From Pseudomonadota bacterium (GTDB lineage Bacteria; Pseudomonadota; Alphaproteobacteria; Acetobacterales; Acetobacteraceae): DNA of 64,000 bases. A model generated the notes under the pieces. That model made no database searches, had not been told where the DNA came from, and saw only the letters and a program-made list of their open reading frames with translations. The number at the start of each line of letters is the position of its first letter. The first letter of the stretch is position 1. The translations under genes and the position numbers were made by a program. The stretch is from positions 1 through 64,000 of the forward strand of contig JAKBAV010000004.1 of the NCBI GenBank assembly GCA_021826225.1, in the 5' to 3' direction. Positions 1 to 64,000 of this stretch are shown here, in pieces.

Positions 1-492
1 GGGCTTTTGCTTCCTCGGTGGCATAATCGTAGAGTGCCTTGCCGCTCATGCCGGTGCCTTGCCATTTTTTGCGTACGGTGTGGAACAGCGCCTTGGCATC
101 CGCCGCGCATTTTTCCATGCCGGCATCGGCGCCGGTGGTAAACGTATCGCCGCCATCGCCTTCGGTTTCGCCCCATACCGGGCCGATATCGATGAAGAAT
201 ATATCGGTCTCGCCCAGCACGATGCCAGGGTCGGATTCGGCGCCGAAGGTTTTAAGCGTGTTCGTGCCGAAGCGCACATAAACATCATGCCAGCCGCGGA
301 TCATATCCTCTCCCGCGAGCAGATCGCGCGCCATCTGCACCGCATCCTCTTCCACCATGCCAGGGTGGCAGTTGGCGGCGATGGCGTGGATGGCGGCGCG
401 GGTTTTCGCGCGCATTTCCAGCATGGTTTCCTGCACGAAAGCCGGGCCTACAGCCTCCAGAACAATCTGTTTCTTGTCCAAAACATCGCTCA
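1..492 (-). CDS. M24 family metallopeptidase (Xaa-Pro aminopeptidase/creatinase-like), 3' truncated by window edge
   Basis: Manual reverse-strand translation: MSDVLDKKQIVLEAVGPAFVQETMLEMRAKTRAAIHAIAANCHPGMVEEDAVQMARDLL...VRFGTNTLKTFG...ETDIFFIDIGPVWGETEGDGGDTFTTG, resembling the M24 'pita-bread' fold; open to window edge. Confidence 0.7.
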
Positions 493-511
493 TATCGTAA
501 TCTCCTTGAGG

Positions 512-853
512 TTAGGTCCTGACGGTCAACGGCACGGCCCTCAGGCGCAGCCCATCGAGCGTTTCATCGAGTTTGATCTGGCAGCCCAGCCGGTGCGTTG
601 TGACACCCGGTGACAGATAGTTGAGCAGCCTTGCTTCATTCTTCTCCGGCGGCGGCAGGAGGTCTAAAAACTCAGGTGCCACGTCCACCCGGCAGGCGCC
701 GCATATGCCGCGGCCCTTGCATACCGTTTGCAGTTTTGCACCCAACCTCTGGCACGCCGCCAGAATGCTTTCGCCGGGCGTGGCGGCAACCGCCACGCCA
801 TCGATGACGAACGTGATGGAATCCAACACGTCCCCGGCGCAAAAATCAGGCAT
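512..853 (-). CDS. 2Fe-2S ferredoxin
   Basis: CKGRGICGACRV...LGCQI cysteine pattern of plant-type 2Fe-2S ferredoxins; internal Met start preferred over the longer ORF. Confidence 0.85.
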   Translation of the reverse strand: MPDFCAGDVLDSITFVIDGVAVAATPGESILAACQRLGAKLQTVCKGRGICGACRVDVAPEFLDLLPPPEKNEARLLNYLSPGVTTHRLGCQIKLDETLDGLRLRAVPLTVRT

Positions 854-2246
854 CCTGTGCCAGTTCCGGGAAGCCACGGCTGGCGATGACGATCTGGTGG
901 TTGCGGAATGCAATCCAGGCGCCGCCCAGGGCGAAATAGATCAGGAAGGCGTAAGGGAAATATAGCACCGGCGCAGACGGCACGGGGTAGAAGCTGCCGA
1001 TGGTGGGGACCAGCAGCAGCACCAGAGACGCCGCGGCCAGTATCCAATGTCCGGGCTTCGCCTGGCCCAGCGATTTCACGTAGAGCGGCGCGGCGAAGGA
1101 GATGAGGGCATAGGCGGTGATGAAGCCAAGTGCCGCCAGCGTCCCGGCATCGTTGAACTCATCGCCCACAACCATGCCGCCGGCCAGCACGAAGGCCGTC
1201 GGCAGGCCGAAGGACAGCGCGCCCATGATGAGCACCGCGATATGCGGGGTCTCGTTGATATAATGCGAATCCGCGGTGAATTTAGGGAACAGACCCTGCT
1301 GGCCCATGATGTAGATCACCCGCGCCCCGGCATTGAGGCAGGACAGGTTGAGGGCGAAGAAGCTCACCATGGCGCCGGCCGAAATCGGGATCGCCAACCA
1401 CGGCATATGCACGAGCCCGGCGATCGTATTCAGCGGTGCGGAGAGCTGATCGAGCGTCGGCGTGGTGCCCTTGGTCGCCATCACCTCCACATAGGTGACG
1501 AAGACGAAGAACACGCCGGCGATGATCAGGCTGACGATCACCGACCAGGGGATCGCCTTCAGCGGATTGCGCGCTTCATCGCCAAACGCTGTCGCGGATT
1601 CGAAACCGACCAGCGAGAACACCGCCACCACGACGCCAAGGCCGAGCGTGCTGATGTTCAGGCTCGGCAGGGCAAACTGCGAGGTGTCCACCGCGAAGCC
1701 ATGGAAGGCGAGCGCGATGACGCAAAGCACGGTGATGAAGGCCATGGAAACCGCCTCCAGCACCAGCATCAGCTTCGCCGAAAGTGCCACATTTTTGTAG
1801 GCGAGCGTGCCGGAGATGGCGATGCAGACGACAAACAGCAGCACAGTAGGGCATTTGATGCCGACCATGCCGAGCAGGGTCTGCGCGAAAATGGTGAAGC
1901 CGGTGAGACCGGCGACAGAAATGCCGAGATAGGACCAGATGAGCGCCCAGCCGCCGAGGCCGCCCACGACATTGCCAAGCCCCTTACAGATATACTGGTA
2001 CATCGAGCCCGACCCGGCGAAGCGCGAGGCGAACTGATTGAGGTTGAACGCCACGAACAGCAGCATCACCGTGCCGAGTGCGTAGGAGAGCCAGCTCCAC
2101 GCACCCGTGGTGCCGTACATCAGCGGCACGATCAGCGCCGCCGTCATGGTCGGCGAGATCAGGGCGATGTTCTGGGCCAGCAATTCCAGCGGGCCGAGGG
2201 CATCTTTTTTCAAGGCCTTCACAGGCATAATCGGCGGAGCGGTCAT
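846..2246 (-). CDS. APC family amino acid/amine permease
   Basis: 466 aa, about 12 hydrophobic segments, APC-like N-terminus (LGPLELLAQNIALISPTMTAALIVPLMYG). Confidence 0.85.
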   Translation of the reverse strand: MTAPPIMPVKALKKDALGPLELLAQNIALISPTMTAALIVPLMYGTTGAWSWLSYALGTVMLLFVAFNLNQFASRFAGSGSMYQYICKGLGNVVGGLGGWALIWSYLGISVAGLTGFTIFAQTLLGMVGIKCPTVLLFVVCIAISGTLAYKNVALSAKLMLVLEAVSMAFITVLCVIALAFHGFAVDTSQFALPSLNISTLGLGVVVAVFSLVGFESATAFGDEARNPLKAIPWSVIVSLIIAGVFFVFVTYVEVMATKGTTPTLDQLSAPLNTIAGLVHMPWLAIPISAGAMVSFFALNLSCLNAGARVIYIMGQQGLFPKFTADSHYINETPHIAVLIMGALSFGLPTAFVLAGGMVVGDEFNDAGTLAALGFITAYALISFAAPLYVKSLGQAKPGHWILAAASLVLLLVPTIGSFYPVPSAPVLYFPYAFLIYFALGGAWIAFRNHQIVIASRGFPELAQDA

Positions 2247-2411
2247 CGCGCGGTCCTTCTCGTCCGTGCCGTTGGTTGCGGCGGGTTGGAGGTGAGATGA
2301 CCGTGTGGGGGCGTGGAAACTCTTCTTATTGGACCGAGATTATGCCAGAACAGGGTTAGCTGGAACCTCCAGTTTTATAATTCACACTGGTCCAGATGGA
2401 GGGCTGACGAA

Positions 2412-3869
2412 ATGCTGCGGCCATGGGATCTGCGTATCACACTCGACCGCGAGGCGGCACAGCCCGCCTATCTGCAAATCGCCCATGCCATCATGGATGG
2501 CATCAAGCGCGGCCGGCTGGCGCCCGGCAGCGCCCTGCCGGGCACGCGCGAGCTGGCCGCGCTCGTGGCGGTGAACCGCAAGACGGTGCAGCAATGCTAT
2601 GAGGAGCTGCTGGCCCAGGGCTGGCTCACCGCGGAGCCGAAACGCGGCACCTTCGTCTCGGCGGCGCTGCCGGTGGTCGAGGAGGTGCAGGCGCCGCCCG
2701 CCCTCGCCCCCGCCGCCGCCGGGTTCAGCCTGCGCCGCGCCGCGCCCAACCTGCCCTACGCCGCCCCGGCACGCGGCGCGCTGGTGTTTGATGACGGCGC
2801 ACCCGATACTAGGCTGATGCCCGCCCCGCTGGTTGCCCGCGCCTGGCGCCGCGCCCTGCTGGAAGCCTCGCACCGCAACCTGCTCGGCTATGGCGACCCG
2901 CGCGGCCTGTTACGCCTGCGCGAGGCCGTGGCCGGCATGCTGAACAGCGATCGCGGCCTGAACGTGACGGCGGAAAACATCTGCATCACGCGCGGCAGCC
3001 AGATGGCCATCTACCTCGCCTCGCGCCTGCTCGTGCACCCCGGCGATCACGCCGCCATCGAGGCGCTGAGCTACCCCCCGGCGCGCGCGGCATTTTCCGC
3101 CGCGGGCGCCGCCATCGTCGCGGTCGGGCTCGATGAACAGGGCCTGTGCATCGACGAGCTGGAAGCCGCGTGCCGGGCCACGAAAATCCGCGCCGTGTAC
3201 GTTACGCCGCATCACCAGTTTCCCACCACCGTCACCCTGCCGCCGGACCGCCGGATAAAGCTTCTGGCGCTCGCGGAGGAGTATAAATTCGTCATCGTCG
3301 AGGATGATTACGACCATGAATTTCATTTCGCGCACCGTCCGGTACTGCCGCTGGCCAGCGCGCAGAACTGGGAGCGGCTGCTCTATATCGGATCGCTCTC
3401 GAAGCTGCTCTCGCCGTCCTTGCGTATCGGCTATCTCGTCGGGGCGGCGGATGTCATCGCGCGCGCCGGGGCGGAGATCATGATGATCGATCGCCAGGGC
3501 GACCCGGCGACAGAGGCCGCCGCCGCCGGGCTGATGCGCGATGGCGTGCTGAAAAGCCATACCCGCAAGGTGCTGCGGCATTACGAGGCACGCCGCACCT
3601 GCCTGGCCGAAGCCTTGCGGACCGGGCTTGGCGCAAGCGCCAGCTTTGCCGTGCCGCAAGGCGGGCTGGCGCTGTGGGTGAATTTCGCGCCCGGCACCCG
3701 GCTTGCGCCGGCCGCGCTGGCCGCCCGGAAAATCGGCGTCACCCCGGGCCTGGCTTTCGCCACAAACGGGCACCGCACCAACGGCGCCCGGCTCGGCTTC
3801 GGCAGCATGAACGAGGCGGAGCTGCGCGAGGCCGTATCCCGCCTGGCGGCGGCGCTGGCGGCCGGCTGA
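2412..3869 (+). CDS. MocR/GabR-type PLP-dependent transcriptional regulator (GntR HTH + aminotransferase domain)
   Basis: N-terminal GntR wHTH (AYLQIAHAIMDGIKRGRLAPGSALPGTRELAALVAVNRKTVQQCYEELLAQGWL) plus fold-type I aminotransferase domain with lysine region (YIGSLSKLLSPSLRIGYLV). Confidence 0.9.
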   Translation: MLRPWDLRITLDREAAQPAYLQIAHAIMDGIKRGRLAPGSALPGTRELAALVAVNRKTVQQCYEELLAQGWLTAEPKRGTFVSAALPVVEEVQAPPALAPAAAGFSLRRAAPNLPYAAPARGALVFDDGAPDTRLMPAPLVARAWRRALLEASHRNLLGYGDPRGLLRLREAVAGMLNSDRGLNVTAENICITRGSQMAIYLASRLLVHPGDHAAIEALSYPPARAAFSAAGAAIVAVGLDEQGLCIDELEAACRATKIRAVYVTPHHQFPTTVTLPPDRRIKLLALAEEYKFVIVEDDYDHEFHFAHRPVLPLASAQNWERLLYIGSLSKLLSPSLRIGYLVGAADVIARAGAEIMMIDRQGDPATEAAAAGLMRDGVLKSHTRKVLRHYEARRTCLAEALRTGLGASASFAVPQGGLALWVNFAPGTRLAPAALAARKIGVTPGLAFATNGHRTNGARLGFGSMNEAELREAVSRLAAALAAG

Positions 3870-3872
3870 AGC

Positions 3873-4175
3873 TTACCGGCGGCCCCAGCCCCAGCGGCGG
3901 CCACCGCCCCCCCAGCGCCCGCCGGTAAACACGCGCAGGACAACCAGCAGCACAATGGCCCCGGCGGTCGCGCTGAGCACGAGGCTGACAATCCCCACCC
4001 CGAGGTGAATATGCAGCCGCGGCAGCATCCAGTCGCCGATTAACGCGCCGAGCACACCGACGATCAGATCGCCAACCAGGCCAAATCCGCCGCCATCGAC
4101 GATCTTGCCGGCGAGAAACCCGGCAACGATGCCGACCAGTATGATAACAAGCAGACTCTCATTGGATAAATACAT
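3873..4175 (-). CDS. GlsB/YeaQ/YmgE-family (transglycosylase-associated) membrane protein
   Basis: LLVIILVGIVAGFLAGKIVDGGGFGLVGDLIVGVLGALIGDWML pattern. Confidence 0.85.
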   Translation of the reverse strand: MYLSNESLLVIILVGIVAGFLAGKIVDGGGFGLVGDLIVGVLGALIGDWMLPRLHIHLGVGIVSLVLSATAGAIVLLVVLRVFTGGRWGGGGRRWGWGRR

Positions 4176-4226
4176 AACATTCTTTCAGCCCGGACGGGCA
4201 GCTTAACTGGGTGGGCGCGGGCGGGC

Positions 4227-5102
4227 TCAGAATTTATAGATCGCCGACAACGAGACCACACCCTCATACGGGCTGGCGGTGATCGGGCTGTCGGCGGCGC
4301 TGCCGAGCAGCCGGTCGAAGGCGGCGCTCACATTGAGGATGGCGTGCGGCGTTACGAAATAATCCGCATCGAGCCCGAGCCCGGCGGATTTGAAGCCGCC
4401 CTTGGCCTTGTAATAGTGGTAACGCGAGCTGGCCGCCTGATTATGGCTGACGCCGAAATAGGTGTTCATGTACCGCGTATCCGCCAGGGTGACGGTGGGG
4501 CCCAGAAACCAGGCGAATTTCGCCGAGCTGCCGGGCATCGGCAGATACGCCCCGATATCGCCGACATAGCCGAACGAGGCACCGAACTGCTTGCGGATAT
4601 CCACCCGGATGGTGAGGGGAAAGCTCTCGGTCAGCACCGTGGTCGCGAAGAATTTGAGCTCCGGTGCCGGGTGGATGGTGCCGAGCCCGTTCAGCGCCGC
4701 GCCATCGACATGCGGCGAGCGGCCCATATCGAAGGTGATGGCGGCGCCGACGCTGATATGGCGGAAGCTGAACAGATTGGCGCCGATCCCTTCGCCACTG
4801 GAGATAAACGCGATGTCCTTGTAACGCACATCGATGGCCGGGCCGCCTTGCACCTTATAAACGCCGAGCCCGTCCGCCGCCGGGCCGAACTGCGTGCCGA
4901 GGCCAAGCTCGACCTGCCAGGTGGGAATTTTGGGCTCGAACAGGCGCTGGAGCTGGATGCCGGAGGAGTATTGCCATTCCGCGAGGGGCGAGGGCGTCTG
5001 CGCCATGGCGGGGCGGATCATCGTCATCATGAGGAGCGCCGCGCCGAGGAAAAACCAGCCGCGTCCGGCGCGGTTCCGCAAGGTGATAAAATGCCTGCCC
5101 AT
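4227..5102 (-). CDS. MipA/OmpV family outer membrane protein
   Basis: Signal peptide, beta-strand alternation, terminal aromatic (SAIYKF); start chosen at MGRHFITLRN. Confidence 0.75.
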   Translation of the reverse strand: MGRHFITLRNRAGRGWFFLGAALLMMTMIRPAMAQTPSPLAEWQYSSGIQLQRLFEPKIPTWQVELGLGTQFGPAADGLGVYKVQGGPAIDVRYKDIAFISSGEGIGANLFSFRHISVGAAITFDMGRSPHVDGAALNGLGTIHPAPELKFFATTVLTESFPLTIRVDIRKQFGASFGYVGDIGAYLPMPGSSAKFAWFLGPTVTLADTRYMNTYFGVSHNQAASSRYHYYKAKGGFKSAGLGLDADYFVTPHAILNVSAAFDRLLGSAADSPITASPYEGVVSLSAIYKF

Positions 5103-5226
5103 AAGTCTCCGCCTTGTAATTTCTATGCAACAGAAATGGGCCCGGATCGCATCAGCACAATAACGGAAACGCTGAAATTTTTGTTGCGGATTTGTCACAC
5201 AGGCGGGGCGCCCGCGCCTGCGTGAC

Positions 5227-6171
5227 CTAAACCTCGGTAAGCCGGTTCTGCGCCTGGCTGATGAAGCTGCCCGGCGGCACGCTTTGCGTGAGCCAGACAT
5301 TGCCGCCAATGGTCGAGCCCCGCCCCACGGTGATGCGCCCCAGCACGGTGGCGCCGGCATAGATCACGACATGATCCTCGATGATCGGATGGCGCGGCTC
5401 GCCCTTGATGAGCACGCCGTTTTCATCCTCGGTGAAGCGCTTCGCCCCCAGCGTGACATGCTGATAGAGCCGCACGTTCTCGCCTATGATGGCGGTTTGG
5501 CCAATGACGACGCCAGTCCCGTGATCGATGAAGAAGCGCGGGCCGATCTGCGCCTGGGGGTGGATGTCGATGCCGGTTTCCGCCTGGCTGATGCTGGCGA
5601 GCAGCCGGGCGACCAGCGGCGCGCCGAGCCCGTGCAGCACATGGGCGAGCCGGTGATGAATGATGGCGCGCATGCCGGGATAGGCGATCAGCACCTCGGC
5701 GATCGAGCTGGCGGCGGGGTCGCCCTGATAGGCGGCGGTGAGGTCATCGGCGAGCAGGCCGCGCAATTCCGGCAGCTGGGCGGCGAAACCTCGCACGATG
5801 ATGGCCGCATGTGCCGCGGCCGGCAGGTCGTTCTGGCCGGGCGGCAGGAAAAGCAGGTCGCGGCGGACCTGCTCGGCCAGCGCCGTGAGCACCTGCGCCA
5901 GCGTATGGCCGACGAAATAGTCGATGGTCTCGTCGGTGAGGTCGGGGCAGCCGTAATGGCTGGGGAACAGAGCGGCCATAAGCCCGTCGCGGATTTTCTC
6001 CAGCGCGGCGCGGGAAGGCAGCTCGCGCAGCAGGCCGCGATGGCGGATTTTATGCGTGACCTCGCGCGAGAGCCGCAGCCCGGCGACCACATCGGCCAGT
6101 TCCGCCTGCGTGCTGAGCCCCGCCGGACCCGGGCCGGGCTTTTGCCTGTTGCCGCCTGTGATGCTGCCCAT
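5227..6171 (-). CDS. cysE: Serine O-acetyltransferase (EpsC/CysE type)
   Basis: Hexapeptide repeat region IHPQAQIGPRFFIDHGTGVVIGQTAIIGENVRLYQHVTLGAKRF...RHPIIEDHVVIYAGATVLGRITVG. Confidence 0.9.
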   Translation of the reverse strand: MGSITGGNRQKPGPGPAGLSTQAELADVVAGLRLSREVTHKIRHRGLLRELPSRAALEKIRDGLMAALFPSHYGCPDLTDETIDYFVGHTLAQVLTALAEQVRRDLLFLPPGQNDLPAAAHAAIIVRGFAAQLPELRGLLADDLTAAYQGDPAASSIAEVLIAYPGMRAIIHHRLAHVLHGLGAPLVARLLASISQAETGIDIHPQAQIGPRFFIDHGTGVVIGQTAIIGENVRLYQHVTLGAKRFTEDENGVLIKGEPRHPIIEDHVVIYAGATVLGRITVGRGSTIGGNVWLTQSVPPGSFISQAQNRLTEV

Positions 6172-6345
6172 GATACTGTCGCGCCTTGCGTGCTGTGGTG
6201 CCGTGAAGCTTTAGCCGGAAAGCTAGGCATGGCGGCATGCAATGTAAATGCGGGCGCGGGCAGCCCCGGGCACGGGTGCCAGGCAGGCGGGCGCGCGGGC
6301 ATGGAAAGAACCCGCGCGCGTATACGTCTGAATGGGGTATTATTC

Positions 6346-6364
6346 TATAAATTGTACTTTAACA
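6346..6364 (+). promoter_or_regulatory. Candidate LysR-type operator upstream of cysI
   Basis: TATAAATTGTACTTTAACA; near-match to TATAATTGTACTTTTAACA (minus strand, 40874-40892) in the LysR/TDT intergenic region. Confidence 0.4.
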
Positions 6365-6501
6365 GGATAAACATCCCGATTTAAGCCGTAAACCTATCCA
6401 TTAAAAAAAACAATCCTATAATGCGTTTCCCGGCCTGGACGCGGCCGGAAATTGCTTTATCTGGCGTCCGGGTTTTGAGTGTAGGAAAGCGGCGGGTAAA
6501 A

Positions 6502-8493
6502 ATGTCCTTGCATGTGATTACGGCCAACCGGCTGCGTGACGGCGTTTCCGTCTGGTTCGCCGGGGCGAATAACTGGGCCGAGCGGGTCGGTGAGGCTGCT
6601 TCCTATGAGGATGACGCGCTGGAGGCAGCCCTCCAGGACGCGCAGCCGGCGGATGCGGCGCAGCATGTGGTGGATGTGCGGGCGGTGCCCGCCGCGCGCG
6701 GCGTGAATGGGCTGTACCCCACGGAATACCGCGAGAAAATCCGCGCCGAGGGGCCGAGCGTGCGGGCGGATCTGCCCGCCGGGATCTGGCGCGATGGCGC
6801 GGCATTGCCGCCCCTGCCCGTATCGGGCGATCGCTCCCCTCATGCCGGGATCTACCGCTACGATGATTACGACCGCGATTTTCTGCGCCAGCGCGCAAGG
6901 GAATTCGGCGACAAGGTGGCGCGGCGCCAGGCGGGCGAGCTTTCCGAGGAGGAATTCCTGCCGCTGCGGCTGATGAACGGGCTGTATCTGCAATTGCACG
7001 CCTATATGCTGCGCATCGCCATTCCTTACGGCGTGCTGAGCGCCACGCAGATGCGCCAACTCGCCTATGTGGCGCGGCATTACGACCGCGGCTACGGGCA
7101 TTTCACGACGCGCCAGAACATCCAGTTCAACTGGCTGCGGCTGGAGGATGCCCCGGCCGTGCTGGCGGCGCTGGCGGAAGCCGATCTGCATGGCATCCAG
7201 ACCAGCGGCAACTGCATCCGCAACGTAACCACCGATGAATATGCCGGCGCCGCGGCGGATGAGGTGGTGGACCCGCGCCTCTATGCCGAAATTCTGCGGC
7301 AATGGTCCACGGATCACCCTGAATTCACCTATCTGCCGCGCAAGTTCAAAATCGCCATCACCGGCGCGCCGCATGACCGCGCCGCCGTGCGGGTGCATGA
7401 TATCGGCATCGAGGTGCATCGCAACGCGGCGGGCGCGCCGGTATTCCGCGTGTTCGCCGGTGGCGGGCTGGGGCGCACGCCCTATGTCGCGATCAAGCTG
7501 CGCGACGAGGTGCCGCTGCGGGAATTGCTGCGGTATAATGAGGCGATCCTGCGCGTGTATAACGCGCTCGGCCGGCGCGACAATAAATTCAAGGCCCGCA
7601 TCAAAATCCTCATCCGCGAGATGAAGCCGGAAGCCTTCATCCAGATGGTGGAGGATGAATATGCCGCCCTGCCACCGGATTACTGCGTGGTGACGCAGGA
7701 GATCGTGGATGCCGTCGCGGCGCGCTTCCCGCTGCCCGCCTTCACCCGGGAGGATACCGGCGGGCTCGCCCGTGCCATGGCGGAAGATGCCGCGTTGCGC
7801 GCCTGGGTGAAGCAGAACACCCATGCGCATCGCGCGCCGGGTTATGTATCCGTGGCGATTTCGCTGAAGCCCGTGGGCGGCATTCCGGGTGATGCCAGCG
7901 CCGATGAGATGGAGACCGCCGCCGCGCTGGCCGATAAATACTCATCCGGCGAGCTGCGCGTGAGCCATGTGCAGAATCTGGTGCTGCCGCATGTCGCCAA
8001 GGACGACGTGCCGGCGCTGTTCGCCGCCCTGGTGCAGGCCGGGCTCGCCACCGCCAATGTTGGGCTGGTGACCGATATCATCGCCTGCCCGGGCATGGAT
8101 TACTGCGCCCTGGCGACGGCGCGCTCCATTCCCGTATCGCAACGCATCGCCGAGCGCCTGGCGCCGCGCGAGCATGAGATCGGTACGCTGCACATCAATA
8201 TTTCCGGCTGCATCAATGCCTGCGGGCATCACCATGTCGGCCATATCGGGCTGCTCGGCGTCGATAAAAATGGTGAGGAAGTCTACCAGATCACGCTCGG
8301 CGGCGCGGCCGACGAGAAGGCCGCGATCGGCGGGATCATCGGGCCGGCGGTGCCGACCGCGAAAGTGCCGGACGCCATCGCGGCGATCGTCGATGCGTAT
8401 CTCGGCATCCGCCAGGAGGGCGAGCGGTTCATCGACACCTACCGCCGCCTGGGCAACAAGCCGTTCAAGGAGGCTGTCTATGCCACTCATTGA
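6502..8493 (+). CDS. cysI: DUF2849-nitrite/sulfite reductase (hemoprotein) fusion
   Basis: N-terminal about 85 aa look like DUF2849 (VITANRLRDGVSVWFAG...YREKIRAEGPSVRADL); remainder is siroheme/4Fe-4S reductase (TTRQNIQFNWLRL, TSGNCIRNVTTDEYAG, NISGCINACGHHHVGHIGLLG). Confidence 0.92.
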   Translation: MSLHVITANRLRDGVSVWFAGANNWAERVGEAASYEDDALEAALQDAQPADAAQHVVDVRAVPAARGVNGLYPTEYREKIRAEGPSVRADLPAGIWRDGAALPPLPVSGDRSPHAGIYRYDDYDRDFLRQRAREFGDKVARRQAGELSEEEFLPLRLMNGLYLQLHAYMLRIAIPYGVLSATQMRQLAYVARHYDRGYGHFTTRQNIQFNWLRLEDAPAVLAALAEADLHGIQTSGNCIRNVTTDEYAGAAADEVVDPRLYAEILRQWSTDHPEFTYLPRKFKIAITGAPHDRAAVRVHDIGIEVHRNAAGAPVFRVFAGGGLGRTPYVAIKLRDEVPLRELLRYNEAILRVYNALGRRDNKFKARIKILIREMKPEAFIQMVEDEYAALPPDYCVVTQEIVDAVAARFPLPAFTREDTGGLARAMAEDAALRAWVKQNTHAHRAPGYVSVAISLKPVGGIPGDASADEMETAAALADKYSSGELRVSHVQNLVLPHVAKDDVPALFAALVQAGLATANVGLVTDIIACPGMDYCALATARSIPVSQRIAERLAPREHEIGTLHINISGCINACGHHHVGHIGLLGVDKNGEEVYQITLGGAADEKAAIGGIIGPAVPTAKVPDAIAAIVDAYLGIRQEGERFIDTYRRLGNKPFKEAVYATH

Positions 8494-8857
8494 TATCCAT
8501 GCCGCGCCCCTGGCGGAGAGCGATGCGGTTACCCTGCAATTGCCGCCGGATGCGCGGCTCGAGGACATCGCCGCGCGCCTGCCGGCGGCCGGGCGGATCG
8601 AGATCGAGTTTCCGAAATTCCGTGACGGCCGGGGCTTCACCCTGGCCCGCGCCCTGCGCGAACGCTACGGTTTCCAGGGCGATCTGCGCGCCACCGGGCA
8701 TTTCCTGCCCGACCAGTTCGGCGCGCTGAAGGCCTGCGGCTTCACCTCGTTCGTCACCCCGCCCGAGCATGTCCCGGCGCAGTTCGCCGCCGCCACCGGG
8801 CCGCGTCAGCCTGGGCAGCTGCTGCGGCGCATGGTCGACCGCGCACGCGAGGGTTGA
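8480..8857 (+). CDS. DUF934 family protein (sulfur assimilation-associated)
   Basis: Overlaps the cysI 3' end; FRDGRGFTLARALRERYGFQGDLRATGHFLPDQFGALKACGF is typical of DUF934. Confidence 0.88.
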   Translation: MPLIDIHAAPLAESDAVTLQLPPDARLEDIAARLPAAGRIEIEFPKFRDGRGFTLARALRERYGFQGDLRATGHFLPDQFGALKACGFTSFVTPPEHVPAQFAAATGPRQPGQLLRRMVDRAREG

Positions 8858-9063
8858 AAATCCGCACAGCATGCCACTTCACGCAAAACGCCCGGGCGGG
8901 CGGTAAAATCCTGCCCTCAAAGCATTCAGGTTTCGAGACAAGTGCTCCTTTGAGTAAACTCTCGTTTCTTTAAGTAAACTCTCCGTTAGGCGTTCCTTGC
9001 GGTGTTGCGGTTCATTGCCTTGCTGGTTACACTTTCACTGTCAATAGAGCTGGGAGTTTGGGA

Positions 9064-10401
9064 ATGGCGGTGAGCAGCACGAATAATAAATGGATCGGCC
9101 CCTCCGGCGGAACCTGGAACACGGCTGCGAACTGGAGCCACGGGGTTGTCGGCGGTAATAACGGATTGGTCACCGAAATCGACGGTGGCGCCAACATCAA
9201 TGCCAACGGCCTGACGCTGAGCCTCGGCAATGTCGTTTTCGGCGGCACCGGCACGGTCACCCTTACCGGCAGTTTTTCCCTTTCCGCGTCGTCGAGCTTC
9301 ATCATCGATGCCGGCGTCACGCTGAACGTGCCGGCCGGAACAAGCCTGCCGTTGACGACCAACATTACCATGTCCGGCACCGGCACGGCCACGCTGTCCG
9401 GCGCGCATGTCACCAGCACCAACGCCATCAGCATCACCGCCGGCCAGACCCTTGTCTTGAGCGGTGTAACCGCCTCGGTGGGCAATGGCGGCAGCGGCAC
9501 GGGCATAATTATGCTCAACGGGTCCAGCCTGGCCATGAGCAATGCCGCGCCGACCGAGACTATCTATTTCGATCCCGTCGCCTCGGGCGGCGCCAAAAAC
9601 GCACTGACCATACCAAGCTACGGGCATAACCTGACGATACAGAATTTCTCGTTTGGCGATACGATCAATGTCGGCGGCGCCACGCTGGAGCTGGTTGGGT
9701 CCGGCCCGAGCTACGCGCTCAAATCCACCACCGGGACCAGCTATGGCACGGTAACCCTGGCGGCTGGCTCAACCTTGCCCGGCAGTTCTCCCTACATCCT
9801 GAATAACGCGGCCGGCGCCAACAGCTACCCCTGCTTCTATCCCGGCACCATGCTGGCCACCGCCGATGGCGAGATCGCGGTGGAGGATGTGACCATCGGG
9901 ACGACGCTCAAAATCGCTTCCGGCGCGGTGCTGCCGGTGCGCTGGGTGGGCTGGAGCGAGGTCGCCATGCGGTTCGCCGATCCGCTGCTCACCCTGCCGA
10001 TCCGCATCAAGGCCGGGGCGTTGGCCGATGGTGTGCCCGCGCGCGACCTGCTGCTCTCGCCCGACCATGCCGTGTTCATGGATGGCGTGCTGGTGCAGGC
10101 CGGGGCGCTGGTGAACGGGGTGAGCATCCTGCGCGAGACGGACGTGCCGGAGAGCTTCCGCTACTACCATGTCGAGCTCGCCACGCATGAGCTGCTGCTG
10201 GCGGAACACTGCCCGGCGGAGAGCTTCGTCGATAATATCGACCGGATGAATTTCCATAACTGGGATGAGCGCGCCGCCCCGCGCGACCCCGTGCCGGAAA
10301 TGGATATCCCGCGCGCCAAATCGGCCCGCCAGGTGCCGGCCAGCCTGCGCGCCATGCTTGCCGCCCGCATGGGCCTGCCTGGCATCGCCGCGGCCGCATA
10401 G
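9064..10401 (+). CDS. Hint (Hedgehog/intein) domain-containing protein with repetitive beta-rich N-terminus
   Basis: CFYPGTMLATADGEIAVEDVTIG...LLLSPDHAVFMDGVLVQAGALVNG...YYHVELATHELLLAEHCPAESFVD, a Hint_2-type domain. Confidence 0.88.
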   Translation: MAVSSTNNKWIGPSGGTWNTAANWSHGVVGGNNGLVTEIDGGANINANGLTLSLGNVVFGGTGTVTLTGSFSLSASSSFIIDAGVTLNVPAGTSLPLTTNITMSGTGTATLSGAHVTSTNAISITAGQTLVLSGVTASVGNGGSGTGIIMLNGSSLAMSNAAPTETIYFDPVASGGAKNALTIPSYGHNLTIQNFSFGDTINVGGATLELVGSGPSYALKSTTGTSYGTVTLAAGSTLPGSSPYILNNAAGANSYPCFYPGTMLATADGEIAVEDVTIGTTLKIASGAVLPVRWVGWSEVAMRFADPLLTLPIRIKAGALADGVPARDLLLSPDHAVFMDGVLVQAGALVNGVSILRETDVPESFRYYHVELATHELLLAEHCPAESFVDNIDRMNFHNWDERAAPRDPVPEMDIPRAKSARQVPASLRAMLAARMGLPGIAAAA

Positions 10402-10423
10402 GCTGAACGTCGCTTGAACGAGG

Positions 10424-10453
10424 AAAAGGGCGGGCCCAGGGTCCGCCCTTTTT
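10424..10453 (+). terminator. Rho-independent terminator
   Basis: AAAAGGGCGG-gcccagggt-CCGCCCTTTTT just after the Hint-domain gene. Confidence 0.85.
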
Positions 10454-10540
10454 GTTGGCACGGCGGATGGCCCTATATAGGGGCTTGTGCCCGCGCGCGC
10501 GGGGCGCGACAAATCCATAAAGTTTTTCGGGAGTAAAACC

Positions 10541-11455
10541 ATGCCGGCCAGCTCTGTCCTCGATACCATTGGCAAAACCCCGCATATCAGGCTCGCCCGG
10601 CTGTTTCCGGATGCCAATGTCTGGGTGAAGTCCGAACGTTCCAACCCGGGCGGCTCCATCAAGGACCGTATCGCCCTGGCCATGGTGGAGGCGGCGGAGG
10701 CATCCGGCGCGCTCAGGCCCGGCGGGCTGATCATCGAGCCGACCTCGGGCAATACCGGCGTCGGCCTGGCGCTGGTGGCGGCGGTGAAGGGCTACAGGCT
10801 GATTTTGGTGATGCCCGAGAGCATGTCCATCGAGCGGCGGCGGCTGATGCAGGCCTATGGCGCCAGCTTCGACCTGACGCCGCGCGAGAAGGGCATGAAA
10901 GGGGCGATCGCCCGGGCCGCCGAGCTGGCCGGGCAGAATCCCGGCGCCTGGGTGCCGCAGCAATTCGAGAACCCGGCCAATATCGACATCCATGCCCGCA
11001 CCACGGCGGTGGAAATCCTCGCCGATTTTCCGGCGGGGCTCGATGTGCTGATCACCGGCGTCGGCACCGGCGGGCATATCACCGGCTGCGCCGAGGTTTT
11101 AAAAAAGCACTGGCCAAACCTGAAGGTTTACGCGGTTGAACCGGCCGCCTCGCCGGTCATCTCAGGCGGTGCGCCCGGTCCGCATCCCATCCAGGGCATC
11201 GGGGCGGGGTTCATCCCGACCAATCTGCATACCGCCGCCATCGATGGCGTGATCCAGGTGGAGGGCGAAACTGCCAAAAAATACGCCAGGGATTCGGCCG
11301 CGATGGAGGGGTTGCTGGTCGGCATATCCTCGGGCGCCACGCTGGCGGCCATCGCCCAGAAGCTGCCGGAGCTGCCGCCGGGCAGCCGCATCCTTGGCTT
11401 CAACTACGATACCGGGGAGCGCTACCTCTCTGTGCCGGATTTCCTGCCGGCTTGA
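10541..11455 (+). CDS. cysK: Cysteine synthase A
   Basis: [60 protein letters not shown]. Confidence 0.95.
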
Positions 11456-11499
11456 GCCAGATCAATGTCGCGGGGCGCCGGGCGGTCCAGGTCTCGGCG

Positions 11500-12831
11500 A
11501 TGAACGATACCAACCTCATCGCCCGTTATGACGGGCGCGTGCCACGCTATACGAGCTACCCCACCGCGCCGCATTTTTCCCCGCAGGTGGATGCGGTTGC
11601 CTACGGCCAATGGCTGGAAGCCTTGCCGGAGGGGGCGGCGCTCTCGCTTTATCTGCATGTGCCGTTCTGCGACCGGCTCTGCCTGTATTGCGGCTGCAAC
11701 ACCACGGTGGTGCTGAAGGAGGCACCCAAGCGGCTCTATGCCGCGCATCTGCAGCGCGAGATCGCGCTGGTGGCGGCGCGGCTCGGCCGCCGGGCGCGCG
11801 TTACCGCCATCCATTGGGGCGGCGGCACACCCACAAGCCTGCCGGGCGACTGCCTCACCGGCATCATGGCGCAGCTCCGCGCGCTGTTCGACGTGGCGGC
11901 GGAGGCGGAAATCGCCATCGAGATCGACCCCACATCCGTTACGCCCGCCATACTGGCCACCCTCGCGGAAATGGGCGTGAACCGCGCCAGCCTCGGCGTG
12001 CAGGATTTCTGCCCCGAGGTGCAGGAGGCGATCGGCCGGCACCAGAGCTACGCGCAGACCTGGCGTTGCGCGCAGGCGATGCGCGGTCTGGGCATCACCT
12101 CGCTGAACCTCGACCTGATCTATGGCCTGCCGTTTCAGACGGCGGAGTCCGTGGCCCGCACCGCGCGCCAGGCACTGGCGCTGGGGGCGGAACGCATCGC
12201 CGTGTTCGGCTACGCGCATGTGCCGTGGATGAAGAAGCACCAGAGCCTGATCCGCGACGAGACCCTGCCGGATGCCGCGGCGCGGTTTGCCCAGACCGGG
12301 ATCATCCGGCAAATCCTGGTGGAGGAAGGCGGCTATGTGCCGGTCGGGCTCGACCATTTCGCGCTGCCCGGCGATGCCATGGCGCAAGCGGCGCGCGAGG
12401 GCGTGCTGCATCGCAGTTTTCAGGGCTACACCACCGATGCGGCGCCGGTGCTCATCGGGCTCGGGGCCAGCGCCATCGGTACGCTGCCGCGCGGCTATGT
12501 GCAAAATGCCAGTTCCGTGCCGGCTTATAACGCCGCGATCGCGCGTGGTGAATTCGCCGTGGCGCGCGGCGTGGCGCTGAATGCCGAGGATGTGCTGCGC
12601 CGTGGCGTGATCGAAGCCATCATGTGCGATCTCGCGGCCGATATTCCGCCTTCCTTGCATGACGATGCCGCCGGTCTCGCACGGTTCGTCGCGGACGGGC
12701 TGGTGCAATGGGACGGCCACCGCCTGGAGGTGACCGAACGCGGCCGCCCCTTTGTGCGCAATGTCGCCGCGCTGTTCGATGCCTATCTGCAACCGATAAG
12801 CGGTGCGCCGCGCCACGCCACCGCGGTATGA
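11500..12831 (+). CDS. hemN: Oxygen-independent coproporphyrinogen III oxidase
   Basis: Radical SAM motif YLHVPFCDRLCLYCGCNTTVV; RYTSYPTAPHFSP start. Confidence 0.95.
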   Translation: MNDTNLIARYDGRVPRYTSYPTAPHFSPQVDAVAYGQWLEALPEGAALSLYLHVPFCDRLCLYCGCNTTVVLKEAPKRLYAAHLQREIALVAARLGRRARVTAIHWGGGTPTSLPGDCLTGIMAQLRALFDVAAEAEIAIEIDPTSVTPAILATLAEMGVNRASLGVQDFCPEVQEAIGRHQSYAQTWRCAQAMRGLGITSLNLDLIYGLPFQTAESVARTARQALALGAERIAVFGYAHVPWMKKHQSLIRDETLPDAAARFAQTGIIRQILVEEGGYVPVGLDHFALPGDAMAQAAREGVLHRSFQGYTTDAAPVLIGLGASAIGTLPRGYVQNASSVPAYNAAIARGEFAVARGVALNAEDVLRRGVIEAIMCDLAADIPPSLHDDAAGLARFVADGLVQWDGHRLEVTERGRPFVRNVAALFDAYLQPISGAPRHATAV

Positions 12832-12852
12832 TCAAACGCGGTATGATCAAAC
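12823..12852. repeat. Tandem 15-bp duplication (gcggtatgatcaaac x2) spanning the hemN stop codon
   Basis: Two exact adjacent copies, 12823-12837 and 12838-12852. Confidence 0.95.
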
Positions 12853-12860
12853 GCTGAATC

Positions 12861-12897
12861 AAAGAAAAAAACCCTGCCACGGAAACCCATGGCAGGG
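12861..12897 (-). terminator. Rho-independent terminator of the downstream minus-strand regulator
   Basis: Minus strand: CCCTGCCA-tgggtttccg-TGGCAGGG followed by TTTTTTTCTTT. Confidence 0.88.
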
Positions 12898-12989
12898 CCA
12901 AGTTTTGGGGAGTGTATCCGCTGTGGGATAAACAGCTTATGCCAGGACTGGCCGCGCATTTCCTTGACACAGATCAAAGCCGGAAAATT

Positions 12990-14903
12990 TTAATGGCCGC
13001 GCCGCCCGGCAAGGCGGCGATACAATGTGTTGCGGCTGATGCCGAGATGGCGTGCCGCCGCGGCGATATTGCCGCCGGCCGCCGCCACGGCGCTCGCGAT
13101 CATGGCATCGGATTGCGCGCGCAGCGAGGCACCACCCTGGAGTGGCGGCGCCGTGTGGCGGGCGGCAAGCTCGCGCCGCGCATCATCGCCCAGATGCGCC
13201 AGGGTAATTTCCGTTTCGCCCTCATCCAACATCAGGCGGGCGGTACGCAGCCAGCCGGCAAGCTGGCGCAGATTGCCGGGCCAGCGATGCCGCGCGAGGG
13301 CCTCACCCAAAGCGGGGGAAAGTTTTAGCTCATTGGCCGATGCGCGGCTTTCCCCGGCCAGGATGCGGGCGATAAGCACCGCCATATCGGTACGTGCGCG
13401 CAAGGGCGGCAATGTTACCGCCAGCCCGCCCAGATGGTAATACAGATCGGCACGGAATGTTCCGGACTCGATGCATCGTGGCAGGTCGGCGGCGCTGGCG
13501 GTGATGAGCCGGATATCAACCGGCACCGCCCGCCCGCCAATGCGCGCGACCTGTTTTTCCTCAAACACGCGCAGCAGCCGGCTCTGCAGGGCGAGCGGCA
13601 AGGCGCTGACATCGTCAAGGAACAAGGTGCCGCCACTGGCTTCGCAAATACGCCCATCTCCCGTGGCATGGCCGAAGAGTTCCGCTTCGAGCTGCGGTTC
13701 CGCCAGCGCCGCGCAGTTTACGGCGATGAATGCGGCGCGGTGGCGCGGCCCGGCTTCATGCACGGCACGGGCAAGCACGCTTTTTCCCGTGCCGTTTTCG
13801 CCCTGCAGCAGGATGGGCAGCTGGTGCCCGAGCACGCGGCGCAACTGGCTGATGGCCTTGCCGAGCTGGGCATCGCCCGTATCCAGCGCCGCCAGCGCAT
13901 CACCCGGAGGGGCGGCTGTGATAGCGGATTGAACGGGCCCCGCGTGATCAAGCGGCGGATGGACGAGCGGCGCGTTGAAGGTCTCGATGGACATGAACAT
14001 CATCGTGCCGTTGCGCAGCCGGATGCAGACCGGCCGGCCCTGGGCCTCACGGTCGAGATCCATCAGCCGTGTCAAGCTGGTATCGAAACAACCCGCGGCA
14101 TCGCGCGTGCCGATATCGGCCGGGCGCAGGCCGAGCATGGCGAAGCCGGCGCGGTTGGCACCAAGGATCTTGCCGTCCCCGCCAAGGGCAATAGCCCCTT
14201 CCACCATGCTGCCGACACAGTCGCGCGATATGTGAAAGCGCAGCCTGGTATGGTGCAGGAAGGCGATTTCGAAAATCCGGTTCTCGATCATCTGCGCGGC
14301 GGCGCGCACCAGGCCGAACGTATGCGGGTGGTAGATGCGGGCATCGCATGAAATATCGATGATGCCGAGCAACTGGCCGCCGGGGCCGGTGAGCGGGGCG
14401 GCGGCGCAGGCGAGAAAATTATTGCGCTTGAGGTAATGCTCGGCGCCATTCACCACGACCGGCTTCCCCTCGATGAGCGCCGTGCCGATGGCATTGGTGC
14501 CGCGCTGATCCTCGGCCCAGCAAGCCCCGGTGGTGAGCGCGACCTTGGCCGCGCGGCCACAGAAATCCGTATCCCCCGCCGCTTCGAGCAGGTAGCCATT
14601 GGCATCGGAGAGCAGCAGGACGCAGCCGGAATCCTTGATCTGGCTGTAGAAATACGAAATCACCGGCCTGGCCTGGCTGATCAGCACGGCATTGCGCTCA
14701 GCGGCGATGCCCCGTTCAGCCTGGCCATAATGCGGCACATCGCGGCGGTTCTGCTCGGGCGTCAGCCCCGCCATCCGGCAGCGTTGCCAGGAGCGGCTGA
14801 TATCGCCCGGATCGCCGCCCCGGAGCGCGACGGCGTGTGGCGGGTTCACTTCCGCCCGCGCGGATAGTCGGTAAGGTTCCATGGCTGGCGCGTCCTGGCC
14901 CAT
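12990..14903 (-). CDS. AcoR-type Fis-family activator (GAF + AAA+ + Fis HTH) lacking the GAFTGA loop
   Basis: SRSWQRC N-terminus, Walker A GENGTGKS, C-terminal Fis HTH (NIAAAARHLGISRNTLYRRL); AAA+ region reads ELFGHATGDGRICEASGGTLFLDD with no GAFTGA. Confidence 0.9.
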   Translation of the reverse strand: MGQDAPAMEPYRLSARAEVNPPHAVALRGGDPGDISRSWQRCRMAGLTPEQNRRDVPHYGQAERGIAAERNAVLISQARPVISYFYSQIKDSGCVLLLSDANGYLLEAAGDTDFCGRAAKVALTTGACWAEDQRGTNAIGTALIEGKPVVVNGAEHYLKRNNFLACAAAPLTGPGGQLLGIIDISCDARIYHPHTFGLVRAAAQMIENRIFEIAFLHHTRLRFHISRDCVGSMVEGAIALGGDGKILGANRAGFAMLGLRPADIGTRDAAGCFDTSLTRLMDLDREAQGRPVCIRLRNGTMMFMSIETFNAPLVHPPLDHAGPVQSAITAAPPGDALAALDTGDAQLGKAISQLRRVLGHQLPILLQGENGTGKSVLARAVHEAGPRHRAAFIAVNCAALAEPQLEAELFGHATGDGRICEASGGTLFLDDVSALPLALQSRLLRVFEEKQVARIGGRAVPVDIRLITASAADLPRCIESGTFRADLYYHLGGLAVTLPPLRARTDMAVLIARILAGESRASANELKLSPALGEALARHRWPGNLRQLAGWLRTARLMLDEGETEITLAHLGDDARRELAARHTAPPLQGGASLRAQSDAMIASAVAAAGGNIAAAARHLGISRNTLYRRLAGRRGH

Positions 14904-15090
14904 TTGATACGGGGCATTCTGGCCTCGTGATTCTTAAAATTTTCGTTAAGCTCCAGGTCCGTGCCGCGCAAGTGAATTTTTGGCTGCTCCATTCTGGCAC
15001 AGTGCCCCGTTTCGTCACGCGAAATGCTTTTAATTTGCAACACTCGCGCGGCACGGCGCAGAAATTCCAAATCATACCGGAGGAACCACC

Positions 15091-16623
15091 ATGCTCGACG
15101 CCGCCATTGCCCCCTTGCCGGGAAGCGCCCTCGCGGGCTTCAGCTTCAAGCCGCGCTACGATAATTTTATCGGCGGCAAGTTCGTGCCGCCCTGCGCGGG
15201 CCAGTATTTCGACAATATCTCGCCGATCACCGGGCGGGTCTTCACCCAGGCGGCGCGCTCGGCGGCCGCCGATATCGAACTGGCGCTCGATGCCGCGCAT
15301 GCCGCGGCGCCGGGCTGGGGCCGCATGAGTGCCGCCGCCCGCGCCAACATACTCAACCGCGTGGCCGACCGCATGGAGCAGAATCTTGAATTGCTTGCTT
15401 ATGTGGAAACGGTCGATAACGGCAAGCCGATCCGCGAGACCACGCTGGCGGATGTGCCGCTCGCCATCGACCATATGCGCTATTTCGCCGCCTGCATCCG
15501 CGCCCAGGAGGGTAACCTCAGCGAAATCGACGAGACCACGGTCGCCTATCATTATCACGAGCCGCTCGGCGTCGTCGGGCAGATCATCCCGTGGAATTTC
15601 CCGCTGCTGATGGCCGTTTGGAAGCTCGCCCCGGCTCTGGCGGCGGGCAATTGCGTGGTGCTGAAACCAGCCGAGCAGACGCCGGTCTCCATCCTCGTGC
15701 TGGCCGAGCTGATCGCCGACCTGCTGCCGCCCGGCGTGCTCAACATCGTCAACGGGTTCGGGCTGGAAGCCGGCAAACCGCTGGCCTCGTCCAGCCGCGT
15801 CGCCAAAATCGCCTTCACCGGCGAGACCTCGACCGGCCGGCTGATCATGCAGTATGCCAGCGCCAACCTCATTCCCGTCACGCTGGAGCTGGGCGGCAAA
15901 TCACCCAATATCTTCTTCGCCGATGTGATGGACGCGGATGACGCGTTTCTCGACAAGGCTGTGGAAGGGCTTGTGCTGTTCGCGCTCAACCAGGGCGAGG
16001 TCTGCACCTGCCCGTCGCGGGCCTTCATCCAGGAAAGCATCTATGACCGCTTCATGGACCGCGTGCTCCGGCGCGTGGCGGCCATCAAGCAGGGCAACCC
16101 GCTGGACATGGCGACCATGATCGGCGCCCAGGCCTCGGCCGAGCAGGTCGAGAAGATCATGTCATATATCGCCATCGGCCATGGCGAGGGCGCGGAACTG
16201 CTGATCGGCGGCGCCAAAGCCGATCTCGGCGGCGCGCTCTCGGAAGGCTATTACATCAACCCGACGATCTTTCGCGGCCACAATAAAATGCGCCTGTTCC
16301 AGGAGGAGATTTTCGGCCCGGTGCTCTCGGTCACCACCTTCAAAACCGAGGACGAGGCGCTGCAGGCGGCGAATGACACGCTTTACGGCCTGGGCGCCGG
16401 TGTATGGTCGCGCGACATGAACCGCGCCTACCGCATGGGCCGCGGCATCAAGGCGGGGCGGGTCTGGACAAATTGTTACCATTTGTATCCGGCGCATGCC
16501 GCTTTCGGTGGCTATAAGCAGTCCGGCATCGGCCGCGAGACGCATAAGATGATGCTCGATCACTACCAGCAGACCAAGAATCTTCTGGTCAGCTACAGCC
16601 CCAACGCGCTCGGCTTCTTCTGA
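15091..16623 (+). CDS. Aldehyde dehydrogenase (ExaC/AldA-like)
   Basis: [26 protein letters not shown] catalytic Cys, [17 protein letters not shown]. Confidence 0.95.
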
Positions 16624-16790
16624 AGCGGCATGGGCGGCGAGGCGGCAGATTATTGCTTTGCCACGATAAAGCGGGCAAAACGATGCTGCGGTCCACCATG
16701 TGATGGATTCGTTACGGCCGATGCGCCGCTACCCGGCGCGGGCGTTGTGCAACCTTGTAGCGTCCGCGACCGGACGGAAGAGAGACACCG

Positions 16791-17219
16791 ATGAAGACCC
16801 TCAAGATCACCGGATCGGCATTTGCGGCCCTGTTGCTCTCCGCTGGCGCGGTGCTTTCCGCCAGCGCGGCCATGGCCGGCACCCCGCCCGCGCTCTACAC
16901 CGCCGCCCAGGCCAGCGCCGGGGCGGCAGCCTATGCCCAGAATTGCGCGATGTGCCATGGCGCCGACCTCAAGGGCGGGGCCGGCCCGGCGCTGGCGGGC
17001 CAGGGCTTCGCCGCCGCGGGTGCCGGCAAAACCGTGGGCAGCGTGTTCACCATGGTGGCGCAGCAAATGCCGGCGGGCCAGCCAGGCAGCCTGAGCCAGA
17101 CCCAGTACGAGGATATCATGTCCTATATCCTGCAGGAGAACGGCTACCCGGCTGGCAGCGCCGCACTGGTGTACAAGGCCGCGCTCGCCTCCACCACGCC
17201 GGTCGTCGCCTCGAAGTAA
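16791..17219 (+). CDS. Class I c-type cytochrome
   Basis: Signal peptide and CAMCH heme-binding motif. Confidence 0.92.
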   Translation: MKTLKITGSAFAALLLSAGAVLSASAAMAGTPPALYTAAQASAGAAAYAQNCAMCHGADLKGGAGPALAGQGFAAAGAGKTVGSVFTMVAQQMPAGQPGSLSQTQYEDIMSYILQENGYPAGSAALVYKAALASTTPVVASK

Positions 17220-17384
17220 AACCCCGTTGCCTGTCATGCCGCCACGCCCCCGCAAGGGCGCGGCGCATGATGCGGCGGCAGCACGGCGCCGCGCCCGCCC
17301 GGCTGGACGCGGGCCGCCGCCTTTGCTTAAATTTCTCCCAGCCAGGGTTTACCCTGAGCGTCTTCTGGTCTGCCGAGAGCCAAG

Positions 17385-17852
17385 ATGAACCGTACCGCCG
17401 CCGAGATCATGACAAAAGCCCCGCTCACCGTCCTGCACCCGCAGGACCGTGTGCCCCGCATCGCCGCCGCCCTGCGCGACAACCATGTGAGCGCGGCGCC
17501 GGTGGTGGATGAAGCCGGCAGGCTGCTCGGCCTGGTGAGCGAGAGCGATCTGATCCGCCATCTCGGCGATGCCGAGACCAAGCGCCGCGCCTGGTGGCTG
17601 GAGCTGCTCTCCGAGGGCGAAGGCCTGGCGGCGGATTTCCTGGATTACCTGAAAGAGGAAAACCGCACCGCCGCCGATGTGATGAAGCGCGAGGTGGTGA
17701 CGGTGGCCGAGGACACCGCGGTCGGCGAGATTGTCGATCTGTTCGCCCGCCACGGCATCAAGCGCGTGCCGGTGCTGCGTGAGGGCGTGCTGGTCGGCAT
17801 CGTCGCGCGCTCCGACATCATTCGCGCCCTGGCCGCGCCCAACCCGGCCTGA
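17385..17852 (+). CDS. CBS-domain protein
   Basis: Two CBS repeats (AAEIMTKAPLTVLHPQDRVPRIAAALRDNHVSAAPVVD / AADVMKREVVTVAEDTAVGEIVDLFARHGIKRVPVL). Confidence 0.93.
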   Translation: MNRTAAEIMTKAPLTVLHPQDRVPRIAAALRDNHVSAAPVVDEAGRLLGLVSESDLIRHLGDAETKRRAWWLELLSEGEGLAADFLDYLKEENRTAADVMKREVVTVAEDTAVGEIVDLFARHGIKRVPVLREGVLVGIVARSDIIRALAAPNPA

Positions 17853-17894
17853 CTGCCCCTGGATTGATCCTGGTCAAGCCGGCTCCGGCACGGC

Positions 17895-19811
17895 TTGCTA
17901 TACTGCGCCTTTACATCAGGAGAGCGCGATTTGGCGGACGGGCTTCAGAAGCAGGGCAGGCAGATGCCGGGCGGCAGTCTCGGATTTATTTTCCTGGGGC
18001 TGCTGATGGCGGTGCTGCTGACCAGCCTCCTGACCAGCGTGCAGGGCAATGCGGTAGAAAGCATCCCCTACAGCCAGTTCCTGACCTTGCTGCACCAGGG
18101 CCAGGTCAATGACCTCACCGTCAATGACAACACGATCACCGGCACGCTGAAGCAGGCTGCCGCCAGCGGTGCCACGCAGTTCACCACCGACCGCGTGGAC
18201 CCGGCTCTGGCGCAGGAGCTGTCCGGCGCGAAAGTGACCTATTCCGGCGTCCCGGCGCCCGGCTTTCTCGCGGGGCTGCTTGGCTGGCTCGCACCTCTGC
18301 TGCTGTTCGCCGGGTTCTGGTACCTCATGCTCAGCGGGCGCATGGGCGGCGGGGCCGGCGGCGGGCTGCTGGCCACCGGCAAGGCCCGCGCGCGGGTTTA
18401 TGCCGAGAGCGATATCAGCATCCGCTTCCGCGATGTCGCGGGGGTGGAAGAGGCCAAGGCCGAGCTCAAGGAGGTGGTGGATTTCCTGAAAAACCCCGCC
18501 GCCTATGGCCGGCTCGGCGCGCATATTCCCAAAGGCATTCTGCTCGTCGGCCCGCCCGGCACCGGCAAAACCCTGCTGGCACGCGCCGTGGCGGGTGAGG
18601 CGGGGGTTGTGTTTTTTTCCATCTCCGGCTCGGAATTCGTGGAAATGTTCGTGGGCGTGGGCGCGGCGCGGGTGCGCGACCTGTTCGTGCAGGCCCGCGC
18701 CCAGGCCCCGGCCATCATCTTCATCGACGAGCTGGACGCGCTGGGCCGCGCCCGCAACGCGGCGATGCCAGGCGGCGGCAATGACGAGAAAGAGCAGACG
18801 CTGAACCAGCTTCTGGCCGAGATGGACGGGTTCGACCCCTCCGCCGGCGTGGTGCTGCTGGCCGCTACCAACCGGCCGGAAATTCTCGATCCGGCCTTGT
18901 TGCGGGCCGGGCGCTTCGACCGCCAGGTGCTGGTGGACCGGCCCGACCGCGCCGGGCGCGAGCAGATTTTGCTCCTCCACATGCATAAGGTGAAGCTGGC
19001 GCCGGAGGTCTCAGCGGCGGAAATCGCGGCGCTGACACCGGGGTTTACCGGGGCTGATCTGGCGAATCTGGTGAATGAGGCGGCACTTCTGGCGACGCGG
19101 CGCAACGCCGAGGCGGTGACGTTGGACGATTTTTCCAATGCCGTGGAGCGCATCATCGCCGGGCTGGAGAAACACGACCGGCTGCTGGCGCCCAAGGAGC
19201 GCGCGGTGGTGGCGCATCATGAGATGGGCCACGCCATCACCGCCATGGCGCTGCCGGATGTCGACAAGGTGCAGAAGATTTCGATCATTCCGCATGGCAT
19301 CGCGGCACTCGGGTATACCATCCAGCGGCCAACGCAGGATCGCTTCATCATGAGCCGGAGCGAGTTGCTGGAGCGCATCACGGTGCTGCTCGGCGGACGT
19401 GCGGCGGAGTCGCTGATGTTTCCGGATATTTCCACCGGGGCGGCGGATGATCTGATGCGCGCGACGGATATGGCGCGCGCCATGGTGGTGCGTTACGGCA
19501 TGGATACGAAACTCGGCCAGGTGACTTATGAGCCGGAGACCTCACATTTTCTCGGCGGCGGACAGGAGTTTCGGCCGCGCCAGTATAGCGAGCAGACGGC
19601 GGCGGCGATCGATGGGGCGATCCGCGAGCTGATCGAGGCGGCGTTCACCCGGGCGCGGGCGATATTGCAGGCCAACCTGCCGGCCTTGCGCGCCGGTGCC
19701 GCGGAGCTGCTGCGCGACGAGACGATTTCCGGCGAGCGTCTGGCGGCGGTCGCGGCCACGGTACCGGCCTGGACCGGCAACACCACGGCCCGTCTCAGCG
19801 AAGCGGGTTGA
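17895..19811 (+). CDS. ftsH: FtsH-family ATP-dependent zinc metalloprotease (paralogue)
   Basis: N-terminal TM segments, Walker [12 protein letters not shown] region, zinc site HHEMGH. Confidence 0.93.
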
Positions 19812-19831
19812 ACCGGCATCCGCAAAGCGGG

Positions 19832-21511
<1,680 letters not shown>

Positions 21512-21562
21512 TGTATTGTAACTTGTTGATATAAAACAAATCTTTAGGTAATTGAAAGTATA

Positions 21563-21627
21563 TGTGTAAGAAAATGTGTAATTTTAGCCATTTCTAAGCG
21601 ATTTCGTGATTATTACGATTTGTGTAA
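21563..21627. promoter_or_regulatory. Candidate integrase arm-type sites (left end)
   Basis: TGTGTAA at 21563-21569, 21575-21581, 21621-21627; same heptamer in tandem near the right end. Confidence 0.6.
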
Positions 21628-21935
21628 ATTATTGTTTTCATAAAGAATTTTTTAAAGCGCGGTCTTAGGCGTCCTCGCTCCAGCGCCTCGAATCAGATCG
21701 TTACGAACACGGTTGTATCGGGTGCTGGGCACCGTGCCGGGGTGCTCGGCCTGATGGTAAAAATCATTCGACATCCTCCTGTTCTCCCGATCACGACGGG
21801 CGCAACGGGGCGGAGCGGGATCGGCAGGGCGCAATAGGCTGCCGCCGTACTCATTCCTGTCCAATCTCGGCAAATTCGAAAGTGCACAATCAATTTATCC
21901 TTGTAAAATTGGAATTATAAGCCGATATTGCTAGC

Positions 21936-23102
21936 ATGATTGAACGCCACATAAAGCAAAAGCTTCTCGAAGCAATCGGTGACGCCCCTGCCGTCGCCCT
22001 ACTCGGGCCGCGTCAGGTCGGCAAGACCACGCTCGCGCAAGAAATCGGCGATACGCGCCCCTCTATATATCTTGACCTTGAGAGCGCTGCGGACCGCGCC
22101 AAGCTCGCCGACCCGGAAGCCTACCTCGCCAGCCACGAAGATGAACTGGTGATTCTTGACGAGGTACATAGGGCGCCAGAGCTCTTTCAAAGCTTGCGCG
22201 GTCTCATCGACCGCGGACGGCGCAAAGGGAAAACCGCGGGTCGTTTTTTGCTCCTGGGTTCGGCCTCGGTTGATCTGCTTCAGCAATCAGGGGAAAGCCT
22301 GGCCGGGCGGATTTCCTATTTGGAGCTGGGACCGTTTGATGCGCTGGAAGTTCCTGCCAGTGACCTGGAAACCTTATGGGCGCGCGGCGGATTTCCATCG
22401 AGCTTTCTGGCATCAAGCGATGCGGCCAGCTTCCGCTGGCGCCAGGATTTTATCCGCACATATTTGGAGCGCGACATTCCGCAATTCGGCCCGCGCCTTC
22501 CGGCGGAAACGCTGCGGCGGTTATGGACAATGCTTGCCCATAACCAAAGTGAACTGCTTAACGCCGCAAATTTAGCCCGTGCACTCGCGATCGATAACAA
22601 GACGGTCACCCGCTATCTTGATTTGCTGGTCGATCTGCTTCTGGTGCGCCGCTTGCAGCCTTGGCACAGCAACGCCGGCAAACGGCTCGTGAAGTCTCCG
22701 AAGGTCTATGTACGCGATAGCGGCATCGTCCATGCCCTGCTCCGCCTGCCAACGCGCGAGGACGTACTCGGGCATCCTGTCGTCGGTGGGAGCTGGGAGG
22801 GGTTTGTTATCGAATCATTAGTGGCGGCAGCCCCCGAAGGCACGGACGCAAGTTTCTACCGGACTTCGGCGGGAGCTGAGATTGATCTGCTTTTGACCTT
22901 GCCCGGCGACGTGCTTTGGGCCGTCGAAATTAAACGCGGTTCCGCGCCCAAGGTAGGGCGCGGTTTTCATCAGGCTTGCGCTGATTTGAAACCGGCAAAA
23001 ACTTTTGTTGTATATGGCGGTACAGAGCGGTTCCCGCTTGATTTCAGAACCGAGGCAATCGGCCTTTCTGAGTTGGCCGCACAATTGTGCACAGCCGGGT
23101 GA
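21936..23102 (+). CDS. AAA+ ATPase with C-terminal DUF4143
   Basis: Walker A GPRQVGKTTLAQ, Walker B ELVILDEVHRAPELF, DUF4143-like FYRTSAGAEIDLLLTLPGDVLWAVEIKRGSAPK. Confidence 0.9.
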   Translation: MIERHIKQKLLEAIGDAPAVALLGPRQVGKTTLAQEIGDTRPSIYLDLESAADRAKLADPEAYLASHEDELVILDEVHRAPELFQSLRGLIDRGRRKGKTAGRFLLLGSASVDLLQQSGESLAGRISYLELGPFDALEVPASDLETLWARGGFPSSFLASSDAASFRWRQDFIRTYLERDIPQFGPRLPAETLRRLWTMLAHNQSELLNAANLARALAIDNKTVTRYLDLLVDLLLVRRLQPWHSNAGKRLVKSPKVYVRDSGIVHALLRLPTREDVLGHPVVGGSWEGFVIESLVAAAPEGTDASFYRTSAGAEIDLLLTLPGDVLWAVEIKRGSAPKVGRGFHQACADLKPAKTFVVYGGTERFPLDFRTEAIGLSELAAQLCTAG

Positions 23103-23292
23103 TAATTCATCCAGGGAAGGCTGTATTGGTCGCCTGCCGCAAAGGATTACCGGGTGTTCTGCTGGCGGCGAAGTCTGACCGTAAGCTGCCTGACCGCTTC
23201 CGCAAAACTTATCCTGGAAGCTGACGTGCCGCCGTTGTTGATGGAAGTTCTAATCTCGATCGGCTAATGTCGAAATTGGGCGGAGGAAAAAC

Positions 23293-23958
23293 ATGCGAAT
23301 GGACGACTATAGGACGACGCTTGAGGCCCAGGGATGGTGTTCATTGTCGACATCAGTCTCAATTACCCAAGCCGCGCTCAGCGCCGCCGTTGCCAGTCTG
23401 GCGGAGGAATTGGGAGAGATCGTACCCGGGCGAGGGCGCCGGCGCGTCGAGCAAATCGTCCCGCAAGAAACCCAGGCGGCCTATGCCGGCTCGCTAAGCG
23501 AGCAGGTGGGATTCGCACCCATGCCACTCCATACCGACACGGCGCACTGGACCGTCCCGTGTCGATACATGGTAATGGCATGCGCTGAACCGGGCCCGAA
23601 GCCGACCCCTACGATGTTGTTGGACAGTAAAACCGTAGCGCTAGACGCTCGACAGTCGGCGGCATGCAGCACGGCGGTCTTCCTGGTTCGGAACGGACGG
23701 CAATCCTTCTATGGTTCGATCACAGCCCGCGACCGGCCATTCATTCGTTTTGACCTTGGATGCATGGAACCTCTTTCAGCGGAAGGGGCGGAAGTTGCGG
23801 ACGCGATTAGTTACCAACAGAACGCTGAAAAGGCCCGCCGCCACAACTGGCAGCGCGGTGATGTCCTCGTGATTGATAACTGGCGTACGCTCCACGGGCG
23901 TGGCGTTGACGATCATACGGCGCCGGGTCGCGTGTTACTGAGGGCGATGGTGCGATGA
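23293..23958 (+). CDS. Fe(II)/2-oxoglutarate-dependent dioxygenase-like protein (TauD/TfdA-like fold)
   Basis: PLHTDTAHW (HxD-like), RGDVLVIDNWRTLHGRGV distal His, Arg-containing C-terminus (APGRVLLRAMVR). Confidence 0.7.
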   Translation: MRMDDYRTTLEAQGWCSLSTSVSITQAALSAAVASLAEELGEIVPGRGRRRVEQIVPQETQAAYAGSLSEQVGFAPMPLHTDTAHWTVPCRYMVMACAEPGPKPTPTMLLDSKTVALDARQSAACSTAVFLVRNGRQSFYGSITARDRPFIRFDLGCMEPLSAEGAEVADAISYQQNAEKARRHNWQRGDVLVIDNWRTLHGRGVDDHTAPGRVLLRAMVR

Positions 23959-24899
23959 CAGACCAAACGGTTCCTACCGCGATAAGCAAAGAGGGATTAA
24001 TGGGGAAATCGCGTGTCTACGTTCAGCGGGCTTTCCGCTCGAAGCAAGCGAAGGATTTTGACGAATATCAGCTATGGCTATCGCTGGCGCTTGAGTTGCT
24101 GGGCAAGGCTGCGCTCGCCAACATCCATTCCAGCCTCGTTGTCGATCCTACACACTCGACCTCCTTGTTCGCCGCTTCCGGTGTAATTATCAGCACCGAC
24201 ATAAAAACCATTCAGGCTAAAACGCTGTATGAGCGGCTTGGCCATCTGTCAAAATATTTTGACAAAAGTGTGAAAGATTTCTGCGATGCAATCTCGTTGA
24301 GGCGGAATGCCGAGTTGCATTCGGGAGAGCTACCATTCAAGCAGATGCGGCTTGAAGCATGGGAAGGGAAGTTCTGGCACGCTGCGCAAATTATTCTGGA
24401 TTTGCTGCAGTCAAATCTCGAGGAATGGTTAGGAGCGGATCGGGCGAAAGCCCCGATCCAGCTTGTCAACGAAGCAGCTGAGGCACTTCAGGAAGCAGCG
24501 AAACTACGAGTTGTTCAAGCGCGCGACCACTTTTTGCAACGCCCCAAAAAGGAGAGAGACGAAGTTCTATCGCTGTCGAAAAACAAGCATGCATTCCACT
24601 ATCCTAAAATATTCAAGTTTGTTGGAGAACATGAATGGCCGGTCGATTGCCCAGCTTGCGCAAGTCGCGCGTTCTTTGCGGGCGATCTTTTCGCTGAAGA
24701 GGTTCTCGACGAAAACGCTGGGGAAGGTGGGCTGGAAGAAGAAGTTGAGAAGAGCTATGGCGCGGAGGAATTTAGGTGCCCGACGTGTAACCTTCACCTC
24801 GACAGCCGCGAGGAAATTGAAGCCGCCGGGCTCAATCCGGATTATACGGAAGTGGAGGTTCGGGAACGTGAGCATGAACCTGAATATGGCAATTGTTGA
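23955..24899 (+). CDS. Uncharacterised protein with HEPN-like Rx4-6H motif and C-terminal zinc-ribbon cysteines
   Basis: SLRRNAELHSGELPF; CPAC...CPTC pairs; ATGA overlap with the dioxygenase gene. Confidence 0.65.
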   Translation: MTDQTVPTAISKEGLMGKSRVYVQRAFRSKQAKDFDEYQLWLSLALELLGKAALANIHSSLVVDPTHSTSLFAASGVIISTDIKTIQAKTLYERLGHLSKYFDKSVKDFCDAISLRRNAELHSGELPFKQMRLEAWEGKFWHAAQIILDLLQSNLEEWLGADRAKAPIQLVNEAAEALQEAAKLRVVQARDHFLQRPKKERDEVLSLSKNKHAFHYPKIFKFVGEHEWPVDCPACASRAFFAGDLFAEEVLDENAGEGGLEEEVEKSYGAEEFRCPTCNLHLDSREEIEAAGLNPDYTEVEVREREHEPEYGNC

Positions 24900-24906
24900 A
24901 CCTTAG

Positions 24907-24961
24907 CGCCCGCTGCGTCAGCAAGTAGGGTGCAATGCCACGCGGCATTGCACCGCGGGCG
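24907..24961. other. Long structured intergenic hairpin
   Basis: Inner perfect 11-bp stem GGTGCAATGCC-acgc-GGCATTGCACC (24929-24954), outer 7-bp stem CGCCCGC/GCGGGCG (24907-24913 / 24955-24961). Confidence 0.85.
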
Positions 24962-25006
24962 AGCCGGTGTGGCGGGAAGATTGTTACGTTGGCAAGGAGT
25001 TAAACC

Positions 25007-25468
25007 GTGGGTGCACAAGCAACGTCAACCGTCCCAACATGGACATTAGCAATTCCTATCGTCGCAGCTTTTATAGCGTTTACCGGTGTTGCCCTTACGC
25101 TGGTGCTATCTTGGCGAAACGCCAATAGGCAACTAAGATCAGCCCATACCCTCAAAATCGCCGAGATGCGACAGGAATGGATCAATTCCCTAAGGGACTC
25201 AATGAGCAAATTTCAATCGTATGGAGTAACACCAGGATTATCTCACACGAGCGAGAGAGAGTTCTATGAATGCGGAACGCGCATTGAACTTCTAATGAAT
25301 CCAAAAGACCCAGATTACGAGGAATTGCAAAACTGCCTATATGATTTTCTTTCCGCAGACGAACTTGTCGACAAATACGGCGCGAACCCACGATTTGTGG
25401 CCATTTGCCAACGAATTCTAAAGCGGGAGTGGGACACGCTCAAGCGTGAGATAGCTTCAGCAGGTTGA
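25007..25468 (+). CDS. Hypothetical single-TM protein with cytoplasmic helical domain
   Basis: N-terminal TM LAIPIVAAFIAFTGVALTLVLSW followed by RNANRQLRSAHTLKIAEMRQEWINSLRDSMSKF. Confidence 0.75.
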   Translation: MGAQATSTVPTWTLAIPIVAAFIAFTGVALTLVLSWRNANRQLRSAHTLKIAEMRQEWINSLRDSMSKFQSYGVTPGLSHTSEREFYECGTRIELLMNPKDPDYEELQNCLYDFLSADELVDKYGANPRFVAICQRILKREWDTLKREIASAG

Positions 25469-25719
25469 AAGTGAGGCGTTATCCTAGGTACGTAGGTGAT
25501 GTCGGTCAGACCATGTCGTCCCGCGCGTCCTCAAAATGATCCGCCCCTCTATGCTGATGGATAATGTCCGGATTTTGGGAGCGGGAAAAGAGGCCTGAAT
25601 GACCGGCATGGGCGCAAAGCTGCGGCTAAATTGTGTCGTTCCGACAAAATTGGTGGAATTTGTGATGGATAGCTCATCCAAAATTGCTCAGCACGGCAAG
25701 TCAAAAACCAAAAGACCCG

Positions 25720-27852
25720 CTACAGCCTCAACTTTCCTCTCTGCGTCTGGCCAAGAACCTGAGTCTGCTCTGGCACCTTCGAAGCACGTTCGGCCAGGCG
25801 CTGCCAATACTCACCCTCGGTGATGCGCATCGCTCGCTTCGCCATTGTCAATTCGGTTAGTCGCTCAACAAGTGCCGTGCCGGAGCGGATCATCTGGGCG
25901 GCTCGCTCACTGTGCCGGCGCAGCCGCTCAACCAAGGCTGGAAGCCGGCTTTCCAAAACTCTCATGATCCGGCCGTGCTCAAGCCTCTCAGGTAAGTAGG
26001 TCGCCCTGTCCTGGGCCATCTTCCGTTCCTCAATCCGCTGAAATGCCGCCTGCACGGTCTGTATCGTACCGCGCCGGAGGTCAGCAGCCCGTTCAATCAG
26101 AGAAACGGCACTCTCCTTTTCGTCCTGCCGCGAAAGATTGCGCGTCACATTGGCCAGCACGTCGCTCGCCGTAATCTCCCGGCGATCCCCAAGCGGCCGC
26201 CGACCGACAATCTCGGCCCGTTCAGCCCCTTCCGAAGTTACAATGAAACTTTGCTCGCGGTGACGGCTGCCGCTGGTATAGGCACCAAAAGCCGTCACCA
26301 ACCGGCTCCCGCTTGGCATTGCATGAATATGTTCCGTGACGGTAGAGCCCTGCGCGGTATGCGTGGTCAACGCATCGCCATATGCTTGCGCCGCTTCAGT
26401 ACCGCTTACCGTCCGCTTGCTAAAATGCGCAGCCACACGCTCAGGTACGGCCGCGAGCCGTGCCATTTCCGTGCGCGAATCCAGGGTGATCTCCACACCA
26501 TGGCGGCGGAGATTATCGGCCAGATAAGCTTGGTATAACGCACCCCATTCGTGGATGCGTCCATCAAGCTGGGCCAGATCGAGGCCGCCCACGCGCCCGC
26601 TTTCCGTCTGCACCACATTGAATACCGCGACATGGGTATGGACCTGCATATCGCCTGGCACGCGCCCATCACTGCCGATGACGCTGTGCAGTTCAGTCGC
26701 CTCACACCCCTGTTCATCGCGCGTGACAACGGCGACGGTCGGCCGCGCCGCATAATGGTCGAATGAAACCCAGCCTATTGAGCCAGGCTCGTACCCATCC
26801 TTCCCGCCCTTACCCATTCGCGCCCGCCCAATCTCCTTCTCGATAATGCCCATAACGCTTTCGATCGCATCGCTATGCGCCTGGTGCATCATGGCGCGCT
26901 CAGCATTCGTCGGCGCAAATGCCCAAGCCACGGAGAGAGATTTTGGCGCTGAGAATGTAAGGTCGATATATCCGATCCGGGATTTTGAGGCTTCGAGCAG
27001 CGTCATATAGGCGCGGTCGGACAGGACACGGCCGTCGGCCAAGCGGCCGGAAAGAATGTTTTTACGCTCCTCGGCCGAAAGCTCCCGTTTCTTGGAGTCA
27101 AGCGCTGTCTCCAGGCGTTTTACCGCGGCGGTTGCTGCTATCTCCGGCAAAACTTCACCATTGGCTGTCCGTCCCGAGAGCATATGCTCAAGCTGCTCCT
27201 GGTTTGGCTTTTGGTCGCCTTTCAGGCCAAAAATCTGGTTCAAACTTTGAGTGCCGGCCTGTATCTGCTTGCCAGCAATCACGCGGCCATCCGCACGCTG
27301 GCCATTTAACAGGAAAGCCACCTCGCTCGGCGTAAGCCCTCTGTTGGGCACGATACCGAGACGGTGTGCAAGAACGGGATTTATACCCCGACGCGGCGTC
27401 GCCAACGCACTGCTATAATCGCGCGCTGCCATGGCATCATTGATCGCGACATCAAGCCGATCAATCGCAACGGGATTTCCCAACCTGGTCAGGCTGGCCA
27501 TGGCTTCGTCACGCGCAACGAGGCCGGCTCCCGCGAATGCAGCTACCGCCCGTAATTCAAGCGCGCCGGCGCGAAGCACGGAGCCGTCCGCAGCAAGGAC
27601 GCTTTCACCTAAACGCGCCACTTCAATTTTCACGAGTTCGTCGAGTGCGTCGCCGCCTGGTAAAATCCCCTTCACGGCGAGACGGTTATAGCGGCTATAT
27701 GCCGCCTCTGCCTGCGTGGGCGGCGTCATGCCCTGTTCATAATATTCCGCCATCACCGCCATCTCGGGCGACAAGGTTTGCTGCAGAAGGTGCTCGGCCA
27801 TATTGCGGGCCGCACGCGGGGCTCCCGCGGCACCGGTGCGATATGTCAGCAT
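25720..27852 (-). CDS. MobF-family (TrwC/TraI-like) relaxase without helicase domain
   Basis: DLTFSAPKSLSVAWAF and QVHTHVAVFNVVQ HxH metal motif, N-terminal tyrosines; protein ends without SF1 helicase motifs. Confidence 0.88.
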   Translation of the reverse strand: MLTYRTGAAGAPRAARNMAEHLLQQTLSPEMAVMAEYYEQGMTPPTQAEAAYSRYNRLAVKGILPGGDALDELVKIEVARLGESVLAADGSVLRAGALELRAVAAFAGAGLVARDEAMASLTRLGNPVAIDRLDVAINDAMAARDYSSALATPRRGINPVLAHRLGIVPNRGLTPSEVAFLLNGQRADGRVIAGKQIQAGTQSLNQIFGLKGDQKPNQEQLEHMLSGRTANGEVLPEIAATAAVKRLETALDSKKRELSAEERKNILSGRLADGRVLSDRAYMTLLEASKSRIGYIDLTFSAPKSLSVAWAFAPTNAERAMMHQAHSDAIESVMGIIEKEIGRARMGKGGKDGYEPGSIGWVSFDHYAARPTVAVVTRDEQGCEATELHSVIGSDGRVPGDMQVHTHVAVFNVVQTESGRVGGLDLAQLDGRIHEWGALYQAYLADNLRRHGVEITLDSRTEMARLAAVPERVAAHFSKRTVSGTEAAQAYGDALTTHTAQGSTVTEHIHAMPSGSRLVTAFGAYTSGSRHREQSFIVTSEGAERAEIVGRRPLGDRREITASDVLANVTRNLSRQDEKESAVSLIERAADLRRGTIQTVQAAFQRIEERKMAQDRATYLPERLEHGRIMRVLESRLPALVERLRRHSERAAQMIRSGTALVERLTELTMAKRAMRITEGEYWQRLAERASKVPEQTQVLGQTQRGKLRL

Positions 27853-28266
27853 CTCAGGACGCTCTGCGCATGATGCGGCCCGTTAACAGCGCTGCACCGG
27901 CCAACAACACCTCCATCACGTCACGCGAGCTAACAGGATGCACAGTGAGATGAAAAATGATACGATCGGCACATTGAGACTTGGCCATAGATTCCTCCTG
28001 GCGATCTGCAATCTTAAAACGCTATCCTGCGGCTCATCTTAGTCATGAGATCAGGGCCATCGCAACACGACATTCGGCGGGAAAGGGAGCTTCCGAAGGG
28101 TGCCTTGGTCTGTGGCAAAAATCCAAAATACAAACACGATTGACGCAGGTATTATTCTCAGAAAAAATCTCAGAACAAACCCAAGACTTGTCCACTGAAC
28201 AAACCCTCGAAAAGTCTTCGGAAGAATCCACTGAACTATGTTAATGAAATTGAACCGGCCAATAAA

Positions 28267-28761
28267 TTAATTTTCTTTTGGACGCGCCTTGCGGTAGCCC
28301 GTTCTGGATAAAAACCGACCGGCGGCGGTCCCGAATAATTCATCCGTCTCCCGCCATAGATCGATAAACTCATCTCGCTCTGCACGCGGCATGGCCTCCC
28401 ACCTGACGGCAAACGCCGCATCCTCGTCGGCCTTTTCGGCGTCGTGTTTGGCTTTCCATTTCGCGAGTTCGGCTTTTTGCTCGACAGAGGGATTTCTGCG
28501 ACCACCATAGCGGAATTCGCTAACAGCTTTGGCCAGATTGGGGCCGGTCCAAGGTTTGCCGGTGCGGTACAAAATCCCCACCTCATTCAACGCCGCCGCC
28601 ACTGCCGCCCAGCTGAACCGCTCCTCACGGTTCAGCTTCGTAAGTCGATCGGCATTGTCGCGTAGCCACGGGGCAAGCTGGCTGCCCGGACGCCAGTTTT
28701 CACGTAGCCGATCAGCCAAGGCTGATATTTCTGCGGGGGTGAAGGTGGCAGGCTTTGGCAT
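28267..28761 (-). CDS. Hypothetical protein, possible mobilization accessory
   Basis: Coding-like composition, same strand as relaxase; start at MPKPATFTPAEISALADRLRENWRPG. Confidence 0.5.
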   Translation of the reverse strand: MPKPATFTPAEISALADRLRENWRPGSQLAPWLRDNADRLTKLNREERFSWAAVAAALNEVGILYRTGKPWTGPNLAKAVSEFRYGGRRNPSVEQKAELAKWKAKHDAEKADEDAAFAVRWEAMPRAERDEFIDLWRETDELFGTAAGRFLSRTGYRKARPKEN

Positions 28762-28854
28762 GAGACGTTTTTTATGCCGAAAATCAAAAGCAAGAAAATT
28801 AATTCTGTGAATAGTTCTGTGCCCTGTCTCGGTGGCCTGGACCAAAATAGCCCC

Positions 28855-29390
28855 TCAGGCAGCAGTCTTTTGCGCCGAGTCATTCATCGCACGCAGTTGC
28901 AGGCCATGCAGATAATCCGCCGCCCGCTGGGCGTGGCGCGCCGCCGAAAAGATGAAGCGCTTATCGTCCTTCAGCACCTTCAGCCAGGTCGCAATATAAG
29001 CAGCGTGATCCTCGCTTGTCTCTGGTATGATGCCGAGATCGGCGCATAGAAACGCGCTGCCCAATTCCGCTACAAGCTCTTCACGCGCATAGCCTTCGTC
29101 GCCCCATTTGGCGCGGCCCATATCACGGGACAGGCGTTTCTCGTGCTTGGTCCAATGCGTCAGCTCATGCGCCAGCGTCGCGGCATAGCTTTCAGCATCC
29201 CGGAACGTCTCAAACGGCGGCATCTGCACAAAGTCCGCGCCTTCTGCATAATAGGCACGCGCGCCGCCATGCCGAATATCCGCCCCCGTCGCCGCAAAGA
29301 AACGATCTGCCGTTTCCAGTCTGTCCATTGGTGTCAGTGCATAAGACTCAGACTTGGCGCTGTATTGCGTTGGCAAGGCACAATTTGAGG
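28855..29390 (-). pseudogene. ArdC-like antirestriction protein, C-terminal metallopeptidase domain only (N-terminus lost)
   Basis: ADRFFAATGADIRHGGARAYYAEGADFVQMPPFETFRDAESYAATLAHELTHWTKHEKRL; HELTH zincin motif. Residues upstream of about 29390 are antisense to an unrelated reading frame. Confidence 0.7.
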
Positions 29391-29551
29391 CCGCGCTCAT
29401 CGAGCTTGTCACGAAACTGCCGGAAGTTGAGCTGGCGGCCATTCGGTCGTCGCTAGATAAGGCTGTGCCACCGACTGAGGAGGAAATCGCGCCGCCGCCG
29501 GCCATCGACGAAGAGGATGAGATATAGGCGGCCGATTTAGATATCCGGCCG

Positions 29552-29581
29552 AAAAAACCGGGCCATCAGGTCCGGTTTTTT
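29552..29581. terminator. Bidirectional rho-independent terminator
   Basis: AAAAAACCGG-gccatcaggt-CCGGTTTTTT. Confidence 0.88.
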
Positions 29582-30257
29582 ATGCCTCCTTCAGAATATC
29601 TGGTGCCGTCTTTCCGGACCAAGTGAACCGCCAGCGCTCCGCCCGCCGGACGTTCCCGACCAAGGCAGGCCGGAAACATGCAATGCATGGTTCCGGGCAA
29701 CGCCTGGCACTGGGATAGATGATTCCCAACGCGTCGGCTTTGAGAAGGTCATCAGCCAGTTTTTGAGAGTGAATGTAGCTGCCTAGCTGCAGACAGTTTG
29801 AAAACCCTGACTGCCCCCTGATGTCATGGAATTCGGCGTCGAAGTCCGCCAGAAAATCGGTGTACGTCACGCTGTCGTGGAACCAGTTGATTTCGGCATA
29901 TTCAAGTGTCTTGTGCCAGACGACTTCACTGATAGCCGTTTCAACTTCAAACCCAGCATACCAGGCACCGCGGTCTGGCCCATTAAATCGGCCGCCTTGC
30001 GGATGCGGGTGAGTAAAAGCCGCATTGATGATGGTGTAGTTTGGGATGCCGAACACAAGTTCGGCGGTTCCAATCCCAGGCGTCAAATTATTCTCCGCCC
30101 GCAGGCGATCGTTGGTCGCGTTGTCGAGATCGAATATCTCCAGAAGATGCTGCTCATCATCCGCGATCACGGCTAACACTGGCGGATCGGAATATTTCGA
30201 CGGAATCAATCGGTGGGTATCAATCTGGCGAAGTGAGATGGTCGGCGGCAATGACAT
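29580..30257 (-). CDS. RES-domain toxin
   Basis: HPHPQGGRFNGPDRGAWYAGFEVETAISEVVWHK; directly downstream of Xre/MbcA/ParS-like antitoxin. Confidence 0.85.
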   Translation of the reverse strand: MSLPPTISLRQIDTHRLIPSKYSDPPVLAVIADDEQHLLEIFDLDNATNDRLRAENNLTPGIGTAELVFGIPNYTIINAAFTHPHPQGGRFNGPDRGAWYAGFEVETAISEVVWHKTLEYAEINWFHDSVTYTDFLADFDAEFHDIRGQSGFSNCLQLGSYIHSQKLADDLLKADALGIIYPSARRCPEPCIACFRPALVGNVRRAERWRFTWSGKTAPDILKEA

Positions 30258-30258
30258 T

Positions 30259-30696
30259 CTACACGCCGCCCCTACGAGCATCGAGCAGCCGGCGAACCGT
30301 CTGGAATGAGAGAAGCCCGCCGGCCTGAATAAATGCCAAGGGCGTTAGTCCATGGAATATCCGGTTTTTGTTTGGCAGGCTTATCCATTTGTCGGCGAGA
30401 TCGTCACCGTAAAGAATGTGTAGGGCCTTGAATATGCCAACCAGGTAGGAAATCCTGGTTAAGGTGTCCGTATCAAGAGTTCGATCCGGCGTCTTCTTCA
30501 ACGCATAAAAAGCCCCGTTGGATATCCCGCCAAGCAAAGCCTTGGCATCATCATCCTTGACCTGCCATTTGGCCATTATATTGAAAAATGCTCGCAGCGC
30601 TCCCCCGCTCAATCGCACCCGTTCTCCCTGGTCGTTGAGGTCGATCAAAGGAGAGGGCTCATACCTGGTTCTAGGATATCTGAGGGCTTCAGACAT
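30259..30696 (-). CDS. Xre/MbcA/ParS-type antitoxin
   Basis: HTH-like N-terminus, DUF2384-like C-terminus (IFHGLTPLAFIQAGGLLSFQTVRRLLDARR). Confidence 0.85.
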   Translation of the reverse strand: MSEALRYPRTRYEPSPLIDLNDQGERVRLSGGALRAFFNIMAKWQVKDDDAKALLGGISNGAFYALKKTPDRTLDTDTLTRISYLVGIFKALHILYGDDLADKWISLPNKNRIFHGLTPLAFIQAGGLLSFQTVRRLLDARRGGV

Positions 30697-30818
30697 AGAA
30701 GTAGCTCCAAAAATGGAGATTTTTTACTCTATTATTGTAGTTTGTGTCAAGGCTATTGTTTACCGGTTTGGTGCTTGCCCAAAAAATTGAAGTAGCGTGC
30801 TTTGTAGAGAATCAGGTC

Positions 30819-31133
30819 TGGTGCGGGCGGCCGGAATCGAACCGGCACAGGGCTAAGCCCCAACGGATTTTCTTACCCCTACGGTTTTCACCGCCGGCCC
30901 CTTCGGGCCGTTTGTGGTCTGGACTATCCCTTCACCTTAGCGCCTTCGCGCTTTAGGTGCTGCCCGTCTAGTCTCTACACCTTCTTAGGGCCGCCTTCGC
31001 GGCCCTAAGCTTGGCTCGGGGTTGCCATTTTAAAGGATTCCCCGAATTTGAGCAGTTCTACATCGCAGGTTTCCCCACGCGCACTCAATTCGTCGTCTAA
31101 GTCCGGTGCGTCTACCAGTTTCGCCACGCCCGC
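30819..31133 (-). tRNA. tRNA-Leu(UAA) interrupted by a group I intron; CCA encoded
   Basis: Exons GCGGGCGTGGCGAAACTGGTAGACGCACCGGACTT | AAAATCCGTTGGGGCTTAGCCCTGTGCCGGTTCGATTCCGGCCGCCCGCACCA; full acceptor, D, variable and T arms; anticodon UAA after splicing. Confidence 0.95.
30872..31098 (-). ncRNA. Group I intron (IC3-like, 227 nt) in the tRNA-Leu(UAA) anticodon loop
   Basis: P1: exon ACUU with intron GAGU giving U.G at the splice site; P3 CUGCUC/GGGCAG; P4 UCGGGG/CCCCGA; P6a hairpin CUUAGGGCCGC-gaag-GCGGCCCUAAG; R GGUGUAGAGACUAGACGG; S AAGGGAUAGUCC (P7 GACUA/UAGUC); P8 CACCU..AGGUG; terminal G. Confidence 0.95.
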
Positions 31134-31183
31134 ATGCGCGGCACTGTAACGGCAAATGGCCCCAGGGCAAAGGGGAGGGGACT

Positions 31184-32464
31184 CTATTTCTCTTTGCTTG
31201 TCAGCCGGGTAGGCTTCTTGGCTTTCGACTTTCTGACATTGATGGCAGCTGCATCCAGCGTGTTTTTGAGATGGATCGCATAGTATTTCTCAATCATCTC
31301 AACGGAAGTCCGGCAGTTTTTGGCGATCTGATAGATGTCCGCCCCCTCCATGAGCCGCAGGCATATATAGGTATGGCGCAGGCTGTAGGCCGTCCGGCGG
31401 TTGCCCTCGCGGTCAAATTTGAGCTTCTCTTCCTCCAGCACCGTCTTCAGCAATTCCCGGTGGCTACTGTCGAACAGGAGGTCCGTGGGTTTGGGCTTGA
31501 CCATATTGGCGAATGCCGACTCGGACCTGCCGGTCGGTTCTTCGCCGTTCTCATCTTTTTCGACCACCGGCCGCAGCCTGCCCCGCAGCCGCTCGAACGG
31601 AATCACAGCTCCCGGCATGCTCTTGCAGTAGCCGGTGCCGCGCTTGCCGCGCACTTCGATTTCCAGGATGCGCTCATTCGTGGCCTCATCGTTCACCACC
31701 GTCACATCCCGGAATTGCAGCCGGGCGGCTTCGTCCGGCCGCAGCCCGGTATTGGCCATAAGCAGCACATAATCATGCAACTGTTCGCAAGACCGCCGCC
31801 AGCGTGGCTTCGGCGGATTTTTGGCGCGCTTCTGCGTGGCGCGCCAAAGCTGATTGTACTCTTCCAATGAGAACCAGCCACGATGCGAGACTTTTCCCGA
31901 AGCACGGAATGGCGCGGAGAGGTCTGGCAAATAGGCGAGCCAGCCGTGCCGGTTGGCACACTTCAGGACCTGGCGGAGGCAAACGATTTCCTGGTGGAGG
32001 GTGTTTCTGGCCGGCCGCATCGGCTCGCCGGTTTGTGGATGCTTGCGCGAGGTCATCCGGTGAATGCGATAATCCTGCACCATGCCGGGCGTGATCTCGG
32101 TCAGTTCTTTTTTGCCAAAGAACGGGCGCAGATGCACGCGCAATCGATCCTGATGGCCTTGCACATAAACCGGGCTGCGCTCGCCGGCCGTCAGCGCGAT
32201 AAACTCTTTCAAAAACTGCTCGGCGGCTTTGTCGAAGGTCACACCCCCGCCGCGAATTTCGCCGCGGCGCACCTTGCCGCGCAAATCCAGAAACCAGTCC
32301 TCGGCGAATTCCTTGGCCTGCGCCAGGCTTTCTTCTTTTGTGCTGACGCGGTGATTGCGGCCTTTGAAGAAGGCCGCGCATTGCCAGAAGCGCGAGTTCT
32401 CGCGCCGATAGACGTGAAGCTGACCACCCATGAGCTCATGACTGACCGACATACGCGTACGCAT
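31184..32464 (-). CDS. int: Tyrosine site-specific recombinase/integrase
   Basis: NTGLRPDEAARLQFRDV (Arg I), YSLRHTYICLRLMEGADIYQIAKNC (RxxH), VEMIEKYYAIHL (Tyr); adjacent to attR. Confidence 0.95.
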   Translation of the reverse strand: MRTRMSVSHELMGGQLHVYRRENSRFWQCAAFFKGRNHRVSTKEESLAQAKEFAEDWFLDLRGKVRRGEIRGGGVTFDKAAEQFLKEFIALTAGERSPVYVQGHQDRLRVHLRPFFGKKELTEITPGMVQDYRIHRMTSRKHPQTGEPMRPARNTLHQEIVCLRQVLKCANRHGWLAYLPDLSAPFRASGKVSHRGWFSLEEYNQLWRATQKRAKNPPKPRWRRSCEQLHDYVLLMANTGLRPDEAARLQFRDVTVVNDEATNERILEIEVRGKRGTGYCKSMPGAVIPFERLRGRLRPVVEKDENGEEPTGRSESAFANMVKPKPTDLLFDSSHRELLKTVLEEEKLKFDREGNRRTAYSLRHTYICLRLMEGADIYQIAKNCRTSVEMIEKYYAIHLKNTLDAAAINVRKSKAKKPTRLTSKEK

Positions 32465-32492
32465 ACGCGATTTGCGGGCAAAAGTCGAGAGG

Positions 32493-32510
32493 TGTGTAAG
32501 GGCTGTGTAA
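32493..32510. promoter_or_regulatory. Candidate integrase arm-type sites (right end)
   Basis: TGTGTAA at 32493-32499 and 32504-32510. Confidence 0.6.
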
Positions 32511-32575
32511 GTATTTGATCTAAAAAGACTTATTTATATCAATAAGTTAGATAAAATTTTGGGCTCCCAATCGGT

Positions 32576-32592
32576 TTTTAAGTCCGGTGCGT
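32576..32592. repeat. att core, right copy
   Basis: TTTTAAGTCCGGTGCGT. Confidence 0.92.
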
Positions 32593-32613
32593 CTACCATT
32601 CCGCCACACCCAC
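32576..32613 (-). pseudogene. 5' half of split host tRNA-Leu(UAA), attR side
   Basis: Minus strand GTGGGTGTGGCGGAATGGTAGACGCACCGGACTTAAAA followed by non-tRNA sequence. Confidence 0.92.
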
Positions 32614-32662
32614 GACACCTCCTCCCCTAGCCCGGACTCCTCGGCTTGGGCAATATGGCGCC

Positions 32663-34531
32663 ATGGCCCGCCCACCCCCCGCACCCCCCAAGCCCCCGCC
32701 AAAACGAGCGCAACAGCCGGCCGCCGCCAGACCCGTGGCAAAACCCCGCCCGGCCGCGAAACAGCCGGCGCCTGGCGGGTTTCAGCGGGCAAAACTGCAC
32801 GCCTATGCCCGGCGCGGCGGGGCGGTGGCGCGCATCGCCATCATCGCCGCCATCTGGGGCGGGGTGGCGGCGGGGCTGGTCGCGGTCTGGTTCACCTGGG
32901 ACATGCCGAACCCTGCCACCGCCGTAACCACGCCGCGCCGCCCGGCCATCCGCCTGCTCGACCCCGCCGGCCAGCTGGTGGCGCGCTTCGGCGACGCCTC
33001 GGGCCAGGTCGTGCTGCCCGCCAGCCTGCCGCCTTACGTGCCGGCCGCCTTCATCGCCATCGAGGACCGCCGCTTCTACCAGCATGGGGCTTTCGATATG
33101 GAGGGCATCGCCCGCGCCCTGGTGGTGGATGCCTGGCACCGCCGCGTCGTGCAGGGCGGCTCGACGTTGACGCAGCAGGTCGCCAAAACCCTGTTTCTCG
33201 GCAATCAGCGGACTTTGCGGCGCAAGGTGCAGGAGGCATTCCTAACCCTCTGGCTGGCGCGGCATTATCGCCGCGGCGAAATTCTCGGTATCTATCTCAA
33301 CCGCGTCTATCTCGGCGAGGGCGCCTACGGCGTGGATGCGGCGGCGCGGCTGTATTTCAACGTCCCGGCCACCCAGCTCACCTTGGCCCAGGCCGCCATA
33401 CTGGCCGGGCTGCCAAAGGCGCCCTCGGGGCTCAACCCGCTGGCCAATCCGCGGGCCGCCGCCGCGCGCGCCGCCGAAGTGCTGAATGCCATGGTGGCGG
33501 CGCGGGACATCAGCCCGGCCGAGGCCGGGGCCGCCGCGGCGCAACTGGATAACGCCGCCCAGCCGGTCTCGCGCACCTCCTGGTTCGCGCTGTGGGTCAT
33601 GCAGCAGGAGGACGCCGCCATCCCCGAAGGCGAGGATATCACCCTCTCCACCACGCTGGATGCGCCGCTCCAGGCTACCGCCCAGGCCGCGCTGGACCAG
33701 ACCATCACCACACAGGGACCGGCGTTGCGCGTGAGCCAGGGCGCGGTGGTGGTGCTGGATGCCGGCACCGGCGCGGTGCGCGCACTGGTCGGCGGGGTGG
33801 GCGACCGCGAGGGCTATGACCGCGCCACCCTGGCCCGGCGGCAGACCGGCTCGGCCATCAAGCCCATCGTCTGGCTGGCCGGGCTGCTCGCCGGCATGAA
33901 CCCCGGTTCCATCGTGTTCGACGGGCCGCTCTATCTACGCGGCTACCATCCGCATGATTACGAGGCCGGCTATCGCGGCAACGTGACGATGACCGAGGCG
34001 CTGGCCGATTCGATGAACACCGTGGCCATCCGCATCCTGCTGCGCGCCGGCGGCGCCCTGCGCGTCATCGCCGTGGCGCGGGCGCTCGGGCTCGACGACC
34101 ATTTCCCCGATGATGCGACCATGGCGCTGGGCTCAGGCGCGGTCGGCGTGCTGCAGCTGGCCGGGGCCTATGCCACCTTCTTCAATGGCGGCAGGCGCGT
34201 CACCCCGTTCGGCGTCGCCGCCATCAACGGCGCGCCGGCCAACATGGCACCACCCGCGCCGGTGGCGGACCCGGCAGAGGCGCAAGAGGTCGCGGATATG
34301 ATGCGCGCGGTGGTGACCGGCGGCACCGGCAAGGCCGCCTTCATCCCCGGCATCTACACCGCCGGCAAAACCGGCACGACGCAGGATTACCGCGATGCCT
34401 GGTTTGTCGGTTACGCCAAGGGCGACATCATCGCCGTATGGGTGGGCAATGACGATAACAGCCCGACCAACGGGGTGCTCGGCGGCACCCTTCCGGCGGC
34501 GATTTTCAGGGACATCGCCAATCATTTATGA
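32663..34531 (+). CDS. Class A penicillin-binding protein (PBP1A family)
   Basis: GT51 IEDRRFYQHGAFD, GGSTLTQQVAKTLFLG; transpeptidase SAIKP, SMN, KTGTT. Confidence 0.95.
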   Translation: MARPPPAPPKPPPKRAQQPAAARPVAKPRPAAKQPAPGGFQRAKLHAYARRGGAVARIAIIAAIWGGVAAGLVAVWFTWDMPNPATAVTTPRRPAIRLLDPAGQLVARFGDASGQVVLPASLPPYVPAAFIAIEDRRFYQHGAFDMEGIARALVVDAWHRRVVQGGSTLTQQVAKTLFLGNQRTLRRKVQEAFLTLWLARHYRRGEILGIYLNRVYLGEGAYGVDAAARLYFNVPATQLTLAQAAILAGLPKAPSGLNPLANPRAAAARAAEVLNAMVAARDISPAEAGAAAAQLDNAAQPVSRTSWFALWVMQQEDAAIPEGEDITLSTTLDAPLQATAQAALDQTITTQGPALRVSQGAVVVLDAGTGAVRALVGGVGDREGYDRATLARRQTGSAIKPIVWLAGLLAGMNPGSIVFDGPLYLRGYHPHDYEAGYRGNVTMTEALADSMNTVAIRILLRAGGALRVIAVARALGLDDHFPDDATMALGSGAVGVLQLAGAYATFFNGGRRVTPFGVAAINGAPANMAPPAPVADPAEAQEVADMMRAVVTGGTGKAAFIPGIYTAGKTGTTQDYRDAWFVGYAKGDIIAVWVGNDDNSPTNGVLGGTLPAAIFRDIANHL

Positions 34532-34585
34532 AACTATGGAGCGGGGCCTGCCCGGCGGCCTGAAACCATTTCATTCGAGTGCCCG

Positions 34586-35776
34586 ATGCCGCATGTCATC
34601 ACGCTGAACGCCGGATCATCCTCGATCAAATTCGCGCTGTACGCGATGGCCTCGGGCACGCCACGGGCCATCGCCACCGGGCTGGTGGAGCATGCAGCGC
34701 ATTGCCGGCATATCAGGGTGCGCGACGCGGCCGGCGCGGTGACCTTCGAGGAGGCCTGGCAGGCCGCGGCGGCGGGGTTCCATGAAGAGGCACTGCACCG
34801 CGTGCTCGCCTGGCGGCGCGCGGCATTCCCCGCCGCCGAGGTTGTGGCGGCCGGGCACCGCGTGGTGCATGGCGGCCCGCGCTACAGCGCCCCGGCGCTG
34901 GTCACCGAAGAGGTGCTGGCCTATCTCGCGACGCTGAACCCGCTCGCCCCGCTGCACCAGCCGCATAACATCGCCGGCATTCTCGCCGCCCGCGCCGCCT
35001 GGCCGCATGTCCGCCAGGTGGCGTGCTTCGATACGGCGTTCCATCGCGGCCATCCTTTCGTTAACGATACTTTCGCGCTGCCCCGCGCGCTCTACGATGA
35101 GGGGATCAGGCGCTACGGCTTCCACGGCCTTTCCTACGAATATGTCTGCGGCCGGCTGCGCGCCATCGCGCCAGAGCACGCCGCCGGCCGGGTGGTTGTC
35201 GCGCATCTCGGCAATGGCGCCTCGATATGCGCCATCCAGAACGGACATTCTGTCGCCAGCTCCATGGGCTTCACCGCGCTGGACGGCCTGCCCATGGGCA
35301 CGCGCTGCGGCCAGCTAGACCCCGGCGTGGTGCTGTACCTGTTGCAGGAGCGCAAAATGTCGCCCGCGGCGATCACCGACATGCTGTACATGGAATCGGG
35401 CCTGAAGGGCCTCTCCGGCCTCTCCGGCGACATGCGCGAGCTGCTCGCCGCCGATACGCGGCAAGCCCGCGAGGCGATTGATTATTTCGTTTTCCGCATC
35501 CGCCGGGAATGCGGCGGGCTGGCGGCGGCGCTGGGCGGGCTGGATGCCATCGTGTTCTGCGGCGGCATCGGTGAAAACGCCTGGCCGGTGCGGGCGCGCG
35601 TGCTGGAAGGCATGGCATGGCTGGGCGTGGAACTCGACCACGCGGCCAACCGCGCCAATGCGCAGCTCATCTCCACCGCCGCGTCCCGCGTGCGCGTCTT
35701 CGTCATCCCGACCGATGAGGAGGCGATGATCGCGCGGCATACGCTGGACATGGTGGGGCCGGCCGCACCCGGTTGA
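34586..35776 (+). CDS. ackA: Acetate kinase
   Basis: ITLNAGSSSIKFALY, RYGFHGLSYEYV, VVVAHLGNGASICAI, FCGGIGENAWPVR. Confidence 0.95.
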   Translation: MPHVITLNAGSSSIKFALYAMASGTPRAIATGLVEHAAHCRHIRVRDAAGAVTFEEAWQAAAAGFHEEALHRVLAWRRAAFPAAEVVAAGHRVVHGGPRYSAPALVTEEVLAYLATLNPLAPLHQPHNIAGILAARAAWPHVRQVACFDTAFHRGHPFVNDTFALPRALYDEGIRRYGFHGLSYEYVCGRLRAIAPEHAAGRVVVAHLGNGASICAIQNGHSVASSMGFTALDGLPMGTRCGQLDPGVVLYLLQERKMSPAAITDMLYMESGLKGLSGLSGDMRELLAADTRQAREAIDYFVFRIRRECGGLAAALGGLDAIVFCGGIGENAWPVRARVLEGMAWLGVELDHAANRANAQLISTAASRVRVFVIPTDEEAMIARHTLDMVGPAAPG

Positions 35777-35810
35777 CGCCACCTGCCGCCCGGCGCAAAG
35801 CCCTGGCGCC

Positions 35811-36533
35811 ATGTGCTCACTCTGCGCCCCCCTCTCCCGCCGCGATTTCTGCGCCGGCGCCATCATCCTGCCCCTCGCCCTCGGCCGCGAGCGCCACGGC
35901 CTGCTGGAGCCCGTGCTGCGCCTTGCTCCGGGCCCGGCACCCGGCCAGGTCGCGGTCACGCTCGATGCCTGCCCCGGCCATTTCGACGCGCGCATCGCCA
36001 CCATGCTGGTCGCCCGCCGCATCCCGGCCACCATCTTCATCACCGAAACCTGGATGCGCTGGAACCGCGACGGCCTGGCCTATTTTCTCACCCATCCGGA
36101 TATTTTCATCCTGGAGAATCACGGCGCGCTGCATCTGCCGCCCGTGCTCGGCAGCAAGCCGGTCTATGGCCTGCAACCCGCCGGCAGCCTGGCCGCCATC
36201 CGCACCGAGGTGCTGAACGGCGCCGCCGCCATCCAGGCCGCCACCGGGCGCCGCCCCGGCTGGTATCGCGGCGCGGCCGGGCTCTACAGCCCCCAGGCCA
36301 TCCCGTATATCGAATCACTGGGCTGGCGCATCGCCGGCTATTCGCTGAATTCCGATGCGGGCGCCTCGCTCCCCGCGGCCACCGTCGCCCGGCGCATCGC
36401 CGCCGCCGCCGATGGCGATGTCATCGAAGGCCATATCAACCAGCCGCGCCGCGCCAGCGGTGCCGGCATCGCCGCCGGGCTCGCCGCATTGCAGGCCCAT
36501 GGCCCGCATTTCACCACGCTGGAAGCTGCCTGA
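35811..36533 (+). CDS. Polysaccharide deacetylase family protein (TAT-like signal)
   Basis: VAVTLDACPGHFDARIATMLVARRIPATIFITETW; LSRRDFCAGA signal. Confidence 0.85.
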   Translation: MCSLCAPLSRRDFCAGAIILPLALGRERHGLLEPVLRLAPGPAPGQVAVTLDACPGHFDARIATMLVARRIPATIFITETWMRWNRDGLAYFLTHPDIFILENHGALHLPPVLGSKPVYGLQPAGSLAAIRTEVLNGAAAIQAATGRRPGWYRGAAGLYSPQAIPYIESLGWRIAGYSLNSDAGASLPAATVARRIAAAADGDVIEGHINQPRRASGAGIAAGLAALQAHGPHFTTLEAA

Positions 36534-38060
36534 TCAGGCCGATTGCAGCGCCTGCGCGGCGGCGTGCCCGCGCACCAGCGCGCCATACCAGTCATAGGAT
36601 TGCTTCGGCGTCCGCCTGAACGTCGTGAAATCGACAGCGACGAGGCCAAACCTGAATTTCGTACCCGCATCCCATTCGAAATTATCGAGCAGCGACCACA
36701 CGAAATAGCCGGACACATTGGCCCCCGCCGCCACGGCTTTCTGCAGGAATTGCAGATTGGCGCCGAGATAGGCAAGCCGCCCGTCATCCTCCAGCCCGCT
36801 GCCGGGTTTGCCATCCTGCACCGTGGCGAAGCCGTTTTCCGATATGAATATCTCCGGCCCGTCATACCGCCGGTGCACATGCATGACGGTCTGGTACAGC
36901 CCGTCCGGCGCCATGGGGATGTTCATCGCATGGTAGCGCGCCGGGTCGTTATCCGGGCCGAAGAACAGGTCCAGCGCGTATTTCGGGTCGTGCTGGATAT
37001 GCAGCCGGTTATAGTAGTTGATGCCGAGCAGATCGATTTTCTGGCGGCAGGTTGCGAGGTCCCCGTCGCGGCACCAGCGCGCGAAATCATCCGCCACGAG
37101 ATGCGGGTAGCGGCCGAGGAAGAGCGGGTCCATCACGGCGCCGTTCCACATCGCATCGAGCAGCATCGCCGCCTTCACATCCGCTGGCGCCGGGGTTGAG
37201 GGCCGCACCGGCTCCACGCTGGCGACCGTGCCGATCCGCGCCGCCGGCACATTCGCCCGCAGCGCCTGCACCGCGAGGCCCTGGCCGAGATTCATATGGT
37301 GCAGGGCCGACATCCAGTTATCCGCCCCGGTCAGCCCCGGCGCATGAAAGCCGAGTCCGTGGCCGAGCATGGCATGCACCGCGATTTCGTTGAACACCAT
37401 GTAATGCCCGATGCGGGCGCCGAAATGCCGGCTCACGCGGTCGGTGAATTCGGCCAGCCGGTAGGCGGTGTCCCGATTGGTCCAGCCGCCCTGAGCCTGC
37501 AGATATTGCGGCAGATCCCAGTGATACAGGCACAGCCAGGGCGCGATGCCCTGGTTATGCAGCTCATCCAGCAGCCGGTCGTAAAACGCGAAACCCTTGG
37601 CATTGGCCGGGCCGTTCAGCTCCGGGTAGAGCCGCGACCAGGAGACCGAGAACCGATAATTCCGCACCCCCGCCCCGGCGATCAGCGCCACATCCTCGGG
37701 CATGCGGTGGTAATGGTCGCAGGCCGTATCGGCATTCGCGCCGTTTTTGATATGGTGGCCGGTATGGCAGAACACATCCCAGATGCCGGGGCTGCGGCCA
37801 TCCTCGGCCACCGCGCCCTCGATCTGATAGGCCGAGGTGGAAAAGCCGAATTTGAAATCCGGGGGGAAAGCGAAACTGTCCGGGGCGGGCTGGCGCGCCG
37901 GCCAGTCTCCCGGCACGAATGAAGCGGGCACGAGTGAAGCGGGCACGAGTGAAGCGGGCACGAGTGAAGCCGGCATCGCGGCCATGATATGCAACGCTTC
38001 GCGCCTGTTCATCCGCCCGCATGCTCCCAGGAACCGGAATGCTGGTAACAAAAGCTTCAT
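36534..38060 (-). CDS. Glycoside hydrolase family 1 beta-glucosidase, exported
   Basis: FKFGFSTSAYQIEGAVAEDGRSPGIWDVF, acid/base region VFNEI, nucleophile region ISENG. Confidence 0.92.
   Translation of the reverse strand: MKLLLPAFRFLGACGRMNRREALHIMAAMPASLVPASLVPASLVPASFVPGDWPARQPAPDSFAFPPDFKFGFSTSAYQIEGAVAEDGRSPGIWDVFCHTGHHIKNGANADTACDHYHRMPEDVALIAGAGVRNYRFSVSWSRLYPELNGPANAKGFAFYDRLLDELHNQGIAPWLCLYHWDLPQYLQAQGGWTNRDTAYRLAEFTDRVSRHFGARIGHYMVFNEIAVHAMLGHGLGFHAPGLTGADNWMSALHHMNLGQGLAVQALRANVPAARIGTVASVEPVRPSTPAPADVKAAMLLDAMWNGAVMDPLFLGRYPHLVADDFARWCRDGDLATCRQKIDLLGINYYNRLHIQHDPKYALDLFFGPDNDPARYHAMNIPMAPDGLYQTVMHVHRRYDGPEIFISENGFATVQDGKPGSGLEDDGRLAYLGANLQFLQKAVAAGANVSGYFVWSLLDNFEWDAGTKFRFGLVAVDFTTFRRTPKQSYDWYGALVRGHAAAQALQSA
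37912..37971. repeat. 15-bp minisatellite, 4 copies, in the GH1 leader coding region
   Basis: ggcacgaRtgaagcS x4 encoding repeated PASLV. Confidence 0.95.
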
Positions 38061-38354
38061 GAACCGGCAAGGCCCGGCGCCGCCTGTTCCGGGTGGAGCA
38101 CGAACCTAATAACATGCATATAATATGAGAAAACTACCGGAATATCCTTTAATTTATGAATTGACAACCATATAACATACATATAGCTATCAAAAATAAT
38201 GCCTTATCGGCCCCGCCACACGACTTTCAAAAAAGCCGGTTTCAAAAAATGCGGCCCCTGCCCCATATTGCGGGCAGACGGGCCGGAGGAAGCAAGCTGA
38301 CCGCCTGGCGAAGAGCAGGCCTTTCGCGACATCGGGAAAACAGGGAGAAACACA

Positions 38355-39116
38355 ATGGCACTGGCCGTGGATATGACGGGTAAAGTCGCGCTTGTTACGG
38401 GGGCTGCCTCCGGCCTCGGGCGCGGCACGGCGCTGGCGCTGGCGCGCGCCGGCGCGGATCTCTGCATCGTCGATGTCAATCCGGCGGGGCTGGAGGAGAC
38501 CGCCGCTGCCATCCGCGTGCTGGGCCGCAAGGTGCTGGTCCACACCACGGACCTGTCAGACGCAGCAAACTGCCCGCCAGCGGTGGCGGTGGCGGTGCGG
38601 GAATTCGGCCATCTCGATGCGCTCTGCAATGTCGCCGGGCTCATCATGTTCACCAACACGCCCGAAATGAGTGTCGCGCACTGGAACAAGACGATCGCCG
38701 TCAACCTCAGCGCCCCGTTCCATCTCTGCCAGGCCGCCATTCCTCATCTGCTGGCGCGCGACGGCGCCATCGTCAACGTCTCCTCCACCGCTGCCTATAT
38801 CGGCGAGGCCTATGCCGCCGCCTATTGCGCGAGCAAGGCCGGGTTGCTCCAGATGACCAAGGCCCTGGCCATGGAATACCAGAAAAAATCCATCCGCATC
38901 AACGCCATCGCGCCCGGCGGCATGATGACCAATATCGCCGACAACCTGGTCATGCCCGAAGGCGTCGATTATGAGCTGATCAAGCGCTTCTCCGGCATGC
39001 GCGGCCTCGTCGAGGTCGATGACGTGTCCGAGATGATCGCGATCCTCGCCTCCGATGCCGGGCGCGGCTTTCACGGCAGTTGCATCACCATGGATCGCGG
39101 CATCACCGCCGGCTGA
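38355..39116 (+). CDS. SDR family oxidoreductase
   Basis: TGAASGLGRGTALALARAGA, NVSSTAAYIGEAYAAAYCASKAGL. Confidence 0.92.
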   Translation: MALAVDMTGKVALVTGAASGLGRGTALALARAGADLCIVDVNPAGLEETAAAIRVLGRKVLVHTTDLSDAANCPPAVAVAVREFGHLDALCNVAGLIMFTNTPEMSVAHWNKTIAVNLSAPFHLCQAAIPHLLARDGAIVNVSSTAAYIGEAYAAAYCASKAGLLQMTKALAMEYQKKSIRINAIAPGGMMTNIADNLVMPEGVDYELIKRFSGMRGLVEVDDVSEMIAILASDAGRGFHGSCITMDRGITAG

Positions 39117-39126
39117 GGAGGAACGC

Positions 39127-39936
39127 GTGCACCATATCACCACCGGCTTTGTCGGCCTCGGCAGCCAGGGCGCGCCCATGGCGCAACGCATGATCGATGC
39201 GGGTTTTCCCACCTGGCTCTGGGCCCGCCGCCCCGAGACGCTGGAGCCCTACGCGCAAACCGCCGCGCGCACCGCCACGAGCCTCGCCGAGCTTGGCGCG
39301 CTATGCGACCATATCGGCATCTGCGTGGTGGATGATGCGGGAGTGAAACAGACCTGCGAGGCTTTGCTGCCCGCCATGCGGCCGGGCAGCCGTGTCGCCA
39401 TCCATTCCACCATCCTGCCCGCCACCTGCATCGCGCTCGCGCGGCAATTCGCCGAACGCGGCATCGCGCTCATTGACGCACCGGTGAGCGGCGGCGCGCC
39501 CGGTGCCACCGCCGGCACGCTCACCGTGATGGTCGGCGCCACAGCCGAAGCGCTGGAGGCCGCCCGTCCGGTTTTCGCCAGTTTCGCCCGGCTCATCATC
39601 CATCTCGGCCCGGTTGGCGCCGGGCAGCATGCCAAGCTCATCAACAACACCCTCATGGCCGCCAATCTCGGCCTCGCCGATGCCGCCATCACCGCCGCCG
39701 CCGCCCTGGGCATCGAGCGCACGGCTTTGGCCGAGCTGATCAGGCAGTCCAGCGGCGCCAGCTTCGCCTTCGACGTGCGCGCCCGCATGCCCGATGTCGC
39801 CGGCTTCACCCATGGCGCCCGGCTGCTGCAAAAAGATGTCGGCCTGCTCTGCGCCGTTCTCGACGACCCGGCGGTCGCCCTGCTGCGCGACGCGGCGGCG
39901 CCGCTGCTGGATAAAATTCTGCGCCCGTTACCTTAA
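39127..39936 (+). CDS. 3-hydroxyisobutyrate dehydrogenase-family NAD(P)-dependent oxidoreductase
   Basis: GFVGLGSQGAPMAQRMIDAGF, DAPVSGGAPGATAGTLTVMVG, GAGQHAKLINN. Confidence 0.92.
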   Translation: MHHITTGFVGLGSQGAPMAQRMIDAGFPTWLWARRPETLEPYAQTAARTATSLAELGALCDHIGICVVDDAGVKQTCEALLPAMRPGSRVAIHSTILPATCIALARQFAERGIALIDAPVSGGAPGATAGTLTVMVGATAEALEAARPVFASFARLIIHLGPVGAGQHAKLINNTLMAANLGLADAAITAAAALGIERTALAELIRQSSGASFAFDVRARMPDVAGFTHGARLLQKDVGLLCAVLDDPAVALLRDAAAPLLDKILRPLP

Positions 39937-39958
39937 CCCTTGCCGGGAGGGCTCGCCG

Positions 39959-40852
39959 TCACAGCACCCGCCGCCAGGCCTGCGCCGCGCGCAGGAATGC
40001 CGCGCTGGCCTGGCTGACATAGCGCTCCTTATGCCGTACCGCGTTGAACTGGCGCGGCGGCAGCAGTAAATTCGCGCGCCGCAGCACCCCGGCCTGGACC
40101 GCCCGGTCGCACACCAAGGGCGATAGGCAGCCCACCCCAGCCCCGGCCGCCACCGCTTCACGCACCGCCTCGTTGGAGGGCAGCGTCATCACGATGTTCA
40201 GCGCTCCGGCCTCGATGCCGAGCCCGGCCAGCGCCGCCAGAAAAGCCTCACGCGTGCCGGATCCCGCCTCGCGGAACACCCAGTCGGCGCGGCGCAGATC
40301 ACGCGGAGTCAACGCGCCGCCCTGGCCCCAGGGATGGCCGTGCGGCACGAATACGGTCATGCGCTCCGCCGCCACCTCCGCCACGCTCAGATCCGCTGCC
40401 TCGAACGGGCCTTCAACAAAGCCAAGCTCCGCCTCCCCCTCACGCAGCGCCCGCGCCACCTGCGCGGTATTGCCGATGGCGAGTTCCACGGTCACGCCGG
40501 GATGCTCGCGCCGGAAGCCCGCCAGCACGGCGGGGAGCAGGTAGCTGGCGATGGTCTGGCTGGCATGCACCTTGAGCCGCCCACGCTGCAGCCCGGCGAA
40601 ATCCGCCAGCGCCGCCTCCGCCGCCGCAGCGTTGCGCAGCAGGGCCTTCGCCTCGGGCAGGAATTGCCGCCCCGCCGCGGTCAGCGCCACGCCGCGCCCC
40701 AGCCGGTCGAATAATTTGACGCCATGCTGCTGCTCCAGCGCCGCCACCGAGGCCGACACCGCCGCCTGGGTGAGGTTGAGCAGCCCCGCCGCCTTGGTCA
40801 CATGCTCGCGCTCCGCCACCGCGGCGAAAATTCGTAATTGTTCCAGGGTCAT
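39959..40852 (-). CDS. LysR-family transcriptional regulator
   Basis: MTLEQLRIFAAVAEREHVTKAAGLLNLTQAAVSASVAALEQQHGVKLFDRLGRGVALT. Confidence 0.95.
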   Translation of the reverse strand: MTLEQLRIFAAVAEREHVTKAAGLLNLTQAAVSASVAALEQQHGVKLFDRLGRGVALTAAGRQFLPEAKALLRNAAAAEAALADFAGLQRGRLKVHASQTIASYLLPAVLAGFRREHPGVTVELAIGNTAQVARALREGEAELGFVEGPFEAADLSVAEVAAERMTVFVPHGHPWGQGGALTPRDLRRADWVFREAGSGTREAFLAALAGLGIEAGALNIVMTLPSNEAVREAVAAGAGVGCLSPLVCDRAVQAGVLRRANLLLPPRQFNAVRHKERYVSQASAAFLRAAQAWRRVL

Positions 40853-40873
40853 GGCTAACTCATAAGTTTTTAT

Positions 40874-40892
40874 TGTTAAAAGTACAATTATA
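40874..40892 (-). promoter_or_regulatory. Candidate LysR-type operator between LysR and TDT genes
   Basis: TATAATTGTACTTTTAACA; near-match to 6346-6364. Confidence 0.4.
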
Positions 40893-40955
40893 ATCAGTTT
40901 TATATGTTGATTTTTTACGCCTAGTAAAGCCGGGTCATTTTAAAGGTTTTTCGCC

Positions 40956-42044
40956 ATGAAGATCATCCGGCATTTCACGCCAAACTGGTTCACCGTCACC
41001 ATGGGAACCGGCATACTGGCGCTCCTGCTCAACCAGCTCCCCGGTGCCGCCTGGGCGCATCTGGCCGGCGCGGCACTGTGGCGGGTCAATATCGTGCTGT
41101 TCGCCCTTTTCACGCTGCTTTATGCCGCGCGCTGGGTGCTTTACCCGCGTGAGGCGGCGCTGATTTTCGGCCATGCCGTGATGCCGATGTTCCTCGGCGC
41201 CATCCCGATGGGGCTGGCCACGATCGTCAACGGCACCATTGTGTTCACGCATGATTACGCCGCCGCGCTGCAGCTCTGGCGCGCCGATGCCGTGCTCTCC
41301 GTGCTGATCGGGCTGGCCGTGCCGTTCGCCATGTTCACCCGCCAGACGCACCGGATTGAGAGCATGACCGGGGTCTGGCTGCTGCCGATCGTGGCCTCGG
41401 AAGTGGCCGCTGCCAGCGCCGGGCTGCTGCTGCCGCATCTGGCCGGGCAGAGCGCGCTGGATGTGCTGCTGGCGGGCTATGTGCTGTGGGCGCTTTCCGT
41501 GCCGCTGGCGCTCGGCGTGCTGGTTATTCTGTTCCTGCGCCTGGTGCTGCACAAGCTGCCGCATCGCGACATGGCGGTAACCGGCTGGCTGGCGCTGGGG
41601 CCGCTCGGCACCGGGGCGCTGGCGCTGCTGCTGCTGGGCCATGCCGCGCCGGGCGTGCTGGCACCGCTCGGCATGGCGACTGTGGGGATGGTGGCGCAGG
41701 GCATCGGCGTGATCGGCGGGCTGCTGTTCTGGGGCTATGGCGCGTGGTGGCTGGCCATGGCGGTGGCGATGACCGGCAGCTATCTGCGCGAGGGCCTGCC
41801 CTTCAACATGGGCTGGTGGGGCTTCACCTTCCCGCTCGGTGTATTTACTTCAGCGAGCTTCGCCCTGGGGGCACAGACCGGCGCGGCGGTGTTCACCATG
41901 CTCGCGGTGGGGCAGACGGCGGTTGTCGGCGTGTTCTGGGTGATGGTGGCGGCGCGCACGCTGGCCGGCGCGTTCCGCGGCGAGCTGCTGCATGCGCCGT
42001 GCCTCGCGCAGCCGCAGCCGCGCGGCGAGATGCGGATCGCCTGA
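40956..42044 (+). CDS. TDT family transporter (TehA/Ssu1-like; possible sulfite exporter)
   Basis: FTPNWFTVTMGTGILALLL, about 10 TM segments. Confidence 0.88.
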   Translation: MKIIRHFTPNWFTVTMGTGILALLLNQLPGAAWAHLAGAALWRVNIVLFALFTLLYAARWVLYPREAALIFGHAVMPMFLGAIPMGLATIVNGTIVFTHDYAAALQLWRADAVLSVLIGLAVPFAMFTRQTHRIESMTGVWLLPIVASEVAAASAGLLLPHLAGQSALDVLLAGYVLWALSVPLALGVLVILFLRLVLHKLPHRDMAVTGWLALGPLGTGALALLLLGHAAPGVLAPLGMATVGMVAQGIGVIGGLLFWGYGAWWLAMAVAMTGSYLREGLPFNMGWWGFTFPLGVFTSASFALGAQTGAAVFTMLAVGQTAVVGVFWVMVAARTLAGAFRGELLHAPCLAQPQPRGEMRIA

Positions 42045-42141
42045 CAAATCCTCCGGCTCCTCTTGTCAAAAAACCCGGAGACTCCCAGGTGAATGAAATG
42101 GCGCGGCGCCGCCGCGACGTGCAGAAGCTGAAGGAGTTGCC

Positions 42142-43143
42142 GTGCCGGGTCTTGTTTCATCATCAGCCAGCCCGGGGGCACATACCGCAAGCGGCCTCAG
42201 CCTGCGCTATGCCGATGCGGTAACGGCGGCGGCGCGGCTGGCGGGCAATGCGCGGGTGCTCGGCGTGGTCGGCTATGGCGGGCTGCTGCCCGGGGCGGTG
42301 GCGCAGTCCCGCGCTTTCGTTCAGGCGCCGCTGCTGCCGGCCGCCGGCGGGCCGTATTTCGAGATATGGGAGGCGGCTTGCGCCACCAGCCTGTGCCGCA
42401 CCGGGATGGTGAGCGGGGCGTACGGCGATGGCCTGGCCTTTGGCGCGGTTGATCTGGCGGATGTGCCGGGCGGCGGGCTGGAGGAGGTGGTCGAGCTTGC
42501 CTATGACGCGATATTCGACTTCCTGGACGAGACCGGCTGCACTGAGCCGGTGCGGTTCTGGAACTACCTCGCCGCCATTACCGATGACGACCAGGGGATG
42601 GAGCGCTACCGGAGGTTCAATATCGGCCGGCACCGCGCCTATCTCGCGCGGCTGCGCCAGAGCGTGCCGCCGGCGGCGAGCTGCCTGGGCGCCGTCAATG
42701 GTGGCTCGATGATCTATTTTCTCGCGGCGCGCGAGGCGGCCGAGGCCATCGAGAATCCGCGCCAGATGAGCGCCTATGCCTACCCGCCGGTCTATGGCCC
42801 GTGCAGCCCGAGCTTTTCCCGCGCCGGGCGGCTTGGCGCGGCGCTGTTCATTTCAGGGACGGCGAGTATTACCGGGCATGAGACACGCCATCGCGGCGAT
42901 CTCACGGGGCAGGTCGCCGAGACGATGGAAAACCTGCGGGCGCTCATCGGCAATGCCGGCATGACGGCGGGTCGGGGCCAGGACTGGGCGTTCAAGACCT
43001 ATCTGCGCGACCCGCTCTACCAGGCGGCAATCGAGCCCGCGCTCGATGCCATGTTCGGGCCGGAATGCCAGAAGCTTTACCTGACGGCGGATATCTGCCG
43101 GACCGATCTGCTGATGGAGATCGAGGCGTTCCACTCGCCGTGA
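42142..43143 (+). CDS. Chorismatase, FkbO/Hyg5/XanB2-like
   Basis: CTEPVRFWNYLAAITDDDQGMERYRRFNIGRHRAYL and SGTASITGHETRHRGDLTGQVAETMENL. Confidence 0.85.
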   Translation: MPGLVSSSASPGAHTASGLSLRYADAVTAAARLAGNARVLGVVGYGGLLPGAVAQSRAFVQAPLLPAAGGPYFEIWEAACATSLCRTGMVSGAYGDGLAFGAVDLADVPGGGLEEVVELAYDAIFDFLDETGCTEPVRFWNYLAAITDDDQGMERYRRFNIGRHRAYLARLRQSVPPAASCLGAVNGGSMIYFLAAREAAEAIENPRQMSAYAYPPVYGPCSPSFSRAGRLGAALFISGTASITGHETRHRGDLTGQVAETMENLRALIGNAGMTAGRGQDWAFKTYLRDPLYQAAIEPALDAMFGPECQKLYLTADICRTDLLMEIEAFHSP

Positions 43144-44436
43144 TCAGGCTTCCACGTCCCGCGCAATCATGATGCCCAGCCTTGGCATCAGATGCTTCAG
43201 CGCGGGCCCGGCCATGAGGGTGGTGACGACAGCCATGATGACCAGCATGGTGAAAATTTTGGGCGGCAGGAAACCCGTTTCCAGACCGATATTGAGGACG
43301 ATGAGCTCCATCAGCGCACGGGTGTTCATCAGCACGCCGAGCAGCAGCGCGGCGGGGGCATTATAGCCGGCGAGCCGGCTGACGATGGCGACGGGGATGA
43401 TTTTGGCGATGATGGAAACGGCGCAGAAGATGCCTAGCCAGAGCCAGTCCGTGCCGGTGGTGAGGCCGAGCAGATTGGTGTGCAGCCCGGTATAGGTGAA
43501 GAATACGGGCAGGAAGAACACCAGCACGAAGCCGCCGACCTGACGGCGCCAGGCCGTGGTGAATTCCGCGTCGTGATGCACCAGAAGCCCGCCGACGAAG
43601 CCGCCGAAAATGGCGAATATGCCCAATTTTGTGGTGCACATGCCGAGCGCGAACACGGCGATGAGAATGATCGCCATCAGGACCGGGCGCATCTCGCCCG
43701 CGCGCACCGGAAAGGCACGCAGCAGCCAGGCGGCGGCGGGGCGGAGCAGAAAGATGCAGGCCAGGGCAAAGGCCAGCACGCCGCCGAGCTGCTGCGCGGT
43801 TTGCGCGGGCGCGAAGGTGGCGGTGGCGATAGCGGCGACCGTGGCCAGCAGCAGCCAGCCCGCGACATCGTTGATGGCGGCGGCGGATATGGCGAGAACG
43901 CCGAGCTCGTGCCGCGCCATGCCGTAGCCGGTGAGGATGCGCCCGAGGACCGGCACCGCGGTGATGGCCATGGCGACGCCGCAGAACAACGCATAGACCG
44001 GCACCGCGATGCCGCCTGCGAATACCGGCGCCGAGAGATGGCCAAGCCAGATGCCGCAGGCCAGCGGCACGAGGATGGATACGGCGGCGATGGGTACCAG
44101 CGCGCGGCGCGCGCGGGGCTCGCGCAATTGGCCGAATTCGAAGCCCATGCCGATCTGGAACATCAGCAGGATGAGGCCGATCTGCGATAATATGACGATG
44201 GCGGGGGAGGGTTTGAGGCCGAATATGGCGGCCGAGATGCCGGGGCAGAAATGCCCGAAGAGCGAGGGGCCGAGCAGCAGCCCGGCGACGATCTCGCCGA
44301 TCACCCCGGGCTGGCTGAAGCGGCGGAACACGAGGTTCATGATGCGCGCGGCGCCGATCATCACGATCAGCTGCGCGAGGATGGGCATGAGCAGCGTGTC
44401 GCCATGCGGTGGCGCGGCGAGGGGGGCTATGGTCAT
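43144..44436 (-). CDS. Cation:proton antiporter (CPA2-like)
   Basis: 430 aa, about 12 TM segments; FRRFSQPGVIGEIVAGLLLGPSLFG, LGVLAISAAAINDVAGWLLLA. Confidence 0.92.
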   Translation of the reverse strand: MTIAPLAAPPHGDTLLMPILAQLIVMIGAARIMNLVFRRFSQPGVIGEIVAGLLLGPSLFGHFCPGISAAIFGLKPSPAIVILSQIGLILLMFQIGMGFEFGQLREPRARRALVPIAAVSILVPLACGIWLGHLSAPVFAGGIAVPVYALFCGVAMAITAVPVLGRILTGYGMARHELGVLAISAAAINDVAGWLLLATVAAIATATFAPAQTAQQLGGVLAFALACIFLLRPAAAWLLRAFPVRAGEMRPVLMAIILIAVFALGMCTTKLGIFAIFGGFVGGLLVHHDAEFTTAWRRQVGGFVLVFFLPVFFTYTGLHTNLLGLTTGTDWLWLGIFCAVSIIAKIIPVAIVSRLAGYNAPAALLLGVLMNTRALMELIVLNIGLETGFLPPKIFTMLVIMAVVTTLMAGPALKHLMPRLGIMIARDVEA

Positions 44437-44762
44437 GGCGCCGCGCAGGGCATCAGGCCGTTATAATTGTGGAACGGATCGCCATGGCTGCCGCGTTTCA
44501 CGCTCTCGAATCCACATTGCTTCATGATCCGGACAATGACCGCCTGCGGGATGGAGTTCAAGGTGGCCGGCCCGTTATACTTGCGTGCCGCCGCCCCGCC
44601 GGGAGAGAAGAACTGATTTACATTTTTGTAATGCTGCGCGTTCCCGCCGCCATGTTCAGCGTTGGACATGGCGGCGGAGCTGTGGCTTATGGCGGGTGAG
44701 CCTGCTTCGGCGGATCCGCCAGTTCCGCCGTTCATGGTTGCGATCCAGGACGATATCAGGGA

Positions 44763-46100
44763 GTGTTCCGCGTGGCGCAGATGCAGCAGGTTGAGGATGC
44801 CACCAGTTCCATGGCCGCCGCGTGCGATGTTCTGGTGATCGGCGGCGGGCCGGCGGGGTCCAGCGTGGCGGCATTGCTGGCGCAACGCGGCCGGCGCGTC
44901 GTGCTGGTGGAAAAGGAGCGGCATCCGCGCTTCCATATCGGCGAGTCGCTGCTGCCCTATAACCTGCCGCTGCTCGACCGGCTGGGCGTGCGCGCCGAGG
45001 TGGAGACCACGGCGCAGCACAAGCATGGTATCGAATTCGTCTCGCCATATCACGGCAAGAGCGTGCGCTATGAGTTCGCCAATGGCTGGGACAAGCGTTT
45101 TCCCTATGCGTTCCAGGTGCGGCGGTCGAGCTTCGACCATATTCTGTTGCGCAACGCCGCGGCCAAGGGGGCCGAGGTGGTCGAGGAATGCCGCGTGACC
45201 GGGGTGGACTTCGCGGCGGCCGGCCCGGCACTGGTGCACGCGCGCGGCGCCGATGGCGTGGCGCGCCAATGGCGGGCGGATTTCGTGGTCGATGCCTCGG
45301 GGCGGGATACGCTGCTGGCGTCCCAGCTCGACGCCAAGGCCCGCAACAAGCGTAATGACAGTGCCGCGATGTTCGCGCATTTCACCGGGGCAAGGCGGCT
45401 TGAGGGCCAGGCGGAGGGTAATATCACCATCGTGTGGTTCGACCATGGCTGGTTCTGGTTCATTCCGCTCTCCGATGGCACGACCAGCATCGGCGCGGTA
45501 TGCCCGGCGGCGCATTTCAAAACACGCGGTACGAATGTGCCGCAATTCTTCATGCAGATGATCGCGGCCTGCCCGGAAATCGCCGACCGGCTGAAGCATG
45601 CCACGCTGGTAGGCGAGGTGACGGCGACGGGGAATTATTCCTACGGCGCCAAAACCATCAGCGGACGTAATTTTGTGATGGTGGGCGATGCCTTCACCTT
45701 CGTCGATCCGGTGTTTTCAACCGGCGTCTATATCGCGATGCAGACGGGATTCTGGGCGGCTGATGCGGTGGAAGCGGCGCTGGCGGCACCGGCACGGGCG
45801 CCGGCCGAGATGCGGCGCTACGCGGCGCGGACGCGCAAGGCGCTCGGCGCGTTCACCTGGTTCATCTACCGCATCCGCGAGCCGGCGATGCGCAACCTGT
45901 TCATGTCGCCGCGCAACACCTGGCGGATGGAGGAGGCCGTGCTGTCGCTGCTGGCGGGCGGGATAGCCGAGGGCTGGCGGGTCGGGCTGCGGCTGTATCT
46001 GTTCCGGGCGATCTATTACGCAACGAAACTGTCGCATCTGCGGTTCCGCGTGGCCCGGCCGAAGCTCGCTTCCGGGCAGCCGCGCGAGGCCGGCACTTAA
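44763..46100 (+). CDS. FAD-dependent oxidoreductase, tryptophan halogenase-like
   Basis: Rossmann VIGGGPAGSSVAALLAQRGRRVVLVEKERHPRFHIGESLLP; GDAFTFVDPVFSTGVYIAMQTG. Confidence 0.88.
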   Translation: MFRVAQMQQVEDATSSMAAACDVLVIGGGPAGSSVAALLAQRGRRVVLVEKERHPRFHIGESLLPYNLPLLDRLGVRAEVETTAQHKHGIEFVSPYHGKSVRYEFANGWDKRFPYAFQVRRSSFDHILLRNAAAKGAEVVEECRVTGVDFAAAGPALVHARGADGVARQWRADFVVDASGRDTLLASQLDAKARNKRNDSAAMFAHFTGARRLEGQAEGNITIVWFDHGWFWFIPLSDGTTSIGAVCPAAHFKTRGTNVPQFFMQMIAACPEIADRLKHATLVGEVTATGNYSYGAKTISGRNFVMVGDAFTFVDPVFSTGVYIAMQTGFWAADAVEAALAAPARAPAEMRRYAARTRKALGAFTWFIYRIREPAMRNLFMSPRNTWRMEEAVLSLLAGGIAEGWRVGLRLYLFRAIYYATKLSHLRFRVARPKLASGQPREAGT

Positions 46101-46108
46101 AGCTCGCG

Positions 46109-46834
46109 GTGGCCTGCGCGACGCATCTCGTTCTGATCCCGAGTTATAATAGCGGAGTGCGGCTGGCCGCCACCGTGGCCGGGGCGCTGCGGCACTGGCA
46201 GCCGGTCTGGGTGGTGATCGATGGCAGTGACGATGGCAGCGATGCGGGCCTCTGCGCGGCGCCGGGGTTGCGCATAATCCGCCGCGCGCAAAATGGCGGC
46301 AAGGGTGCGGCGGTGCTGCAAGGGCTGGATGCGGCGGCGGCGGCTGGGTTCAGCCATGTGCTGGTGATGGATGCGGATGGCCAGCATCCGGCGGACGAAA
46401 TTGCCGGTTTCATGGCGGCATCAGTGGAAAATCCCGGGGCGATGATTCTGGGGCGGCCGGTTTTCGATGCCAGCGCGCCGCTGGTGCGCCGGCTGGGGCG
46501 GCGGATTTCCAACCTGCTGGTGCGCTGGGAAACGGCGGCGGATATCGGCGATGCGCTGTTCGGCTTCCGCGTCTATCCGGTGGCGGAGCTGCGTGCGGTG
46601 ATGCAGGCGAGCCGGCATATGCGTGGTTATGATTTCGATACCGAGGCGGTGGTGCGCCTGTGCTGGCGCGGCGTGGCGGTGCTCAACCGCGCCGCCGCCG
46701 TGCGGTATTTCACGCAATGTGAGGGCGGGGTCTCGCATTTTTGTTACGTGCGCGACAATCTGCGGCTGGCCGCGATGCATCTGCGGCTCGCCGGGCCGGC
46801 CCTGCTCAGGCCATTCCGCCGTTTATGGAAATGA
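46109..46834 (+). CDS. Family 2 glycosyltransferase
   Basis: LIPSYNSGVRLAATVAGAL...GGKGAAVLQGLDAAAAAGFSHVLVMDADGQHPADEI. Confidence 0.9.
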   Translation: MACATHLVLIPSYNSGVRLAATVAGALRHWQPVWVVIDGSDDGSDAGLCAAPGLRIIRRAQNGGKGAAVLQGLDAAAAAGFSHVLVMDADGQHPADEIAGFMAASVENPGAMILGRPVFDASAPLVRRLGRRISNLLVRWETAADIGDALFGFRVYPVAELRAVMQASRHMRGYDFDTEAVVRLCWRGVAVLNRAAAVRYFTQCEGGVSHFCYVRDNLRLAAMHLRLAGPALLRPFRRLWK

Positions 46835-47510
46835 GCTGGCCGGTGATGTAGGCGGCTTTTTCCGAGGCCAGGAAGGTGACGAGGTCGGCGACCTCCTCTG
46901 GTTGACCGGCGCGTTGCGCGGGGACGATTTTGGCCAGCATGTCCTTGGGGAAAAGCGTGGCGGTGGCGGGGGAGGTTATGATGCCGGGGGCGACGGTATT
47001 GACCGTGATGCCGCGGCTGGCGAGTTCGAGCGAGAGCGAGCGGGTGGCGCCGTGCAGGCCGGCCTTGGCGGCGGCATAATTGGCCTGGCCGCGATTGCCC
47101 ATGACCGCCGCGACCGAGGAGATGTTGATGATGCGGCCCCAGCGGGTGCGGATCATCGGCATCAGCAGCGGCTGGGTGACGTTGAAGAAACCGTTCAGGG
47201 ATACGTCGATGACATTATGCCACTGCGCCGGGCGCATCCCGGGCATTACGGCATCGTCATGGATGCCGGCATTGTTGACGAGGATCTGCACCGGGCCGGC
47301 GGCGAGGATTTCGCCGAGCGCGGTGCTGGTCGCGGCAGCGTCGGTGATGTCGAAGCAGACCGCCTCGGCGCCGATTTCCGCTGCCAGTGCCTCGGCTTTG
47401 ACCAAATTGCCATAAGCGTGGATAATGACGTGGTGCCCGGCGGCGGCCAGCGCCCGGGCGATGGCGCCGCCGATGCTGCCGCTGCCGCCGGTGACCAGGG
47501 CACGGCTCAT
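46806..47510 (-). CDS. 3-oxoacyl-ACP reductase (FabG-like; aryl polyene cluster)
   Basis: ALVTGGSGSIGGAIARALAAAGHH, NNAGIHDDAVMPGM, INISSVAAVMGNRGQANYAAAKAG. Confidence 0.92.
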   Translation of the reverse strand: MSRALVTGGSGSIGGAIARALAAAGHHVIIHAYGNLVKAEALAAEIGAEAVCFDITDAAATSTALGEILAAGPVQILVNNAGIHDDAVMPGMRPAQWHNVIDVSLNGFFNVTQPLLMPMIRTRWGRIINISSVAAVMGNRGQANYAAAKAGLHGATRSLSLELASRGITVNTVAPGIITSPATATLFPKDMLAKIVPAQRAGQPEEVADLVTFLASEKAAYITGQLISINGGMA

Positions 47511-47938
47511 GAGGGGGCTCCGAATAATACGGTGGCTCGGCCGGATAGGATGATTGCTCCGGCATGGCTGACGTCAAAACTGTAAGCCGCACCCTGGGCA
47601 TCACCGCGCAGGCGGGTGGCGTGGATGTGCAGCGGGCCATCGAGGCTGGCGTGCCTGAGATGCACATCGCGCAAAGCGACGAGATAGCCGGGCACAAGCA
47701 GGCCGCCGGCCGGCGCGGTGAGGCGGCCGTGCAGCGCCATGGCCTGGGCGGCGATTTCGATGCCGCTCGCGGCACCGAGCATGCCGCCGGCGCGGCGCAG
47801 CGGGTTGTCCGGCGCGGCGGCGCGGCGGGAGAGGCAGGTGATCTGCCCGTCATCCCAGCCCAGCACCTCGTCGAGCAGGCACATCGCGCCGGCATGGGGG
47901 ATCAGCGCCATGATGGCTTCGCGCGTGAGGCTGGTCAT
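47507..47938 (-). CDS. 3-hydroxyacyl-ACP dehydratase-like (ApeP-like hotdog)
   Basis: LIPHAGAMCLLDEVLGWDDGQITCLSRRAAAPDNPLR; position in cluster. Confidence 0.8.
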   Translation of the reverse strand: MTSLTREAIMALIPHAGAMCLLDEVLGWDDGQITCLSRRAAAPDNPLRRAGGMLGAASGIEIAAQAMALHGRLTAPAGGLLVPGYLVALRDVHLRHASLDGPLHIHATRLRGDAQGAAYSFDVSHAGAIILSGRATVLFGAPS

Positions 47939-48738
47939 GGTGCCGCGCCGGGCAGCACGGCGATATGCAGTGCCATGTCGCCGAGATAGGCCAGCGCCAC
48001 CTGGGCGGGGCCGCCACATGCCAGGGCGGCGAGCAGCGGCAAAGCCCGGGCGGCGGGTGTGGCGCGGCGCATATCCTCGAGCGCCGGCATGGTCTGGGTG
48101 GGTGCCGCGGCGGCGGGCTCCAGCGTGATCTCAAGCCGGGCGAAGCTGGCCTGGGTCGGCACCGGCGAGAGCACCAGCGCCGCGCCGAAAATCGCGCCGA
48201 TCGGGCGGACCAAAAGCAGCGGCTCGGGATAGGGGACATCATAGGCGATCAGCGCCACTGCCTCACCGCAGGACACGACCTGGGCCACGGCTTCGAGCAG
48301 CCCGGCGGCGAAACTGTCATCATAGGCGCAAAGGCTGGTGGAGGGCGCCATGGCGCCGGTCGCGATGCTCCAATACCCGGCCGCCGCGTTATGCACCGAA
48401 TTGTGGAATTTGGTCGGCGAGAGGTCGCGCTGCGGCGCGGCCAGCGTGGCGAGGATGTCGTGAATGGTTTCACCATCGCCGCCCGAGGAAGCAAAGATGG
48501 CGGGGGTGGTGGCGGGGTCGCGCCCGGCGGCGGCGAAGGCCTCGGCACCCACGGCCAGAGCGAGCTTGACCATTTTGGGTGCGCGGCGGCGCTCATTGGC
48601 GGGCAGCAGCGCGCTCGGGGCCGGGTTGGCGGGGGCGGGAATGTAATCTGCCTGCCCCCGCAGCACGGGGGCGGCGGCGGCCCAGCCATCGAGCCCCGGG
48701 CCGCACAGACCGATGCCTTCGACGAACACGCGCATCAT
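47935..48738 (-). CDS. Beta-ketoacyl synthase-like / chain-length-factor-like protein (ApeC-like)
   Basis: Truncated KS-like fold; SPTKFHNSVHNAAAGYWSIATGAMAPSTSLCAYDDSFAAGLLEA. Confidence 0.8.
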   Translation of the reverse strand: MMRVFVEGIGLCGPGLDGWAAAAPVLRGQADYIPAPANPAPSALLPANERRRAPKMVKLALAVGAEAFAAAGRDPATTPAIFASSGGDGETIHDILATLAAPQRDLSPTKFHNSVHNAAAGYWSIATGAMAPSTSLCAYDDSFAAGLLEAVAQVVSCGEAVALIAYDVPYPEPLLLVRPIGAIFGAALVLSPVPTQASFARLEITLEPAAAAPTQTMPALEDMRRATPAARALPLLAALACGGPAQVALAYLGDMALHIAVLPGAAP

Positions 48739-49922
48739 GCCGCCCGCCCCAGCACCAGGCTGCAATTGACGCCGCCGAAGCCGAAGGCGTTGCTCATGGC
48801 ATAGCCGATGCGCCCTTCCTGGCCGGCCAGCAGGTAGTTGCTGGTGAAAGCCGGGTCACGCGTGCTGGTATGCGGGCTGCCGGGCAGGAAATCGTGCCGC
48901 AGAGCGAGGGCGCAGATGGCGGCGCTGACAATGCCGGAAGCGCCGAGTGTGTGGCCGGTGAAACCCTTGCTGGAACTGCATGGCGTCGCGGTGCCGAACA
49001 GGCTGGATATGGCTTTATCCTCGGCGGCGTCTCCCACCAGCGTGGCGGTGCCGTGCAGGTTGACATAGCCGATATCGGCCGCCGCCAGGCCGGAATCCAC
49101 CAAGGCGCGCGCCATGGCGAGCCTGGCCCCCGCCCCTTCCGGATGCGGCGAGGACATGTGGTAGGCATCCGAGCTTTCGCCGGTGCCGAGCAGCAGGAGC
49201 GTATCGGGGCCATGCTGCGGCCCGGGCTTTTCCAGCAGCACGAAACCCGCCGCCTCGCCGATGGAAATGCCGTTGCGCGCGGTATCGAAGGGACGGCAAG
49301 GGCCTTCAGCCATCACGCCGAGCGCGTGGAAGCCGAGCAGCGTGGTGGCACAGAGCGTGTCGGCGCCGCCGATGATGGCGGCATCGCAGATCCCCGCCTC
49401 GATCATGCGCGCGGCGCTGGCGAAGACCTTGGAGGTGGCGGCGCAGGCGGTGGAGACGACGAAAGCCGGGCCGCGCAGGCCGAGCATGTCACGCACGAAA
49501 TGACCGAGCGCATAGGTGTTATGGGTGTGGGCGTAATCCAGGTCGGCGGGCAGCCGGCCATCCGCGCCGCGCCGGCGGTAGGCGGTTTCGGATTGCAGAA
49601 TGCCCGAGGTGCTGGTGCCGACGAACACGCCGATGCGCGCAGCACCGTAACGGGTTTTGGCGGCGTCCACCGTGGCGCGGAAATCCTCCAGCGCCAAAGC
49701 CTGGGCGGCGAGGCGGTTATTGCGGCAGTCGAAGGCGGCAAAAGCCGGGGGGAGTGGCTGGTCGAGCCCGGGCACCTCGCCGGCATGGGCAGCGAGCGGC
49801 AGGGTGTCAAAAGTGCACGGGGCAAGCCCGCTGCGCCCGGCGCGCAAGGCGGCCAAGGTGGCGGGGCCGCCCGTGCCCAGGCTGGTGACCAGCGCGAAAT
49901 CCCCAAGGGCCAGCCTGGTCAT
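48735..49922 (-). CDS. Beta-ketoacyl-ACP synthase (ApeO/FabF-like)
   Basis: VVSTACAATSKVFASAARMI active-site Cys, NLHGTATLVGDAAEDKAI, SSKGFTGHTLGASG. Confidence 0.92.
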   Translation of the reverse strand: MTRLALGDFALVTSLGTGGPATLAALRAGRSGLAPCTFDTLPLAAHAGEVPGLDQPLPPAFAAFDCRNNRLAAQALALEDFRATVDAAKTRYGAARIGVFVGTSTSGILQSETAYRRRGADGRLPADLDYAHTHNTYALGHFVRDMLGLRGPAFVVSTACAATSKVFASAARMIEAGICDAAIIGGADTLCATTLLGFHALGVMAEGPCRPFDTARNGISIGEAAGFVLLEKPGPQHGPDTLLLLGTGESSDAYHMSSPHPEGAGARLAMARALVDSGLAAADIGYVNLHGTATLVGDAAEDKAISSLFGTATPCSSSKGFTGHTLGASGIVSAAICALALRHDFLPGSPHTSTRDPAFTSNYLLAGQEGRIGYAMSNAFGFGGVNCSLVLGRAA

Positions 49923-51208
49923 GCTTCGTCTCCCAGCTGTTCCAGCATGCGGCGGATATCGTCACCCTGGCGGGCGATATGGGCTTCATATTTTTCCTGG
50001 AACAGGGCCCGGACGCCGGTGAAGCGTTTGCCCCGCCCGCGCGCGCGCATGCCGGCCAACCGGGCGGCTTCGAAACGGGCCGAGAAATGCCGCAGATTTT
50101 CTCCCAGATCGGTATAATGCGGGGATGCGAAGATCGACCTGAAGTGGAACCTGTAGGGTCCGAAAATCGGGTTGTCGAAAAAGATCAGGCGCAGCCTGGC
50201 AACGTCGTATATGTCATTCCCGGCGATGGCGCCGCCAGCCAGAGCGAGGCCGCCCGGGCCGGTGGGCAGCGCGCCATGGGTGAGCAGGGCGTTGCGGGCG
50301 GCGGCATCCTCGTAGAGCGCCTGCGGGTCTTCGATGGGCAGGTGGTTGGCGCGGCGGATGAGATCGACGAAGCCGTTTTTCGGCACCGGAAAATGAAAGG
50401 CGGCGAGCAGCACGGACTGGCCGGCGGGCCAGGGCGCCCAGATGCCGGCGGCGGCCAGCGCGTTGCGCGCGACATGCATGCAGTTATCGTTGAATAGTTT
50501 CCACCTGTAGGTTTTCACCCCGGCGCGGTAGGGCTGGTTGAGCGCGTTGAGATAATCGACGATGGCGCCCATGCGGGCGCGGTCGAGGGGCAGGCAGGCG
50601 CGATAATGCGAGCGGCCGAATTGCGCGGCATAGTCGGTGGCGACCGAAATCTCATACATGTAATCGCGCGCGCTCATGCCGGCGGGCTTGGCGCGGAACA
50701 GCTCGGGGTGAAATTCGACGCCGGCGAGGATATCGCGGGCCTTCGCTTCGTCCTGGGTGCGGTGATAGGCCGCCCGCGTCAGCCGCTCGCCCGGCGCCAG
50801 CGCGCCCCGCCAGAGAAATTCGCGACCCTGGACGGCGACCCAGTTGGCGTTGCGGTAATGCGCGTTGACGCTGATGCCGACGCCGCAATCCGCACCTGGC
50901 GCGGTGCCGGGGTCGCAGAGACGCAGGACGGGATACCCCGCCGTGGGGTCGAGCTGGACGCCGTGCAGGTAGAGCAGGGCATGGCCACCCATGCCGCTGC
51001 GCAACGGGGCGCCGAAACCGGGCTTTTTGCGCAGCTCCGAGAGCGCGCAAAGCTCGACATGGTAGGGGAATAGCCGGTCGTAAATGCTGGCGGCTGGCGC
51101 TGCCTCGCCGGAGGTTCGTTCCATGACCCGCGCGGCGACCTGCGCGGTATTCTGGCAGGTTGGCATTTTCTCATTATCCGTCAACGCTGTAGCCGTGAGT
51201 ATAGTCAT
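49919..51208 (-). CDS. Uncharacterised protein embedded in aryl polyene cluster
   Basis: 430 aa, 4-bp overlaps with both neighbours; WKLFNDNCMHVARNALAAAGI Asn-Cys/His motif. Confidence 0.75.
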   Translation of the reverse strand: MTILTATALTDNEKMPTCQNTAQVAARVMERTSGEAAPAASIYDRLFPYHVELCALSELRKKPGFGAPLRSGMGGHALLYLHGVQLDPTAGYPVLRLCDPGTAPGADCGVGISVNAHYRNANWVAVQGREFLWRGALAPGERLTRAAYHRTQDEAKARDILAGVEFHPELFRAKPAGMSARDYMYEISVATDYAAQFGRSHYRACLPLDRARMGAIVDYLNALNQPYRAGVKTYRWKLFNDNCMHVARNALAAAGIWAPWPAGQSVLLAAFHFPVPKNGFVDLIRRANHLPIEDPQALYEDAAARNALLTHGALPTGPGGLALAGGAIAGNDIYDVARLRLIFFDNPIFGPYRFHFRSIFASPHYTDLGENLRHFSARFEAARLAGMRARGRGKRFTGVRALFQEKYEAHIARQGDDIRRMLEQLGDEA

Positions 51209-51879
51209 GGCGCGCGGCACCGTCCAGCGCCGAAGGGGGCGAGGCCGAGAAGCTGGCGCCACAGCGCCGTCCAGCTTGGCCAGTCATGGCCGCCCTGGCT
51301 GGTGGCGACACGCCCCGCCGGAAGCTCGGCGCCGAGCGCGGCATGGGCCGGGGCGAAGCGGTCCCGCATTCCGTAGCCCAGATAGATCAACGGCGGATGA
51401 GACACGATGAGATGGCTTTGCAGCCAGGTCAGCAGGCGCTGCTCGGGCGCGGTGGCCACGGAGTTTTGCGCGGTCCAGCCGGGCAGGCCGGCGCGGGTGA
51501 ATTCCGCGACCGTGCCGCGCGTGCCGAGGAAGGGGGCGAGGAGGAAGATGCCGGCAATGTCCCGCGGCCGGGCGCTGGCATAGAGCAGCGCGCCCATGCC
51601 GCCGAGCGAGATGCCGAGCAGCCAGATGTTTTTGCAGCCGCGCGCCAGAGCCGGGGCGATGACGGCTTCGTGCAATATCTCGGTCACGCCGTCTTCAAGG
51701 TAGAGGTCGAGCTCCGGCGCAGCGACGGTGATGTCGATGGCGAGGCCGAGATCATGCACGGCGGCGATCATGGCATTGGGCGCGAAATCGGCGGCGGCGA
51801 TGCCGGCGCCGGGCAGCATGACGAGCAGGGTATCGGCCGGGCCGGCGGGGGCGGGGTAATGCAGGCAGGTGATGCTCAT
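51205..51879 (-). CDS. Alpha/beta hydrolase
   Basis: GISLGGMGALLYA nucleophile elbow, GGHDWPSW C-terminal His. Confidence 0.82.
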   Translation of the reverse strand: MSITCLHYPAPAGPADTLLVMLPGAGIAAADFAPNAMIAAVHDLGLAIDITVAAPELDLYLEDGVTEILHEAVIAPALARGCKNIWLLGISLGGMGALLYASARPRDIAGIFLLAPFLGTRGTVAEFTRAGLPGWTAQNSVATAPEQRLLTWLQSHLIVSHPPLIYLGYGMRDRFAPAHAALGAELPAGRVATSQGGHDWPSWTALWRQLLGLAPFGAGRCRAP

Positions 51880-54188
51880 GCGGCGGCACGCGGGGAGCTG
51901 AGCACGGCGCCGCAGAGCAAGGTAAGGAAGGTGCCTATGGCGACGGTGGCGCCGATATCATGCAGCACCGGGATACGCGAGAAGGATAGCAGCCCGTAAG
52001 CCGCCACCGTGCAGAGATTGGCGAGCACGATGGAGGCGGCGGCACGCGGCCAGCCCGGCGCGCCCGGCGCATTGCGGGCGAAGAACAGGCAGTAATTCGA
52101 GCCGATGGCGATGATGAGCAGAAAGCCGGCCACCATGAAGATGGAGAGCTTGCCGCCGCCCAGCGTGAGCAGCGCGGCGGTGATGGCGACGGCGGCGGCG
52201 AGCGGGGCGGCGATGGCGGCGGCGGCGCGCAGGCTGCGCAGGCCGAGGATGAGAATGAGCGCGATGCCGAGACTGCCAACGATGGCCAGGGTGACCGCCT
52301 GGTTCTCGAAGGTCTGGAGCAGCCTGTCCGATTGCTGGTTGAGGTCGACGAAGCTGGTCCCCGGCGGTAAGGCGCGCGCGATGGCGGCGGGGGCGGTTAC
52401 GCCTTGCAGCGGGGCCATGACCACCCAGTTGACGCCGTTGCGGGTGAGCAGGGAAGCGAATTGCAGGGACAGAGCCGGGGGCAGGCTGGCGGGGGTGAGC
52501 AGTGCCGCGGTTTTCGCGGTGGCGATGGCGGTGAAGAATGGCGCGAAGGCGGCGATGTCGAACGGCAGGCCGGCGGCGGCCTGGGTGAAATTCGCGCGCA
52601 AGGCGTCCGGGCCGGGTATCGCCGCCTGGCGGGCGCGTTGCATGGCATCGCTCGGCAAAATCGTGCTGGGCAGGGAATAGCCGCCGAGCTCATGCGCGGT
52701 GACAAGGCCGCCGAGCACCGGGGCCAGGGCTTCGCTCCGCTGCAGGGCCTGCTGCGCGGAGGGCGCGGCGAAAACGACGAAATAGCGCTGACCGGCAACG
52801 CCGAGATCCTGGCGCAACCTGTTGTCCAGCCGTTGCGCGGCGGCGGGGATGGGGCTCAGATTGAGCAGGTTGGTGTCCCACATGCCACCTTTATGGGAGA
52901 GCAGGACGAAGAGCGCGGCGGAAGTGACGGCGGCGACGGCGAGGCGGGCAATGCCGCGATGGCGGAGGAGCCGTTGCAGCGGCCGGGCGAGCGGCGTGGC
53001 GCCGCTGGCGAAGAAGCCGCGCGGCACGAAATGCGGCAGCACAAAACGGGTGGTGAGGGCGGCGGCGATGAGGCCGGCGATGGAGAACAGGCCAAGCTGG
53101 GCGAAGCCGGTGAAACTGGAGGCCAGCATGGCGGCAAAGCCGGCGATGGAGGTGAGCGCGCCGAGGCGTAAGGTCGGCCAGATGCGCGCCAGCGTGGTGG
53201 CGGCGGGCTCGTCCTGGCTGGTCTGGGTGAAGAGATAGATGGCGTAGTCAAGCGATTCGCCGATAAGCGTGACGCCGAAGCCGAGCGTGATGCCATGGAC
53301 GAAGCCGAAGGCCAGCGACACGGCGGCGATGGCCGCCAGGGCGCCGCTGACGATGGGCAGCAGGCCGAGCAGCAGCATGCGGGGCGAGCGATAGGCGAAG
53401 GCGAGCAGGCCGGCGGCGCCGAGCAGCGCCAGCAGCGAGAGACGGGAGACATCGGCCTTGGTGATGTCCCGGGTGTGGACGGCAAACACGCCGGGACCGC
53501 TCATTTGCAGAATGGCGCCGCCGGCCCCGGCCGTGGCGGCGCGGGTGGCGGCGAACGCCGCGGTGATGCGGGCCTGCGCCGCAGCCTGGGCATCGAGGTT
53601 GAAGCCGGGGGCGGCGGTGTGGACGAGGAGGAGCGCGGCGTGGCCGTCCGGGCTGGCCCAGACGCCGTTCTGTAAAGCGGGGCCGGTGGTGGTGAACTCG
53701 TTCATCAGGCGCAGGGTCTCGCCGGTAGGGTCGGCGGGCAGGGTGGCGCCGAGGGCCAGGCCGAGTTCGGAGCTGATGAGGGCAAGGTCATGGTTCAGGG
53801 CGGCGCGCAGCCCGGGCACCGAAAACGCGGCGGCGGTCGTCCCTGGGCTCAGCAGGTAGCGGTTGCCCCATACATAATTCTGCACGCCGGCGAAGGAGTC
53901 GGGGGCGCCATTCATCACGTCGAGGAAAGCGGGCTCCTGGCGCAGGCGGGCGGCGGTGGCCTGGCTGAGCGCTGCGAGGACCGGCATGGGCGCGCCGGAG
54001 ATGGCGAGCAGCACGATATGCGAGGCGGCGCCGCCATTCACCTGACCCGCCAGCACCTGTTGCGCGAGCGCGGCGGAGCGGGGCAGGAAGTCGCCCATAT
54101 CCGTGCGGTAGCTGGTGCGCGCGGCAATGGCCCCGCAGGCGGCGAGCAGAGCCAGCCAGAGCGCCAGGGCGCGGAATTCAGGGCGCAT
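51876..54188 (-). CDS. MMPL-family RND exporter
   Basis: 770 aa, two blocks of TM helices flanking extracytoplasmic domains; GITLGFGVTLIGESLDYAIYLFTQ. Confidence 0.9.
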   Translation of the reverse strand: MRPEFRALALWLALLAACGAIAARTSYRTDMGDFLPRSAALAQQVLAGQVNGGAASHIVLLAISGAPMPVLAALSQATAARLRQEPAFLDVMNGAPDSFAGVQNYVWGNRYLLSPGTTAAAFSVPGLRAALNHDLALISSELGLALGATLPADPTGETLRLMNEFTTTGPALQNGVWASPDGHAALLLVHTAAPGFNLDAQAAAQARITAAFAATRAATAGAGGAILQMSGPGVFAVHTRDITKADVSRLSLLALLGAAGLLAFAYRSPRMLLLGLLPIVSGALAAIAAVSLAFGFVHGITLGFGVTLIGESLDYAIYLFTQTSQDEPAATTLARIWPTLRLGALTSIAGFAAMLASSFTGFAQLGLFSIAGLIAAALTTRFVLPHFVPRGFFASGATPLARPLQRLLRHRGIARLAVAAVTSAALFVLLSHKGGMWDTNLLNLSPIPAAAQRLDNRLRQDLGVAGQRYFVVFAAPSAQQALQRSEALAPVLGGLVTAHELGGYSLPSTILPSDAMQRARQAAIPGPDALRANFTQAAAGLPFDIAAFAPFFTAIATAKTAALLTPASLPPALSLQFASLLTRNGVNWVVMAPLQGVTAPAAIARALPPGTSFVDLNQQSDRLLQTFENQAVTLAIVGSLGIALILILGLRSLRAAAAIAAPLAAAVAITAALLTLGGGKLSIFMVAGFLLIIAIGSNYCLFFARNAPGAPGWPRAAASIVLANLCTVAAYGLLSFSRIPVLHDIGATVAIGTFLTLLCGAVLSSPRAAA

Positions 54189-54777
54189 CGGATGGCTGGA
54201 CGGCGGCGATGCTCATGCGGGTTTCGCTGCCATCGCCGCTGGCGGTGTCGATGCTGGTGACGTGGTTTTGGGTGCCGGTGATGACCATGAAGCGGATGAA
54301 GCGGGCCAGGGCAGCGTCCTTTGGCACGAGATGCAGCCGCCAGGTGGCGGCGGTGCCCGTGAGGCTCAGGGTGTAGAGGTTTTGCAGCCCTGGCAGGTCG
54401 CCGGACAGGGTGAAGCTGATGCCTTCCACCAGCCCGGCGATGCGCGGGTCCTGGTTCAGGGTGAAAACATGGGTGGTGCCGCCGCTGGTCAGGGTGATCT
54501 GGCCGTGATCGAGGACGAAATCCTCGGGCGCGGGCGAGATTGTGACCTTGTGGAGATAACCGGGCGCGACATAGGTGAGGCTGCCGGTGCTGGTGAGCGG
54601 GGCGCTGAGCACGGGGGAGGTTTCCTGCTCGGAGAATGTCGCGCTGGCGGCGGGCAGCCGGGCCAGGGCCTGCATGAGCTGCGGCAGGCCCCATGCTTGT
54701 TGCGCGTAAGCGGGGGTGGCCAGGAACAAGCCCAGGGCGAGCCCGCGCAGGGCACGCGAATCAGGCCCAGAAATCAT
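54178..54777 (-). CDS. LolA-like outer membrane lipoprotein carrier protein
   Basis: Signal peptide; FSEQETSPVLSAPLTSTGSLTYVAPGYLHKVTISP. Confidence 0.85.
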   Translation of the reverse strand: MISGPDSRALRGLALGLFLATPAYAQQAWGLPQLMQALARLPAASATFSEQETSPVLSAPLTSTGSLTYVAPGYLHKVTISPAPEDFVLDHGQITLTSGGTTHVFTLNQDPRIAGLVEGISFTLSGDLPGLQNLYTLSLTGTAATWRLHLVPKDAALARFIRFMVITGTQNHVTSIDTASGDGSETRMSIAAVQPSDAP

Positions 54778-55663
54778 AGAAGTTGAACCAGTTATAGGGT
54801 GCCTGGCGGCAATAATGCTCAAGCCGGGCGACGTAGCGGCGCATGACGGTATCGAGCCAGGGGGCGGCATCCAGCGGCCGCGCGGCGGGCTCGGCCAGCA
54901 GCTCGAAATGCACCTCGTAGCGCTTGCCGCCGCGATACATGCCGGCCATGAGCACCGCCGGGCTTTGCAGCATCATGGCGATGCGGAACGGGCCCTGCGG
55001 GAAGGCGGCCTCGGCACCGAGAAACGGGTAGCGCGCGAGGTCCTTGCCCTGGACGTTGCGGTCCGCCAGCACGCCGATGAAGTGCCCCGCGCGCAAACGC
55101 TCGGCCACGGCGATGAGCGAGTCGGCGCGGCCGAGGCCGATGACCTCGGTGGCGAGGCTGGGATTGATGGCGGACAAGGCGGCGCGGATTTTCTGCGCGT
55201 TTTCCTCGTACATCAACAGGGTGATGGGCAGGTCGCGGCGGCGTTTGCGGCCGATGGCGCGGGCGACCTCGAAACTGCCGAAATGCGCGCCGATCAGAAT
55301 ACAGCCACCGCCGCGCGCCTCGATGTCGCGCAGGATTTGCTCGCCATGCACGGTGACCTCGAAATCCTCGGTGCGGTCGCCGAGCAGGAATACGCGGTCG
55401 AGCAGGCAGCGCGCGAAGGTGAGGAAATGCCTGAACTGGTCCGCGAGGCCCGGGGCGCGGCCGAGAACGCGGCGCAGATAGGCGCGCGAGGCACGGCCGG
55501 CAGCCGGCGAGGAGAGGCAGAAATACAGGCAGAGCGGGTAGAGCAACAGGCGCGCGACGGGCCGGCCCATGCGCCGCGCCGCCCAGATGCCGAGCCGGAT
55601 GGCCGGGAGCGAGCCGCGCTCCGGGCGGCTGACCCATTCCTGTACGCGGGCGGTGCCGGTCAT
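54761..55663 (-). CDS. LpxL/HtrB-like acyltransferase
   Basis: GCILIGAHFGSFEVARAI (HX4D/E-like), NWFNFYDFWA C-terminus. Confidence 0.88.
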   Translation of the reverse strand: MTGTARVQEWVSRPERGSLPAIRLGIWAARRMGRPVARLLLYPLCLYFCLSSPAAGRASRAYLRRVLGRAPGLADQFRHFLTFARCLLDRVFLLGDRTEDFEVTVHGEQILRDIEARGGGCILIGAHFGSFEVARAIGRKRRRDLPITLLMYEENAQKIRAALSAINPSLATEVIGLGRADSLIAVAERLRAGHFIGVLADRNVQGKDLARYPFLGAEAAFPQGPFRIAMMLQSPAVLMAGMYRGGKRYEVHFELLAEPAARPLDAAPWLDTVMRRYVARLEHYCRQAPYNWFNFYDFWA

Positions 55664-55950
55664 GCCGCGCCGGGAATCAGCGTGCCGGCCATGACCAGCG
55701 CGTCATCGGCGGTACGGCATTCGAAGCGCGTGGCGAAGCCCTGACCCTGCCAGAGCAGGCGGAGCGCGGTGCCGTGGCGGATGGGGCGCAGGAATTTGAC
55801 GTTATGGATGGTGATATCATCCTGCAAACCGGGAATGGCGGCGATCATGGCATCGAGCAGTAACGCGCCGGGGATGATGGGGTTGCCCGGGAAATGCCCG
55901 GCCGCGCTGGGGTGGCCGGGGGCGAGGGTGAAGGGCTGCTCCTGCCACAT
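55660..55950 (-). CDS. ApeI-like 3-hydroxyacyl-ACP dehydratase (FabZ-like hotdog)
   Basis: GHFPGNPIIPGALLLDAM. Confidence 0.88.
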   Translation of the reverse strand: MWQEQPFTLAPGHPSAAGHFPGNPIIPGALLLDAMIAAIPGLQDDITIHNVKFLRPIRHGTALRLLWQGQGFATRFECRTADDALVMAGTLIPGAA

Positions 55951-55952
55951 GG

Positions 55953-57272
55953 TCAGCCGCCCCCGTCGCGCGCGGGCTGGCCGATGAGCCGCAGCAGGGT
56001 TTCGCGCGGCAGCTTGCCAAGCGCGTTGCGCGGCAGGCTGTCCACCAGCACCAGCGGGCGGGGCAGAAAGGCCGGGTCGATGCGCTGGCGCAATTCGGCC
56101 ATGATTGCGCGCGCGTCCAGGCCCGGGGCGACCGCCACGGCGGCCAAGCGCGGCACGCCGGCGCCCCTCGCCTCGCCCATCAGGAACACGCCGTCCTGCA
56201 CGCCCGGGATGCTCAGCAGCTGGTGGGTGAGGCTGGCGAGCGAGGCGCGCTTGCCGGCGACATCGACGAGGTCGGCGGCGCGGCCGCCGAGGTGGAATGT
56301 TTGCGGGCCAGTCAGCGTGATCTGGTCGTGCAGCAGCGTGGGGCCGGGCACGGCGGGGCCGTCCGCCCAGGTGGTGGCGCCGTCCTGGTGGAGGGTGATG
56401 CCGTCGAAGCACCGCCACGCGGTTTCATGGGCGCTGCGCCTGGTGGCGATCTGCCCGGCTTCGGTGCAACCGTAGATCTCGACGAGCGTACCGCCGAAAC
56501 AGGCCTCCGCGGCGCCAGCGAGTTCCACCGGCAGCGGGGCGGTGGCGGAGAGAATGAGATCGGCCGCCGGCATGCCCTCGGGCGCGGCCAGCAGCGCGCG
56601 CAGATGCACCGGGGTGGTGACCAGGATGCGCGGCCGCGGGGCACGGGCCAGGGCGGCGCGGATATCGGCCGGGTAGAGCGGCCAGCCGGCATCGATGGTG
56701 AGGCCGTGCAGCAGGCCGAGCAGGATGACCGATTCGAGTCCGTAGCTGTGGTGATGCGGCACCGTGCCGATGATGCTGGCGCCGCGCAGGGCGCCGATGC
56801 CCAGCCTAGCCCCGGCGGCGAGCGCGCTGCGGCGCAATGTGCCCCAATCCTTGGCCATGGGTTGCGGGCGGCCGGTGGAGCCGGAGGTGAACAGGATGAC
56901 GGCTTGCTGGTCATCGGCCACTTCGTCCAGGGTGAAGGGCGCGGCGGGGCCTGTGAGATCGGCGGGGTAAGCGAGGCTGGGCAGGTCCGTCTCCGCGCCA
57001 TCTGTCAGGGCGTAGAGATCGGGGTAGTCCTCGGCCAGGGCGGTGAGGGCGGCGGGGAGGCTGGAAGATGGCATCAGGCTGATCTGGCCGGCGGCGAGGG
57101 CGGCGGCCAGGCCGGTGGCGAAGCGATAGCGGTCGGTACACAGGTTGACGACGTATTTATGGACCGGCAGGCGCGCCGCCAGGGCGGCGGCATCCTGGTG
57201 GAACGTCGCCATGGGGATGGCCCGGCCGGACTGGCGCGCGGCGGGCAAGCGGGCCTGGGTGGCGATGTTCAT
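55953..57272 (-). CDS. AMP-dependent acyl-CoA/ACP synthetase
   Basis: AVILFTSGSTGRPQPMAKDWGTL, VEIYGCTEAGQIATRR, VDSLPRNALGKLPRETL. Confidence 0.92.
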   Translation of the reverse strand: MNIATQARLPAARQSGRAIPMATFHQDAAALAARLPVHKYVVNLCTDRYRFATGLAAALAAGQISLMPSSSLPAALTALAEDYPDLYALTDGAETDLPSLAYPADLTGPAAPFTLDEVADDQQAVILFTSGSTGRPQPMAKDWGTLRRSALAAGARLGIGALRGASIIGTVPHHHSYGLESVILLGLLHGLTIDAGWPLYPADIRAALARAPRPRILVTTPVHLRALLAAPEGMPAADLILSATAPLPVELAGAAEACFGGTLVEIYGCTEAGQIATRRSAHETAWRCFDGITLHQDGATTWADGPAVPGPTLLHDQITLTGPQTFHLGGRAADLVDVAGKRASLASLTHQLLSIPGVQDGVFLMGEARGAGVPRLAAVAVAPGLDARAIMAELRQRIDPAFLPRPLVLVDSLPRNALGKLPRETLLRLIGQPARDGGG

Positions 57273-57276
57273 CGGC

Positions 57277-57864
57277 TCATCGACCCAGCGTTTCCGGTTC
57301 CACGGCCTTGCGCGGTGGGCCGGGCGGGCGGGTGGCGTTTGCCACCATGTCGAATATGGCGGCGAGGGAGTGGCGCGGCGGGTCGCACAGGACGCGCAGG
57401 CGGATGGCGTATTCCACGGCGAACATCACGATAACCAGCGGGATGTCGAGAATATTGACGAAGAACGACCAGAAGGTGAGCGGCGCGAAGCAGAACAGGC
57501 CGACCGAGACGGCGAGCTGCATGGCGAAGAACAGCGCCCAGGCGATGGTGACCTTGCGGGTGTAGCGCAACATCTCCGTGGATAAGGGGCCATGCAGGCG
57601 GCGCGCCATGCCGGTGATCAGCGGCTCGCGGCCCGGCCGCAGCGTGAGCGCGAAGGTGGCGAGCAGGCTGGCATATAAGCCCCAATGGGTGAGCGCCGAG
57701 ACGGTGACGAAGCCAAGCTTGAACAGCCCGCCCAGGCTCAACTCCAGGCCAAGCGGGATTTGCCGCGTGGCGAGGATGATGAGATGCGACAGCACCGGAA
57801 TGATGGCGATGGCCAGGACCGCCCAGAGCGGCGAGCGGGACATGCGGGCGGAATCTGCCCGCAT
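57277..57864 (-). CDS. COG4648-like inner membrane protein (ApeG-like)
   Basis: 4-5 TM segments, conserved location between ACP and AMP-ligase. Confidence 0.75.
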   Translation of the reverse strand: MRADSARMSRSPLWAVLAIAIIPVLSHLIILATRQIPLGLELSLGGLFKLGFVTVSALTHWGLYASLLATFALTLRPGREPLITGMARRLHGPLSTEMLRYTRKVTIAWALFFAMQLAVSVGLFCFAPLTFWSFFVNILDIPLVIVMFAVEYAIRLRVLCDPPRHSLAAIFDMVANATRPPGPPRKAVEPETLGR

Positions 57865-58143
57865 TTATGACTCGCGATGCGCCTGGATATACGCATTCAG
57901 GCTGCGCAGGGACCGGAAGATTTCGGCATTGCCCTCGCCATCGGCGCGCAGCTTCACGCCGTAGCGCTGCGCCACGGTGAGGGAGATTTCCAGCATGTCG
58001 ATGGAATCGAGCCCCAGCCCCTCGCCATGCAAGGGGGCTTCGGGGTCTATCGCGGCGGCGTGCTGGTCAAGATTAAGGGTTTCAACTATCAGTTGTGCTA
58101 GAGATGATTCTTCTGCACTCTGGGTTGCAATGTCGGCCGTCAT
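57865..58143 (-). CDS. Acyl carrier protein
   Basis: GEGLGLDSIDMLEISLTV phosphopantetheine site. Confidence 0.92.
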   Translation of the reverse strand: MTADIATQSAEESSLAQLIVETLNLDQHAAAIDPEAPLHGEGLGLDSIDMLEISLTVAQRYGVKLRADGEGNAEIFRSLRSLNAYIQAHRES

Positions 58144-58558
58144 GGGGTTGCCTCAAAAAGCGGGGGTGCGAAAAGCAGGGCGGCGAACGCGGCCAGATCG
58201 GCACCGGTGGAGGCTCTCACACATCATCCTTTCAAGCTCTCTCAAAGCTTTAACAGATCGCTTTTTGGTTGCAAGCAAGCTCTGCCCGGCGGGCGGAGGC
58301 GGCTTACCCCGGCGAAAGAGCGGCACGCGCCGCCCTTCTCCCGGCCATTATAGCTGGCGCCGGAACAGGCGTTTTACAAGCCGCGCAAAAGGTGGTGCCT
58401 GAACATTTTCAGATAGTGATGGCGCCGTGCCACAGGCGTGAGGCGGGCCGATTATGGCGCGCTGGCATAACATGGCGCGGCGGCGGCGGGTAATACCGAT
58501 TGCGCCGGTGCGGCGCGTATCCGATGCTTCGGCAACGCGATGCAAGGGACGGGACGGC

Positions 58559-59263
58559 ATGATGAGGCTCTATTATTTTCCGACGCCCAATGGCCGCAAG
58601 GTCAGCATCGCGCTGGAGGAGATGGGGCTCGCCTACGAGATTGTCCCGGTTGACATCACCCGGGGTGAGCAACAGGCGCCGGATTTTCTGGCGATCAGCC
58701 CGAATAACCGCATCCCGGCGCTGACCGATGTGGCGGCGGATGGCCGGAAGATCTCGATTTTCGAGTCCGGGGCGATATTGCAGTATCTCGGCCGCAAGAG
58801 CGGGCGGCTGTATCCGGCCGCTGAGCCGGAGCGCTGCCGGGTGGATAGCTGGCTGTTCTGGCAGATGGCGGGGCTCGGGCCGATGGCGGGGCAGCTGAGC
58901 TGGTTCATCCGCGTGGCCAATGTGCCGGGGCGCGCGGCCGCGGATTACGAGTATCCCATCCACCGCTACCGCAAGGAGGTGCTGCGGCTCTATGGCGTGC
59001 TGGAGCGCGGGCTGGCGGCGGCGGGCGATTTTATCTGCGGGGATTACAGCATTGCCGATATCGCGTCCTGGACCTGGGTGGCGCAGTATAACAACCATAT
59101 CGGCGGGCTGGCGGATTTCCCCAGGGTGGCGGCGTGGCACGAGCGGATTGCCGCGCGCCCGGCGGTGCAGCGCGGGCTGATGGTGTGGATGCCGGCACAG
59201 GATAGCGGCTGGTCGGCGGCAGGCAACGCGGCGCAGATTGCCGGGGTGAAGCCGGTGGGGTGA
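58559..59263 (+). CDS. Glutathione S-transferase family protein
   Basis: MRLYYFPTPNGRKVSIALEEMGLAYEIVPVDITRGEQQAPDFLAISPNNRIPAL. Confidence 0.93.
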   Translation: MMRLYYFPTPNGRKVSIALEEMGLAYEIVPVDITRGEQQAPDFLAISPNNRIPALTDVAADGRKISIFESGAILQYLGRKSGRLYPAAEPERCRVDSWLFWQMAGLGPMAGQLSWFIRVANVPGRAAADYEYPIHRYRKEVLRLYGVLERGLAAAGDFICGDYSIADIASWTWVAQYNNHIGGLADFPRVAAWHERIAARPAVQRGLMVWMPAQDSGWSAAGNAAQIAGVKPVG

Positions 59264-59307
59264 GCGGGGCGGTGCATTGGCGGCCGGGAGCGGCTATGCT
59301 GCGCGGC

Positions 59308-59937
59308 ATGACTGAATTCACCCTCCCGCCCGGCGCTCTCACCTCGCCCGCCACGGCGCGTAATCGCGAACCGATCCTGGCGGTGTTGCGGGAGCATCTG
59401 CCAGCTTCCGGGCTGGTGCTGGAAATCGCCTCGGGGGCCGGCGAGCACGCGGCGTTCAACGCCGCCGCGCTGCCCGGGCTGCGCTGGCAGCCCAGCGATC
59501 CTTCATCCGAGGCGCTGCTCAGCATCGCGGCCTGGCGGGCGCATGCCGGGCTGGCCAATCTGCTGGCGCCGCTGCAGCTGGATGCGGCCGATCCGGCGGG
59601 CTGGCCGGTGACGCGGGCGGACGCGCTCGTGAATATCAACATGATCCACATTTCGCCGTGGGAAGCGGCACAAGGGCTGATGGCCGGCGCCGCGCGCGTG
59701 CTGCCGGCGGGCGGGGTGGTGGTGCTGTACGGGCCGTATGTCGAGGCGGGAGTTGAGACCGCGCCATCCAACCTGGCCTTCGATGCCAGCCTGCGGGCGC
59801 GCAACCCGGAATGGGGGCTGCGGCGGCTGGACGAGGTTGTGGCGCTGGCGGCGGCGCGGGGGCTGGAATTCCGCGCACGGGTCGCCATGCCGGCGAATAA
59901 CCTGTGCGTGGTGTTCCGCAAGGCGCAGCCGGGCTGA
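59308..59937 (+). CDS. DUF938 family methyltransferase-like protein
   Basis: ATARNREPILAVLREHLPASGLVLEIASGAGEHAAFNAAALPGLRWQPSD. Confidence 0.88.
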   Translation: MTEFTLPPGALTSPATARNREPILAVLREHLPASGLVLEIASGAGEHAAFNAAALPGLRWQPSDPSSEALLSIAAWRAHAGLANLLAPLQLDAADPAGWPVTRADALVNINMIHISPWEAAQGLMAGAARVLPAGGVVVLYGPYVEAGVETAPSNLAFDASLRARNPEWGLRRLDEVVALAAARGLEFRARVAMPANNLCVVFRKAQPG

Positions 59938-59964
59938 GCGGGGCCGGGCGGACTCAGCCGCGGC

Positions 59965-60744
59965 TCAGACCATGGCCAGGGCTTCGGAGAGCAGGCCGAA
60001 ATCGAGATCTTCGCGCAGGCGGCGGCGAAGATGACGGACCAGCACGGCCCGGGTATGGCGAAGCTGGCGGCGGGGCAGCCTGGCCAGTTGTGCCGCCAGT
60101 TCGCGGGCACGCGGCATGAGGGCGGCCGCCGGCAGCACCTCGGCCACCACGCCGAGCTCCAGCGCCTGCCGGGCGCTGAGCTTCTGGCCGGTAAGCAGGA
60201 AGTAGCGGCCGCGATTGGGGCCGAGCAGCATGGGCCAGACGGTGTGGACGCCATCACCCGGCACACAATGGCCAGGGGCGTGGGCGAGATCGGCGAATTC
60301 CGCGTGCGCGGCGGCGAGCACGATATCGCTCAGCACCGCGATCTCGGCATGGATATAAGCGGGGCCGTTGACCGCGCCGATGACGGGCACGGGAATGGCG
60401 AGGAGGTTTTCGAGCAGAGCAAGGCCCTCATCATGGATGCGGTCCCACATCTGGGCGAGGTCCGGCTCCGGGGCGCGCTCCTCGGGGTCCATGCCGGTGC
60501 AGAAACTCTCGCCCGTGCCGGTGATGATGACGACCCTGGTTTCGATGTCACGGGCGATGTCAAGAAAGGCGCGGCCCAGCTCGGCATGCAGGCTGGTGGG
60601 GGAACTGCCCCATTTCGCCTCGCCGCCGCGCGTGTGCAAAGCGAGTTCCAGCACGCCGCCTTGCCGGGTGAAGCGGATGGTATTGTAGCGGCCGGTGTAA
60701 TCGGCGGACTGCATGCGCCACTCCCCTGCCCTCGGGCCAGCCAT
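59965..60744 (-). CDS. Enoyl-CoA hydratase/isomerase family protein
   Basis: RVVIITGTGESFCTGMD, AVNGPAYIHAEIAVLSDIVLAAAHAEFAD. Confidence 0.9.
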   Translation of the reverse strand: MAGPRAGEWRMQSADYTGRYNTIRFTRQGGVLELALHTRGGEAKWGSSPTSLHAELGRAFLDIARDIETRVVIITGTGESFCTGMDPEERAPEPDLAQMWDRIHDEGLALLENLLAIPVPVIGAVNGPAYIHAEIAVLSDIVLAAAHAEFADLAHAPGHCVPGDGVHTVWPMLLGPNRGRYFLLTGQKLSARQALELGVVAEVLPAAALMPRARELAAQLARLPRRQLRHTRAVLVRHLRRRLREDLDFGLLSEALAMV

Positions 60745-60800
60745 CGGGCGATGATGAAGGATGAAGAGGCGGGCTGGACCGCCGATCCAGCCCGCTTGCC

Positions 60801-62099
60801 TCAGCTCAGGTTATACAGCTTGAACGCGTTGTCCTGAAGGATCAGCTTGCGTGTGGCGTAATCATACCCGCCCAGCGTATCCGCCAGTTTTTCCTGTACG
60901 CCAGGATAGAGCGAGGTGGGATGCGGGAAGTCGGTTTCGAACATCACGCGGTCGAAGCCGATTTCTTCCAGCATGTGCTTCGGCGCGTAGGATTCGAACC
61001 AGTAGCTGACCCAGAATTGCTGGAAATATTCCTTGGCGCTGCGTTTCAGCCCGCGGTTTTCGCGCGTACGGAATTCGCTGAACTGATGGTCCAGCCCTTC
61101 GAGGAAGAAGGGGACCCAGCCCATGCCGCTTTCGATCAGCCCGATTTTCAGGTTGGGGTAGGTATCGAGAATGCCGGAGACCATGAAGTTCATCATCGTC
61201 GCGGCGACGCCGGCATGGTGCAGCAGCGCGTGGATCGGCAGGCGTTGGTCGAAACCGAGATTATCCCAGATCGCCGAATTGGCGTCGAGCGAGGCGTTGA
61301 GATGGAAGTTGATCGGCGTGCCGGTGGCATCGCACATCTCGAACAGTTCCGCCCAATAGGGCGAGACCTTGCCATCCGGCCCGATATAGGCCGAGCCCGG
61401 CGTGCCGACGCGCTCGGGCCGGTCCGGCATGACGAGGCCCTTGATGCCGAGATCGACACAGCGACGCGCCTCGGCGGTGAGCAGCTTGCTGTCCCAGTAA
61501 GGCAGTGTCGCCATGCAGTTGATGCGGCCGTTGGATTCGGCCATGCGCTCGGCGCAGGCATCGTTGAAGGTTATCATGATGGCGTTGGCGAGCCCGGCAT
61601 CGTTGAGCGCCAGCAGCGTTCCGGCCTGGGTCTGGCCGCCATTCTGGTAGCAGATCTGCGCGTACACGCCCATCGCATCCATTTCTTCGAGGCGCGGCTT
61701 GACGAGATAGGAGCCGGGATTGATCTGGTCGTAATTCTCATAGGCCAGGCGGCCGAGCAGCTTGTTATGATCGGCGGCGATGACGTTGCCGCCGATCGAG
61801 CCCATATCGGTATCGCCGACGAACCAGCGATCGACATTGCCGACGCGGCGGACATGCGGCATTTTCGCCTTCATGCCGGCCGGTGCGTTCCTGGTGAACA
61901 GATCCGGTGGCTCGGTGAAATGCGTGTCGCAATCGACGATCTTGATGCCCTCGAAGAGCGGGTGGACGCCCTTGGAATGCGCCGCGAAATCGACCTGCCG
62001 GACAAACCCGCCAGGGGACCAGCCTTCTTCCAGCCAGTAGCGCTTGGCGTCATCCGCCGAAGCTTTGATGACCGAACCCGTTTTTGCATCATCCGGCAT
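60801..62099 (-). CDS. Amidohydrolase family protein (ACMSD-like)
   Basis: KIVDCDTHFTEPPDLF, HALLHHAGVAATMMNFMVSG, MFETDFPHPTSLYPG. Confidence 0.92.
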   Translation of the reverse strand: MPDDAKTGSVIKASADDAKRYWLEEGWSPGGFVRQVDFAAHSKGVHPLFEGIKIVDCDTHFTEPPDLFTRNAPAGMKAKMPHVRRVGNVDRWFVGDTDMGSIGGNVIAADHNKLLGRLAYENYDQINPGSYLVKPRLEEMDAMGVYAQICYQNGGQTQAGTLLALNDAGLANAIMITFNDACAERMAESNGRINCMATLPYWDSKLLTAEARRCVDLGIKGLVMPDRPERVGTPGSAYIGPDGKVSPYWAELFEMCDATGTPINFHLNASLDANSAIWDNLGFDQRLPIHALLHHAGVAATMMNFMVSGILDTYPNLKIGLIESGMGWVPFFLEGLDHQFSEFRTRENRGLKRSAKEYFQQFWVSYWFESYAPKHMLEEIGFDRVMFETDFPHPTSLYPGVQEKLADTLGGYDYATRKLILQDNAFKLYNLS

Positions 62100-62270
62100 G
62101 AGATTTCCCCTTGGTGTTTCCTCTTACGCCGTCAGCCCATAGCGCAAACCGGGGCTCGAAGCAAGCGCTTGGTCCGGGACGCGGGAGTCTTTGACAGCGC
62201 CTGGAGGCCGGGGATAGCATCCGCGGGCAGCCCAGAGCAAAAACACAGAGCAAAACTGAGGGAGCGAACC

Positions 62271-62786
62271 ATGTCCGGAGCGTCGGAAATTGCGGGCGGT
62301 GAACTGCGCGCGCTCATCGACAAGCAGGCGATAACCGAGCTGCTTTACCGTTATTGCCGCGCCGTGGACCGGATTGATCCGGAACTCGGCTATACGGTGT
62401 GGCAGGAGGGGGCGGAGGCCGATTACGGCTCGATCTATCAGGGCAGCGGGCGCGGCGTGGTCGATTTCATCTGCGATTCACACAGGCGGGGCGTGGTGCA
62501 TTCGCATCAGGTGACCAATATCATCATCGCGCTTGAGGGTGATGTCGCGCGCAGCGAGGCCTATATCACCTCCGGCATGGTCATGCTGGATGGCGGTGAG
62601 CCGAAGCAGATCACGACGCGCGGGCGGTATCTTGACCGCTGGTCGCGCCGCGCCGGGCGCTGGGGCATCGAGAAGCGCATATTTGTCGGCGATATCAACG
62701 AAATCCGCACGATCACGCCAGGCTCCATCGTACCGCGCTTCACGCTTGACCGTGACGATCCGTCCTACGCGCTGTTCGCCGGGTGA
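62271..62786 (+). CDS. SnoaL-like / NTF2-fold protein
   Basis: LIDKQAITELLYRYCRAVDRIDPELGYTVWQEGAEADYGSIYQG; purine-rich RBS upstream of this ATG. Confidence 0.88.
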   Translation: MSGASEIAGGELRALIDKQAITELLYRYCRAVDRIDPELGYTVWQEGAEADYGSIYQGSGRGVVDFICDSHRRGVVHSHQVTNIIIALEGDVARSEAYITSGMVMLDGGEPKQITTRGRYLDRWSRRAGRWGIEKRIFVGDINEIRTITPGSIVPRFTLDRDDPSYALFAG

Positions 62787-62790
62787 GTTA

Positions 62791-62933
62791 GAGGCTGTTT
62801 CAGAAATCGCTCTGGTGAGTCGTTAAGTGGTGATTTTCGAGCCTCGGCGCGGAGCGTACTTAAGGTACGCGAGCACCGGAGCACAAAAAATCGCCGCTTG
62901 ACGGCCTCCAGAGTAGACTTATGAAACAGTCTC
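62791..62933. mobile_element. MITE-like palindromic insertion with TTA target duplication
   Basis: TIRs GAGGCTGTTTCA / TGAAACAGTCTC, near full-length imperfect inverted repeat, flanking TTA at 62788-62790 and 62934-62936. Confidence 0.85.
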
Positions 62934-63932
62934 TTAGCGCGGCAGGGCCCGCAGGCGGGGGATGACGGCTTTCAGCAGTTCCAGGCTTTTCCAGCCTTCC
63001 GCCGGGGGAAAGCCGCCGACCAGTGGCTGGAAGCCGAACATGCCCTTATCCTCGACCTTATCGGCATTGGCGACCAACTCATCCGGTGTCCATACCGCGA
63101 ACATGCCGGAGCGCCGCAGGGCTTCGAGGTTATCGAGCCCCTTGAAGGGCGAATTGGTGTTTTCCTCCTGCGCCGCCCATTTGGCGTATTCCGATACGAC
63201 ATGGAGCGCGTGCGGTTCGAGGATCGACCAGGTGCGGTCAGGGTCATCCGAGAGCATGATGATGCCGGGCAAACGGTGGCACGGGCGGGTGTAGTTGCCG
63301 GGTTCGCGGCCGAGCCTGCGGCATTCCTCCTCGTAGAGCGGAATGATGTCGGCGCGCATCGGCCCGAAGCCAACGCCAAGCCGGGCCGCGCGTTTGGCCG
63401 AGGCCGCCACGCCGCCGCCGGCGAAGACGATGTTTTCCGGCTTCTGCACGGGCAGCGGGCGGATGAAGACGGGGCGGCCATTGGCCTCGAAACGCTCGCC
63501 GCGCAAGGCGCGCAATATGGTTTCGATGCCCTCGTCGAGCAGGCGGCCGCGATCCTTCATCGCGGCCCCGAACATCTGGAATTCGAACGGCACGTAGCCG
63601 GCGCCGAAAATGACCTGGAGGCGGCCATTGCTCATGAGATCCGCGATGGCGATCTGCTCGGCGATTTTCACCGGGTCGTGCAGCGGCAGGATGACCGCGC
63701 CAAGGCCGATGGTAACGCGGCGGGTGACCGCCGCGATGCCGCCGGCCATGACGAACGGGGCCGGAAGGTAGCCATCCTCCGCGCCGTGATGCTCCATGAG
63801 CCCGATGCGGTCAACGCCGATTTCATCGGCATAGCGCGCCATTTCCAGCGCGGCGCCGTAGAGTTGTTGCACGGGCGTGCCCCATGCGGGCGCACGCATG
63901 TCGAAGGAGACGGCTGTCATGATCGGGGTCAT
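62934..63932 (-). CDS. LLM-class flavin-dependent oxidoreductase
   Basis: DRIGLMEHHGAEDGYLPAPFVMAGGIAAVTRRVTIGLGAVILPLHDPVKIAEQIAIADLMSNGRL. Confidence 0.93.
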   Translation of the reverse strand: MTPIMTAVSFDMRAPAWGTPVQQLYGAALEMARYADEIGVDRIGLMEHHGAEDGYLPAPFVMAGGIAAVTRRVTIGLGAVILPLHDPVKIAEQIAIADLMSNGRLQVIFGAGYVPFEFQMFGAAMKDRGRLLDEGIETILRALRGERFEANGRPVFIRPLPVQKPENIVFAGGGVAASAKRAARLGVGFGPMRADIIPLYEEECRRLGREPGNYTRPCHRLPGIIMLSDDPDRTWSILEPHALHVVSEYAKWAAQEENTNSPFKGLDNLEALRRSGMFAVWTPDELVANADKVEDKGMFGFQPLVGGFPPAEGWKSLELLKAVIPRLRALPR

Positions 63933-63971
63933 GGCGTAGTCTTACGAGGCAAGCCAGAATGCTGCAACAGT

Positions 63972-64000
63972 TCAGGCCGGCGCGATGGTGGTGCCGCGCT
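63972..64000 (-). CDS. C-terminal end of a minus-strand CDS cut by window edge
   Basis: Reads ...RGTTIAPA-stop; too short to identify. Confidence 0.3.

Follow-up and report, generated by a model that had tools for sequence, protein, structure and literature searches.

A group I intron in the rescue tRNA-Leu(UAA) of an alphaproteobacterial integrative element as a probable removable shield against integration

A tRNA-Leu(UAA) gene interrupted by a group I intron is carried, next to a tyrosine integrase, by a probably mobilizable integrative element of an alphaproteobacterium from the family Acetobacteraceae. The element lies in the anticodon loop of the tRNA-Leu(UAA) gene of its host, which is split in two, and the intron is placed inside the very att core at which the host gene was broken. 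The DNA studied, referred to here as the window, is a stretch of 64,000 nucleotides (positions 1 to 64,000 of contig JAKBAV010000004.1, assembly GCA_021826225.1). In our opinion, the intron-bearing gene is probably the rescue tRNA of the element, with the intron acting as a shield against integration that splicing removes from the transcript, so that the tRNA still works. This reading links two separate topics, introns of tRNAs that splice themselves and elements which break a tRNA gene and supply a substitute, and would give the intron a concrete job.

The rescue tRNA is encoded on the minus strand and consists of a 5′ exon (31099–31133, ending in CCGGACTT with U34), the intron (30872–31098) and a 3′ exon (30819–30871, from AAAATCCG to CGCCCGCACCA, with an encoded CCA). 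The intron is 227 nt long, contains no ORF, separates U34 from A35, starts with AGACG and ends in G. The original prediction had described it from the letters alone, and the covariance search proposed there gave a significant match to RF00028 (56.3 bits, E 1.3e-11), above the gathering score of 50 and the sole match in the genome. The helices listed at that time, namely P1 with U.G at the splice site, P3, P4, P6, P7, P8 and the P9 hairpins, are all present, as is the terminal G, and the joined exons fold as a tRNA-Leu(UAA). In an alignment of 29 related introns, the given structure is paired in 89.1% of cells, and 113 double-change cells were observed versus a mean of 41.6 after shuffling. P3 and P7 are paired in 100% of the aligned sequences, with double changes, and the U.G pair of P1 at the 5′ splice site was found in 29 of 29 introns. 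With a catalytic core P3–P8 including P7, covariation, the P1 U.G pair and the terminal G, the presence of a real group I intron in this tRNA-Leu(UAA), and not of a chance resemblance, is confirmed. The unspliced gene is missed by ARAGORN in its default mode and wrongly called tRNA-Ser in its intron mode.

The original prediction also placed the gene on an integrative element, and the integrase, att repeats and relaxase found around it agree with this; it overlooked the host tRNA split around the element and two extra copies of the anticodon-loop core (21498–21511 and 32579–32592). The core, ACGCACCGGACTTA, is 14 bp long and corresponds to the 5′ side of the anticodon arm. It occurs in three exact copies on the minus strand (32592–32579, 31111–31098 and 21511–21498), where 0.2 would be expected at up to two mismatches. 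The copy at the integrase end (32579–32592) closes the 5′ half of the native host tRNA-Leu(UAA), GTGGGTGTGGCGGAATGGTAGACGCACCGGACTTA (32579–32613, minus strand), stranded directly upstream of the integrase, and the copy at the far end (21498–21511) opens the matching, displaced 3′ half (21446–21498, minus strand, ending in CACCCGCACCA). When joined, the two halves form a normal, intronless tRNA-Leu(UAA) that is 87 bases long and whose acceptor stem is paired throughout, one G-U pair included. An intact tRNA-Leu(UAA) was found at the same site, adjoining the same penicillin-binding-protein (PBP) gene, in seven genomes of the same genus, and two of these seven empty sites share the left flank as well. 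Since the halves rejoin to a tRNA and the site is intact in these congeners, the region 21498–32592 can be regarded as an insertion of 11.08 kb, and its GC content of 52–60% differs from that of the flanks (62–70%).

The third core copy lies within the rescue tRNA (31098–31111, minus strand), where the intron begins at the last core base. The fact that the intron tRNA and the far end have the 14-bp core in common would also suit ordinary integration, in which attP supplies a new 3′ half together with the intron, and the tRNA is then composed of the host 5′ half, the intron and the 3′ half of the element. At this locus, such a scheme is refuted by the third core copy together with the host 5′ half at 32579–32613, upstream of the integrase, whose acceptor-stem partner is the far 3′ half (GTGGGTG/CACCCGC), whereas the intron tRNA has a matching acceptor stem of its own (GCGGGCG/CGCCCGC); we give this explanation practically no credence. 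A related proposal, that the intron and 3′ exon form a part of attP which restores the host tRNA, was ruled out by the same upstream 5′ half. The host tRNA was thus disrupted and not rebuilt at att, its halves being left 11.08 kb apart.

The element encodes a tyrosine integrase of 426 aa with a Phage_int_SAM_3 domain (31184–32464, minus strand) and a MobF/TrwC relaxase for mobilization (25720–27852, minus strand). Its cargo includes an Xre/MbcA-like antitoxin (30259–30696), a RES-domain toxin (29580–30281) and an MPTase-PolyVal zincin-like metallopeptidase domain (28855–29505), all on the minus strand, as well as an AAA_14/DUF4143 ATPase (21936–23102, plus strand). The scan of its ORFs gave no phage structural genes. 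With integrase, att repeats and relaxase present, the region 21498–32592 is, as far as gene content can tell, probably a mobilizable integrative element. The same genome encodes one more integrase of this family, with about 56% identity (G000:C131:8753–9934), which has no adjoining tRNA-Leu.

The rescue tRNA-Leu(UAA) sits 50 bp downstream of the integrase. A second UAA-reading tRNA-Leu was not found in the 87%-complete assembly, the other leucine tRNAs being those with anticodons CAA, CAG and GAG only. A CAA-reading tRNA-Leu can be dispensable if a UAA-reading one is present, and UUA codons need the UAA tRNA. Ten TTA codons were counted in 7291 codons of the flanking genes. Because neither half of the host gene can function, no other UAA tRNA-Leu was found and TTA is used, the intron-bearing gene is likely the sole source of tRNA-Leu(UAA) in this host, and the cutting of the host gene in two makes it a rescue tRNA in the sense known from tRNA-dependent lysogeny.

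The following mechanism may be proposed. Recombination by the tyrosine integrase in the anticodon loop of the tRNA-Leu(UAA) gene of the host would leave two dead halves, and UUA codons would then rely on the tRNA-Leu(UAA) of the element. If the isotype is the same, the rescue gene would by its nature be a second attB, and its use by the integrase would destroy the rescue; the element would have to make its rescue gene unlike attB and yet keep a tRNA. Changes of paired stem bases would be one solution. A self-splicing intron in the loop would be the other, with the mature tRNA unchanged: with the intron placed inside the att core, after U34 and before A35, the second half of the core is missing from the rescue gene at the DNA level, and self-splicing of the transcript would rebuild the normal anticodon loop. 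The intron would in this way separate "looks like a target", a property of the DNA, from "works as a tRNA", a property of the RNA. We infer that the rescue gene is expressed and spliced, that the integrase fails on the intron-bearing copy and that this failure has been selected for.

The relatives of the integrase, collected as 80 loci from bacterial genomes and more from 289 Alphaproteobacteria, provide material for evaluating this mechanism. No relatives were found by tblastn in viral contigs and no matches among phage records at E 1e-20. At most of these loci, the integrase gene is followed, about 20–110 bp after its stop, by a tRNA-Leu and preceded, about 100–170 bp before its start, by a tRNA-Leu 5′ half. 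Two elements (L070 and L072) also yielded the other half of the host gene, at a distance of 6.07 and 11.07 kb and with 7/7 pairs in the acceptor stem. Among rescue tRNAs with the anticodon UAA, a group I intron occupies the same position in 26 parsed cases and in six more (L065, L080, L081, L084, L133 and L142), and those with CAA and UAG have it in none. The sole intronless UAA rescue tRNA (L091) has an altered anticodon stem, its core region being CACTTAAAATG. Relatives of the element with the tRNA-Leu(UAA) intron also occur in Acidobacteriota, and several elements of this phylum inserted in tRNA-Leu(CAA) are without a rescue tRNA. Some integrase relatives have tRNA-fMet as the target, and the tRNA is left intact there.

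Several loci deserve mention for their arrangement. At two of them (L123 and L127), tRNA-Leu(UAA) is the target and a rescue tRNA was not seen past the integrase, and in two others (L067 and L133) the rescue tRNA is an intron-bearing UAA type, but the target is tRNA-Leu(CAA). On Bradyrhizobium plasmids, decayed relatives of the element were noted, in which a C- or N-terminal remnant of the integrase adjoins the intron tRNA (L003:6227–6328 and L005:4577–5002).

The main comparison sets the intron against the state of the att core. When their exons are joined, 25 of the 26 parsed rescue tRNAs with an intron read GACTTAAAATC, the att core itself. An intact core was found in only 4 of 30 intronless rescue tRNAs (with anticodons CAA and UAG and, in one case, UAA), while in the remaining 26 it is changed in several ways, such as GATTCAAAATC, CACTCAAAATG, GTCTCAAAAAC and GGCTCAAAATC. 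For the association of intron and core in rescue tRNAs, the Fisher test gives 1e-10, with kinship ignored. The rule for intronless rescue tRNAs is not absolute, as shown by the four which keep the core (L085, L087, L092 and L124). One of these loci (L124:8691–11167) has two tandem integrases of the family behind one tRNA-Leu 5′ half, and its intronless rescue tRNA is the one that keeps the core. As background, GACTCAAAA was present in about three quarters of the tRNA-Leu(CAA) matches listed for 115 Alphaproteobacteria genomes. At the DNA level, the intron copies differ from the core in 3–5 of 11 bases, because the intron displaces its right side, and the intronless ones in 0–3. The left 5–7 core bases stay unchanged beside the intron, and therefore the protection could be partial.

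On the integrase tree, the presence of the intron changes at least nine times on starred (well-supported) branches. It follows the target UAA, with about six of eight independent pairs in agreement and none opposed (p 0.03). For the intron versus the core, the same tree offers only three pairs on starred branches, none of them opposed, which is not significant alone. The absence of the intron from CAA rescue tRNAs may reflect splice-site chemistry, since CAA anticodon loops lack U34.

The intron could have another job. According to a regulatory explanation, splicing gates the output of the rescue tRNA or hides this tRNA from anticodon nucleases, and no block of the integrase is involved. Similar introns in phage tRNA genes without a nearby integrase indicate that an advantage independent of the integrase may exist; however, regulation leaves unexplained why the core is changed in intronless rescue tRNAs and kept in the exons of intron copies, and we consider it highly improbable.

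The distribution of such introns is much wider than that of the element. With our own model, further tRNA-Leu(UAA) introns were found at ordinary chromosomal loci in the 289 Alphaproteobacteria genomes; this removes the argument that an intron at the position typical of cyanobacteria is exotic in Proteobacteria. Five native chromosomal genes of this kind were noted (L297, L299, L302, L303 and L304), and the first and fourth of them have a MoCF_biosynth-domain neighbour in common. Introns in tRNA-Leu(UAA) also occur on plasmids and in phages, and many phage tRNA genes contain related introns with no integrase nearby. Anticodon-loop group I introns are common in phage-borne tRNAs (Leu-UAA, Lys, Arg and others) of environmental viral contigs (L172–L251), with further loci at L169:3995–4781 and L170:3995–4285, and the 700-nt intron of the former seems to contain an HNH-type ORF. 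A review of 2014 described the phage introns known at that time as being in protein genes only (PMC3984707).

Another setting is the aac(3)-IId/tmrB-like resistance region of enterobacterial plasmids, which holds a tRNA-Leu(UAA) with a group I intron (L002:6001–6297 and L063:9103–9401). Matches of 60–80% to the query were found in 1277 plasmid records, and the E. coli version of the intron tRNA in 646 of 5426 E. coli genomes. In the intron tree, this intron groups with alphaproteobacterial ones, which hints at the source of the resistance segment. The nearest relatives of the 227-nt intron itself, in a tree built without cyanobacterial tRNA-Leu introns, are introns on elements with the same integrase, which points to the element itself as the vehicle of transfer between phyla. 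Horizontal transfer, as suggested in the original prediction, is therefore favoured by these relatives and not by the position of the intron, which is not exotic outside cyanobacteria.

Introns in ordinary chromosomal tRNA-Leu(UAA) genes and in phage tRNAs without an integrase show that the intron type can exist with no shielding role, and make a passenger origin the main and a serious rival. In this case, the element took up a tRNA-Leu(UAA) which already had the intron, the intron is neutral, and its effect on att is a by-product or a later benefit; native introns nest, although weakly, among those of the elements. This origin does not easily account for the intronless UAA tRNAs of the targeted hosts, set against UAA rescue tRNAs that nearly all have the intron (26 parsed and six others, with one lacking it), for the escape of intronless rescue tRNAs from the core by stem changes, or for an intron that tracks repeated target switches; the same pattern also appears again in unrelated phages of the Daredevil type. 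On the whole, we regard the passenger origin as rather unlikely and the shield as probable.

Gordonia phage Daredevil, reached via blastn, provides this independent case. Between its integrase and gene 53, there is an unannotated tRNA-Lys(UUU) split by an intron of 238 nt after U34 (L168:3839–4150, about 41820–42131 of the record). The intron scored 151 bits with our own intron model, though it was left out of model building, and it was missed by RF00028 at the gathering score. The same interval contains the attP core of the phage, CGGACTTTTAATCCGC, which is identical to the joined exons of the split tRNA. In the phages Cheetobro and Mollymur, the rescue tRNAs have anticodon stems changed versus their own att cores (GCCGGCTTTTAACCGGC and GGTCACTCATAATGACT, respectively). 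Taken together, these phages suggest that both solutions recur in a second integrase family and with another tRNA. The published entry for Daredevil gives tRNA-Lys-TTT as the integration site, no phage tRNA and clear plaques (PMC10865867). Judging from its genome, this phage, unrelated to the element, does have an apparent rescue tRNA, which standard tRNA finders cannot see because the intron splits it; the published description is affected accordingly. The clear plaques indicate that the rescue may not work in that host.

If these observations are generalized, a rescue tRNA must cease to resemble attB, via a stem change or an intron, and this rule predicts such features beside other integrases. 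A broader version, in which anticodon-loop group I introns were selected as integrase shields both in the rescue tRNAs of elements and, as immunity of host genes to anticodon-loop integrases, in chromosomes, seems doubtful to us. If it were true, such selection would explain the anticodon-loop position and the persistence of bacterial tRNA introns.

Group I introns in bacterial anticodon loops are known from the tRNA-Leu(UAA) of cyanobacteria and plastids and from the tRNA-Arg(CCU) and tRNA-Ile(CAU) of proteobacteria, and we take their type to be subgroup IC3. The intron considered here resembles them in its place after U34, small size, lack of an ORF, P1 U.G pair, R/S core and terminal G, and differs in its setting, being in the rescue tRNA of an integrative element and adjoining an integrase. 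With other integrative and mobilizable elements, the present one shares an integrase, a MobF relaxase, toxin-antitoxin cargo and insertion in a tRNA gene, but here insertion destroys the target tRNA without rebuilding it at the junction, and a separate gene with an intron takes its place.

The closest parallel is tRNA-dependent lysogeny of actinobacteriophages, for which the need for the tRNA of the element was proven experimentally (Guerrero-Bustamante & Hatfull 2024, PMC10865867). Common to both are a tyrosine integrase, a short att core in a host tRNA which is not rebuilt, and a compensating element tRNA of the same isotype; in the phage Gaia, for example, a tRNA-Leu-CAA is located downstream of Int (PMC10865867). 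The element works like these systems and is not a member of them, because its carrier is no temperate phage: it is related to conjugation, and its rescue tRNA is split at the core by an intron, while introns in rescue tRNAs are not mentioned in that paper. Randau & Soll (2008, as cited in PMC3293823) put forward the hypothesis that tRNA introns block integration, formulated for archaeal host genes with protein-spliced introns, and direct evidence for it is lacking according to PMC3293823. The present case is similar to this proposal in that an intron inside an att site would prevent recombination, and different in that the intron-bearing copy belongs to the element itself and the intron is a ribozyme, so that an old idea of integration-blocking tRNA introns becomes testable in bacteria.
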